The notes under the pieces are model-generated. The model did no database searches. It saw only the letters and a list, made by a program, of their open reading frames with translations, and was not told where the DNA came from. Positions 1 through 46,186 of a stretch of 46,186 bases of DNA are shown here, piece after piece. Where the stretch lies: NCBI GenBank assembly GCA_012744475.1, contig JAAYBV010000065.1, forward strand, positions 1-46,186, written 5' to 3'. The DNA is from Phycisphaerae bacterium (GTDB lineage: Bacteria; Planctomycetota; Phycisphaerae; Sedimentisphaerales; Anaerobacaceae). Within the stretch, counting starts at the first letter, position 1; each line of letters opens with the position of its first letter. A program made the translations under genes and the position numbers.

Positions 1-18
1 CCAGGCTGTGTCACAATG
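1..18 (+). repeat. IS left terminal inverted repeat
   Basis: CCAGGCTGTGTCACAATG at the window edge is the exact reverse complement of bases 1677-1694. The match stops after 18 bases: inside the repeat the left end reads GAGTT and the right end ATATT. Confidence 0.9.
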
Positions 19-88
19 GAGTTGGCGGATGGTTGCATGTTAGGGGTGGGTGTGTATGCTGGTGGCGGGGTAAGGAAAGGAGTCCTGG

Positions 89-1519
89 ATGGCCTATCGA
101 CAGGGTGAGCGTGGGCAACGATGCCTGTTTCCGGAGAGTCTCGACGACTATGTGGGCCCGGAAGATCCCGTACGGGCTTACGACGCCTTTGTAGACGCCC
201 TGGACCTGGCGGCCCTGGAGATCACGTGGGACCCGCATCAGGTCGGCTGCCCGTCGTACGATCCGCGTGTGATGCTCAAGGTGCTCGTCTATGGCTACTC
301 GTATGGGATTCGCAGCAGCCGCAAGCTGGAGCGGGCCCTGCATCACAATCTGTCCTTTATCTGGTTGGCCGGCGGCTTGAAGCCGGACTTCAAGACTCTC
401 GCCCGGTTTCGGCGGGACAACCGCCATGCGTTGAGTCAGGTGCTCAAACAGGGTGCCCGTCTGTGCATCGAGTTGAACCTGATCGAGGGCAACACGCTCT
501 TCGTCGACGGCAGCAAGTTTCGCGGCAACGTGTCGTTGAACAATCTCTGGACGGTGGAGCGCTGCGAACGGGCTCTGGCTCGTGTCGATCAGCGGATCGC
601 GGAGATCCTGGCGGAATGCGAGGCCGTCGACGATCGGGAGGCCGATCAGGCGTCCCTGGTCAAGCTCCAGGACACCTTGCAGAAAAAACAGAAGCTCAAG
701 GCCAAGGTGGCCGCGGCGCTGGAGAAGCTGCGCCGCGAGGATCGGGAGTCGGTCAACACGACCGATCCGGAATCGCGGTCGATGCACGGCCGTCAAGGGT
801 CGCACGCCGGCTACAATGCCCAGATCGTCGTCGACGACCAACACGGGCTGATCGTGCACAGTGACGTGGTCAACGACAATAACGACCTGGGGCAGTTCGC
901 CGACCAGATCAACGCGGCCAATGAAACGCTGGAACAGCCGTGCCAGAGAGCCTGCGCGGACGCGGGATTCTCCAACGCCAAGGTCTTGAAGCAGATCGAT
1001 GACCAAGGCATCGAGGTGATCGTGCCCTCGTCCAAACAGGCTCAAGGTCGGCCGGCCGGACCCTTCGATAGGTGCCATTTCCGTTACGTGGCCGAGGAGG
1101 ACGTGTATCTCTGTCCGGCCGGGACCCGCCTGCCGTTTCGACGCCTGAATGGCAAACCGGGCCAACGCGAGTACTATCCGGGCCGTGGCGTGTGCCCGGA
1201 ATGTCCTCACTTTGGGACCTGTACCTCCAACAAGACGACCGGACGCAAGATCGTCCGCCATGGCCAGGAGGCGTTGCGTGAGAAGCTGGCTCGCCACTAT
1301 GAGACCTCGGCGGCTCAGGCGGTGTTCCGGCGACGCAAGGAGAAAGTCGAACTGCCCTTCGGCCATTTCAAGCGGAACTTGGGCGTCGATAGTTTCCTGT
1401 TGCGAGGCTTGGCCGGGGTCCGCGCGGAGATGTCGCTGTTGAGTACTTGCTTTAATCTGGTCCGGCTGATCTCGCTGGTGGGCGTTTCCGGCTTGGTCGC
1501 GAAGCTCTCCCCTCTGTAG
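89..1519 (+). CDS. IS1182-family DDE transposase
   Basis: A 476-aa transposase that would cut and join the element's ends. The N-terminal part (about residues 10-120) has the family's look: YVGPEDPVRAYDAFVD, then a helical region with RSSRKLERAL and TLARFRRDNR. Candidate catalytic acids are Asp140 (LFVDGSKFRGN), Asp291 (ACADAGFSN) and Glu421 (KEKVELPFGHFKRNLG), matching the DDE layout of IS4/IS1182-type enzymes. A cysteine-rich stretch (CPECPHFGTC) precedes the C-terminal Glu region, as in other IS1182 transposases. The start ATG follows AAAGGAG at 76-82 with good spacing. The frame is intact with no internal stops, so the element may be active. Family assignment is by recognition of motifs, not by a search. 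Confidence 0.9.
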   Translation: MAYRQGERGQRCLFPESLDDYVGPEDPVRAYDAFVDALDLAALEITWDPHQVGCPSYDPRVMLKVLVYGYSYGIRSSRKLERALHHNLSFIWLAGGLKPDFKTLARFRRDNRHALSQVLKQGARLCIELNLIEGNTLFVDGSKFRGNVSLNNLWTVERCERALARVDQRIAEILAECEAVDDREADQASLVKLQDTLQKKQKLKAKVAAALEKLRREDRESVNTTDPESRSMHGRQGSHAGYNAQIVVDDQHGLIVHSDVVNDNNDLGQFADQINAANETLEQPCQRACADAGFSNAKVLKQIDDQGIEVIVPSSKQAQGRPAGPFDRCHFRYVAEEDVYLCPAGTRLPFRRLNGKPGQREYYPGRGVCPECPHFGTCTSNKTTGRKIVRHGQEALREKLARHYETSAAQAVFRRRKEKVELPFGHFKRNLGVDSFLLRGLAGVRAEMSLLSTCFNLVRLISLVGVSGLVAKLSPL

Positions 1520-1676
1520 GAGAACCTGTAGGCCCATCTCCGGCCGGATCGGGGATCCCAAACAGACTCGCCTCCGGTGGCGAACCTGGCAGGCGGCCAA
1601 ATGAAGAAGGTTGCCCTCTTCCCGTCGGGGCCGGATGCCCGGCCGGCAGGAGAACCGTCAATACGGCAATGAATAT

Positions 1677-1694
1677 CATTGTGACACAGCCTGG
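1677..1694 (-). repeat. IS right terminal inverted repeat
   Basis: CATTGTGACACAGCCTGG, exact reverse complement of bases 1-18. It marks the right end of the insertion sequence, about 190 bases before the -35 box of the next gene. Confidence 0.9.
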
Positions 1695-1882
1695 CCGCCG
1701 AGGGGGCTGACCACAGATGCTGCGCGCTCCCGATCCCCGCGCGGATTTCTCCGCTGCGCCAAGGCTCGGGTCGAGATCACAACAGCGGATGGAACCACCC
1801 TCTTCAATTGGCGGACCGCGTCGATGTGGTTGTGCTCGAATCTCGGTGTAAGCGGCATCGGGGAAGCCGTCTCGATGCGTCC

Positions 1883-1912
1883 TTGAGTTGGGGGCCGTGG
1901 GGTTGGTAGAAT
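1883..1912 (+). promoter_or_regulatory. candidate sigma70-type promoter for the beta-helix/LamG gene
   Basis: TTGAGT (1883-1888), an 18-base spacer, then TAGAAT (1907-1912). Transcription would begin near 1919, about 50 bases before the chosen start of the downstream gene. It lies outside the insertion sequence. The rest of 1695-1968 shows no gene that can be supported. Confidence 0.45.
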
Positions 1913-1968
1913 TCGCGGGTGGGTGTAGCCGGCGGGGTTGTGGCTGGCGGTCTATTGAGGAGTTCGGA

Positions 1969-4900
1969 ATGCGAAGGGTCTTGCTGGGGGACAGAGGCAT
2001 GGACAGATGGCTCGGTGTCGTGGCGGTGGTTCTGCTGGCGCTTGGCGGCGTGGCGGGCGCGCAGCCGTTCAGTTGGCAGGAGACGTACGCGACGGTCTCG
2101 CCGAGCGGGGATCTCGCGTGGTCGCCCGAGCCGTTCGCGTTCGAGACGGGCGATTCGGTTCGCTACATCGACTACGAAGGCGGCGACGACTCTCGCGACG
2201 GGTTGACCGCTGAGACGGCCTGGAAGCATCATCCGTGGGACCCGCAGGCATCCGGCCGCGCGCGGCAGTGCCAAGGGATTCACACATACGTGTTCAAACG
2301 GGGCGTGTACTATCGCGGCGTGATGAACGCCGTCGAGTCGGGCGAGCTGGGCAACCCGATCCGGCTAACGAGCGACCCGGCCTGGGGCACCGGACAGGCC
2401 GTCATCTCCGGCGGACACCGAATCAGCAGCGGCTGGCAGCAAGGGGCGACCCACAAGGACATCCCCGCGCCTGACAAGGTCTGGCACATCGATCTGGACT
2501 TCGCTCCGCGCACGGTGTACCTCGTCCAGCCGGCGGCGGATCTCGCCTCCGCCGACGACGGAATCACGCGCATTCCCCTGGCGCGGATGCCGAACTGGAA
2601 GGTGTCGGACCCGGAGGACGTCAAGAGCGAGTGGTGGCGCTGGGACAATCCGGGGCACCCCTATTTCAACCTGACGATGAAGTCGCAGGACGGCCGCAAG
2701 ACCCTGGCGATGGGCCGGGACACAGAGCACATCACCGGCCCGAAAGAGCTGTACCTCGGCGCGATCATCTGGGCGGAGTTCGGCTGGGTGGACGGCACGC
2801 CGTACCCGGCCTACGTGGAGGGATTCGACGCGGGCAAGAACGCGCTGGGCTTCGAGGGCTATCTCGGCAGCGCGACGTCCCGCATCATCAGCCGCAACCA
2901 TCGGTACTATCTGGAGGACAAGCCGCACTACCTCGACGACCCCGAAGGCGAGTACTGGTTCGAGAAGAAAGGAACCGGCGGCCGGCTCTATATCATCCTG
3001 CCCAACGGACAGAATCCGAACACCGCCGTCATCGAGGCGGGCAAGGAGCCCACGCTGATCGACCTGGCGGGACACCACGACATCGTCGTCAGCGGGCTGA
3101 CGTTCCGCTTTGCGAACGTGGCATGGGACCTGACCGAGATCCCGTGGCTGTACTCGCAGAAATTCCGGCTCAAGAAACACCTGCACCCCGCCAGCGTGCG
3201 GGTCTGGGGTCCGGCCCACGACATCACCATCGCCAACTGCACCTTCGAGCACGTCAACAGCGGCGTGCTGATGAAGGCCGTCAATCCGGGCGACCGCATC
3301 GACGGCATCGTGGTGCGCGACTGCGCTTTCCGCGAGACCGACCATCACGGCGTCAGCATCGAGGAGGGGCTGCTCTGGGGAGACACCACGCCGGACCGCG
3401 CGGGCCATCTGTTCGACGTGAAGATCCTGCGCAATGCACTGCACGAGACGGGCCACCGCTCGCCGCGCGTGGGCGCGACCAACGCGATCAACGTCGTCAA
3501 CGCCGAGACCCTCGAGGTCGCCGGCAACATCGTGTCGCGGGCCTGGCACGCGGGAATCAACGTCCACGGCTCCAAGATCAGCAGCAACGTCCGCGATTGT
3601 CCGCTGACCCGTATCCTCATCCACCAGAACAAGGTCACCGACTCGATCCGCACCGGCGACGACTGCGGCAACATCGAGACCTGGCAAGGCGGCAGCGCGT
3701 ACGTCTACAACAACGTCTCGGGCAACCCGGGCGGGTTCCGCTACGATCACTGGGTGTCGGACCACACCGCCCAGACGCCGGGCGGCGCGCGGTTCGGCAT
3801 GGCATACTATCTCGACGGCGCCTTCAAGAACTACTACTTCAACAACATCGGCTGGGGCCTGAGCAACGACATCCGCAGCCCGCACGGCGCCACGACCATG
3901 TTCCAGGAGATCATCAGCTATCAGAATATGTTCTTCAACAACACCGCGTACTGCTTCGTGAAAGGCACGCGGCGCCAGGCCCCGCAGGCCGGACGCGACA
4001 AGTTTCTCGGCAACATCTGGGACGGCATCAGCGACTGGGTGTTCTGGCACACCACGCCCGCGAAGACGCCGCAGGACGGCAACGAGCGCGACGCCGGAAA
4101 GGTCGAGAAGAACTACGCGCTGGAGACGAACGCGTTCGCCGGCAACGTCTTCCACGACATCACGGGCAAGTACGGCTCGTTCAAGTCCTCGGGCCAGTGG
4201 CATCGCACGTTCGAGGAATGCCGGCGGGCGCTGGAGGAAGTCGGGTCGATCGCCTCGGACCTGGGCGTCGTCGCGGACAAGCCCGTGATGAAAGACCCGA
4301 TGAACAGGGACTTTCGCCTGACCGACGATTCGCCGGCGCGCGAACGCGGCGCCAGGTGCTTCGTGCCGTGGTCGCTGTACGCGGTGGTAGGCGAGTGGAA
4401 CTTCTATCCGGCGGGCAACGATCCGACCCGCATCCTCGATGAGCACTGGTACATGACGCCCTACTATTACGTCCGCGACAGCTACCACCAGCAGCCGATG
4501 TTCCCGCTGACCGGCGTGAACGTCACGAAGGATAACTACGTCGACGGCCCCCTGGAAGACTGGACGCAAGGAGCGTGCACGTTCAACGGTGTCGATCAAT
4601 ATGCCTTCTGCTCGAACGACACGCTGAACCAGACGCTGACGATTCCGATCCGCTTCCGGTGGGACCAGAACGGCCAGAAGGAGGACCGGCCGGTTTCGGG
4701 CAGCGATTTCAAAAGCCCCCAGGTCTGGGACTCCAACTTCTGCATCGAAACGTATTTCCAGACCGAATCGAAGGAAGCCGTCCTGGTGCAGAAGATGGCG
4801 GATCGCGGCTATGCGCTGAGCCTCGACGAGGCGGGCAGACTGCTCTTTGCCGTCCGCGCGCCCGGCGCTTCGTCAGAACTGACCAGCAGCGTGCCAGTCA

Positions 4901-5235
4901 ACGACGGGAAATGGCATCACGTGATTGCGGAGGCCGACCGCGCGGCGCAGAAGCTCACGATCTACGTCGACGGCCGGGAGGATTCGACCGGCCCTGGAAT
5001 CGGGAGCGTCTCGGTCGACAATGACGGCGACCTGTTCGTCTGCGGCACGCCGAACGGCCGGCGCCTGAAAGGAACCGTCGAATTCCTGCGAATCGCGTTG
5101 GGAACGCTCCAGGACGCCAAGACCAGCATCGAGGAACTGTACGCCTGGCAATTCGACGGGCCCTTCCTGCGGGATTTCACAGGACGCCGGCCGCAGGGCA
5201 AGCGAGACGCCGGAGCGATCGAACGGCTCGACTGA
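1969..5235 (+). CDS. secreted parallel beta-helix protein with C-terminal LamG domain
   Basis: A 1088-aa exported protein, probably a polysaccharide-degrading or -binding enzyme. An N-terminal signal peptide (hydrophobic core LGVVAVVLLALGGVAGA, residues 15-31) is followed by a segment typical of secreted beta-helix proteins (YIDYEGGDDSRDG). Residues about 380-700 show the irregular short-strand, Asn/Gly/Val-rich pattern of a right-handed beta-helix (for example DITIANCTFEHVNSG, DGIVVRDCAFRETDHHG). Residues about 920-1045 form a LamG/concanavalin-like domain (NDGKWHHVIAEADR, LTIYVDGRED). I chose ATG 1969 because GAGGAG lies six bases upstream; ATG 1999 (MDRWLG) also gives a signal peptide. Transcribed alone from the 1883 promoter. 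No catalytic residues or substrate can be named; pectate-lyase-like fold is the family-level inference. Confidence 0.8.
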   Translation: MRRVLLGDRGMDRWLGVVAVVLLALGGVAGAQPFSWQETYATVSPSGDLAWSPEPFAFETGDSVRYIDYEGGDDSRDGLTAETAWKHHPWDPQASGRARQCQGIHTYVFKRGVYYRGVMNAVESGELGNPIRLTSDPAWGTGQAVISGGHRISSGWQQGATHKDIPAPDKVWHIDLDFAPRTVYLVQPAADLASADDGITRIPLARMPNWKVSDPEDVKSEWWRWDNPGHPYFNLTMKSQDGRKTLAMGRDTEHITGPKELYLGAIIWAEFGWVDGTPYPAYVEGFDAGKNALGFEGYLGSATSRIISRNHRYYLEDKPHYLDDPEGEYWFEKKGTGGRLYIILPNGQNPNTAVIEAGKEPTLIDLAGHHDIVVSGLTFRFANVAWDLTEIPWLYSQKFRLKKHLHPASVRVWGPAHDITIANCTFEHVNSGVLMKAVNPGDRIDGIVVRDCAFRETDHHGVSIEEGLLWGDTTPDRAGHLFDVKILRNALHETGHRSPRVGATNAINVVNAETLEVAGNIVSRAWHAGINVHGSKISSNVRDCPLTRILIHQNKVTDSIRTGDDCGNIETWQGGSAYVYNNVSGNPGGFRYDHWVSDHTAQTPGGARFGMAYYLDGAFKNYYFNNIGWGLSNDIRSPHGATTMFQEIISYQNMFFNNTAYCFVKGTRRQAPQAGRDKFLGNIWDGISDWVFWHTTPAKTPQDGNERDAGKVEKNYALETNAFAGNVFHDITGKYGSFKSSGQWHRTFEECRRALEEVGSIASDLGVVADKPVMKDPMNRDFRLTDDSPARERGARCFVPWSLYAVVGEWNFYPAGNDPTRILDEHWYMTPYYYVRDSYHQQPMFPLTGVNVTKDNYVDGPLEDWTQGACTFNGVDQYAFCSNDTLNQTLTIPIRFRWDQNGQKEDRPVSGSDFKSPQVWDSNFCIETYFQTESKEAVLVQKMADRGYALSLDEAGRLLFAVRAPGASSELTSSVPVNDGKWHHVIAEADRAAQKLTIYVDGREDSTGPGIGSVSVDNDGDLFVCGTPNGRRLKGTVEFLRIALGTLQDAKTSIEELYAWQFDGPFLRDFTGRRPQGKRDAGAIERLD

Positions 5236-5315
5236 CCTGGATCGCAGCCGAGCCGCGCGATTCGTCGCGTCATCCTGAACACCGCGGAAGCTGGCGGGGA
5301 CGGCGAGAATGCCCG

Positions 5316-6512
5316 TCATCTGGCGGCGCGGGTGGCGGCGTTCTTGAAGCCTTGGGCGGCGCGGCGGATCACGGCTTCGTCCATGCAGTAAGTCAGGCGG
5401 AAGTAGCCGGGCAGGCCGAAGCCGCGCCCGGGGACCGCCAGAATGCGCTCCTCCAGCAGCAGCCGGCAGAACTCCAGATCGTCCACCCGGCCGGGCACTC
5501 TCGGGAAGAAATAGAACGCTCCCTTGGGCAGGGCGAATTCGATGCCGGCATCGCGCAGCAGGCTTGCCATCGCGTCTCGGCGCTTCCTGTAGATTCCCGC
5601 GTCAACGGTAACGCCGAGGGCCGCTTCGACCAGACGCTGGCCGATGACCGGTGCGTTGACGTAGCCGAGAATCCGGTTGCAGAGAATCAGACCCGCCAGC
5701 AGTTCATCGCCCTGTGGCATGGCGGGATTGACAGCGATGTATCCGATGCGCTCGCCCGCCAGCGACAGGCTCTTGGAGAACGAGCCAACGACGACGCTGA
5801 ACCGGTGCAGCGGCAGGATGGGCGGCACCTCGGTCCCATCGTACACCAGACAGCGGTAGGGCTCATCGGAAACCAGGTAGATGGGCTTGCCGAACCGCGC
5901 GCCGGCGCGGGCCAGGACCGCGGCCAGACCGGTCAACTCGCTGCGATTGTAGACAGCGCCCGTCGGATTGTTCGGGCTGTCAACGAGCACGACGCGCGTA
6001 CGAGCGGTGATGGCCGACTCGATGGCGTCCAGGTCCAGCGAGAAGTCCGGCAGGCGGGAGGAGACCGGGACCAGCTTGCCGCCGTAGTTGCCTGCATAGA
6101 ATCCGTACTCGACGAAGTACGGGGACGGACAGAGGACCTCATCACCGTCTTCCAGGACCGTGCGGAACAGGACATTCAGCCCACCGGCGGCGCCGCATGT
6201 CACGACGACGTGCGCTGCGCCGAGCGGGACCTGCTGCTCGCACGTCAGGTGCTCGGCCAGACGCTGGCGAGTGGAGGGCAGTCCCGCGTTGGGCATGTAG
6301 CCCAGGGAAAAGGGCTGCTGGACCTCGCCGGCAAGTTTCTGCAACGTCCTGGCGACGTCCGGCACAGGCGGTAGATCGGGGTTGCCCAGTGTGAAATCGC
6401 AGACCTGGTCCGCGCCGTATTTCTGTTTGAGCTCGATCCCGGCCTCAAACATGCGACGAATCCAGGATGCGCTTTGGATGCCGTCGCTGACATTCTTGCT
6501 GATCACCTGCAT
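5316..6512 (-). CDS. PLP-dependent class I/II aminotransferase
   Basis: A 398-aa fold-type I aminotransferase. It has the substrate-side motif CDFTLGNPDLPPVP (residues 38-51), the SPNNPTGAVYNR loop (179-190) that contacts the cofactor, SDEPYR (215-220) with the Asp that binds the pyridine nitrogen, and Lys247 in SFSKSLSLAGER, which forms the Schiff base. This is the aspartate/LL-diaminopimelate/aromatic aminotransferase group; the exact amino-acid substrate cannot be read from the sequence. The start ATG 6512 is preceded on the minus strand by GGAAAGG; an upstream in-frame extension of 16 codons (MCRPG) has no such site. It is convergent with the beta-helix gene and divergent from hisC. Confidence 0.85.
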   Translation of the reverse strand: MQVISKNVSDGIQSASWIRRMFEAGIELKQKYGADQVCDFTLGNPDLPPVPDVARTLQKLAGEVQQPFSLGYMPNAGLPSTRQRLAEHLTCEQQVPLGAAHVVVTCGAAGGLNVLFRTVLEDGDEVLCPSPYFVEYGFYAGNYGGKLVPVSSRLPDFSLDLDAIESAITARTRVVLVDSPNNPTGAVYNRSELTGLAAVLARAGARFGKPIYLVSDEPYRCLVYDGTEVPPILPLHRFSVVVGSFSKSLSLAGERIGYIAVNPAMPQGDELLAGLILCNRILGYVNAPVIGQRLVEAALGVTVDAGIYRKRRDAMASLLRDAGIEFALPKGAFYFFPRVPGRVDDLEFCRLLLEERILAVPGRGFGLPGYFRLTYCMDEAVIRRAAQGFKNAATRAAR

Positions 6513-6688
6513 CGTACGCCCTTTCCAGATGTGGATGGCTCCGGCGCCGGGACGACACATCTGCCCGGCAGGTCTATTGTACCCGAACCCAGGGACCCAG
6601 GCTACAACACCGGCATGGCGTCGAGAGGCCTTTCCCGGCGTTTATGGCGGCAGTGGAAATCGGGCTTCCGCTGAACGTCGAGCCGGCG

Positions 6689-6694
6689 TATAAT
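6689..6694 (+). promoter_or_regulatory. candidate -10 box upstream of hisC
   Basis: A perfect TATAAT about 38 bases before the hisC GTG, in the divergent 219-base gap between the aminotransferase and hisC. The hexamer 17 bases upstream (TTCCGC) matches the -35 consensus only at its first two bases, so the promoter is tentative. Confidence 0.4.
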
Positions 6695-6731
6695 CTGGCG
6701 CCGCCGACGATCCTGTGCAGGGTCGGGTGAC

Positions 6732-7817
6732 GTGACAGAGCAGACCAGATGCAGGATGATGGGTTACTTTCGCGACAACGTGGAGCGGATCGCGGGCTAT
6801 ACGCCGGGGTTTCAGCCCAAGGCGACAGACGTGGTCAAGCTCAACACCAATGAGAATCCCTATCCGCCTTCGCCGGAGGTGATGCGGGCGCTGGCGGACA
6901 TCCGGGCCGAGCAGCTTCGGCGGTATCCCGACCCGCTCGGCAACGCCTTTCGCGAAGCGGCCGCACAGGTCCACGGCGTCGCGCCGGAGAACATCATGTG
7001 CTGCAACGGCGGCGACGACCTGCTGTCGATTGCGATCCGGGCGTTCTGCGACATCGGCCGGCCGGTGGCGTACCCGGTGCCCACGTACACACTGTATCCG
7101 GTCCTGGCGAACCTGGAGGACTGTCCGGCCATCGAGATCCCGTTCGATGAGCAGTTCAACCTGCCGGCGGGCCTCGTCAAGACCGGCGCTGCGCTGACCA
7201 TCGTCTGCAATCCCAACGCCCCGACGGGGACGTGCGTCCCGGTTGAGGAACTGGCTTCCCTGGCCGATGAGCTGACGGGCGCGCTGTTGATCGACGAGGC
7301 GTACGTGGACTTCGCCGATCGCAACGGCATCGAGCTGGTGCGGGAATTCGACAACGTGATCCTGCTGCGGTCGCTGAGTAAGGGGTATTCGCTGGCGGGC
7401 CTGCGCTTCGGCTACGCCATCGCCCACGCCGACCTGATCGCGGGTCTGGTCAAAGTCAAGGATTCGTACAACGTCGACGCGGTCGCGATCGCGCTGGCCA
7501 CCGCGGCGATCCGGGACCAGGCGTATTTCAAGACGAACGTCGCGAAGGTCCGAGCAGACCGCGCGATTCTGACCGAGGGACTGAAAAGCCTGGGATTCGA
7601 GGTCTTGGACAGCTCGACGAATTTCGTCCTGGCAACGGTAGGGGCGAAACACTTTTCGCCCCTGCGGGTGGGGCAGATTTACGAAGAACTGGCTCGACGG
7701 GACATCTACGTTCGTTATTTCGACGTTCCCGGGCTGGACGACAAACTGCGCATCTCGGTCGGCACGAAGCAGCAGAACGAAAAGCTGCTGGCGGCGCTGA
7801 AGGAGATTCTGGGATAG
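6732..7817 (+). CDS. hisC: histidinol-phosphate aminotransferase
   Basis: A 361-aa enzyme that transaminates imidazole-acetol phosphate to histidinol phosphate in histidine synthesis. Clear HisC landmarks: YFRDNVERIAGYTPGFQPK at the N-terminus, KLNTNENPYPPSP (residues 36-48), NPNAPTGTCVP (160-170), DEAYVDF (188-194) and the PLP lysine Lys217 in RSLSKGYSLAGLRFGY. Length fits the family (about 350-370). The reading frame opens at GTG 6732; ATG 6756 or 6759 (MGYFRD) would match the usual family N-terminus better, but neither has a well-spaced ribosome site. hisB follows after a 145-base gap that holds an inverted repeat, so co-transcription is likely but not proven. Confidence 0.93.
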   Translation: MTEQTRCRMMGYFRDNVERIAGYTPGFQPKATDVVKLNTNENPYPPSPEVMRALADIRAEQLRRYPDPLGNAFREAAAQVHGVAPENIMCCNGGDDLLSIAIRAFCDIGRPVAYPVPTYTLYPVLANLEDCPAIEIPFDEQFNLPAGLVKTGAALTIVCNPNAPTGTCVPVEELASLADELTGALLIDEAYVDFADRNGIELVREFDNVILLRSLSKGYSLAGLRFGYAIAHADLIAGLVKVKDSYNVDAVAIALATAAIRDQAYFKTNVAKVRADRAILTEGLKSLGFEVLDSSTNFVLATVGAKHFSPLRVGQIYEELARRDIYVRYFDVPGLDDKLRISVGTKQQNEKLLAALKEILG

Positions 7818-7835
7818 AGCAACAGATGACGAATC

Positions 7836-7930
7836 AAAATGCAGAAAGTAAAGAGCAAAATGGCGGAGTCCCGATGGTCATCGGGATGACTTCCTCACCT
7901 TTGCTCTTTGATTCTTGATCTTTGCATTTT
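7836..7930. repeat. nested inverted repeat between hisC and hisB
   Basis: The outer arms begin with AAAATGCA (7836-7843) and AAAGAGCAAA (7850-7859) and are mirrored by TTTGCTCTTT (7900-7909) and TGCATTTT (7923-7930). Inside lies a second palindrome, TCCCGATG-GT-CATCGGGA (7869-7886). The stretch is far more A/T-rich than the flanking genes. The inner palindrome recurs at 12773-12794, and part of the right arm recurs at 40220-40237. It looks like a small dispersed element; it could also act as an mRNA stem-loop between hisC and hisB. Confidence 0.6.
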
Positions 7931-7962
7931 CGAGGCCGGCGGCCTCGGCAATTAGGATGCTT

Positions 7963-8550
7963 ATGATGGAACCACGGACCGCCAAGATCCATCGCCAGAC
8001 GAACGAGACGGACATCACCTGCCAGTTGAACCTGGACGGGGCCGGCCGCTACGAGATTGACACGGGCGTCGGCTTCCTGGACCACATGATGACGCACGTG
8101 AGCAAGCACAGCCGGATCGATCTGACCGTCAAGGCCAAGGGCGACCTGCACATCGACGCGCACCACACGGTCGAGGACGTCGGCATCTGCCTGGGCCAGT
8201 GCCTGCTCGAGGCGCTGGGCGACAAGAAAGGCATCGCCCGATACGGCCACAGTTCCGTTCCGATGGAAGATGCGCTGGCCAACATCGCGCTCGATCTGTC
8301 GGGCCGGCCGGCGTGCGTCTACAACGCCGAATACCGCTGCGAGAAGATCGGCGATTTCGACGTCGAGTGCATCGAGGAGATGCTGCGGGCGTTCTCGAAC
8401 ACGGGCAAGTTCAACCTGCACGTGAACGTCCCCTACGGCACGAACGGCCATCACATCGCCGAGGCGATCTTCAAAGGGCTGGGCCAGGCGCTGGCCGCGG
8501 CGGTGCGGATCGTCGGCACGGAAGTCCCCAGCACGAAAGGGCAACTGTGA
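7963..8550 (+). CDS. hisB: imidazoleglycerol-phosphate dehydratase
   Basis: A 195-aa HisB, the stand-alone dehydratase type (no phosphatase domain), converting imidazole-glycerol phosphate to imidazole-acetol phosphate, the substrate of HisC next door. Metal-binding motifs are all present: GFLDHMMTHVSKHS, HIDAHHTVEDVGICLG and NGHHIAEAIFKGLG. The length is exactly typical. ATG 7963 was chosen because it gives about six bases to AGG (7954-7956); ATG 7957 and 7966 are neighbours, and in-frame sequence back to 7915 belongs to the repeat and is not family-like. The stop overlaps the ispF start (GTGA). Confidence 0.95.
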   Translation: MMEPRTAKIHRQTNETDITCQLNLDGAGRYEIDTGVGFLDHMMTHVSKHSRIDLTVKAKGDLHIDAHHTVEDVGICLGQCLLEALGDKKGIARYGHSSVPMEDALANIALDLSGRPACVYNAEYRCEKIGDFDVECIEEMLRAFSNTGKFNLHVNVPYGTNGHHIAEAIFKGLGQALAAAVRIVGTEVPSTKGQL

Positions 8551-9062
8551 TCGAGGAACTCAAACCGGCGGAATACCGGATCGGGATCGGCACCGACATT
8601 CATCGTCTCGTGCCGGACCGGCGGCTGATGCTCGGGGGCGTCTACATCCCCTATCCGGCCGGACTGCTGGGTCACAGCGATGGCGACGTCGCGCTGCACG
8701 CGGTCATCGACGCTCTGCTCGGCGCAGCCGGCCTCGGGGACATCGGGACCCTGTTCCCCGATACCGACATCCAGTGGAAGGACGCCGACAGCAAGATGTT
8801 CCTGTACGCCGTCAAGGAGCAGCTCGAAAAGAAGGGCTGGGAGGTCGTCAACGTGGACCTGACGATCCACGCCGAGGCGCCGAAGCTCGGGCCGCTCAAG
8901 GGCCAGATCCGACGTTGCATCGCGGGCCTGCTGGGGATCGACTTCAGCTCGACCAACGTCAAAGCCAAGACCAACGAGGGTCTCGGTGAGATCGGCGCCG
9001 GCGAGGCCATGGCCGCCACCGCCATCGCCCTGCTCCGCAAGAAACCCCGCCGCACCCTGTGA
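8547..9062 (+). CDS. ispF: 2-C-methyl-D-erythritol 2,4-cyclodiphosphate synthase
   Basis: A 171-aa enzyme of the MEP isoprenoid pathway that cyclises CDP-methylerythritol phosphate. The signature is complete: GIGTDIHR with metal ligands Asp17 and His19, GHSDGDVALHAV with His51, and DIGTLFPDTD, followed by the C-terminal KAKTNEGLGEIGAGEAMAA. Starts at GTG overlapping the hisB stop by four bases, with GAAAGG at 8535-8540, so it is translationally coupled to histidine synthesis genes although metabolically unrelated. No ispD is present in the window. Confidence 0.95.
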   Translation: MIEELKPAEYRIGIGTDIHRLVPDRRLMLGGVYIPYPAGLLGHSDGDVALHAVIDALLGAAGLGDIGTLFPDTDIQWKDADSKMFLYAVKEQLEKKGWEVVNVDLTIHAEAPKLGPLKGQIRRCIAGLLGIDFSSTNVKAKTNEGLGEIGAGEAMAATAIALLRKKPRRTL

Positions 9063-9097
9063 CGACGGCCTTTGAAACACACCGCAGACCTCCGGCA

Positions 9098-9155
9098 GGA
9101 TGGGCATCCTGTGCTCATCCCGTTGACGCCGCATGGGTGGAAAACCTGCCCATCC
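9098..9155. other. inverted repeat upstream of the MNT-HEPN cassette
   Basis: GGATGGGCA (9098-9106) and TGCCCATCC (9147-9155) are perfect 9-base complements, 40 bases apart, in the ispF-cassette gap. No T-run follows, so it is not a standard terminator; it may be a fragment of a dispersed repeat or an mRNA fold after ispF. Confidence 0.35.
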
Positions 9156-9202
9156 CACAAGCTTCGCCCGGACACCCGAGCCGAATGGCGTCTGCACAAG
9201 AA

Positions 9203-9231
9203 TTGACCGGTCGTGACCACCGCGGTAGAAT
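9203..9231 (+). promoter_or_regulatory. promoter of the MNT-HEPN cassette
   Basis: TTGACC (9203-9208), exactly 17 bases, TAGAAT (9226-9231). This is one of the best sigma70-type matches in the window. The -10 box ends seven bases before the ATG at 9238, so the transcript would start at or next to that ATG. Confidence 0.6.
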
Positions 9232-9237
9232 ACGCTC

Positions 9238-9378
9238 ATGTCTGCCCGGATGGTGAAACTCTCTGATGTGCTGCGCAACCGGATCGGCGAAGCGCTGAAA
9301 CCGCTGCATCTTGAGATGGTCGTCCTCTTGGGCAGCTCGATAGCGGAGATAGCTCGCGAAGAGGTTCGTCTGCCATGA
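9238..9378 (+). CDS. 46-aa small protein leading the MNT-HEPN cassette (unrecognised)
   Basis: A short reading frame (MSARMVKLSDVLRN...) between the cassette promoter and the MNT gene. Its TGA overlaps the MNT start as ATGA, so translation of the two would be coupled. There is no Shine-Dalgarno sequence; the promoter geometry predicts a leaderless start. The C-terminal half contains a short hydrophobic piece with GSS, distantly reminiscent of a nucleotidyltransferase GS motif, so it could be the relic of a duplicated MNT N-terminus. Function unknown; it may serve only as a leader peptide. Confidence 0.45.
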   Translation: MSARMVKLSDVLRNRIGEALKPLHLEMVVLLGSSIAEIAREEVRLP

Positions 9379-9695
9379 TGGCTTCAGAGGACAGAAGGAT
9401 AGCCCTGGAGTTCAAACAGCGTCTCGGCACGCTGGTGCGGGTTCTCGAACTGCGCGCGTTCGGCTCCAGGGCGCGAGGGGATGCGGCCGCCGGGTCGAAC
9501 CTCGACATCTTCCTTGTGGTGGATCGAATCGACGCCGCCCTGCGTGAGAGGATCTCGGAAATCGCCTGGGCGGTTGGTTTCGAGAACGGTCTGGTCCTGT
9601 CCACCCTGGTCGTCACCTTGGAGCAACTGAAATATGGCCCGATAGGAGTCAGTCCGATCATCCGGCAGATCGAGAAGGAGGGCATCCGGCTGTGA
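9375..9695 (+). CDS. MNT-type nucleotidyltransferase (HEPN/MNT antitoxin)
   Basis: A 106-aa minimal nucleotidyltransferase, the usual antitoxin partner of HEPN proteins; described MNT antitoxins AMPylate the HEPN toxin. The GS motif is visible at residues 30-31 in AFGSRARGDAAAGSNLDIF. In the canonical GSx10DxD pattern the first Asp is here Asn42, while Asp44 is kept, so catalysis may be weakened or lost. Start ATG 9375 overlaps the preceding stop, and ATG 9378 is an immediate alternative. The stop overlaps the HEPN GTG by four bases, so the pair is tightly coupled. Confidence 0.8.
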   Translation: MMASEDRRIALEFKQRLGTLVRVLELRAFGSRARGDAAAGSNLDIFLVVDRIDAALRERISEIAWAVGFENGLVLSTLVVTLEQLKYGPIGVSPIIRQIEKEGIRL

Positions 9696-10105
9696 TCGAT
9701 GGGCGACTCAAGGAGCTGGTCGCGCTGCGGATGCAACAGGCGGAGGAAACACTTCGCGAGACCCAGGTCCTCCTCGCCGAGCGTGCGCCCCGAGGCGCCG
9801 TCAGCAGGGCCTACGACGCGATGTTTTATGCGGTTCTTGCCCTGCTCGCCACGAAAGGGCTCGGCTCCTCGAAGCACAGCGGAACGATTGCCCTGTTCGA
9901 CCGCGAATTCGTGAAACCGGGAGACCTTGCGAAGGAGCTATCCCGGTCGCTTCACATGGCATTCGAACGCCGACAGCAGGCGGATTACGGCGAACTGACC
10001 CGGCTCGACGAGATGATCGTGGTGCGCGGAATCGAAGAGGCCGAGACCTTTGTCCGGGACGTGGCAGCTTATATGGGAGCGAAGGGCTTCCTGGTCGTGG
10101 AATAG
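9692..10105 (+). CDS. HEPN domain protein (candidate toxin of MNT-HEPN pair, UPF0332-like)
   Basis: A 137-aa all-helical HEPN protein. The family hallmark segment SRAYDAMFYAVLALLATKG is followed by KHSGTIALFDREFVK and RRQQADY. The RNase motif of HEPN toxins (R-x4-6-H) appears as Arg39 followed by Tyr46 in the His position; the UPF0332-type group often has an aromatic residue there, so ribonuclease activity cannot be assumed. Starts at GTG overlapping the MNT stop (GTGA). Together with the MNT gene it forms a two-gene toxin-antitoxin module of the type common in free-living bacteria and archaea. Whether it is toxic is inference. Confidence 0.8.
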   Translation: MIDGRLKELVALRMQQAEETLRETQVLLAERAPRGAVSRAYDAMFYAVLALLATKGLGSSKHSGTIALFDREFVKPGDLAKELSRSLHMAFERRQQADYGELTRLDEMIVVRGIEEAETFVRDVAAYMGAKGFLVVE

Positions 10106-10132
10106 AAGACTGAATTCACAATAAAGGATGAC

Positions 10133-11611
10133 ATGGCTCTACAACTACATAATAGTCTGACGAGGCGGAAAGAGGAGTTTACGCCGCTGGAGAAGGGTCG
10201 GGTGGGGATCTACGTCTGCGGGCCGACGGTGTACGGGCACGCGCATCTGGGCCACGCCAAAAGCTATGTCGGCTTCGACGTGCTCGTGCGGTATCTCCGC
10301 TACCTCGGCTACCATGTCACATACGTGCAGAATATTACGGACGTGGGCCATCTGACCGACGATGCGGACGCGGGCGAGGACAAGATCGCCAAAGCGGCGG
10401 CCAGAGAGCGAAAGCACCCGATGGCCGTGGCCGAGTTCTACACGCGCAGCTTCTTCGAGGACATGGACCAGCTCAACTGCGTGCGGCCCGACATCAGCCC
10501 GCGCGCCAGCGGCCACGTCATCGAGCAGATCGAGCTGGTCCGCACGCTGCTGGACAAGGGCCACGCGTACGAGGTCAACGGCTCGGTCTACTTCGACGTC
10601 GCCACCTTCAAGGAGTACGGCAAGCTCTCCGGGCGCAACACTGAGGAGATGGTGGCCGGGGCCCGCGTCGAGCCCTCGCCCGACAAGCGGAACCCCGTCG
10701 ACTTCGCCCTGTGGAAAAAGGCCGAGCCCAACCACATCATGCAGTGGCCCAGCCCCTGGGGGATGGGCTATCCCGGCTGGCACCTCGAATGCTCGGTGAT
10801 GGCGATGAAGTACCTCGGCAAGACCATCGACATCCACGGCGGCGGCCTGGAGAACCAGTTCCCCCACCACGAGTGCGAGATCGCCCAGTCCGAGGCCGCC
10901 AACAATGCGCCCTTTGTGCGCTTCTGGCTCCACAACAACATGGTCACGGTGGACGGCCAGAAGATGGGCAAGAGCCTGAACAACTTCATCACGCTCAAAC
11001 AGGCCTTCACCGGCTCGCACGAGCGGCTGACCCGCTACTACGAGCCGCTGGCGATTCGGCAACTGGTGCTCAACAGCCACTATCGCAGTCCGCTGGACTT
11101 CTCCGACGCGGCGCTGTACGCCGCCAACAGCGGGTACCAGAGAATCGCCGAGACCGTCAAGGACCTGCGGAAGCGACTGAAGGCCGCGCCCGAAGGCCCG
11201 ATGGACGAGGACGTCGCCGGCCAGCTTGAGGCGCTCAAGACGCGATTCGAAGAGGCCATGAACGACGACCTCAACACGTCGGTGGCCCTGTCGGTCCTGT
11301 TCGATCTGGTCCGAGTGACGAACACACTGGCCGCTGCCGGGTCTGCGACGGGTTCAACGCTCGGCGCGGTAGACGATCTGTTCACCCGCCTCGGAGGCGA
11401 TGTTCTGGGCGTCGTCAAGAGTGAATACGCCGAGACCGCCGGCGGCAACGACGAGGCCGTCGGCAAGCTGGTCGCGATCCTGATCGACCAACGGGCCGCC
11501 GCTCGCAAGAACAAGGACTTTACCACCGCCGACGCCGTTCGCAAGCGGCTCGACGAGGCGGGCATCGTGCTCGAAGACACGCCGCAAGGCACGCAGTGGA
11601 GATGGAAATGA
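10133..11611 (+). CDS. cysS: cysteinyl-tRNA synthetase
   Basis: A 492-aa class I aminoacyl-tRNA synthetase that charges tRNA-Cys. The N-terminal catalytic core has the zinc ligand Cys29 in [16 protein letters not shown], where HLGH is the HIGH motif, a second zinc cysteine in [15 protein letters not shown], the [15 protein letters not shown] segment and KMGKS (277-281) as the KMSKS loop. The C-terminal DALR-type region (about 350-460) and the tail are of normal length. AAAGGA lies upstream of ATG 10133. The stop overlaps the ruvC start, so cysS heads a cysS-ruvC-ruvA unit. Confidence 0.96.
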
Positions 11612-12093
11612 GGATCCTCGGGATTGATCCCGGCTTGCAGGTCTGCGGCTACGCCTGCATTGACACGGACGGCGGCCGGGACACCATCGTCGAGGCGGGC
11701 GTTCTTCGCACCGACGGCGAGCTTCCCATCGAACGCCGGCTGAATCAGATCGCCGAGGACGTCGAGACGCTCCTGGAGCGGTTCCGGCCCGAGGTGGTCG
11801 CCGTCGAGCAGTTGTACGCTCACTACGCCCACCCGCGCACCGCGATCCTGATGGGCCACGCGCGAGGCGTGATCCTCCAGAAGAGCGCCGCCGCCGGCAT
11901 CGAGGTCCAGAGCTTCAGCGCCACGCGGATCAAGAAATCACTGACGGGAAACGGGCGGGCCTCCAAAGAGCAGATGCAGCGGACGATTCAGACCGTCATG
12001 GCGCTGCCCGAGCTGCCCGCGCCGGCCGACGTGGCCGACGCGATGGCGATTGCATTGTGCTGCGGCAACGCGCTGGCGCGGGAGAGGAGATAG
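11608..12093 (+). CDS. ruvC: crossover junction endodeoxyribonuclease RuvC
   Basis: A 161-aa Holliday junction resolvase. It starts [16 protein letters not shown] with the first catalytic Asp in GIDPG, has VAVEQLYAHYAHPRTAILMGHARGV with the second acid (Glu in VEQ), the KKSLTGNGRASKEQMQ segment, and ADVADAMAIALCC carrying the last two acids. ATG 11608 overlaps the cysS stop (ATGA) and sits six bases after GGAG; in-frame ATGs at 11596 and 11602 are less likely. Works with RuvA and RuvB, encoded nearby. Confidence 0.95.
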   Translation: MRILGIDPGLQVCGYACIDTDGGRDTIVEAGVLRTDGELPIERRLNQIAEDVETLLERFRPEVVAVEQLYAHYAHPRTAILMGHARGVILQKSAAAGIEVQSFSATRIKKSLTGNGRASKEQMQRTIQTVMALPELPAPADVADAMAIALCCGNALARERR

Positions 12094-12124
12094 GACCAAC
12101 AGGACCTAAGGGACTCATGCGAAT

Positions 12125-12751
12125 ATGATCGCCAGGATTGAAGGGAAACTGCTGAAGGTGGACACCGAGACGGCGCTGGTGCAGGTCGGGCCGGTCGCCT
12201 ACGAGGTCATGCTGCCGGGCTACTGCATCGGTATCCTGTCAGAGCAGATCGGCGCCGACGTCGCTCTGTGCACGATGGAATACTACGAAGGCACGCTGGG
12301 CGGCGGCAATTTGATCCCGCGCATGATCGGGTTCCTCAGCTCGGCCGAGCGAGATTTCTTCACCGAGTTCACCAGCGTCAAAGGCATGGGGATCAAGAAG
12401 GGGCTTCGCGCCCTGAGCATGCCCATCGGTCACATCGCCGACGCCATCGAAAACGGCGACGAGAGGATGCTGACCGCCCTGCCGGGAATCGGCAAACGCA
12501 TGGCCCAGTTGATCGTCGCCGAGCTGAAAGGTAAGCTGCTCTCGTTCGCCGAAGGCGCTGAGCCGGCCAGGGCCCAGCCCAAATTCAGGGCCTTCCAGAG
12601 CGAAGCGCTGGAGATCCTCGTCGCCTGGGGCGAGAGGCGCAACGAGGCAATGGAGCTGATCGAGCTGGCCTGCCAGCGCCACCCCGACATCACCACCGCC
12701 GAAGCGCTCGTCCCCCTCGTCTACCGCCTCAAACAAGGCATCGAAGTCTGA
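12125..12751 (+). CDS. ruvA: Holliday junction DNA helicase subunit RuvA
   Basis: A 208-aa junction-binding subunit of the RuvAB branch-migration motor. The N-terminal OB-fold (MIARIEGKLLKV, VGPVAYEVMLPG) is followed by two helix-hairpin-helix elements (FTSVKGMGIKKGLRAL and LTALPGIGKRMAQLIVAELKGKL) that contact DNA backbones, and a C-terminal helical domain (about 150-208) that binds RuvB. Slightly extended in the OB-fold region (YYEGTLGGGNLIPRMIGF) compared with enterobacterial RuvA. Follows ruvC after 31 bases. The motor gene ruvB is 3.6 kb away rather than adjacent. Confidence 0.93.
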   Translation: MIARIEGKLLKVDTETALVQVGPVAYEVMLPGYCIGILSEQIGADVALCTMEYYEGTLGGGNLIPRMIGFLSSAERDFFTEFTSVKGMGIKKGLRALSMPIGHIADAIENGDERMLTALPGIGKRMAQLIVAELKGKLLSFAEGAEPARAQPKFRAFQSEALEILVAWGERRNEAMELIELACQRHPDITTAEALVPLVYRLKQGIEV

Positions 12752-12772
12752 CGTGCCGCGTCAAACCATCCC

Positions 12773-12794
12773 CATCCCGATTGACATCGGGATG
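12773..12794. repeat. REP-like palindrome downstream of ruvA
   Basis: CATCCCGAT (12773-12781), loop TGAC, ATCGGGATG (12786-12794): a perfect 9-base stem just after the ruvA stop and before the convergent gene. It closely matches the palindrome at 7869-7886. No T-run follows on either strand, so it is not a classical terminator, but it could act as a bidirectional stem-loop between convergent genes. Confidence 0.6.
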
Positions 12795-12830
12795 AGGCTG
12801 CCACCCGCCACGCGGGCCATCGCCCGGCAA

Positions 12831-13799
12831 TCAGTAGATCGTCTCCTCGACGAAGTTGCCGGTCTCGATAAAGAACAGGCCAAGGTCCCTGACCACACCC
12901 GATTGGGGGGTCCATCGATCCACAATATGGTACCTCCCATCCTTGACGGCCTCGACAATCCACCGGGAACCGTCCCGACCGAAACTGGTGTCCTGTGAAG
13001 AAAGCTCCCAGAATCCAGACGACTCTAACAAGGCCTTGAGTTGAGTCTTCTGTTGAGGTGAGAACGGGGCGGATCGGTTGAGGATGAGCCTGCCGGGTTC
13101 ATATCCCCCGGCGCCAGCGCACATCTTGCACACGATCATGTCTCCATCTTGCCTGCAGACGACGCGCACGGCGACCGGATGATGAAACGTGCGAAGCCAG
13201 AGGAACCGATAGACCTCCGTTCCACGCTCCGTCCGCATCGCATAGAGCGACGGCTCCTGGAGAGCTGTCAGGTGTTTCGAATACCAGTCGATCCTAAATG
13301 ATCCCAGTGCCGCAGGCGGGAAGTACTGAGCGGCCAGCTCCAAGTCGCCATCCTTGAAATGCAGCGGGACCTTGGGGGCCGCCGCTTCCAACTGCGGGGA
13401 CTCGGTCGTGTTGAGGGTCAACGTACCTGAGAACCACTCCGCCTTGACCTTTCCATCCCTGTAGCTCTGGGGGAAGATCGTCTTGAGGTCCGCTCTGGCG
13501 TTTCCCTGCCAGGCATCCAGGCCTCGCAGGTAGAGAGCTTGATCAGAGACTTCCCATATGGCCACATATCCCCTCTGGAGGCTTGTAATGCCGCCTCCCC
13601 CTCGCGCTGGCGACAACTTGGGCCTTGTCGCAGGATCCTTCCAGAGCAACTCCAATGGGAGCCTTTCGGCGGGACTGCTGCTTTCCGGAAGTACATACAC
13701 GATCCCATCCATGATGACGATGTCTGGCCGCTGCGGCACAGCAAGAACCGGCGTGACGACGAAGAAGAACACAACGACGGGTGCGGCAAAGCTTCTCAT
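12831..13799 (-). CDS. secreted protein of unknown function
   Basis: A 322-aa protein that I do not recognise. It opens with a signal peptide (MRSFAAPVVVFFFVVTPVLA, likely cut before VPQ). The mature part is a mixed protein without transmembrane segments; a CKMCAGAGGYEPG segment near residue 220 has two close cysteines. The C-terminal third (ILNRSAPFSPQQKTQLKALLESSGFWEL) resembles a helix-strand module seen in small lipoproteins and periplasmic proteins. GGGAGG precedes the ATG with proper spacing, and a promoter candidate lies at 13880-13908. It is convergent with ruvA and may be lineage-specific. Confidence 0.75.
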   Translation of the reverse strand: MRSFAAPVVVFFFVVTPVLAVPQRPDIVIMDGIVYVLPESSSPAERLPLELLWKDPATRPKLSPARGGGGITSLQRGYVAIWEVSDQALYLRGLDAWQGNARADLKTIFPQSYRDGKVKAEWFSGTLTLNTTESPQLEAAAPKVPLHFKDGDLELAAQYFPPAALGSFRIDWYSKHLTALQEPSLYAMRTERGTEVYRFLWLRTFHHPVAVRVVCRQDGDMIVCKMCAGAGGYEPGRLILNRSAPFSPQQKTQLKALLESSGFWELSSQDTSFGRDGSRWIVEAVKDGRYHIVDRWTPQSGVVRDLGLFFIETGNFVEETIY

Positions 13800-13879
13800 G
13801 GTCAGACCTCCCGATGCTCGCGAAAAAGGGTCGGGCGGAAAGAAACGTCAGTATTTCCGCTCCGTCTCGATACAGTCTT

Positions 13880-13908
13880 ATTATAGCAGGAAGCGGCATC
13901 CTCGACAA
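13880..13908 (-). promoter_or_regulatory. promoter of the 12831-13799 gene
   Basis: On the minus strand: TTGTCG (13908-13903), 17 bases, perfect TATAAT (13885-13880). Transcription would begin near 13873 and leave a leader of about 75 bases before the ATG. Confidence 0.55.
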
Positions 13909-13954
13909 GTCTGTGCCGAGAGTCGCGGATTCGAAGCCCTGCGTGGCATTGGAC

Positions 13955-14014
13955 GGTTTCGGGTTTTGGTTTTTCGTGTTTGTTTCGCGTTTCGACATTC
14001 GGATTTCGGATTTG
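13955..14014. repeat. dispersed T/G-rich intergenic repeat, copy 1
   Basis: A tract rich in TTTCG/GGTTT words that includes CATTCGGATTTCGGATTTGG (13995-14014 region). The same vocabulary (CATTCGG, GTTTGTTTCG, TTCGGATT) recurs at 41937-42000. Composition differs sharply from neighbouring genes. It is not coding in any convincing frame. Confidence 0.5.
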
Positions 14015-14045
14015 GCAGCGCGGCATGCCGCCGCGGGTGCGGGTC

Positions 14046-14075
14046 TTGACCGATCCGCGCGAGGCGGGATATCAT
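14046..14075 (+). promoter_or_regulatory. promoter of the 14138-16279 gene
   Basis: TTGACC (14046-14051), 18 bases, TATCAT (14070-14075). The transcript would start near 14082, giving a leader of about 56 bases that includes AGGAGG. Confidence 0.55.
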
Positions 14076-14137
14076 GCGAATCGCGATGCGACCGCGAAAC
14101 ACGGGCGCTGCGATCTTTGAGGTCATAGGAGGATTCC

Positions 14138-16279
14138 ATGAGAACCGCGCGATTTGCCACCGTTGTGATTGCTCTGTTGGCTTCGGCCGCGCCGGCGGCA
14201 GACTACTTCCCCCTGCAAGAGGGCAATCAGTGGTCCTACTCCATGTCCACGGGCATGACGATGACCGTCACCGTCGTCGGATACGCCCAGGTCGGCGCGG
14301 CCCGCTGCGCGGTGGTCGAGACGCGCATGGGCTGGCAGACCCAGCGAGAGTACCTGGCGGCCGACGCGGAGGGTGTCAAGGCGTACATGGCCGAAGCGCA
14401 GGGACAGCAGATGCGTTACGATCCGCCCGTCCTGCGGATCAAGCTGCCGATCCAGGAGGGCCAGACCTGGACGTCCACGACGACCCAGCCCGGCATGTCG
14501 ATCACGACGACGAACCGCTGGCTGGGCCCCGAGCGAGTCCAGACGCCCGCCGGAACGTTCGACTGCATCCGCGTGCAGTCGAGCGTCACGGTGCCCGGCC
14601 AAGGGTCCATGGTATCGGTCATCTATTACGCCGATGGAATCGGGGCGGTGCGCCAGACCATGCAGATAGCCGGCCAGGAAATGACCGCCCTGCTGACCTC
14701 GACCAACGTGCGGCCCGCCCCGGCCCCCACGCCGGCGGCGGCCACCCAGATGACTGGACAAGGCCAGCCGCCCGCGGAAACCGGACCGGCCATGGAACGG
14801 TATCAATCGCCCGACGGCAAGGTGCTGCTCTACAAGCCCGCCGACTGGACAGTGAGCCAGGAACCTATGGGAGAGGGTGCGTTCGCCTTGTCGGTTACGG
14901 AGCCGCAGGAGAAGGCGGCGGTGATGTTCATGACCTTCCCCACCGGCGAGGAGATCAAGGACTCCGTCGCGCTGGCCGCCAAATGCCTGACGGCCATGAC
15001 ACAGGAGATTCCCACGCTCAAAACGACCAGCATCACCTCATCGCCGGAACGGGAACGCACCATCGCACAGATCACCCTGACCGACGAAGGCGAGAAAGGC
15101 ATCGGACGCGGCTACTTCTTCCGCACGCAGAGCACCGGAACCGTGTACATTCTCCTGGCCCGCGAGAACGTATGGAACGAGGTTCGCCCGACGCTGACCA
15201 CGGTCGCGGCCAACCTCGCCTATGCGCCGCAGGGTGTAACTGCCGTTCTGGAGCAAGGCAGGCAACTGGCCGAACAGACGCCGGCGCCTCAAAGCGGCCC
15301 AGCGCTTTCGCCGGCGGCGATGATCCAGCAGGCTTCGCGAAGGCCGGGCCGGCAGGTGCCGTTGCATCCGGCGGCCCTGCCCGATCAGTCGATGACACTG
15401 CAAATCCCGCAGGGCTGGAGCCTTCAGGGACAGAAGCTCCAGTTCACGACCTTCGACAACCAGCAGACCAAGCAGCGCGGCGTCGGATCGGGCAGTCACA
15501 CGATCATCCCCACCGAATTCGCCGCGCCCGGCGCGATCAACGCGCCGTATCAGCCGCCGCTACAGGCACTGGGTCTGGTCCTCCAACTCGGCCAGGTCGG
15601 GACGGACCTGCAACTGCTGGGCGAGTGCCCGACGGAGCAGGCGATCCCGGAGGCCGCCGACTCGATCCGCCAGTTCCAGGCGCAGGGGATGCAGGTCGAT
15701 GCGCGCCTCCTGCACGTGCGATTCCGCAGTGTCGCGACCGGCGCGACGCTTCGCGGGTTGTTTGCCGTCCAGTGCATCGCCATGCCGATGAGCCCGGTCT
15801 GGCAGGTGCTGGCCGACGGCAGTTGGGCCCCCGACAACGAATACGACGAGTGGCTGCCCCTGTACCTGCGAATCAGCAAGTCGACTCAGGTCAACCAGCA
15901 GTGGTTCGCCGGAGAGATGCAGAACCGTTACGCCCGGCAGCAGCAGCTCAATCGCAACCTGCAAAACTCCATCGCGGAGAGGAATCAGGCGTTCGACGAC
16001 TACATGGACAGCCTGCGTGACGCGGACCGCAGCCGGGACTACATCAGCTTTTTGTGGAGCCAGACCACGCTCGAGCAGGGAACCTGGGTCGCGGAAAACG
16101 AAGGCGCTCGCGTCTACCGGACGGATTCCTGGGGAATCGTGGGGCCTGAGGGACGGATCGACCATCCGGCGTTCAACACGACCCATTTCACGGGCGAGAA
16201 TCCGTGGGACGGAACCCGGTTGGAGAAGGTCGACACCCGCGCCGAATACGAGCGGTACATCGCAAATCCCCAACCTTAG
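14138..16279 (+). CDS. large secreted protein of unknown function
   Basis: A 713-aa exported protein that I do not recognise as a named family. The signal peptide is MRTARFATVVIALLASAAPA. Residues 22-190 begin YFPLQEGNQWSYSM and look like the beta-rich periplasmic domain found in many proteins starting with this PLxxGNxW phrase. Residues about 218-365 (YQSPDGKVLLYKPADW, through YILLARENVW) resemble a PsbP/DcrB-like alpha-beta domain. Residues about 407-713 form a third region (MTLQIPQGWSLQG, FRSVATGATLRGLFAVQC, then a Gln/Asn/Arg-rich helical stretch near 590-620) and a C-terminus rich in Trp and Tyr. No anchor or sorting signal is visible. Strong AGGAGG ribosome site. Located between ruvA and ruvB. 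Confidence 0.75.
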   Translation: MRTARFATVVIALLASAAPAADYFPLQEGNQWSYSMSTGMTMTVTVVGYAQVGAARCAVVETRMGWQTQREYLAADAEGVKAYMAEAQGQQMRYDPPVLRIKLPIQEGQTWTSTTTQPGMSITTTNRWLGPERVQTPAGTFDCIRVQSSVTVPGQGSMVSVIYYADGIGAVRQTMQIAGQEMTALLTSTNVRPAPAPTPAAATQMTGQGQPPAETGPAMERYQSPDGKVLLYKPADWTVSQEPMGEGAFALSVTEPQEKAAVMFMTFPTGEEIKDSVALAAKCLTAMTQEIPTLKTTSITSSPERERTIAQITLTDEGEKGIGRGYFFRTQSTGTVYILLARENVWNEVRPTLTTVAANLAYAPQGVTAVLEQGRQLAEQTPAPQSGPALSPAAMIQQASRRPGRQVPLHPAALPDQSMTLQIPQGWSLQGQKLQFTTFDNQQTKQRGVGSGSHTIIPTEFAAPGAINAPYQPPLQALGLVLQLGQVGTDLQLLGECPTEQAIPEAADSIRQFQAQGMQVDARLLHVRFRSVATGATLRGLFAVQCIAMPMSPVWQVLADGSWAPDNEYDEWLPLYLRISKSTQVNQQWFAGEMQNRYARQQQLNRNLQNSIAERNQAFDDYMDSLRDADRSRDYISFLWSQTTLEQGTWVAENEGARVYRTDSWGIVGPEGRIDHPAFNTTHFTGENPWDGTRLEKVDTRAEYERYIANPQP

Positions 16280-16301
16280 GGGCGCATGATGATTCGCCCC
16301 T
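16278..16301 (+). terminator. stem-loop at the end of the 14138-16279 gene
   Basis: AGGGGCG (16278-16284) and CGCCCCT (16295-16301) form a 7-base stem with a 10-base loop that begins inside the stop codon. No T-run follows, so efficiency as an intrinsic terminator is doubtful. Confidence 0.3.
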
Positions 16302-16324
16302 GTGTGGAAAGGCCCGATGCAGGC

Positions 16325-16352
16325 TTGAACTTTGCCGCCGGATGGGTATGCT
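16325..16352 (+). promoter_or_regulatory. candidate promoter of ruvB
   Basis: TTGAAC (16325-16330), 16 bases, TATGCT (16347-16352). The -10 box ends seven bases before the ruvB ATG, which would give a leaderless transcript; no Shine-Dalgarno sequence is visible before that ATG. Confidence 0.4.
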
Positions 16353-16358
16353 CTGGCT

Positions 16359-17399
16359 ATGGCAATCGGAAGAGTCATCAGTGGACAGTCCCTCAGTGAG
16401 GCGGAGGAGGTTTTCACCAGCTCCCTGCGGCCTCAGCATCTGGACGAGTGCGTCGGCCAGGCCAGCATTCGTGAGAAACTGGGCATCGCGATCCAGGCGG
16501 CCAAACAGCGATCCGAACCGCTCGAGCACATCCTGTTTCACGGCCCGCCGGGATTGGGCAAGACCACTCTGGCCCATATCGTGGCCAACGAGATGGGCGC
16601 GAAGATCCGCTGCTCCTCGGGTCCGGCCCTGGTCAAGGCCGGCGACGTGATGGGCCTTCTCACCAGCGTCAACACGGGCGACATCCTGTTCATCGATGAG
16701 ATTCACCGGCTCAGCACGCCGGTGGAAGAATTCATCTATCCGGCGATGGAGGATTTCAAGGTCGACTACACCGTCGACAGCGGGCTCCACGCCAAGACGA
16801 TCAACTTCCCGCTGAAGCGGTTCACCCTGATCGGCGCCACAACGCGAACGGGTCTGCTCAGCGCGCCGCTGCGCAGCCGGTTCGGGATGCTGTACCATCT
16901 GGATTTCTACAGCGCCGGCGAGCTGACGGAGATTCTCGTCCGGTCGGCCGGGCTGCTGAAGCTCGACTGCGAGGATGGGACGCTGGAGCTGATTGCCAGC
17001 CGCTCGCGCGGGACGCCGCGCATCGCCAACCGCCTGCTCAAGCGCGTCCGCGACTACGCCCAGGTCAAAGGCTCCGGCGTCCTGAGCACCGACATCGTTG
17101 AGAACGCCCTGAAAATGGAGCAGATCGACGCGCTGGGTCTCGATCCTCTCGACCGGGCCTTTCTCAAGGCGCTGATCAACGTCTACGACGGCGGGCCTGC
17201 CGGCATCGAAGCCATCGCCGCCACCCTCGGCGAGGAGCGCGACACGCTCGAAGACGTCGTCGAGCCCTACCTGCTCCAGATCGGCTTCGTCCGAAGGACC
17301 AAGCGAGGCCGCGAAGTCACCCCCAAGGCCCGCGACCACCTCGGCCTCGGACCTCGCAAGCCCACACACAAAGGGGACGAGGCGGAGCTGTTCGACTGA
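16359..17399 (+). CDS. ruvB: Holliday junction DNA helicase RuvB
   Basis: A 346-aa AAA+ motor that drives branch migration with RuvA. Visible: SLRPQHLDECVGQ near the N-terminus, Walker A GPPGLGKT (62-69), Walker B with FIDEIHRL, sensor segment GATTRTGLLSAPLRSRFG with the arginine finger, and the C-terminal winged-helix region (GLDPLDRAFLKALINVYDGGPAGIEAIA) for DNA. Length is typical. ATG 16359 gives the family N-terminus; a TTG at 16332 would add nine unrelated residues. Separated from ruvA by two secreted-protein genes, and seems to have its own promoter. Confidence 0.95.
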   Translation: MAIGRVISGQSLSEAEEVFTSSLRPQHLDECVGQASIREKLGIAIQAAKQRSEPLEHILFHGPPGLGKTTLAHIVANEMGAKIRCSSGPALVKAGDVMGLLTSVNTGDILFIDEIHRLSTPVEEFIYPAMEDFKVDYTVDSGLHAKTINFPLKRFTLIGATTRTGLLSAPLRSRFGMLYHLDFYSAGELTEILVRSAGLLKLDCEDGTLELIASRSRGTPRIANRLLKRVRDYAQVKGSGVLSTDIVENALKMEQIDALGLDPLDRAFLKALINVYDGGPAGIEAIAATLGEERDTLEDVVEPYLLQIGFVRRTKRGREVTPKARDHLGLGPRKPTHKGDEAELFD

Positions 17400-17434
17400 A
17401 CGGGTCGGTCAATCCCAACGCAGGTCGGGACACT

Positions 17435-18190
17435 CTACTTCGGGCGGGACTTGAGGACGTGGGCGGCCATCTTCGGACGCTGGCCGAGGGTTTCGGTGAA
17501 GTGGTAGATCAGAACCGCCTCGATCTCATCAAGGACGTTCTCGGGGGTCTTGGCGATCTGCCCAAGATTGGCCAGGGCGCGAGCGGCCGGGCCGCTCAGT
17601 TGCACCCGCTCGGGAAAGTTCATTTCGCAGTCGCGGCAGACCAGCCCGTTGGCGGAGCTGCTGAAGTAGCTCTCCCGCCAGTCGGACGAAAACGACCTCT
17701 TGCAGTTGGCGCACGTCTTGAGGTTTGGACGCAATCCTACCTCGCGCAACAAAGCCAACTGAAACAGGACCAGACGCAGCAGGATGTCGCGACGCGGTCC
17801 GGCGGCGGCCTGCTCGTCGAGGTCGCCAATGAGCTGGACGAACTGATCGAAGAGGATCAGGTGCGGGTCGCCGTCATGAGTGAGCCGGCCGAGCAATTCG
17901 GCGGCGAAGAGCACACAGTCCAGCGCGAAAAGGTTCCGCCGCAGCCCCCCTCGCATGGGCTGCTGCTGGTATTCCGTCAGCGTCGCCAGCTTCTCCTTGT
18001 CGGCGCCGGTGAAGACGATGTCCCCGTACGACAGAACCTCGATCGGTCCGTCGAAGGCGGACTTGGCGCGCTTGGAGCCTTTGGCGATCGCGCTGATCTT
18101 GCCGGCAAGCCGGGCGAAGAACGTCACGATCTGTGACGTTTCGGAGTAGTCGACGGCGCGGATGCAGACAGCGCGATCCTTGGTCAGCAT
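17435..18190 (-). CDS. recO: DNA repair protein RecO
   Basis: A 251-aa RecO, which with RecR loads RecA on gapped DNA. The N-terminal OB-fold (AVDYSETSQIVTFFARLAGKISAIAKGSKRAKS) and a helical C-terminal part are present. A four-cysteine zinc site is intact: Cys160 and Cys163 (CANC), Cys185 and Cys188 (CRDC). Last gene of the long minus-strand run; its ATG lies two bases after the stop of the upstream CNNM/CBS gene. The phoH-ybeY-recO neighbourhood matches a widely conserved order (in Bacillus, phoH-pgpH-ybeY-dgkA-cdd-era-recO). Confidence 0.93.
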   Translation of the reverse strand: MLTKDRAVCIRAVDYSETSQIVTFFARLAGKISAIAKGSKRAKSAFDGPIEVLSYGDIVFTGADKEKLATLTEYQQQPMRGGLRRNLFALDCVLFAAELLGRLTHDGDPHLILFDQFVQLIGDLDEQAAAGPRRDILLRLVLFQLALLREVGLRPNLKTCANCKRSFSSDWRESYFSSSANGLVCRDCEMNFPERVQLSGPAARALANLGQIAKTPENVLDEIEAVLIYHFTETLGQRPKMAAHVLKSRPK

Positions 18191-18192
18191 GG

Positions 18193-19479
18193 CTACTGTT
18201 CCGGCATCTTTCGGATCGTGATGCGGTTGATGCGCCTCGGCTCGGCCGAGGCGATCGTGAACTGGAGGTTCTTGTAGTCGAAGTGCTCGCCCTTCTTCGG
18301 CACGTATCCCAGACGCGCGAAGATGAAGCCTCCGACCGTGTCGTAGTCCTCGTCCTCAGGCAGATCCAGCTCGTACTCGTCGTTGAGATCATCCACGTAT
18401 GTTCGCGCATCGACCTCGATCGTGTTGTCATCGACCTTCTTGATCGACGCCGGCGGCGTCTGCTCGTACTCGTCGGTGATTTCGCCCACCAGCTCCTCGA
18501 GGATGTCCTCCAGGGTCACGACGCCCGCTGTCCCGCCGTACTCGTCCAGCACGACCGCGATGTGCAGCTTCTGGTTTTGAAACTCGTGAAGCAGCGCCCG
18601 CAAAGGCTTGCTCTCGGGCACGAAGTACGCCTCCCGCATGTGCTCGCGCAGGCGGAATTCGGACGGGTCCTTGCCGATCAGAGTCAGCAGGTCCTTGGCG
18701 TAGACAAACCCGACGATGTTGTCGATATTCTCCTCGAACACGGGGATTCGAGAATGGCCCGCCCGGCGGATGGCTTCGAGCAGTGCCGGCAGATCGGCGT
18801 GCACCTCGATGGCGACCAGGTCCGTGCGCGGCGTCATGATCTCGTCGGCGCAGCTCTCGCTCAGTTCCAGGACGTTCTCGATCATCTCCTGTTCCTCCTC
18901 GTCGAACGCCCCTTCCATGCGGTGTTGTTCGAGGTCTTCGAGAAACTCCTCCTGCCTCTCCTCCAACTGCTCTTCGGGGCTGGCCTCGGGCACGCCGGCC
19001 AGGCGACGCACGAATCCATCATAGAGCTTCAGCACATAGAGCACCGGAGTCGCCAGCAACGCGAAGAACATCAGGAGATGATAGGTCTGGCTGATGAGCT
19101 TCTCTCCGGCGTACTTGGCCCACGCGTGGGGAATGGCCAGACTGAACACCGAGAAGATCGCCAGCGCGACGAAGAAGACCAGCACATAACTGCCGGCGCT
19201 CAGCACGTGGTTCTGGAGGGTCGAAAGCATCGCCACCAACAGCAGCAGCGAGCAAAAATTGAAGACCAGCCGATAGAACGAGCACGCCAGACTCAGGCGG
19301 TCCGCATTGTCGGTCACGGCCTCGACCAGTTCGGGTCGTTCTTCTCCGTCGGCGGTCTTGAACGCCTCCTGCAACCGCAGGCGCGAGAAGCTCCGCAGCG
19401 CGATGGCGTGAACGGAGAAGAACAGTGTCGCTCCAACGAACAGGCAAATCAGCAACACAGCCCAACCGACGAAGTGCAC
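18193..19479 (-). CDS. CNNM/CBS-domain membrane protein (CorC/HlyC family)
   Basis: A 428-aa protein of the hemolysin-C/magnesium-efflux family. An N-terminal CNNM-type membrane domain has about four hydrophobic segments (residues 4-26, 70-90, 95-115, 130-150). It is followed by a charged linker and the diagnostic EIMTPRTDLVAIEV that opens a CBS pair (about 205-330, with LLHEFQNQKLHIAVVLDEYGGTAGVVTLEDILEELVGEI), then a C-terminal CorC/HlyC domain (IEVDARTYVDDLNDEYELDLPEDEDYDTVGGFI). It likely exports or senses divalent cations; calling it a toxin would be wrong. GTG start with AAAGGG upstream. Lies between ybeY and recO, a common position for this family. Confidence 0.9.
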   Translation of the reverse strand: MHFVGWAVLLICLFVGATLFFSVHAIALRSFSRLRLQEAFKTADGEERPELVEAVTDNADRLSLACSFYRLVFNFCSLLLLVAMLSTLQNHVLSAGSYVLVFFVALAIFSVFSLAIPHAWAKYAGEKLISQTYHLLMFFALLATPVLYVLKLYDGFVRRLAGVPEASPEEQLEERQEEFLEDLEQHRMEGAFDEEEQEMIENVLELSESCADEIMTPRTDLVAIEVHADLPALLEAIRRAGHSRIPVFEENIDNIVGFVYAKDLLTLIGKDPSEFRLREHMREAYFVPESKPLRALLHEFQNQKLHIAVVLDEYGGTAGVVTLEDILEELVGEITDEYEQTPPASIKKVDDNTIEVDARTYVDDLNDEYELDLPEDEDYDTVGGFIFARLGYVPKKGEHFDYKNLQFTIASAEPRRINRITIRKMPEQ

Positions 19480-19535
19480 CTGTGACTACCCTTTCAATGC
19501 AACGCGAAATCCGGATCGGCCCGGCGCCGACCGGT

Positions 19536-20000
19536 CTATGGCGATTCCGGGCGGCTATTATACACCACCCCGAAGCCGGCGTGTTGCAGAATCTCGTCCT
19601 CCGTCCGGTGCATCGTCTGGGCCTGCTCTGGCACCGCGTCGTCGAAACCCAACTGGTGCAGCAGGCCGTGCGTGACGTACAGCGCCAATTCGGCCTGAGG
19701 TGAATGGCCCCGCCGGGCGGCCTCGCGACCCGCCATCTGGGCGTTGACGACAACCTCGAAGACCCGTAGCCCGTCGGGCGTCTCCGTGTCCGACAGGTCG
19801 AAGCTCAGGCAGTCCGTCGTCCCTTCGTGGTTCAGGAATCGGCGGTTCAGCTCCGCCATCTGCGCATCATCAACGATCCCCACGCCGATCGTCGCCCCGA
19901 CAAGGCCGAACCTCTCGCAGATCGATCGGACCAGCGCCTCCAGTTGGGCATCGTCGGCGGGCGCATCCTGCGACTGTCGCGTGATCTGGATCGTGTTCAT
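19536..20000 (-). CDS. ybeY: endoribonuclease YbeY
   Basis: A 154-aa YbeY, a zinc-dependent RNase involved in 16S rRNA maturation and ribosome quality control. The core segments TTDCLSFDL and VVVNAQMA and the zinc motif HGLLHQLGFDD (His111, His115, Asp121) are clear. The canonical motif is H-G-x-x-H-x-x-G-x-D-H; here the third ligand position is Asp instead of His. In-frame sequence upstream (a run of Arg residues) is the end of the neighbouring gene in another frame; ATG 20000 starts the family N-terminus. The start lies ten bases after the stop of the PgpH-like gene. Confidence 0.92.
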   Translation of the reverse strand: MNTIQITRQSQDAPADDAQLEALVRSICERFGLVGATIGVGIVDDAQMAELNRRFLNHEGTTDCLSFDLSDTETPDGLRVFEVVVNAQMAGREAARRGHSPQAELALYVTHGLLHQLGFDDAVPEQAQTMHRTEDEILQHAGFGVVYNSRPESP

Positions 20001-20010
20001 GGCCGGCCGC

Positions 20011-21606
20011 CTACGTCTCGACCATCTTCGGGGCCGCCGGCTTGGGCGACGGCGGCGGCAGCGGCGCATCGGCAGGCGTCGGGTAGGCGATGCGGCCGTG
20101 GTAGTGCGCAGCCAAGGACTTCGACATGCTCACCTCGATCCCGCTGAGCTCCCGCAGCGTCAGGTCGCACTCGTCGAACTGCCCATCCTGCAACCGCTTC
20201 ATGGCGATGTTGTGCACGACGATCTCGACCTTGGCCAGCGTCACTTCGGACAGCGACCGGGTCGCTCCCTCGACCGCATCGGCGAGCATGATGATCGCGG
20301 CCTCCTTCGTCTTCGGCCGCGGGCCGGCATAGCGAAACTCGCTCTCCGAGGGGGGCGCTCCTCTCGGCTTCTTGCCTGCCCCATCGGAATCCTCGTGCAT
20401 CTTCCTGGCCTGGTGATAGAACGGCTCGACCAGGGTCGTGCCGTGGTGGGTCTCGATGAACTGGTGCAGCACGTTGGGCAATCCGTATTCCCTGGCCATC
20501 TCGACGCCGTCCTTGACGTGGCTGACGATGATCAGTTGGCTCATCGCCGGAGACAGCTCCTTGTGCTTGCTGGCCGAGCCCATCTCGTTCTCGACGAAGT
20601 ACTTCGGCTTGTTGATCTTGCCGATGTCATGGTAGTAGGCTCCGACGCGGCACAGCAGTCCGTTGCAGCCGATCGCCTCAGCAGCCGCCTCCGCGATGGA
20701 CCCAATCAGCAGGCTGTGGCTGAACGTCCCGGGCGCCTCCATCGCCAGCTTCCTGAGAAGGGGCTGGTTCGCGTCGGAATAGTCCAACAGCGTCATGCTC
20801 GTGGCGATGCGGAACGTCTTCTCGATCAGCGGCAGCAGGCTCTGAATCAGCAGACCACCCAGGAAGGCGGCCAACGCATGATGGCCGGCGGCCCATACAA
20901 CCAACACCAGATCCTGCGGCTCACCGAGGAAGTTCAGATAGACCACCGCGAACGCCATGAGGAAGACGGCCGCCGCCGCCATGGCGCTGACCTCCAGCAG
21001 CTTCATGCGTGTGCGAATCTCCCGGAGCGAGAAACAACAGGTCGCCACGCCGCTGACCATGGTCAGGAACAGCCCGATCCCCTGGAGCTGATACCCGCCG
21101 GCCGGCCTCGGACCCACCCCCAAGCAGGCAAAGATCGCGTACAGCGTCGCCATCGCCATGGCAAACCGCTGATCGTAAGCGATCACGAAGACAATCGCGG
21201 CGACGACGGCGGTGCCGGTTCCCCAACTCGGCGTCCAGCGAGAAGTCCCGCTGGACAGCACCGCGATCTTCAGTGCCGCCAGCAGCACGAGGAAGACGCC
21301 GATCAGCGACAGGGCCCGCGCGGGATGGTGGAGGATGCGATTCGCGTGGTGGTAGAGATAGAATCCTCCGCCGGTTGAGAGGAAGGCCACCACCGCAAGC
21401 ATCGCCAGCACAACCCGGTAGCGTCCCGGGTCGATCATCTCATAAGACAGGATAGCGGTGCAGGCCACGACGAACCCCAGCCACAGCAGCATGGAGATCA
21501 CCGCTTCCCGGTTGGCCAGCGCGGAAATCCGGGCCGGGCGTCCCGAGGAGATGTTCCGACGCACCTGATCTCGTCGCGGATTGGTCTTTCGGTTGAAAAG
21601 GCCCAT
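20011..21606 (-). CDS. PgpH-like 7TM HD-domain phosphohydrolase (probable cyclic-di-AMP phosphodiesterase)
   Basis: A 531-aa membrane protein. Residues about 36-285 contain seven or eight hydrophobic helices. The cytosolic HD domain begins near 300: TFSHSLLIGSIAEAAAEAIG, GAYYHDIGKINKPKYFVENE with the HD pair, SHVKDG, ETHHGTTLVEPFYHQA, and a late Asp in IIMLADAVEGATRS. This pattern matches PgpH (YqfF), which degrades c-di-AMP. PgpH normally carries a large extracellular 7TMR-HDED domain after its first helix and is about 700-850 aa; here the first and second helices are nearly adjacent, so that domain is missing. A Pro-rich tail ends the protein. Its position between phoH and ybeY supports the assignment; the substrate is inferred. 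Confidence 0.88.
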   Translation of the reverse strand: MGLFNRKTNPRRDQVRRNISSGRPARISALANREAVISMLLWLGFVVACTAILSYEMIDPGRYRVVLAMLAVVAFLSTGGGFYLYHHANRILHHPARALSLIGVFLVLLAALKIAVLSSGTSRWTPSWGTGTAVVAAIVFVIAYDQRFAMAMATLYAIFACLGVGPRPAGGYQLQGIGLFLTMVSGVATCCFSLREIRTRMKLLEVSAMAAAAVFLMAFAVVYLNFLGEPQDLVLVVWAAGHHALAAFLGGLLIQSLLPLIEKTFRIATSMTLLDYSDANQPLLRKLAMEAPGTFSHSLLIGSIAEAAAEAIGCNGLLCRVGAYYHDIGKINKPKYFVENEMGSASKHKELSPAMSQLIIVSHVKDGVEMAREYGLPNVLHQFIETHHGTTLVEPFYHQARKMHEDSDGAGKKPRGAPPSESEFRYAGPRPKTKEAAIIMLADAVEGATRSLSEVTLAKVEIVVHNIAMKRLQDGQFDECDLTLRELSGIEVSMSKSLAAHYHGRIAYPTPADAPLPPPSPKPAAPKMVET

Positions 21607-21672
21607 CGCATTCAGTCCGTCATAGCCAGATCGGAATCGGCGCGAGTCTGCGTCGCGAGGATCGTCTCGGTC

Positions 21673-22638
21673 TCACGATTCCTCGCCCCGCTGTCCCCGT
21701 CTGTGCGATTCCTGTTTCTTCTTGTACGCGCGCACGATGTTCTGCACGAGCCGGTGCCGCACGATGTCGCGCTGATTCAGCTCGACGACGCCGATGCCCT
21801 TGATCCGGCGGAGGGTCTCGATCGCCTCGATCATGCCGCTCTTCTGGTGCGTGTCGAGGTCGATCTGCGTGACGTCGCCGGTAATGATCATCTTCGAGCC
21901 GTGTCCGAGGCGGGTCAGCACCATGAGCATCTGAAGGCCGGAGGTGTTCTGAGCCTCGTCGCAGATGATGGCGGCTTCGTTGAGCGTCCGCCCCCGCATG
22001 AAGGCCAGGGGAATGATCTCGATGATATCCAGCTCCATGAACTTGCGCATCTGGGCGAAGTCCATCATGTCTTCCAGTGCGTCGAACAGCGGCCGGAGGT
22101 AGGGATTGACCTTGGCCTGGATGTCGCCGGGGAGGAATCCGAGTTTCTCACCGGCTTCGACGGCCGGTCTGGCCAGGACGATGCGTCGAATCTGACGCTT
22201 CTTGAGCATTGAGACGGCCACGGCGACGGCCAGGTAGGTCTTTCCCGTTCCGGCCGGACCCGTGCAGAACGTGATGTCGTTGCTCAGCATCGTCTCGATG
22301 TACTTCAATTGACCACCGGTCGACGGCTCGACCACTTTCTTGGAGTAGACGGTCACCGCTTCTCCATTGTCCGGAGCAGCCGATTGGGTCCCCTGCTCGA
22401 TGAAACCGGCCACATCGTCACTGGTCAGTTGCCGGTGCTTGAGCAGATGCTTCTGCATGCGGTCGACCACATCGGCCGCCTGGCTGACGTTGCTGTCGGC
22501 GCCACTGATGATGAGGTTGTACTGACGGGCGGTGATGGTAACGCCCAGAGATCGGCGCAATTGCCGAAGGTGACTGTCGGAAGGTCCGAAAAGCTCCAGT
22601 TGCCTGCTGCCCGGATCCAGTTGTACGATGACTTCCAA
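21673..22638 (-). CDS. phoH: PhoH-like ATPase
   Basis: A 321-aa PhoH/YbeZ-type protein, a probable RNA-associated ATPase that partners YbeY. An N-terminal KH-like region (residues 1-75, LELFGPSDSHLRQL...) precedes the ATPase core: Walker A GPAGTGKT (127-134), ARPAVEAGEKLGFLPGD, Walker B IICDEAQN and the TGDVTQID sensor. Length is typical of the longer YbeZ class. The start codon is TTG, supported by GAGGAG five bases upstream on the minus strand; no better ATG exists. First gene of the phoH-pgpH-ybeY-CNNM-recO block. Confidence 0.93.
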   Translation of the reverse strand: MEVIVQLDPGSRQLELFGPSDSHLRQLRRSLGVTITARQYNLIISGADSNVSQAADVVDRMQKHLLKHRQLTSDDVAGFIEQGTQSAAPDNGEAVTVYSKKVVEPSTGGQLKYIETMLSNDITFCTGPAGTGKTYLAVAVAVSMLKKRQIRRIVLARPAVEAGEKLGFLPGDIQAKVNPYLRPLFDALEDMMDFAQMRKFMELDIIEIIPLAFMRGRTLNEAAIICDEAQNTSGLQMLMVLTRLGHGSKMIITGDVTQIDLDTHQKSGMIEAIETLRRIKGIGVVELNQRDIVRHRLVQNIVRAYKKKQESHRRGQRGEES

Positions 22639-22699
22639 ATTGCTCCTCGCCTAAGCGATACGATTCCGTCGTTTCCGTTGTCGCCCCGCCGGCGGGCGG

Positions 22700-23557
22700 T
22701 TACGCCACGAGACGGAAGAACAGATACCCGAACGGCGCGGCCACCAGGGGCGAATCGGTCACATCCAGTATACCACCGAATCCGGGCACGCGGTCCGCGG
22801 AATCCTTCTGCTGGGCGTCCCGCTTCATCATCGATTCGGTCAGGTCGCCCAACTGGCCTATCACGGCGAAGACCCCGCCGAACAGCAGAGCCCACGACCA
22901 AGCCATTATATCGAAAGCAAGGGCAAACGCGAGACTTATACCCATGGCGACGACGATCGCTCCGGCCAGCCCCTCCCAGGTCTTGCCCGGACTGACACGC
23001 GGAGAGAACTTGTGCCGGCCGAAGAGCTTGCCGAATGTGAACGCCCCGATGTCCGAGCCTTTCACGACGAACATAAACGCTAAAGTTTCCCAAAGCCCCA
23101 CATCCACCCGAATTGCCACCACAAAGGCCGCCAGAAGCCCCAGATAAAGGACCGCCAGGCAATTGACGCCGCAATTAGCCAGAACGCCGTCGATCCCGTA
23201 CTGCCGGTACTGCGCCAGGACCGACGCCAGCAGCGAGAAGGCCAGGACAAACAGCACGCACGCATGCAGGGGAACGCTGAGCCACTGGGACCAGTACCAC
23301 GCCGTAGAGAGAAGAACGACGCCTCCGACCGCCGGCGTCAGCAGGACATGCAGGCCTTTCGCCGCACAGAGACCGGCGAATTCAAACGTCGCCGGCGCCA
23401 TGACCGCCGCCACGAGGATCGTCAGCAAGGTCCCCTGCACCGCCCTGTCGTCTTCGGCCGCGACAGTGGCCGAACCATCGATCCAGCCGTCCAGGACGAC
23501 CAGGCCCCCGAAGAAGAGCGTCATCAGCACGCCGGAGAATATCCTGTGTTTGAGCAT
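22700..23557 (-). CDS. cdsA: phosphatidate cytidylyltransferase
   Basis: A 285-aa integral membrane enzyme that makes CDP-diacylglycerol from phosphatidate and CTP. About eight hydrophobic segments; the C-terminal signature region is present: GSDIGAFTFGKLFGRHKFSP, SPGKTWEGLAGA, GQLGDLTESMMKRDAQQKDS and PGFGGILDVTDS. The classical signature ends P-G-H-G-G-x-x-D-R; here His is Phe and Arg is Val. The frame opens at 23584, but MLKHRIFSG (ATG 23557) is the usual family start; neither has a clear ribosome site. It follows uppS after a short gap, a common pairing. Confidence 0.9.
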   Translation of the reverse strand: MLKHRIFSGVLMTLFFGGLVVLDGWIDGSATVAAEDDRAVQGTLLTILVAAVMAPATFEFAGLCAAKGLHVLLTPAVGGVVLLSTAWYWSQWLSVPLHACVLFVLAFSLLASVLAQYRQYGIDGVLANCGVNCLAVLYLGLLAAFVVAIRVDVGLWETLAFMFVVKGSDIGAFTFGKLFGRHKFSPRVSPGKTWEGLAGAIVVAMGISLAFALAFDIMAWSWALLFGGVFAVIGQLGDLTESMMKRDAQQKDSADRVPGFGGILDVTDSPLVAAPFGYLFFRLVA

Positions 23558-23632
23558 AGCAGAGGGCCATGTCCGTTCGAGCATCTTGTTCCGGGGCGGC
23601 CGAACGCAGGCCGACCTCCGCAGGCGACACGC

Positions 23633-24412
23633 TCATCCACGAGAGGAAGATCCCTGGCTGAGGGCCCCGAAGCGACGGTCCCGCCGCGCATATGCTATCA
23701 GAGCGTCTTCGAGACTCGACTGATCGAAGTCGGGCCAGAGCGTGTCGGTCACGTAGAACTCGGAGTATGAAATCTGCCACAGCAGGAAGTTGCTCACGCG
23801 CAGCTCGTTGGCGGTGCGAATCAGCAGGTCCGGATCGGGCAGGCCCCTGGTGTACAGGTGGTCGCTGATGCACCGTTCGTCGATGTCCTCTACCTTCAGT
23901 CTGCCCCGCTGAACGCTCTGGGCGATCGCTCTGGTCGCATCCACGATCTCGGCGCGACCGCCGTAGTTCAGGGCCATGGCCAGCACCATCCCGCTGTTGC
24001 CGGCGGTCAGCTCGGATGTTCCCAGCAGGGCGTCCCTGACCGTATCGGGCAGGCCGTCCATACGTCCGAGGTGGACGAAACGAACGTCATTCTCCATCAG
24101 GCTGCGTCGGATGCTGACGAGATAGCCGCTGTAGATGTGCATCAGGGCGTCGATCTCCGCCTGGGGCCGCTTCCAGTTCTCCACGCTGAACACGTACAGC
24201 GTCACGGACTCGATTCCCAGATCGACACAACGCAGAGAGATCATCTCGGCGGTCTTGGCTCCCTGTCCGTGGCCTTCGTACCTCGGCAGTCCCTGACGCT
24301 GGGCCCAGCGGCCGTTGCCGTCCATGATAATGGCCAGGTGGCGAGGCATCAGTTCGGGGGGTACCCCCAGCCGCTCGGCCGTTGCTTTGCGTTTCTGCTC
24401 CATGGTCGTCAT
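23633..24412 (-). CDS. uppS: undecaprenyl (isoprenyl) diphosphate synthase
   Basis: A 259-aa cis-prenyltransferase that elongates farnesyl diphosphate to the lipid carrier of peptidoglycan synthesis. Motifs: HLAIIMDGNGRWAQRQG with catalytic Asp31, GHGQGAKTAEM, TLYVFSVENWKRP, and RTANELRVSNFLLWQISYSE near the C-terminus with the substrate-binding Arg and Glu. The longer frame (from 24466) adds 18 unconvincing residues; ATG 24412 has GCAGGG upstream. Lies between purA and cdsA. Confidence 0.95.
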   Translation of the reverse strand: MTTMEQKRKATAERLGVPPELMPRHLAIIMDGNGRWAQRQGLPRYEGHGQGAKTAEMISLRCVDLGIESVTLYVFSVENWKRPQAEIDALMHIYSGYLVSIRRSLMENDVRFVHLGRMDGLPDTVRDALLGTSELTAGNSGMVLAMALNYGGRAEIVDATRAIAQSVQRGRLKVEDIDERCISDHLYTRGLPDPDLLIRTANELRVSNFLLWQISYSEFYVTDTLWPDFDQSSLEDALIAYARRDRRFGALSQGSSSRG

Positions 24413-24481
24413 TGGCACTGCCCTGCGGCAAGAAACCTCTCTGACCCGGCCCGGCGCCGCCGGCACATCGGGTCCCGGTGG

Positions 24482-25759
24482 TCAGGTTCGGGTGAGCGTC
24501 TGGTTTCGTCGGGGTCCGACGCCGATCATCTCGATCGGCCGGCGGACGATCCGTTCGATCTGCTCGACGTACTGACGGGCGTTGGCCGGCAACTGATCGA
24601 ACCTCGTGGCCGCGCTGATGTCCTCGTCCCAGCCGGGCAGCGTTTCATAGATCGGCTTGGCCCGGGCCAGGCGGGCAATGTTAGCCGGGAAGAACGTGGT
24701 CTCCCGTCCGTCGAGTTCGTACGCGCGGCAGACCTTCAACTCCTTCAGTCCGGTCAGCGTGTCGAGGTGCAGCAGAACAAGGCTGTCGACCGAACCGATC
24801 CGGGCGCTGTACATGACCGCCACCGCGTCGAACCACCCGCATCGTCGGGGTCGCCCGGTCGTCGTGCCGTACTCGTGGCCGGCATCGCGGATGTACTGGC
24901 CCACCTCGTTGTCCTGCTCAGTGGGAAACGGACCGGCGCCCACGCGGGTTGTATAGGCCTTGATGACACCGATGTACTTGTCCACCCTCCGCGCCGGCAC
25001 GCCGCAGCCCGCCGGAAGCCCCAGCGAGCTGGAGTTCGAGCTGGTCACAAAGGGAAACGTGCCGTGGTCGAGGTCCAGCAGCGAGCCCTGCGCCCCTTCG
25101 AACAGGACCGATTTGCCCTGTTCGATGGAGGTGTGCAGCAGTTCGGTGGTGTCGGTGATGAACGGCCCGAGCCGCTCGGCGTAGCGCTTGCACTTATCGA
25201 AGATCGTCGAAGCCGCCATCGGCTCGGCTCCATAGAGCGATCCGAAGAGCTTGTTTTTGTATTCGAGGATGATGCCGAGTTTGGTCTTCAGAGCGTCGAG
25301 GTCGCGCAGGTCCCCCACGCGCACGGCATAGCTGCGTCCAACCTTGTCGGCGTAGCACGGCCCGATGCCGCGAACCGTCGTGCCGATCTTGCCTTCGCCA
25401 AGGGATTCTTCGCGGAGCTGGTCCTCGCGTTTATGGTAGTCCAGCACCACATGGGCGTTCTCACTGATGAACAGACGGCCGTCGAGAGAGATGCCGCGTC
25501 CGGCCAGTTCGTCGATTTCGCCCAGGAGGACCTCCGGATCGACCACCACGGCGTTGGCGATCACGCACGCAACGTCCGGGCGAATGGAACCACTCGGAAG
25601 CAGATGAAGGGCAAAGCGACGATCCCCGATGACCACAGTGTGCCCGGCGTTGGAACCGCCTCCGAACCGGACCACCATGTCGCTCCGCTCGGCAAGGATG
25701 TCAACGACCTTGCCCTTGCCTTCGTCGCCCCACTGCAATCCAACCACGCAGATGTTCAT
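24482..25759 (-). CDS. purA: adenylosuccinate synthetase
   Basis: A 425-aa GTP-dependent enzyme that joins IMP and aspartate, the first committed step to AMP. It begins MNICVVGLQWGDEGKGKVVD with the GTP-binding loop (Asp12, Lys15, Lys17), followed by GGSNAGHTVV with the catalytic His, GIGPCYADKVGR, FEGAQGSLLDLDHGTFPFVTSSN and the C-terminal TTGRPRRCGWFD. Upstream in-frame codons to 25843 are not family-like; ATG 25759 is chosen. First recognised enzyme of the minus-strand run that leads to recO. Confidence 0.97.
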   Translation of the reverse strand: MNICVVGLQWGDEGKGKVVDILAERSDMVVRFGGGSNAGHTVVIGDRRFALHLLPSGSIRPDVACVIANAVVVDPEVLLGEIDELAGRGISLDGRLFISENAHVVLDYHKREDQLREESLGEGKIGTTVRGIGPCYADKVGRSYAVRVGDLRDLDALKTKLGIILEYKNKLFGSLYGAEPMAASTIFDKCKRYAERLGPFITDTTELLHTSIEQGKSVLFEGAQGSLLDLDHGTFPFVTSSNSSSLGLPAGCGVPARRVDKYIGVIKAYTTRVGAGPFPTEQDNEVGQYIRDAGHEYGTTTGRPRRCGWFDAVAVMYSARIGSVDSLVLLHLDTLTGLKELKVCRAYELDGRETTFFPANIARLARAKPIYETLPGWDEDISAATRFDQLPANARQYVEQIERIVRRPIEMIGVGPRRNQTLTRT

Positions 25760-25876
25760 TCCACCCGTGCTTCCCAAAACGCGCCCAAGACCGGTTCCAG
25801 CAACAAACCGCAATAGCCTACAGAGGCAGACTATGGCGGTCAACCAAATATTCCCGGGCCCACCGAGAGGGGGTCG

Positions 25877-26338
25877 TCAGGTGATTTGTGCGACGAGATG
25901 ATCGAGAACCGGCCCCAGGTTGTCGTATTGCCGGTCACTCAGGCGGTGACGGACCTCGGCGTCGCCGGAGTCCTTGTAGATGATGGTGAAATGCCCCTTC
26001 TGCTCGAAGTGCGTCTTATCGATCGCCTCGATGGCATCGTAGGGAATTCTCTTCCTGCCGGCGATGATCAGCTCTTTTTCGTCGGCCACCACTTTGCGGC
26101 CACGGACAGCAAGGAAATACGCGCCGATGGCCACCGCCAATCCCAGGAACACGGGAGGAGATTTCCGGTTGAACTCGAGCACGCCGTTCGGATGGCCCTG
26201 CTCGTCCGTGTGCTCGTTGATGAAGCTCTTGTTGAGGTAGCCGTCGTAGGCGAACCACGCCCCCAGAACCAGACACGCCACGATGTAGATCTTGAAGTTG
26301 CCCCGCCTGTACTTGCTCAGAGGCGCCTCTATCGCCAT
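25877..26338 (-). CDS. small two-TM membrane protein with PH-like tail
   Basis: A 153-aa protein that I do not recognise by name. Two hydrophobic segments (residues about 16-32 and 62-78) are followed by a basic, beta-rich tail: VVADEKELIIAGRKRIPYDAIEAIDKTHFEQKGHFTIIYKD, which reads like a bacterial PH-domain (bPH/YdbT-like). The C-terminus is DRQYDNLGPVLDHLVAQIT. AGGAGAGG precedes the ATG. It lies 19 bases after the 26358-27119 gene and upstream of purA on the same strand, so it is probably in the same unit. Confidence 0.75.
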   Translation of the reverse strand: MAIEAPLSKYRRGNFKIYIVACLVLGAWFAYDGYLNKSFINEHTDEQGHPNGVLEFNRKSPPVFLGLAVAIGAYFLAVRGRKVVADEKELIIAGRKRIPYDAIEAIDKTHFEQKGHFTIIYKDSGDAEVRHRLSDRQYDNLGPVLDHLVAQIT

Positions 26339-26357
26339 TGAACCTCTCCTAATGGGA

Positions 26358-27119
26358 CTACGTGGAACGCCGTTGCGCGATGACCTCCGTCAGAGGCTGC
26401 ACGAAGTAGTGGACGATCTTCTCGGCCATCAGGCTCTCGGCGAGGTGACACTGGTTCTCGAACGAGGCCAAGGCGTCGAACCTCTCCTCCGGGTTGGGGT
26501 ACTGACGGACCGTCACCGAGAGCGTAATGCAGTCTTCGCGATTAGGCTCCTTCTCGCCCGGCTCGTAGACGCTGGTCTTGGACTCGATGCTGACCCTCGC
26601 CTGGGTCCGCAGATCGTCCGACAGGGACACGACCATGGAAGGCGAGAAGACGATGGGCTTGCTGTGCGGCAGATCGAGCAGCCAGTTGAACGCGCTGGCC
26701 CCAAACAGGGCCTCGGCAATGACCTCATCGTGCTGGCCAGCGCAATCGAAATCCATGACGAACGACAGATCGATCGAGTCGACGTCCAGCGGCGTGACAC
26801 CGAGCATGTACGGCATCAGTTCCAGGACCAGCCGGTCCTGGCGATAGGCGTCCTCGAACGTCGCGGGATTGGCCATTCCCGAGCCGATGCGGTCCCCTTC
26901 GAGACTGATCCATCGGTACGTCCCTGCGGTGTGGTCTTCTTCGAGGTAGTAGTCGTTGTTGTCGCGACGGAGGAACCGTCCCATCGCCGGAAACTGCTTC
27001 TGAATCCGGTCGAAGAAGGTCAGAATCGTGTCCCTCTCCCCCGGCAGATCCAGCTCCGTGTTGACGTAGAGGTCAACGTAGATGTCGTCACAGAGAGAAC
27101 TATAGCTATTCGCCGACAT
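26358..27119 (-). CDS. cytosolic protein of unknown function
   Basis: A 253-aa acidic protein without signal peptide or membrane segments; not recognised. It opens MSANSYSSLCDDIYVDLYVNTE and contains several short strand-like phrases (VDSIDLSFVMDFDCAGQHDEVIAEALFG, PIVFSPSMVVSLSDDLRTQARVSIESKTSVYEP is too weak to name). The start ATG 27119 has GGAGGG about ten bases upstream; an earlier in-frame ATG at 27137 has no ribosome site. First gene of the minus-strand run toward purA. Possibly specific to the planctomycete lineage. Confidence 0.7.
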   Translation of the reverse strand: MSANSYSSLCDDIYVDLYVNTELDLPGERDTILTFFDRIQKQFPAMGRFLRRDNNDYYLEEDHTAGTYRWISLEGDRIGSGMANPATFEDAYRQDRLVLELMPYMLGVTPLDVDSIDLSFVMDFDCAGQHDEVIAEALFGASAFNWLLDLPHSKPIVFSPSMVVSLSDDLRTQARVSIESKTSVYEPGEKEPNREDCITLSVTVRQYPNPEERFDALASFENQCHLAESLMAEKIVHYFVQPLTEVIAQRRST

Positions 27120-27212
27120 GGGGGCCGAACCCTCCATATTATCTACTGCGTCACGTTATCAGGCCGGCCCGGAGGAACATCCGTACTACGGAACCCCCGC
27201 CGGTTCATCTCG

Positions 27213-27218
27213 ATTATA
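27213..27218 (-). promoter_or_regulatory. candidate -10 box upstream of the 26358-27119 gene
   Basis: A perfect TATAAT on the minus strand about 94 bases before the ATG, in the 200-base gap after uppP. The -35 position (TGGGAA) is poor. It is the only promoter-like word seen for the ten-gene run. Confidence 0.3.
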
Positions 27219-27319
27219 CGCTCAGAATACGCGTTTTCCCACTTATTTTCGCCTGATCCTGTCAAATCTGCCCAGCTTGCGCGCCACACCATACCCCCGA
27301 CGGAAGCCGGTGTATCTCG

Positions 27320-28159
27320 TTACGATAGCAGAAGATAGATTAGACTCCCGACAGACAGAGCATAGCAGTAGAAGCCGAAATACCTCAGTTTGGCCACCCT
27401 CGATACGACCAGCAGCAGTCTCAGGGCGCCGACGCCCACAACCGCGGCGGAAACCGCGCCGGCCAGGGCAACGGGAACACCCATGCCGCTCGTCCCAATG
27501 CTCTGCCAGTTGCCCGCCGTCTCGAGCACAGTTGCCCCCAGAATCGCCGGTATTCCGATCAACATGCTAAACTCGACCGCCCGACTTCGCTGCAGGCCAA
27601 GCAGAACCGCCACGCCAATGGTCGCGCCGCTTCGCGAGATCCCCGGCAGCACCGCCACACCCTGAGCCAGACCGACGAGAGCAGCGCTTTTGAGCCCGAA
27701 ACTCGCCAGATCGAATGGACTTGTCTTACGCCGGTCGGTCAGCCAGAGCAGCGTTCCGGTCACCGCCCACATCAGGGCTACGACCAGCAGGCTGCCCCGC
27801 GCATCGGTGAAGACCTTTTTGAGGGGCAGGACGAGAATCCCCGTGCAGAAATTGGCGATCAGCACCATCAGAATCACGCGGGTCAGGGACAGCGATCCGG
27901 CAGAGGCGGTTGACTCGCACGCGTCGCGGCCAAGGGATGAAGGCTGCCTCAGGAACCGGTACAGGGGCTTGCGAAATACAAACAGGACCGCCGCTACCGT
28001 GCCGACGTGCGTCGCCAGGTCGAACAGCAGCATCTCGGGGCTTTCGGCGTCGAAGCCGAACAGCGTCTCGAACAGAACCAGATGCCCGGAGGAAGAGACG
28101 GGTAGAAACTCCGTGAGGCCTTGAACGATACCAAGAAAAACGGCTGTCAGGATATCCAT
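27320..28159 (-). CDS. uppP: undecaprenyl-diphosphatase
   Basis: A 279-aa integral membrane phosphatase (BacA family) that recycles the undecaprenyl lipid carrier made by UppS. N-terminal catalytic motif GIVQGLTEFLPVSSSGHL (Glu14-Glu17 region), the second motif PGISRSGATIGVAVLLG with the conserved Arg and Ser, and about eight hydrophobic helices. A 24-codon upstream extension (MLHDDQTEG) is discarded; ATG 28159 is preceded by GGAG. It follows pgpA after 61 bases on the same strand. Confidence 0.94.
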   Translation of the reverse strand: MDILTAVFLGIVQGLTEFLPVSSSGHLVLFETLFGFDAESPEMLLFDLATHVGTVAAVLFVFRKPLYRFLRQPSSLGRDACESTASAGSLSLTRVILMVLIANFCTGILVLPLKKVFTDARGSLLVVALMWAVTGTLLWLTDRRKTSPFDLASFGLKSAALVGLAQGVAVLPGISRSGATIGVAVLLGLQRSRAVEFSMLIGIPAILGATVLETAGNWQSIGTSGMGVPVALAGAVSAAVVGVGALRLLLVVSRVAKLRYFGFYCYALSVGSLIYLLLS

Positions 28160-28220
28160 TCCATCTCCGCAACGCAGCAACCCGTGTCGACGCCGCCGGC
28201 CCAAGCCCTCGGTCTGATCG

Positions 28221-28721
28221 TCATGCAACAATCCATAGCTCTACGACAATCGCGAGAAGGACCGCCGCGAAGACCCCGGCGAGCAGGTCGTCGGCCAGCA
28301 CTCCCCAACCCTCCGGCAGCGCCTCCAGTTTCCTTATCGGCCAAGGCTTGCTGATGTCGAGAACTCGAAAAAGTAGAAAACCTGTCGCCGCCACCAGGCA
28401 GCACTGCTTCAAAGACAAGTCCGCCGGCAGGAACCAGACCGCAACCAGGAAAACCACCGCCTGGCCGGCCACTTCATCGATCACAATCTCGCCCGGATCG
28501 GTCTTGCCCGCCAGAGCCGCGACGGCAGGCACACAGACGACGCAGGCCACAGAGGCGGCGATCACGAAGGCCGCCATCACTGCCGCGATGACCGCTGCCG
28601 ACGCGTCAAGATGTGCCAGCACCGCGAACACCACCACCGGCGGCAGCGACCCCCATGTCCCCGGTGCGATCGGCAGCCAGCCCAGCCCAAAACACGATGC
28701 AATCAGTCGTCTCCAGTTCAT
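28221..28721 (-). CDS. pgpA: phosphatidylglycerophosphatase A
   Basis: A 166-aa membrane phosphatase that makes phosphatidylglycerol from its phosphate. PgpA motifs are complete: LGWLPIAPGTWGSLPPV, GEIVIDEVAGQAV, FRVLDISKPWPIRKLEALPEGWGVLADDLLAGV. Four hydrophobic segments. ATG 28721 starts the family N-terminus; the frame extends upstream to 28769 but that part overlaps the promoter. No Shine-Dalgarno sequence is seen. With uppP, cdsA and uppS it forms a local cluster of envelope-lipid genes. Confidence 0.93.
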   Translation of the reverse strand: MNWRRLIASCFGLGWLPIAPGTWGSLPPVVVFAVLAHLDASAAVIAAVMAAFVIAASVACVVCVPAVAALAGKTDPGEIVIDEVAGQAVVFLVAVWFLPADLSLKQCCLVAATGFLLFRVLDISKPWPIRKLEALPEGWGVLADDLLAGVFAAVLLAIVVELWIVA

Positions 28722-28730
28722 AGGGCCAAG

Positions 28731-28759
28731 ACAATACCCCACGTCCTCCACCGCGTCAA
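28731..28759 (-). promoter_or_regulatory. promoter of pgpA-uppP
   Basis: On the minus strand: TTGACG (28759-28754), 17 bases, TATTGT (28736-28731). The -10 box ends ten bases before the pgpA ATG, so the 5' leader would be only a few bases long. Confidence 0.5.
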
Positions 28760-28779
28760 AAGGAAACACACGTCATGAC

Positions 28780-28815
28780 AAAAAGGGGCCTGCACTTCGG
28801 TGGTGCAGGCCCCTT
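28780..28815 (-). terminator. rho-independent terminator of the 899-aa secreted protein gene
   Basis: Arms at 28783-28795 and 28803-28815 (core GGGGCCTGCAC / GTGCAGGCCCC) form a long perfect stem with a 7-base loop. Read on the minus strand it is followed by TTTTT (28784-28780), the standard intrinsic terminator form. It lies 31 bases beyond the stop of the gene and isolates it from pgpA. Confidence 0.9.
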
Positions 28816-28845
28816 CGACAAGCGTGCGGGGATATGGAGCCTGCC

Positions 28846-31545
28846 CTATTGGGCGGGCGTGCCGATCAGTTCCACCTCTGCGATCTGCATGTTCCCATCG
28901 TTGCCGTCCCTAAGGCTCGGGAACACGATCTGATAGAACTTGTAAGCGACGGTGTTCTCGAACTCGATCGGGGTGGTCGTCCTGGTGAAACGAGGCCACA
29001 CCGTCTCCTGGCTGAAGTCCACGATGTCGCCGGAGGCTATCAGCTCATACGGCCCGTCGATGCTCGCATTCGAACCGGAAAGCTCAAACGAAATCGGGTC
29101 CCGGCTGTAGTCGTCATTGGCGCTGGTGAAGGTCAACCCCGCGACCACGGTGGAACCGATCAGAGGCGCCACCTGGAACCCGGTGGCCATGGCGCCGCCC
29201 TTGCGGTGCAGGTACTTTGTACTCGACTGGTTGTCGACTGCCAGGGCAGGATACTCAGCGGCAGGCCAATCGTTGTCATTCGGAACGCCTTGGACGGTGT
29301 CGCCCGGACCGGTGATATCGGCAGCGACGGTGGCGAGAACCTCAGGGTAAAGCCGGATGTCGTCGATGTACAGGGTGCCCTTGGCGCCGGCGCCCTCAAC
29401 GCCGATGATCAGCGAGCGAACGTTGCTGACGTTGCCGGCCGCGGACAGATCGATGCTCCACAGCAGCCACGTCGTACGGGCGAGGTTGATGGCGGGACCG
29501 TCGTACGCGATCTTCGTGTTGTTGACCTTAACGTACAACTGGCCCGTGTTGCCGGCCGCGCCGTAGAAGTACAGCGACAGGCCCTGGACGCCATGCAGCG
29601 ACCAATCCGCCGACAGTTCAAGTTCCGCCTCGGAGGTGGCGGCAGACGCGTTGTCGTAGGACAGGGGCATCGACTGCCGGCCGCTGTGGACGATGGTTTG
29701 CTCGGCAAACGGGGCGTTGATGTGACCTACCGTCGAACCGGTGTCGTTGACCCAGCCGTCGATCCAGGTGTCGAAGATCGTCGTGCCGGCCTCGATGTCG
29801 TCGGTGTAGCTCTCGAAGTCGTCAACCACGATGTACTCCTGGGCGGTGAAGCTCCAGACCCGGCCCGGCCAAGTGGCGACCGCTTCCGCCTCGTTGACCT
29901 CATCCACCCGCCAGTAGTACGTCTGGCCCAGCACAAGCCCTTCGGGGCTGTAATTGTGCTCGGTGACCGTAGCGACCAGGGCGGCGCCGTCGATGACGGC
30001 TTGCTCATCGGCGCTGAGACACACCTGATGCGAAGCGGCTTCGCGGCCGGGACGCCAGTTCAGTGTTCCGTTGACGTCGACGCCCGCGGCGCCGTCGGCC
30101 GGCTGCGGACCTCTGGCCCGGACGGGCTTGTGAAGGAAGCGGACCTCGCTGAGACCGCACTGCCCTGTAGGCCCGTAGGTGCTGTGAACAACGATGCGGA
30201 CGAACCGGGCGCCAATACCGGCGAAATCCACCGTCGTATTGTGGACGTATGCGGCCTTCGCCGTCGCCTGGGCAAACTGGAAGTCGCCGAGAGCGGTCCA
30301 CGCAGCGCCGTCCTCGGAGTACTCGACCGTCACGTCTTTGAGCCCGAAACCGAGCATCTTCTCGAATTCGCTGTTGTAATTCCACACCCACATTTCCGCG
30401 AGCTTGTGGACGGCATCGAACTCGTACTGGATGTAGGCAGGCTCGGCGTCCGTCGGCATACCCAGCCACGCTTCCGTCGTCTTGAGAGAGTGCAGGCCGT
30501 TCTCGTCGAGGCCGGAGCCGTCGACGGAATACTCCGGTCCGGCCCCATCCATCGGCGTGGTGTTGCTGGTGGCGATGATGTTCTGGATCGGATAGAGGAA
30601 CGGCTCGGTCGTGAAGGTCCACACCGGCCCGGCGAAGATCGTGTCGGGCGTGGCGTTGACCTCATCGACGCGCCAGTAATAGGTCTGCCCGAACTCCAAC
30701 AGGCCGGCCGGATCGTAGGCCGTGCCGCTCTGGCCCTGACTGGCCAGGACTCCCATTGCGTCGGCCCGGCTGGCGGCGCTGACCGCCGCCGCATCCGTGC
30801 CGAAGTACACGTCGTGCGACGCCGCATACGAGCCGGCGGTCCAGCCCAGCACGCCGTCACGAACCACGTCGATTTCCCCATCGGCCGGGACCGGCGCGCT
30901 GGCCGTGGCCTGACTTTCTGCCAGCGTTTGCAGCACGATCTCGTCGTAGTAGACCACCGAAGCGCCGTTGGCGAACAGATCGATCACGCCGATCGTCCCG
31001 TGCACGTTGTCGTCCCACACGTGCGTGGTGAACAGCGTGCCGTTGTAGTACTCCTCGACCGTGTTGTTGTCCAGATCGATGAGGAACCTCAGCTCGACCC
31101 ATTCGTCGTACACGATCGTGCCCGTGTCAGAGGTGTACGACGAGGTGATGGCGCCGCCGGCCAGATTGAACTGCGTCTGGACCGACCAGTCCTGGTTGGC
31201 GTTGTCGTCGTAGCTGTTGAGCAGGATGAACCAGGACGTACCGGTGCCGCCGGAAGGAATGTACTGCATGGCGGTGAAGACCCACACGCCGCCGGCCACA
31301 TCGAACTCGTGCACCAAGTCGGAGGCGCCGGCGATGGCGATCGAATTGCTGCCGCTGTAGGCGAACGCATCGGAGACGGATGCCCCCGCCGCCGCATCAT
31401 TGTTCCACCCCTTCCATCCACCTTGTCCGTGGATGGCGCTGCCGGCCACGTAAGACTCGAAATCCTCGTTGAGCACACTGGCGGAGGCGACGACCCCTGC
31501 ACTCAACACAAGCAGAGCCATCACCGCAAATCGGAGACTTCTCAT
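28846..31545 (-). CDS. modular secreted protein with discoidin- and fibronectin-like domains
   Basis: An 899-aa exported protein, probably an adhesin or polysaccharide-binding protein. Signal peptide MRSLRFAVMALLVLSAGVVASA. Approximate modules: 25-205 a concanavalin-like region (LNEDFESYVAGS); 210-315 a fibronectin-like module ending YYWRVDEVNATPD; 316-470 an F5/8-type (discoidin) domain (YIQYEFDAVHKLAEMWVWNYN, RFVRIVVHSTYG); 475-570 a second fibronectin-like module ending YYWRVDEVNEAE; 571-735 a carbohydrate-binding-like beta-sandwich (VVDDFESYTDDIEAG, LYIDDIRLYPE); 740-899 a second discoidin-like domain. No catalytic domain or anchor is seen. ATG 31545 follows GGAGGAG; the frame opens at GTG 31554. 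Such architectures are common in polymer-degrading Planctomycetota. Confidence 0.82.
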   Translation of the reverse strand: MRSLRFAVMALLVLSAGVVASASVLNEDFESYVAGSAIHGQGGWKGWNNDAAAGASVSDAFAYSGSNSIAIAGASDLVHEFDVAGGVWVFTAMQYIPSGGTGTSWFILLNSYDDNANQDWSVQTQFNLAGGAITSSYTSDTGTIVYDEWVELRFLIDLDNNTVEEYYNGTLFTTHVWDDNVHGTIGVIDLFANGASVVYYDEIVLQTLAESQATASAPVPADGEIDVVRDGVLGWTAGSYAASHDVYFGTDAAAVSAASRADAMGVLASQGQSGTAYDPAGLLEFGQTYYWRVDEVNATPDTIFAGPVWTFTTEPFLYPIQNIIATSNTTPMDGAGPEYSVDGSGLDENGLHSLKTTEAWLGMPTDAEPAYIQYEFDAVHKLAEMWVWNYNSEFEKMLGFGLKDVTVEYSEDGAAWTALGDFQFAQATAKAAYVHNTTVDFAGIGARFVRIVVHSTYGPTGQCGLSEVRFLHKPVRARGPQPADGAAGVDVNGTLNWRPGREAASHQVCLSADEQAVIDGAALVATVTEHNYSPEGLVLGQTYYWRVDEVNEAEAVATWPGRVWSFTAQEYIVVDDFESYTDDIEAGTTIFDTWIDGWVNDTGSTVGHINAPFAEQTIVHSGRQSMPLSYDNASAATSEAELELSADWSLHGVQGLSLYFYGAAGNTGQLYVKVNNTKIAYDGPAINLARTTWLLWSIDLSAAGNVSNVRSLIIGVEGAGAKGTLYIDDIRLYPEVLATVAADITGPGDTVQGVPNDNDWPAAEYPALAVDNQSSTKYLHRKGGAMATGFQVAPLIGSTVVAGLTFTSANDDYSRDPISFELSGSNASIDGPYELIASGDIVDFSQETVWPRFTRTTTPIEFENTVAYKFYQIVFPSLRDGNDGNMQIAEVELIGTPAQ

Positions 31546-31655
31546 AGCACCCACTCCTCCAAGATATGGTTAGGCAAGGCAGGAACGGTGCGTGCCAGGA
31601 GCGCAACAAGCCGCTCTCTGCGTCGCGCACTTCGGGCCCCACCGGACAACCGTCC

Positions 31656-31684
31656 AGTATAGCGACAGGGCCGATAAAAAACAA
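31656..31684 (-). promoter_or_regulatory. promoter of the 899-aa secreted protein gene
   Basis: On the minus strand: TTGTTT (31684-31679), 17 bases, TATACT (31661-31656). The leader would be about 105 bases. Confidence 0.45.
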
Positions 31685-31955
31685 GCAAAACCCCTGAGAC
31701 GACCCGAAAAACGGCTACAAAAGCGTTCGAACCTGGTCGGCTCGGCCTTGGGCAGCCTCATCGCGACCACTCAGGCGGCGATCCAGGTCCGGGGCAGGAC
31801 CAGGGCCCGGTGGAGCCGTATCGGTACGGCCAATCGCAGCAATACGACGAACCGAACACCGCCGCACACGAGCGGGCCGCCTTTCGCGTGTAAGACCCCA
31901 GTCGACGGGGGACGGACAACCGAGTATATTGTGGGCCGACGGTGCATTTTTGCTC

Positions 31956-31985
31956 TTGACTATTGTTCTGCTTTCCGTCTTTATG
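31956..31985 (+). promoter_or_regulatory. weak promoter candidate for the V-ATPase operon
   Basis: TTGACT (31956-31961), 18 bases, TTTATG (31980-31985). The -35 box is good, the -10 box poor. It is the best match seen in the 100 bases before the first ATPase gene. Confidence 0.25.
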
Positions 31986-32058
31986 GCGTTTTTCCCCAGC
32001 CTGAACCGTTCAATAGGACAAATCGACGGTTGCAGACCTCTGTTCTGGATTTGACTCT

Positions 32059-32391
32059 ATGAAGCGGATCATTGAAGAAGTCTTCGAAACGGAAGAGAAG
32101 GTCAGCGCGATTCTTCGACAGGCGCAGATGCAGGCCTCCGAGATTCGCCAGTCGGCCGAACGGGAGATTTCCGAATCGCTCGGCAGCGCGAAAGACCAAG
32201 CTCGACAGATCATCCAGACGGCCGTCGAGCGGGCCAGGAAAGAGGCTGAGCAGATCCGCGACGAGAGGCTCCGAACGGCCGAACAGGCCAAAGAAATGCT
32301 CGTCGGCAACAGCACCAGGAACCTTGACGGTCTGGTGGAGACCCTTTGCCGGGTGGTACGGACGACGGAGTACGAAACGGACAGCCATTGA
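32059..32391 (+). CDS. V/A-type ATPase subunit H (peripheral stalk, G-like)
   Basis: A 110-aa, almost entirely helical protein. Heptad-like runs rich in Glu, Arg, Gln and Ala (EEKVSAILRQAQMQASEIRQ, RARKEAEQIRDERLR) predict a long coiled coil, as in subunit H/G, which pairs with subunit E to form the peripheral stalks of V/A-type rotary ATPases. Function is read mainly from position, size and coiled coil, since the family is weakly conserved. First gene of the operon; its TGA overlaps the subunit C ATG (TGATG). No clear ribosome site before ATG 32059. Confidence 0.8.
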   Translation: MKRIIEEVFETEEKVSAILRQAQMQASEIRQSAEREISESLGSAKDQARQIIQTAVERARKEAEQIRDERLRTAEQAKEMLVGNSTRNLDGLVETLCRVVRTTEYETDSH

Positions 32392-33458
32392 TGGCCGGTG
32401 CATTGACCAAATACTCGTTCATCAACGCCAAGCTGCGGGCGCGGATCAGCCAGATCCTTCCGGATGAGGTCTTCGGGCAGTTGGCGCAATCGGCGTCTGT
32501 GGACGCAGCTCTGGCTCTGCTGCGCGACACGCCGTTTGCGCCCCTGGAGGAGGTCTACAACAGCACCGGCGATCTCCGGCTGGCGGAGATCGAGCTGCTC
32601 AAGAGCGAGATCGAGCTGTACCGGAACATTCATCGGTACCTCCATGAGAGTTCCCGGCGTCTGGTCGATGTGCTGCTGAGCCAGTTCGAGATCGACAACC
32701 TCAAGAACGCCATACGAATCTACTTCGACCGCAAGGTTCGCGGGCACGTCGACGAATCGGCGGCGCACTACATCCTGTACGAGCCGATCCTCCGTTCGAT
32801 TCCAATGGACATCATCGTCAACGCACGGAGTTTCGACGAGATCGCCGGAGTGTGCCAGGGGACGCCGTACAAGGCGATCATCGAGAAGTACGGCGCGGTG
32901 GTGGAATCGGAAGGCTCGCTGTTTCGCCTGGAGGTGGCGTTCGACCAACTGTACTATGCGGACCTTATCGACGCCATCAACAAACTGGATCGGGTGGACC
33001 GCGAGGTCGCCATCCGCCTGATCGGGGTCGAGATCGACCTCCAGAACATCAGTTGGATCATTCGCTTCAAGAAGTTTTACGACCTTCCCCTCGACGCGGT
33101 CGTGGCAGCGCTGATTCCCGGAGGCTTCCACCTGAACCGCGCGACGATCGACGAGCTGTATCAGGCACAGAACGTCACCAGCGTGCTCCAGAAATTCGTG
33201 GGGGGCGCCCACCCGGGCCTGTCGGCTCTTCTGGCGTCGCAGGCTTCGGACAGCACGTCGCGTCTGATGCTGATCCGACGCATCCTGGAGGAAATCCAGC
33301 GGCATGAGGTTCAGCGCATTCTGGCGGGCTACCCGTTCACCATCGGCATCATCCTGGCCTACTTCATCCTGAAAGCGGACGAACTGAAGAGAATCCGCAT
33401 GATCCTGAACGCCAAACAACTCGGCCGGCCCCTGGAACGCATCGAGAACATGCTATGA
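32391..33458 (+). CDS. ntpC: V/A-type ATPase subunit C (rotor-stalk socket)
   Basis: A 355-aa subunit C (AC39/d type), the funnel-shaped socket that connects the central shaft to the membrane rotor ring. Typical features: KYSFINAKLRARISQILPDE at the N-terminus, repeated three-fold helical units (EIELLKSEIELYRNIHRYLH, LRSIPMDIIVNARSFDEIAG, IGVEIDLQNISWIIRFKKFY), and a C-terminal ILAYFILKADELKRIRMILNAK. The start ATG 32391 overlaps the subunit H stop. The stop overlaps the subunit I start by four bases. Its second place in the operon is unlike the Thermus order. Confidence 0.9.
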   Translation: MAGALTKYSFINAKLRARISQILPDEVFGQLAQSASVDAALALLRDTPFAPLEEVYNSTGDLRLAEIELLKSEIELYRNIHRYLHESSRRLVDVLLSQFEIDNLKNAIRIYFDRKVRGHVDESAAHYILYEPILRSIPMDIIVNARSFDEIAGVCQGTPYKAIIEKYGAVVESEGSLFRLEVAFDQLYYADLIDAINKLDRVDREVAIRLIGVEIDLQNISWIIRFKKFYDLPLDAVVAALIPGGFHLNRATIDELYQAQNVTSVLQKFVGGAHPGLSALLASQASDSTSRLMLIRRILEEIQRHEVQRILAGYPFTIGIILAYFILKADELKRIRMILNAKQLGRPLERIENML

Positions 33459-35476
33459 TTCTCACGACGGCGATGACACAACTTTTTGCGGTGGTTCTGC
33501 GCCGGGATAAGGAGCGGGTGACCGAGACGCTCCTTCGCGAGGGGGTCATGCAGTTCCTCAGCACGTCGGAGTTGGACATCGAGCCCCGGCACAACCAGTC
33601 CGGCGCGGCGCCGGACGCGTCCCTGGCAGAACTGTCCGACATGAGGAAACGGATCGAGGGCATCCTCCACACGGTCGGCACGATTCCGTCGGCGCCCCAG
33701 GAGACCGACCTCCAGAATCGCGCCCCGGTCAATCTGGCCAAGGAGGCCGAGCGTCTGGACCGGATCGACGGAGAGCGCGAGAGCATCCGGGAACGGCAAC
33801 GTTCCCTTCAGCAGGAGATCCTGAAACTCGAAGACCTCCGACGCCAAGTGAACCTCTACGGCGTCGATCTGGGCAAGCTCCAGGCGCCGGCGCGGCAGTC
33901 CATGCTGGCCATGCAGACGGGAAGACTCCCTGCCTCCAACGCCAAGCGCTTCGAGGAATCCCTCAAAGGCCTGCCCGCGCTGCACATGGCGCTGGCACAG
34001 CAGGACGGCATGGTCCACTACCTGCTGTTGTCGATGAAACGCGACCAGGAGCCCATCGAACGAATCCTCTCGAGTGTGGGGTGGACCAAGGTCGAGATGT
34101 CGCAGGAGGTGCTCTCGGCCCGCAAGAATCTGTCGGGTGACCTGACGGCCAAGCTCCAGGCGCTCACGGAGGAGCAGAAGAAGCTCCAGGACCGCGTCAC
34201 CGATCTGATCCGCCAGGAAGAGCCGCACCTGAAGGACTTGTGGGTCCGGCTGCGGATTCAGGAGCTGTGCGCGAAGATTCAGGCCAGCTTCCAGTCGTCG
34301 TCGCGCACGGTCATCTTCGCCGGGTGGCTGGCCTCGTCGATGAAAGAGCGGCTCAGCGCGAAGATCGCCGAGGCCTGCGAGGGCCGCTGCTACCTCGAAT
34401 GGCACGACGCGGACAGCGACGAGACCATCGCCTCCGAGGTGCCGGTCCAGTTCAACAACCCCAAGGTGCTCGCTCCGTTCCAGATGCTGGTGAGCAATTT
34501 TGGCATCCCACAGTACGGGACAATCGACCCGACTCCGTTCGTGATGCCGATCTACCTGATCATGTTCGGGCTGATGTTTGCCGACGCCGGACAGGGCCTG
34601 GTGCTGACACTGATCGGGGCCCTCAGCGCATACCTGACGCGCAACAACCAGGCCAAGCGCGGCACGTACCACCTCTCGTGGCTCATTGCGTGGTGCGGGC
34701 TCTCGGCCATCGTCTTCGGCGTGCTGTTCGGATCGTACTTCGGAAAGGCGCTGTTTGAGCCGCTGTGGTTCGACTTCCACGGGATCGTCGCCGGCCACCC
34801 GGAGACCGGCTCCGTCATCCGCGACGTCTACGACATCCTGTCGATCACCATCTACTTCGGCATCACCGTCATCGTGTTGGGCCTGTTGTTCAACTGGTTC
34901 AATCTGATCCGCACCCGCCGATGGGTGGAGCTGGTCTTCGACAAAGGCGGCATCCTGGGCGGATGGATCTATGGCGGAGGCGTGTACATCGCCTCCTACA
35001 TGGTCGATCACGGCTACAAGGAATTCCCTTCGGGCAACACGGTGTTCCTGCTGGTGGGTCTGCCGGCCCTGCTGCTGCTGATCAAGGAGCCGTACCATCA
35101 TTTCGCCCACGGCAAGGCGCACGCCGAGAAGGCGGGCAATCCGATCTTCCTGGTGCTGACCTTCCTGATGGAGTGGATCGTGGAGCTGCTCGAGATCTTC
35201 AGCGGCTATCTGTCCAACACGCTGTCGTTCATGCGAGTGGCCGGTCTGGGCATCGCGCACGTGTGCCTGATGATCTCCTTCTTCACGCTGGCGGGCATGA
35301 CCAGCGGCGTCTTCTCCGTCCTGATTCTCATCATTGGGAACATCCTGGTGATCGGCCTGGAGGGTCTCTCGGCCGCGATCCAGGCTTTGAGGCTCAATTA
35401 CTACGAGTTCTTCACGAAGTTCTTCCATGGGACCGGGAAGCTGTACACTCCGATCTCGCTGGACAGCGAGCCATAG
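33455..35476 (+). CDS. ntpI: V/A-type ATPase subunit I (membrane ion channel, a-subunit)
   Basis: A 673-aa subunit I. The N-terminal half (residues 1-340) is a soluble coiled-coil arm that holds the peripheral stalks. The C-terminal half has about seven to eight membrane helices (from PTPFVMPIYLIMFGLMFADAGQGL near 353 onward). The channel arginine is Arg594 in NTLSFMRVAGLGIAHV, facing the rotor Glu as in other a-subunits. It follows the GTYHLSWLIAWCGLSAIVFGVLFGS helix and the ILLNWF-type loop. Overlaps subunit C by four bases; 83 bases separate it from subunit K. Confidence 0.93.
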   Translation: MILTTAMTQLFAVVLRRDKERVTETLLREGVMQFLSTSELDIEPRHNQSGAAPDASLAELSDMRKRIEGILHTVGTIPSAPQETDLQNRAPVNLAKEAERLDRIDGERESIRERQRSLQQEILKLEDLRRQVNLYGVDLGKLQAPARQSMLAMQTGRLPASNAKRFEESLKGLPALHMALAQQDGMVHYLLLSMKRDQEPIERILSSVGWTKVEMSQEVLSARKNLSGDLTAKLQALTEEQKKLQDRVTDLIRQEEPHLKDLWVRLRIQELCAKIQASFQSSSRTVIFAGWLASSMKERLSAKIAEACEGRCYLEWHDADSDETIASEVPVQFNNPKVLAPFQMLVSNFGIPQYGTIDPTPFVMPIYLIMFGLMFADAGQGLVLTLIGALSAYLTRNNQAKRGTYHLSWLIAWCGLSAIVFGVLFGSYFGKALFEPLWFDFHGIVAGHPETGSVIRDVYDILSITIYFGITVIVLGLLFNWFNLIRTRRWVELVFDKGGILGGWIYGGGVYIASYMVDHGYKEFPSGNTVFLLVGLPALLLLIKEPYHHFAHGKAHAEKAGNPIFLVLTFLMEWIVELLEIFSGYLSNTLSFMRVAGLGIAHVCLMISFFTLAGMTSGVFSVLILIIGNILVIGLEGLSAAIQALRLNYYEFFTKFFHGTGKLYTPISLDSEP

Positions 35477-35559
35477 ATCGAGAAGAAAACGCATCGTCAC
35501 ATGCCTGGACAGGCCCGTTCAGGCAGGTTGCAGCGAAAGACAAGAAAGGATGAAACGCA

Positions 35560-35937
35560 ATGGATGAGCCGGTACGCAAACTGAAAACCACGATCACGCA
35601 AAGCCTGATTGCCCTCATGACCGTCCTGGCGATTGTCGGGACGCTGTTCTGCTCGAACGCCCTGGCCGCCGAGGCCCCCGACAGCACAACGGTGCAGCCG
35701 GAGACCACGCCGGAGTCGGCTGGAGTCATGAAGTTCGGTCTGCTCGCGGCGGCCGTCGCCTTCGGTCTGGGCGCCATCGGCGCCGGCTTCGCCATCTCCC
35801 ACGTCGGCGCCGCCGCCATGGGCGCCGTCGCGGAGAAGCCCCAGATCGCCGGGCAGGCACTGATCTTCGTGGCTCTGGCAGAGGGCATCGTCGTGTTCGG
35901 ATTCATCACCGCCCTGATGATTCTCGGGAAGCTGTAG
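35560..35937 (+). CDS. ntpK: V/A-type ATPase subunit K (proteolipid rotor ring)
   Basis: A 125-aa ring subunit. Residues 12-36 are a signal-peptide-like segment (SLIALMTVLAIVGTLFCSNALA) with a possible cut before Ala37; then a polar linker and a two-helix hairpin: helix 1 about 57-90 (GLGAIGAGFAISHVGAAAMGA), loop AEKPQ, helix 2 about 96-123. Glu108 in VALAEGIVVFG is the ion-carrying carboxylate. The hairpin is the 8-kDa type, not the doubled 16-kDa type of many V-ATPases. Glu108 is followed by Gly instead of Ser/Thr and no Gln sits in the helix-1 site, which suggests protons rather than sodium (inference). AAAGGA upstream of ATG 35560. Confidence 0.9.
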   Translation: MDEPVRKLKTTITQSLIALMTVLAIVGTLFCSNALAAEAPDSTTVQPETTPESAGVMKFGLLAAAVAFGLGAIGAGFAISHVGAAAMGAVAEKPQIAGQALIFVALAEGIVVFGFITALMILGKL

Positions 35938-35944
35938 CGACACC

Positions 35945-36250
35945 ATGAAGTACTCGATCATAGGCGATGAAGATACCGTCCTGGGTTTCGGCGTCGTGGG
36001 CGTCGCGGGCAGAGTGGCCACCAACGCCGAAGAGGCCCAGCGGGCCTTCCAGGATCTCCTGGGCGACAAGGAGACGAGTATCATCATCATCACCGAGCGC
36101 GTGGCGGAGATGATCCGATCGATCGTGGACCGGTATGTGTTCACCGAGAGCTTTCCACTGATCGTCGAGATTCCGGACCGCCACGGTCCGGTGCCGGGAC
36201 GGCCCGGAATCAAAGAAATGGTCAACACCGCGATAGGACTGAAGATATGA
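35945..36250 (+). CDS. V/A-type ATPase subunit F (central shaft)
   Basis: A 101-aa Rossmann-like subunit F, which binds subunit D in the rotating shaft. It starts KYSIIGDEDTVLGFGVVGV, continues with SIIIITERVAEMIR, and ends PLIVEIPDRHGPVPGRPGIKEMVNTAIGLKI, matching the family nearly throughout. It begins seven bases after the subunit K stop. Confidence 0.93.
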   Translation: MKYSIIGDEDTVLGFGVVGVAGRVATNAEEAQRAFQDLLGDKETSIIIITERVAEMIRSIVDRYVFTESFPLIVEIPDRHGPVPGRPGIKEMVNTAIGLKI

Positions 36251-36319
36251 CCGGCAGATCGCGATTCGTGCGTCTCGACCACCGCCAGGAAGGCCCATGC
36301 CTACGAAGGGACCGTGCTG

Positions 36320-36967
36320 ATGAAGCCCGTTGAGCAGGGAAAAGCGGCTCTGATTTCCGGCATCGAAGCGGACGCCCGCGCCGAAGAGCAACGGCTCCTG
36401 GCGGACGCGCAGGCGCAGGCGGCCGAGAAGAAGAAGTACGCCCAGCAGAAGATCGACGGTATCCTGGACGAGGCCCGGAGCAAGGCGGCCGAGCAGGCCG
36501 AGTCAATCAAACGAAAGGCGATCTCAGGCGTAGAGCTGGAGATCAAGCGGCGCAACCTCCAGGTGCGCGACGCGCTGATCCAGGAGCTCATGGACCGCGT
36601 CGAGAAGAGGCTTGCCGCGATGATCGACGGGCCGGACTACAGAACGGTCCTGACGAGCTGGATCGTCGAGGCCGCTATCGGACTCGACGCCGAGACCGCG
36701 ACGGTCAATGCCTCCGAACGGGAACGGCCTCTGATCGATGCGGCCATGCTCGACCAGGCCCGGCAGGCCGTGCTGTCGAAGACCGGAAAGCACGTGACGC
36801 TGACCCTGTCCGATGCACCACCCCTGAAGGGCCAGGGCGTAGTCTTGACGAGCCGGGACGGACGTATGGCGTTCAACAACCAGGTCCGCACGAGAATGCT
36901 GCGAAAGCAGCGTCAGATGCGCAGACTGATCTATGACGGGCTGTTCGCAAGCCCGCGAGAAGAGTGA
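36320..36967 (+). CDS. ntpE: V/A-type ATPase subunit E (peripheral stalk)
   Basis: A 215-aa subunit E. Residues 1-90 are a long charged helix rich in Ala, Glu, Lys and Gln (EADARAEEQRLLADAQAQAA) for the coiled coil with subunit H; residues about 95-215 form the globular head that grips the catalytic crown (QVRDALIQELMDRVEKRL, GQGVVLTSRDGRMAFNNQVRTRM). ATG 36320 was chosen because CGAAGGG lies at good distance; GTG 36314 is too close to it. The stop is two bases before subunit A's ATG. Confidence 0.9.
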   Translation: MKPVEQGKAALISGIEADARAEEQRLLADAQAQAAEKKKYAQQKIDGILDEARSKAAEQAESIKRKAISGVELEIKRRNLQVRDALIQELMDRVEKRLAAMIDGPDYRTVLTSWIVEAAIGLDAETATVNASERERPLIDAAMLDQARQAVLSKTGKHVTLTLSDAPPLKGQGVVLTSRDGRMAFNNQVRTRMLRKQRQMRRLIYDGLFASPREE

Positions 36968-36969
36968 GT

Positions 36970-38742
36970 ATGATTGACAGAATCATAGGACGGGTCAAGC
37001 GGGTCAACGGCCCGGTCATCGAGGTCATGGGCATCACCGACGCGGAGATGTTCGAACTGGTCCGCGTCGGGGAGGCGAACCTCATCGGCGAGTTGATCAA
37101 GCTCGAGAAAGACAGCGCCATCGTCCAGGTCTACGAAGACACGACGGGCATCGCGCCGCACGACCCGGTCTACGGCGCCGGCATGCAACTGTCGGTCGAG
37201 CTGGGGCCGGGCATGATCGGCACCATCTACGACGGGATACAGCGACCGCTCGAAGCGATTCGCGCGATCTCCGAGATCTTCATCCAGCGCGGCATCTCCG
37301 TTCCTTCTCTCGATCGAAAAAAGAAGTGGCATTTCGTCCCGACCGCCAGGGCCGGCGACCGCCTGGCGGGTGGCACGATCCTCGGCACGGTCCAGGAAAC
37401 ACCCAATCTCCTGCACCGGATTCTCGTGCCGCCGACCGACCAGGGAGTTCTCGAGTCTATCGTGCCGGAAGGCGACTACACGGTCGAGGAAACGATCGCG
37501 GTCCTGAAGACGGACGAGGGGAAGACCAAGGACCTGTTCCTCATGCAGCGCTGGCCGATTCGGGTTCAGCGTCCGACCAGCAAGCGCTTGCCCCTGGAAA
37601 CCCCGCTGATTACCGGCCAGCGGGTGATCGACGCCCTGTTCCCGGTGGCCAAAGGGGGCACCGTCTCGATTCCCGGCGGCTTCGGCACGGGCAAGACCAT
37701 GACGCAACAGGCGGTCGCGAAATGGTGCGACGCGGACCTGATCGTCTACATCGGCTGCGGCGAGCGAGGCAACGAAATCACCGATGTCCTGATGGAGTTC
37801 CCCGAGCTGATCGACCCGCGAACCGGCCGGTCGCTCATGGAGCGGACGATCCTGATCGCCAACACGTCGAACATGCCCGTCTCGGCGCGCGAGGCCAGCA
37901 TCTACACGGGCATCACGATGGCCGAGTACTTCCGCGACCAGGGCTACCACGTCGCGATCATGGCCGATTCGACCTCGCGGTGGGCCGAGGCCCTTCGCGA
38001 GCTGTCGGGGCGCATGGAAGAGATGCCGGCCGAGGAAGGGTTCCCCGCCTATCTGCCGACCAAGATCGCCGAGTTCTACGAGCGGGCCGGCTCGATGGAG
38101 GCCCTCTGCGGACGGAACGGCTCGGTGTCGATCATCGGCGCCGTGTCCCCTCCCGGCGGCGATTTCTCCGAGCCGGTCACCCAGCACACCAAGCGGTTCA
38201 TCCGATGCTTCTGGGCTCTCGACCGGCACCTGGCCAACGCGCGGCATTACCCGGCCATCTCGTGGCTGGACAGCTACAGCGAGTACCTCAGCGGCATGAC
38301 CGGCTGGTGGGAACAGGAGGTCGGCCCGCAGTGGTTCGCCGACCGAACCGAGATCATGGAGCTGCTGCACCGCGAGGTGCGCCTCCAGCAGGTGGTCAAG
38401 CTGGTCGGCCCGGACGCGCTGCCCGACACGCAGCGGTTCATCCTGGAGGTCTGCACCCTGTTCAAGAACGCCTTCCTTCAGCAGAACGCCTACGACCAGA
38501 TCGACGCGTATTCGACCGTGCAGAAGCAGGCCAAGATGATGCACATCATCGCCCTGTACTGGCAGCGCGGCTCCGAGGCGCTCAAGAACGGCGCGACGTT
38601 GATGCAGCTCAAGAAGATGAAAGTGTATCAGGACATCATCAAGATGAAGTTCTCCGTACCGAACGACGATCTCTCCGGCCTGGACAAGATCGAAGCGCGC
38701 CTGGAGCGTGCGATGGATCAGATGGAGGCCCTGCATGCCTGA
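36970..38742 (+). CDS. ntpA: V/A-type ATPase catalytic subunit A
   Basis: A 590-aa catalytic subunit. N-terminal beta-barrel ([16 protein letters not shown]), the non-homologous bulge region of A subunits (about 110-190), Walker A GGFGTGKT (236-243), [13 protein letters not shown] with the catalytic Glu, [14 protein letters not shown], and [17 protein letters not shown]. The C-terminal helical domain is complete. It starts at ATG 36970, or at GTG 36964 which overlaps the subunit E stop. Its stop overlaps subunit B by eight bases. Confidence 0.96.
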
Positions 38743-40135
38743 CGCCAAGAACAGCCGCCTGTTGTCCGGCCGTGAGTACGTCGGCGTCGACAAGATCGAC
38801 GGCCCGCTTATCTTCATCCGCAAGACCCATCCGGTGGGCTACCGGGAACTGATCGAGTGCGTGGACAAAGACGGACACGTGCGGCTGGGCATCGTCCTCG
38901 AATCGTCCACCACCGCCGTGGTGGCCCAGGTGTTCGAAGGAACCTCCGGATTGACCCTGCCCGGGACGCGCGTCCGCTTCTCGGGCGAGCCGCTGACCCT
39001 CTCTGTCTCGAAAGAGATGCTCGGGCGGGTCTTCGACGGACTCGGCCGGCCCATCGACGGCGGCCCCGCCCAGCGCAGCGACGTCGAGCAGGACGTCAAC
39101 GGCATGGCAATCAACCCCACGTCACGGCAATACCCGCGCGATTTCGTGCAGACCGGCATCTCCGCCATCGACGGCATGAACACGCTGATCCGGGGCCAGA
39201 AGCTGCCCATCTTCTCGGGCAACGGGCTGCCGCACAACGAATTGGCCGCCCAGATCGCCCGGCAGGCCAAGATCCGCGGCACCGCCACGGAATTCGCGGT
39301 GGTGTTCGCGGCGATGGGCGTCAAGCACGACGTCGCACAGTTCTTCGTTCGCTCGTTCGAGGAGAGCGGCGTGCTCGACAACGTGGCGCTGTTTCTGTCG
39401 CTGGCCGACGATCCGTCCATCGAGCGGCTGATCACGCCGAGGACGGCGCTGACCCTGGCCGAACACCTGGCCTTCACCGAGGACATGCACGTGCTGGTCA
39501 TCATGACCGACATGACCAACTACTGCGAATCGCTGCGCGAAATCTCCACGATCCGAGGCGAAATACCCTCTCGGAAGGGTTATCCCGGCTACTTGTACTC
39601 GGACCTGGCGGAGCTGTACGAACGCTCGGGCATGATCAAGGGGCGCAAGGGCTCCATCACCCTGCTGCCGATCCTGACGATGCCGAACGACGACATCAGC
39701 CATCCGGTCCCCGACCTGACGGGATACATCACCGAAGGCCAGATCGTCTTCGAGCGGGAGATGGACGGCCGCGGGATCTATCCGCCGGTGGCGGGATTGC
39801 CTTCGCTGAGCCGCCTGATGAAAGACGGCATCGGGGAAGGCATGACGCGCGAGGACCATCCGCACCTGGCCAGCCAGCTCTTTGCGGCCTACAGCTACGT
39901 CAAGGACGTCCGCAACCTCGCTTCGGTCATCGGCGAAGAGGAGCTGACCCCGCTCGACCACAACTATCTGGAATTCGGCAAACTCTTCGAGCAGAAGTTC
40001 GTTTCTCAGCGTAAGGATGAGGATCGCAGCATCGAGCAGACCCTCGATCTGGGCTGGGAGGTGCTGCGGACGCTGCCCGTCGAAGAGCTGCACCGCGTCA
40101 CCGACGAAGAGATTGAGAAGTATTATGGAGGTTAG
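38735..40135 (+). CDS. ntpB: V/A-type ATPase regulatory subunit B
   Basis: A 466-aa non-catalytic subunit that alternates with A in the hexameric head. Shows the B-subunit core: [42 protein letters not shown] in place of a P-loop, [27 protein letters not shown], and [25 protein letters not shown] 38735 has GGAGG six bases upstream; the frame opens earlier inside subunit A and is not family-like. A 136-base gap containing a dispersed repeat follows, the only large gap in the operon besides I-K. Confidence 0.96.
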
Positions 40136-40202
40136 AATCGAATACCGGAACGCAGAAAGCAGAACTGTGGGATCGTCTTCGGCGAGAGCATCGAACAGCA
40201 TT

Positions 40203-40265
40203 CGCGAAGCGAACACCGCGATTTTGATCTTTCCATTCTGGTTTTTGAATCTGAATGCGAAGCAT
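40203..40265. repeat. A/T-rich dispersed repeat inside the V-ATPase operon
   Basis: A/T-rich stretch between subunits B and D. GATTTTGATCTTTCCATT (40220-40237) closely matches the right arm of the hisC-hisB repeat (GATTCTTGATCTTTGCATT, 7910-7928). It interrupts otherwise tightly packed genes. No ribosome site for subunit D is visible just after it. Confidence 0.45.
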
Positions 40266-40271
40266 TAGATC

Positions 40272-40922
40272 ATGGCCCAATTGACCTACGCACCGACGAA
40301 GACGAACCTGCTGCGGTTGCGAAGCGACCTGAGCTTCGCCCAGCAGGGATATGAACTGCTCGACCAGAAGCGGAACATCCTGATCGTCGAACTGCTGGCG
40401 CTGCTGGATCAGACGGTCGACTTTCAGAGCCGCGTGGAGAAGGCCCTGGAGAAGGCCTACGAAGCCCTGGAGGAGGCCATCCTCGACATGGGCAAACTGA
40501 AGGTCCAGTACCTTACGGGCGCCGCGCACATCACGACGGACATCACGGTCCGTTCGCGAAGAGTCATGGGCGTGAGTCTTCCCGTAATCGAGACGCAGTT
40601 CACCGAATACCCGCCGTACTACAGCCTCATGGGCAACAGCTTCTGGATCGACAGCGCGCTGTCGTTCTTCAAGGAGGTGCTCCAACTGCTCGGCAAGCTC
40701 GCAGAGCTGAAGATTTCCGTTCTGCGGCTGGCCAACGAGGTCAAGAAGACCATTCGCAAGGTCAATGCCCTCGAGAAGATCGCCATTCCCGACCTCAAAG
40801 AGACCGTGCACTATATCGAGAGCCGGCTCGAAGAGAATGAACGGGATATGTTCGTGCTCATGAAGATGGTCAAGGAAAACCTGGAGAGAAAAAAGGCAGC
40901 AGCCGACGGAGGCCTCGAGTGA
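40272..40922 (+). CDS. ntpD: V/A-type ATPase subunit D (central shaft)
   Basis: A 216-aa subunit D, the coiled-coil axle that turns inside the A3B3 head. It begins with the family phrase YAPTKTNLLRLRSDLSFAQQGYELLDQKRNIL, has the mid region VMGVSLPVIETQF, and ends with a second long helix (IRKVNALEKIAIPDLKETVHYIESRLEENERD). N- and C-terminal helices pair in the shaft. Last ATPase subunit; its TGA overlaps the GTG of the stress-protein gene. Confidence 0.95.
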   Translation: MAQLTYAPTKTNLLRLRSDLSFAQQGYELLDQKRNILIVELLALLDQTVDFQSRVEKALEKAYEALEEAILDMGKLKVQYLTGAAHITTDITVRSRRVMGVSLPVIETQFTEYPPYYSLMGNSFWIDSALSFFKEVLQLLGKLAELKISVLRLANEVKKTIRKVNALEKIAIPDLKETVHYIESRLEENERDMFVLMKMVKENLERKKAAADGGLE

Positions 40923-41404
40923 GTACCCCAAGAAAGATCCTCGTCTATGTTGATGGGACCGAACAATCGATCACGGCCGCTCAGTATGCGATCTGCATGG
41001 CCTCCTACTTCAAGGCCGATCTGATCGCGCTGTACGTGATCAACACCAAGGCCATGGAAGACCTGCTCAAGGCCCGGATCTTCCTCCAGGACGAGCAAAT
41101 CGAGTACGAACACGACATGGAAGCCGATGCCCAACGGTATCTGAACTATGTCAACGAACTGGCCATCAAGAAAGGCGTTTCCCTGATCCAGAGGAGCAGT
41201 CGTGGGAGCGTCCACAAGGAAATCGTGAATCTGGTCGACGAACAGAACGTGGACCTTCTGGTCATCGGCGAGCTGGCCCGGATTCGAAGCCGGCGCGACG
41301 AGCTGTACGACGAGACCGAGCGCGCCATGCGAATGGTCTCGTGCTCGGTGCTGATCGCCAAGGATGAAGACAAGGTCTGGCAAATGTACGAATCGCTGGT
41401 CTGA
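40919..41404 (+). CDS. universal stress protein (UspA family) coupled to the V-ATPase operon
   Basis: A 161-aa Usp-domain protein: KILVYVDGTEQSITAAQYAICMA at the N-terminus, a mid segment with VSLIQRSSRGSVHKEIVNL, and VDLLVIGELARIRSRRDEL. The ATP-binding pattern G-x2-G-x9-G-S/T of many Usp proteins is absent (GELARIRSRRDELYDETERA instead), so it probably belongs to the class that does not bind ATP. GTG start overlapping the subunit D stop by four bases, so it is translated with the ATPase. A role in tuning the ATPase or in a stress response is inferred from the coupling. Confidence 0.85.
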   Translation: MSTPRKILVYVDGTEQSITAAQYAICMASYFKADLIALYVINTKAMEDLLKARIFLQDEQIEYEHDMEADAQRYLNYVNELAIKKGVSLIQRSSRGSVHKEIVNLVDEQNVDLLVIGELARIRSRRDELYDETERAMRMVSCSVLIAKDEDKVWQMYESLV

Positions 41405-41455
41405 TACGGCGATGGGTGTTGTGGGATCCCACAAGGTATTCAGGAGAAGCAGGGC

Positions 41456-41905
41456 ATGTCGTTGATTGACTTGGTACAAGAGAAGATTGTTAAAATTCCG
41501 CTCGTCTCGACCGATAAGGCGGACGTTCTGCGAGAACTCGTTCAGATACTCAAAGACGCCGGTGAGATCGAAGATTACGATGCCGTGCTTCGGGCCATTT
41601 GCGAGCGGGAAGAGAAACTGAGTACCGGACTGGAGAGTGGGATCGCGGTCCCGCACGGAAAGACCGAGGCCGTGTCCACACTGAAGCTGGCGCTGGGCAT
41701 CGCACCGCAGGGGATTGACTTCGCCTCGATCGACCGAAAACCGTCCCAGTTGTTCTTCATGCTGGTGGCACCGCCCAACCAGTCGGGGCCTCACGTGGAA
41801 GCCCTGGCCGAGATCGTCAAGCTGGTCCAGTCGAAGGCGTTCTGCCGGGCCGTCACCGCCGCCAAAGACGCCCACGAGGTCGTCGAGTTGATCAAGGGAG
41901 AATGA
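41456..41905 (+). CDS. PTS EIIA-like domain protein (fructose/PtsN type)
   Basis: A 149-aa single-domain EIIA of the fructose/mannitol/nitrogen-regulatory class. The phosphorylation site is His67 in LESGIAVPHGKTEAV; REEKLSTGLE precedes it, and LFFMLVAPPNQSGPHVEALAEIVKLV is the typical following strand-helix. The length is that of a stand-alone protein. No other PTS component (EI, HPr, EIIB, EIIC) is in the window, so a regulatory role like PtsN fits better than sugar transport (inference). It follows the stress protein after 51 bases with AGGAG upstream, on the same strand as the ATPase genes. Confidence 0.88.
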   Translation: MSLIDLVQEKIVKIPLVSTDKADVLRELVQILKDAGEIEDYDAVLRAICEREEKLSTGLESGIAVPHGKTEAVSTLKLALGIAPQGIDFASIDRKPSQLFFMLVAPPNQSGPHVEALAEIVKLVQSKAFCRAVTAAKDAHEVVELIKGE

Positions 41906-41936
41906 GAAGAAACACGCCCTGCGCAGGAGCGTTCAC

Positions 41937-42000
41937 AGCCTTCGGATTTGTAGCATTCGGGTTTGTTTCGGATTCCGTGCTTCGTGCTTCGGACTTGCAC
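41937..42000. repeat. dispersed T/G-rich intergenic repeat, copy 2
   Basis: TTCGGATTTG, CATTCGGGTTTGTTTCGGATT and related words between the convergent EIIA-like and hemL genes. Shares vocabulary with 13955-14014. The 98-base gap holds no gene. Confidence 0.45.
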
Positions 42001-42003
42001 CCG

Positions 42004-43311
42004 CTAAGGGTGAATGGCAGTCTGGAAGCTCTCGCGGGCGGCCTGGATCGTCCGTTCGATGTCCGAATCGGTGTGCGCCAGCGAGACGAACATCGCCTCA
42101 TAGGCGCTGGGGGCCAGATACACGCCGCGTTCGAGCATCCCGGCGAAAAACCGCTTGAAGCAGGCAATGTCCGTCGTCTGCACGTCGGCGAAGTTGCGCA
42201 CGGGCCGGTCGCAGAAGAACCCGCTGAGGATAGATCCGACACGGTTGATAGTCAGGGGCACGCCGGCCCGGGCCGCAGCATCGGCCAGGCCCGTTTCCAG
42301 CGCCGCCGACAACGATTCCAGCCGCTCGTAACAGCGCGGCCTCGCCAGCAGATCGAGCGTCGCGACCGCCGCGGCCGTCGCAATGGGGTTGCCGCTGAGG
42401 GTCCCAGCCTGGTAGACCTTCCCCGCCGGAGCCAACCGGTCCATGATCCCGGCCCTGCCTCCGAACGCCGCCAGCGGCAGTCCCCCGCCGATGATCTTGC
42501 CCAGGCAAGTCAGGTCGGCATGCACACCGTAGAGTTCCTGCGCGCCGCCGAAGGCGACGCGGAAGCCGGTGATCACCTCGTCAAAGATCAGCAGGGCGCC
42601 GTTCTCGTCACAGAGCCGCCGCAGCGCTGCGAGATAGCCTTCCGCCGGGGAGACTACCCCCATATTGGCGGCGACCGGCTCGACCAGCACAGCGGCGATC
42701 CGGTCTGGATGGTTCTCGAAGGCGGCGGCCACCGCCGCAGCGTCGTTGTATGGCACCACCACGGTCAATTTCGCCAGCGCCTGCGGCACACCCGGACTGG
42801 AGGCCGTGCCGTGCTCGGCCACACCCGAGCCGGCCGCAACCAGAAAGGAATCGCTGTGGCCGTGATAGCAGCCGGCCATCTTGACGATCGTGTCCCGCCC
42901 GGTGAACGCCCGAGCCAGGCGCACGGCGCTCATCACCGCCTCGGTCCCGCTGCTGACGAGCCGGACTTTCTCGATGGAAGCCATCGCATCGACGATCCGC
43001 TCGGCCAGCGCCGTCTCCGCCAGCGTGGGCGCGCCGAAGGAGGTCCCCCTGTCGACCGCCTTGTGAATCGCGGCGATTACGTCTGGATGGGCGTGCCCCA
43101 GAATCATCGGACCCCAGGAGCCCACATAGTCGATATACTCGCGGCCGTCGACGTCAAAGACCCTGGCGCCCCTGGCGGAGGCGATGAAGACCGGTCCGAT
43201 ATCCACGCCGCCAAAGGCGCGGACGGGGGAATTGACCCCTCCGGGCAGGAGCCGGCACGCCGCGGCGTAGGCTGCCTGCGACCGGGCATGTCTGTCGTGC
43301 GTGTCTTTCAT
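42004..43311 (-). CDS. hemL: glutamate-1-semialdehyde 2,1-aminomutase
   Basis: A 435-aa PLP enzyme that makes 5-aminolevulinate for haem synthesis (C5 pathway). Motifs: LLPGGVNSPVRAFGGVD near the N-terminus, SWGPMILGHAHPDV, SSGTEAVMSAVRLAR, GCYHGHSD, FDEVITGFRVAFGGAQE, and the PLP lysine Lys272 in TCLGKIIGGGLPLAAFGGR. Length is typical (E. coli 426). ATG 43311 starts the family N-terminus; 34 upstream in-frame codons are discarded. There is no Shine-Dalgarno sequence, and a promoter candidate sits immediately upstream. Convergent with the EIIA-like gene. Confidence 0.96.
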   Translation of the reverse strand: MKDTHDRHARSQAAYAAACRLLPGGVNSPVRAFGGVDIGPVFIASARGARVFDVDGREYIDYVGSWGPMILGHAHPDVIAAIHKAVDRGTSFGAPTLAETALAERIVDAMASIEKVRLVSSGTEAVMSAVRLARAFTGRDTIVKMAGCYHGHSDSFLVAAGSGVAEHGTASSPGVPQALAKLTVVVPYNDAAAVAAAFENHPDRIAAVLVEPVAANMGVVSPAEGYLAALRRLCDENGALLIFDEVITGFRVAFGGAQELYGVHADLTCLGKIIGGGLPLAAFGGRAGIMDRLAPAGKVYQAGTLSGNPIATAAAVATLDLLARPRCYERLESLSAALETGLADAAARAGVPLTINRVGSILSGFFCDRPVRNFADVQTTDIACFKRFFAGMLERGVYLAPSAYEAMFVSLAHTDSDIERTIQAARESFQTAIHP

Positions 43312-43319
43312 GAGCGTGC

Positions 43320-43348
43320 ATGGTACGCCGATCGCTCGGCGGATGCAA
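43320..43348 (-). promoter_or_regulatory. promoter candidate of hemL
   Basis: On the minus strand: TTGCAT (43348-43343), 17 bases, TACCAT (43325-43320). The -10 box ends nine bases before the hemL ATG, leaving at most a two- or three-base leader. Confidence 0.4.
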
Positions 43349-43418
43349 CCGGCGCGCCGTAATTCGCAGACCGAGCCCCGTTTCCGTGCGTTCGGGAGGA
43401 ACCTGGTGCACATTTTTC

Positions 43419-43447
43419 TTGCAATGAGTGCCCGGTTGCCGTATCTT
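43419..43447 (+). promoter_or_regulatory. promoter of the SurA/PpiD-like gene
   Basis: TTGCAA (43419-43424), 17 bases, TATCTT (43442-43447), in the divergent gap between hemL and the next gene. The leader would be about 54 bases and includes GGAG before the ATG. Confidence 0.45.
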
Positions 43448-43507
43448 TAAGCCCTTTGTGTTTCAATGGATAACAGGCGTATGCGTCCCTAAACCCGGAG
43501 CCGGAAT

Positions 43508-45730
43508 ATGAACTTGGTCAAATGGTTCAGAAAGAATAACAAGAAGGTCATGGCGGTCGTGGTCATCGTGCTGATGGTCGGATTCATCGGCGGCTCGTCG
43601 ATCAACTACATCTTTCAAGGCCATGGCGGTCGGGACAAGGCGGTCGCCTTCTACGGCAAGAACAAGATCAACTACTATGACCGCGAAGAGGCCCGCCAGG
43701 AACTCGAGGTCCTCATGCGATTGGGCGCCTCCCAGGTCTTGCAGGCCCAGGACCTGCGCGGGATCGTCTTGAGCGAGTTGCTGTTTTCCCAGGATCGCGC
43801 CTCGGCCGAGGTGCTCGACTACGCCCGACAGATGATCCAGCGGAACCGCTACCGCGTCGGCGACAAGCAGCTCAGCGAGATCTACGCACGGACGGCGCCG
43901 ACGGACATCTACTGGATTCTGCTGCGAGAAGAAGCCCGAATGGCGGGCATGCACGTCAGCAACGAGGATGTCGGCCGGCTGCTGGCCCAGGTCATTCCGC
44001 AGTTGTTCAACGGTCAGACCTACGCGACGGTGATGCAGGGCATGGTCAACCAGTACGGCAGGCCCGAAAGCTACATCCTGGCCACGTTCGGGAAAGTGCT
44101 GGCCGTGCTCCAGTACGCCGAGACCATCTGCTCGGTCCAGGCAGTCACGGATGCCGAGGTCCGTCATCTGGCCAGCTACGAAAACGAAACAATGAACGCC
44201 GAGTGCGTGCAGATGAAGGCCGCCTACTTCGCCGACAAGAGCGTCACACCGTCGGAGGCCGAACTAACCGCGCAATTCAACCGCTATAAGTCGGTCCTCC
44301 CTGGCGACGCCAACGAGACCAATCCCTATGGCTTCGGGTACAAGCTGCCCGACCGGCTGCAACTGGAGTACATCGCCGTGAAACTGGCGGACGTCTCATC
44401 CATCGTTCCGGCCCCCGCCCAGGAGGAGATCGAGACGTTCTACCGGGACAATCGAACCCGTCTCTTCACCGAGCAGGTCCGGACCGATCCCAACGACCCG
44501 AATTCCGCGACGGTGAACCGGACCAGGGACTTCTCGGAGGTGGCGGTTGAGATCCGTGAGCAGTTGATGCGGCAGAAGATCACGACAAAGGCCGAGCAGA
44601 TCCTGATCGACGTTCGTAACGTGGCGGACGAGAAGCTGACGCCGCTCAACGCGAGGGAGGAGAAACCCAGCGTAGAGGAGTTGAAGAAAGGGGCCGCGGA
44701 TTATCAGAAGATCGCAGAGGACTTCGGCGTCAAATACGGCGTACCCTTGTACTACGGGCGAACCGGGCTGCTCAGCGCGGTGGACCTCCAGAGCGACAAG
44801 TACCTGGGCAGATTGTTCCTGACGGGATACGGAGCAAATCCGGTCCGGCTGGGACAGATCCTGTTTTCCGCAGAGGATTTCGGCGAGCGCGCCGTAACGT
44901 TGATGTCCATTCCGAAAGCCCAGCGGTTCCGGAGCATCGGTCCGGCCCACGACCTCTCGGCCGCCAGCAGTCCAAACCTGTCCGATCAGATCATGACGCT
45001 GGTCCGCATCGTGGAGATCCAGCCGATGGCTTCGCCGGAGAACCTCGACGTAACCTACAGCACTCGGACCCTTCGGGCCGGTGACGCATCGACCGACGAC
45101 GATGACGTCTTCTCTGTGCGGGAAAAGGTGGTGGAGGACCTCAGAAAGCTGGCCGCCTGGGATGCGACCAAGGCCAAGGCCCAGGAGTTCGTCGCGATGG
45201 CCACGAAGGACGGCTGGGACAGCGCCGTGGCCAAGTACAACGAGCTGTACGGAGCCCAGGCCACGGAAGACCCGAACGACCCGAACGTGTTTGAGGTGCA
45301 GTACCTGACGGGCCTGCGGAGGATCTCGGCCGGGCAATTGCAGGTGATCGCGACTCAGGCCGCGAGCAATCCGGCAGCGCCCGAGTACCTCAGACGGCTG
45401 GGGATCGAACGCCGCTTCATGGATCGACTTCACGCCCTTCTGCCGGCCGACAAGGACACCCTCGCCGAGACGCCGCTGGTCATGGAGTTCAAGCCCGACC
45501 AGAGCCTCTACTGCCTCCGCAGCCTGTCGATTCAGCGGCTGAACCAGCAGCAATTCCAGAGCCTGAGGCCCATGCTGCTCAGCCGTCAGGAACATGTGGA
45601 ATCCCAGTCGCTGGCCGTGGTCCATTTCAATCCCGAGAACATTCTCAAACGCATGGACTTCCGGTATGCCGAACAACTCACCCCTGTGATCGACAGTGGG
45701 CCCAGAGAGATGCCGCAGGACCCCGTGTGA
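43508..45730 (+). CDS. SurA/PpiD-like membrane-anchored periplasmic protein
   Basis: A 740-aa protein with one N-terminal membrane anchor (VMAVVVIVLMVGFIGGSSINYIF, residues 14-36) after a basic cytosolic tail (KWFRKNNKK). The following helical region (residues about 50-220, with DREEARQELEVLMRLG, LREEARMAGMHVSNEDVGRLL) resembles the chaperone domain of PpiD/SurA proteins. Later regions (KLPDRLQLEYIAVKLADV, EEIETFYRDNRTRLF, FSEVAVEIREQLMRQK) repeat the pattern seen in this class. A clear parvulin isomerase domain is not evident, so it may be a chaperone only. Placement by architecture; moderate certainty. Ribosome site GGAG, own promoter at 43419. Confidence 0.65.
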   Translation: MNLVKWFRKNNKKVMAVVVIVLMVGFIGGSSINYIFQGHGGRDKAVAFYGKNKINYYDREEARQELEVLMRLGASQVLQAQDLRGIVLSELLFSQDRASAEVLDYARQMIQRNRYRVGDKQLSEIYARTAPTDIYWILLREEARMAGMHVSNEDVGRLLAQVIPQLFNGQTYATVMQGMVNQYGRPESYILATFGKVLAVLQYAETICSVQAVTDAEVRHLASYENETMNAECVQMKAAYFADKSVTPSEAELTAQFNRYKSVLPGDANETNPYGFGYKLPDRLQLEYIAVKLADVSSIVPAPAQEEIETFYRDNRTRLFTEQVRTDPNDPNSATVNRTRDFSEVAVEIREQLMRQKITTKAEQILIDVRNVADEKLTPLNAREEKPSVEELKKGAADYQKIAEDFGVKYGVPLYYGRTGLLSAVDLQSDKYLGRLFLTGYGANPVRLGQILFSAEDFGERAVTLMSIPKAQRFRSIGPAHDLSAASSPNLSDQIMTLVRIVEIQPMASPENLDVTYSTRTLRAGDASTDDDDVFSVREKVVEDLRKLAAWDATKAKAQEFVAMATKDGWDSAVAKYNELYGAQATEDPNDPNVFEVQYLTGLRRISAGQLQVIATQAASNPAAPEYLRRLGIERRFMDRLHALLPADKDTLAETPLVMEFKPDQSLYCLRSLSIQRLNQQQFQSLRPMLLSRQEHVESQSLAVVHFNPENILKRMDFRYAEQLTPVIDSGPREMPQDPV

Positions 45731-46131
45731 TGCCCAGGACCTGGAAAGACAACCACGCTTTGTTCTTGATCGTGATCGGCCTGCTGGCTTGGATCGTTCC
45801 CGGCGGCGGGCACTTCGCGCTGAACCAGCGACGTCGCGCGATCGTCATTCTCGTCACGGTGGTCCTGACGTTTCTCGTCGGGCTGTACGCCGGCTCGATC
45901 GGAGTGATCGACCCGGTGAACGCCAAACCCTGGTACGTGGCCCAACTGATGAATTCGCCGGCGGTCTTCTTCCTTGGACAGATCAGCGCCTCGGGGCAGT
46001 TCCCGGTCTTCGGACGGGCCGGTGAGATCGGCCAGATCTACACAAGCATCGCCGGACTGCTCAATCTGCTGTGCATCGTGAACGCGATCTATACGGCGCA
46101 TCTGGAAGGTCTCAAGGGGGCGCGTGCGTGA
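45730..46131 (+). CDS. small four-helix membrane protein
   Basis: A 133-aa protein with three to four hydrophobic segments (residues about 11-27, 38-58, 77-90, 105-122). The segment AWIVPGGGHFALNQRRRAIVI is like the PGxGHxxxGxxxRG phrase of small TM2-like or DUF6677-like membrane proteins, which is a tentative recognition. ATG 45730 overlaps the stop of the preceding gene (TGATG); GTG 45727 is the alternative. Probably co-transcribed with the SurA/PpiD-like gene. Confidence 0.75.
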   Translation: MPRTWKDNHALFLIVIGLLAWIVPGGGHFALNQRRRAIVILVTVVLTFLVGLYAGSIGVIDPVNAKPWYVAQLMNSPAVFFLGQISASGQFPVFGRAGEIGQIYTSIAGLLNLLCIVNAIYTAHLEGLKGARA

Positions 46132-46132
46132 G

Positions 46133-46186
46133 ATGACGGCACTGACTTGCACTTTGCTGGCCAGCTTCACCACGCCGATGCGGATC
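46133..46186 (+). CDS. start of a further gene, cut by the window end
   Basis: Eighteen codons (MTALTCTLLASFTTPMRI) run open from ATG 46133 to the last base, one base after the preceding stop. The hydrophobic start suggests a membrane or exported protein. Too little is present to name it. Confidence 0.45.
   Translation, partial: MTALTCTLLASFTTPMRI

Follow-up and report, generated by a model that had tools for sequence, protein, structure and literature searches.

A Usp gene adjoining the rotor subunit D gene in one clade of bacterial A/V-type ATPases, with an EIIA gene added in a nested subgroup

The analysed stretch of DNA (46,186 nucleotides of a Phycisphaerae contig, hereafter the window) carries a plus-strand block of A/V-type ATPase genes, in which subunits A, B, C, D, E, F, I and K were all recognized by Pfam and NCBIfam profiles. 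The block ends with genes for a universal stress protein (Usp) and a PTS EIIA protein, and its features are as follows:

32059–32391, plus strand: short peripheral-stalk-like subunit (E/H-like), first gene of the block (PF01991, 25.1 bits, cut-off 24.2)
32346–33458, plus strand: ATPase subunit C (AC39) (PF01992, 212 bits)
33455–35476, plus strand: ATPase subunit I (a) (PF01496, 97.4 bits)
35560–35937, plus strand: ATPase subunit K (c ring) (PF00137, 52 bits)
35945–36250, plus strand: ATPase subunit F (PF01990, 87.2 bits)
36314–36967, plus strand: ATPase subunit E (PF01991, 86.9 bits)
36964–38742, plus strand: ATPase catalytic subunit A (NF003220, 872.5 bits, cut-off 470)
38708–40135, plus strand: ATPase subunit B, given from the first possible start, the true start perhaps lying further in (NF003235, 728.5 bits, cut-off 349)
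40272–40922, plus strand: ATPase subunit D, the central rotor subunit, of the Usp-linked clade (PF01813, 181.5 bits; tree of 159 D proteins)
40919–41404, plus strand: Usp, its start overlapping the D stop (GTGA), lacking the strict ATP-loop glycine motif (PF00582, 59.9 bits, cut-off 24; alignments; predicted model)
41456–41905, plus strand: EIIA (PTS_EIIA_2) with the phospho-His at residue 67 (PF00359, 118.7 bits, cut-off 27)

A convergent class-III aminotransferase gene lies directly past the block at 42004–43413 (PF00202, 267.7 bits). The junctions agreed with the initial annotation, which had placed the Usp start inside the D stop codon and the EIIA gene 51 bases after Usp on the same strand: the D stop TGA occupies 40920–40922 and the Usp start GTG 40919–40921, giving the four-base overlap GTGA. 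A consensus scan of positions 40100–42300, which is weak evidence, detected no promoter-like site and no plus-strand terminator-like site between the D, Usp and EIIA genes. The three terminator-like sites found in this interval all lay on the minus strand beyond EIIA and were not in excess of shuffled sequences (mean 2.3).

To follow the D–Usp adjacency in related genomes, we searched the family of the window with a profile for subunit D, which was present in 67 of 89 genomes, and took 30 loci. A D protein of the window type (71–100% identity) was encoded at 22 of these loci; Usp lay directly after D in all 22, and an intact EIIA followed Usp in 20. The remaining eight loci carried a distant D (27–31% identity), with neither Usp nor EIIA in their 1.5 kb flanks. 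The genome of the window has only three Usp-domain matches at E 0.001; with so few matches per genome, yet adjacency in 22/22 family genomes, the arrangement goes beyond chance. At one family locus (G087) the contig ends just past Usp; an EIIA of the ATPase type is found on another contig, 180 bases from its start. Another genome (G075; L045:6835-7320, contig C68) has a deletion that removes the His and leaves a single open frame in which Usp residues 1–115 run into the final third of EIIA; it keeps D and the rest of the ATPase block (L072) despite this natural loss of the phospho-His.

Across the phylum, a narrow Usp profile (E 1e-25) matched only two of 392 genomes (G000, that of the window, and G248). 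The near-absence outside the family that this suggested was ruled out by a D profile (E 1e-50) run on the same sample, which recovered seven genomes outside the family, six with a more divergent Usp adjoining D and the seventh cut by a contig end. A scan of named genomes gave 28 loci, with phyla assigned as the genomes are labelled. Planctomycete records of sufficient length showed the gene order H-C-I-K-F-E-A-B-D-Usp-EIIA, and records labelled Fibrobacterota, Chitinivibrionales or Spirochaetota showed the end part of this order. At E 1e-20, Usp was found in 6/150 genomes of the Chitinivibrionales group, with D before and EIIA after in all six, and in 30/198 genomes of the Spirochaetota group, with D adjacent in 28, a contig end in one and relocation together with EIIA in one (G647); EIIA followed Usp in 12 of these 30. 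In a further small phylum (three genomes) Usp was present in two, one reading B-D-Usp and the other with its contig ending before D, and EIIA followed neither. A planctomycete-only quirk was therefore ruled out by the D–Usp pairs of the Spirochaetota and Fibrobacterota groups. At two spirochaete loci without EIIA (L151, L157), Usp is followed by a short protein and then by genes resembling, by eye, DnaJ and methionine aminopeptidase.

We further examined the association on a phylogeny of subunit D itself. As a D-first control, PF01813 matched in 145 of the 198 Spirochaetota-group genomes and 30 loci were used first; a second sample comprised 60 more D places among the matches listed, with Usp matches left out, and is thus Usp-depleted. 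The tree of 159 D proteins combined the D-first Spirochaetota loci, the planctomycete loci and the Usp-first loci. Linked members supplied the profile with which the D and Usp genes were found, but linkage was not an input of the tree. The results revealed one branch of 95 D proteins (SH-aLRT 93) in which Usp was adjacent in 83, not adjacent in 11 and cut in one, whereas Usp adjoined none of the 64 D proteins outside it. The label 'none' required six changes on the tree, compared to a mean of 53 after shuffling. Since the tree was built by a quick method and contains several long branches, including L237, L198 and L184, its finer placements are uncertain. Restricting the count to D-found loci, with clade membership read from the tree, left Usp adjacent in 52/63, the Spirochaetota part coming from among the matches listed: 22/22 in the family, 6/6 in other Planctomycetota, 7/9 in the first Spirochaetota sample and 17/26 in the Usp-depleted second sample. 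Thus the check for conserved adjacency in related genomes came out in favour of the initial annotation. Adjacency in 83 of the 94 clade members with room for it, against 0/64 outside, makes a functional link between D and Usp well supported. Chance adjacency was ruled out by the same pattern, common within one D clade and absent outside, and a trait of all V-ATPases was ruled out by the outside-clade D proteins, including that of the second ATPase in the genome of the window (contig C6, L039), which lack Usp.

EIIA was present at 38 of the 83 D–Usp loci and lacking in 45, a few of which end at a contig edge, so that the core association is D–Usp, with EIIA added in a nested subgroup. The 11 exceptions in the clade, with no Usp adjoining D, comprised eight from the Usp-depleted sample (L198, L234, L236, L240, L242, L243, L244 and L246), together with L179, L184 and the long-branch L237. 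L198, from a 1.1 Mb genome (G690), is a long-branch clade-type D without Usp, which suggests loss of Usp in a reduced genome. L179 is the clade-type D of G647, the genome with the relocated pair; its ATPase-type Usp–EIIA pair lies on another contig (L150:6166-7152, contig C130) with no D in 16 kb.

The spacing of the genes was also conserved. In 57/83 loci Usp could start in frame within an overlap with the D stop (four-base overlap in 32, eight-base in 11), and in 75/83 its start overlapped D or lay within 30 bases of it; the start taken was the in-frame ATG, GTG or TTG nearest overlap, a choice that favours overlap. EIIA began 1–225 bases past Usp in the 38 EIIA-bearing loci. In three genomes (G565, 16 kb; G771 and G810, 18 kb each; loci L142, with EIIA, L156 and L157), the stretch around D–Usp contained no A or B gene. 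Since D and Usp were kept together where no A/B gene was found within 16–18 kb, the tie of Usp seems to be to D itself.

The Usp of the window belongs to the Usp superfamily by its PF00582 score and by its predicted model (mean pLDDT 89, pTM 0.85), which matches solved Usp structures; the top PDB fold matches were TeaD (3hgm, E 5.5e-09, 20% identity), a cAMP-bound mycobacterial Usp (5ahw) and MJ0577. The initial annotation had remarked on the absence of the usual ATP-binding glycines. By the definition of the ATP-binding motif in the accessible text of PMC8214093, G-2x-G-9x-G(S/T), the strict motif was indeed absent, and it proved to be missing throughout this Usp subfamily, with no local oddity: it occurred in none of the 90 Usp sequences that the retrieved loci contained, so the protein falls outside the ATP-binding UspFG type. 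One of the 90, the other Usp of the genome (contig C11), keeps the three glycines with K in the last motif place. The model is weakest over the ten residues standing in place of the ATP loop (mean pLDDT 54). Residues 40–75 were strongly conserved in the alignment of family Usps, and mean column identity was 50% across 47 diverse members. A decayed Usp was ruled out, as the strict motif is missing subfamily-wide and the remaining sequence is conserved.

The EIIA of the window is a type 2 protein by its PF00359 score and its phospho-His. His67, reported as intact, lies in IAVPHGK, and His occupied this place in all 41 full-length rows of the alignment (two rows representing one locus; a 42nd row is the G075 remnant), ruling out a dead His. 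The protein scored below the curated cut-offs of the PtsN equivalog (TIGR01419, 61.4 vs 138.7 bits) and of the fructose PTS IIA (TIGR00848, 98.4 vs 103.5 bits). The claim that no other PTS gene lies nearby held as regards EIIA and HPr, of which the window contains none other than 41456–41905; the six other EIIA matches and the single HPr match of the genome lie on other contigs, and there the picture differs, with EIIA, HPr and EI encoded together on contig C8. The absence of nearby PTS genes hence does not imply a missing donor, and a cell without a phosphate donor was ruled out by the HPr and EI elsewhere in the genome. HPr was found in 81/89 family genomes, including all 22 with the window-type D, and so does not track the ATPase.

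EIIA of the ATPase type (at least 265 bits) was detected in 22/89 family genomes, namely 21 of the 22 with the window-type D (not G075) and G005, where only 67 bases of contig precede the gene, so that its neighbour is out of view; the next-scoring EIIAs in family genomes reached at most 149 bits. The EIIA tree, in which few branches were well supported, was broadly like the D tree. The genome of the window also encodes a solo EIIA (L038:6134-6592, contig C69; 250 bits) that is 70% identical to the EIIA of the window, with neither Usp nor ATPase D near it in 14 kb. A TPR protein is encoded upstream of this solo EIIA, and on contig C41 an EIIA is fused to a helix-turn-helix domain (HTH_17; L041:7299-8018).

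To place the arrangement among known systems, we compared it with Usp and EIIA proteins described at transporters. TeaD is a Usp of Halomonas elongata that modulates the ectoine transporter TeaABC and, according to the accessible part of PMC9006882, is encoded beside it, as the Usp of the window, for which TeaD is the best fold match, is encoded beside ATPase subunit D. TeaD is described there as ATP-binding, whereas the Usp of the window lacks the strict loop motif and its partner would be a rotary ATPase. Non-phosphorylated PtsN (EIIA-Ntr) binds TrkA and KdpD and thereby controls ion transport, according to the accessible part of PMC3665714. PtsN is a PTS_EIIA_2 protein like the EIIA of the window, which differs in its sub-threshold TIGR01419 score, in being encoded in an ATPase block and in its putative target. 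KdpD offers a Usp domain that likewise lacks the ATP motif and serves ion-transport control, and such domains bind c-di-AMP in the accessible text of PMC8214093; that domain is part of a histidine kinase, while the Usp of the window is a free protein whose gene lies beside an ATPase subunit gene. The genome of the window itself encodes an 829 aa fusion of a Na+/H+ exchanger (Na_H_Exchanger), a Usp-like part and EIIA (L044:2011-4500, contig C19), in which two similar domain types are attached in the same order to an ion transporter and the EIIA part has His at the aligned place. It differs in being one polypeptide, and its Usp-like part scored 21.4 bits, below the Pfam cut-off of 24, and did not match the D-linked Usp profile. 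Other bacterial A/V-type ATPases share this Pfam family for subunit D, but none of the 64 D proteins outside the clade had an adjoining Usp. The V-type ATPase genes of Chitinispirillum are given as KIDBACE, with Usp and EIIA unmentioned in the accessible part of PMC4814513. The initial annotation had called such a control module undescribed, and our literature search, which left most subscription papers outside its scope, likewise found no account of a Usp or EIIA paired with a rotary ATPase. Transporters controlled by Usp or EIIA proteins are known, whereas a rotary ATPase as partner of such proteins is, as far as we found, undescribed.

In the reading we prefer, to which we give about an even chance, Usp is a dedicated accessory of this A/V-ATPase clade, coupled to D and likely bound to V1 as a gate of the pump, and was later joined in one subgroup by an EIIA switch acting through EI, HPr and His67. 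Usp would be made in step with D through the overlapping stop and start codons, and would most likely bind soluble V1 near the central stalk and gate pumping. The EIIA gene would have been added later in the nested subgroup. His67 could be phosphorylated via EI and HPr according to PEP/pyruvate supply, and the phospho-state of EIIA may alter the action of EIIA or Usp on the ATPase. Our guess, modelled on EIIA-Ntr and TrkA, is that unphosphorylated EIIA restrains the pump. We infer, with the initial annotation, that energy state or phosphotransfer may tune the ATPase.

Gene order alone cannot separate a regulator from an assembly factor. The strongest rival explanation is that Usp serves the assembly or stability of D, being made beside it at the ribosome and not acting as a sensor, with EIIA as a looser regulator. 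In its favour, the overlap is specifically with D, Usp is kept with D away from A/B, and the strict ATP-loop motif is missing. However, the Usp precedents, as far as the accessible texts on TeaD and KdpD go, are regulatory, regulation fits better with the exchanger–Usp–EIIA fusion and with the gain of an EIIA that can be phosphorylated, and the 11 clade members lacking an adjacent Usp also speak against an assembly role, which we consider unlikely. The precedents of TeaD, PtsN and KdpD together with the exchanger fusion lead us to favour a Usp that binds and regulates V1, with an EIIA switch in one subgroup.

Usp and EIIA proteins have many targets, and the two could be general stress and carbon-status proteins merely co-expressed with the pump and acting elsewhere. 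The lone ATPase-type EIIA on contig C69 and the G647 pair away from D are consistent with this explanation, but across phyla Usp is confined to a single ATPase clade and, there, to the position adjoining D, which argues against it, as do the Spirochaetota matches to the Usp profile, of which all adjoin D apart from the one at a contig end and the relocated one; we regard it as rather improbable. Least probable in our view, the main input of Usp would be another ligand, e.g. c-di-AMP or cAMP, with EIIA as a second and independent input, a proposal that draws on the c-di-AMP binding of the KdpD domains lacking the same ATP motif and on the cAMP-bound 5ahw among the best fold matches.

Accounts of bacterial A/V-type ATPases usually centre on the core subunits. 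A bolder extension of the preferred reading, a dedicated Usp accessory with a later EIIA switch, is that the whole clade carries an extra, so far unrecognized subunit with a regulatory role, namely a Usp that lacks the ATP loop and is bound near the rotor shaft, and that to this Usp a PTS phospho-switch was later added so that PEP/pyruvate would directly gate a rotary ATPase; we put this forward tentatively, as possible but on the doubtful side. An additional gene, conserved beside the gene of the rotor subunit in several phyla, is a concrete candidate for a regulator or accessory subunit, and the D–Usp overlap provides a gene-neighbourhood marker of this ATPase clade. In the subgroup with EIIA, the added step would couple carbon supply to ion pumping via a phospho-switch.
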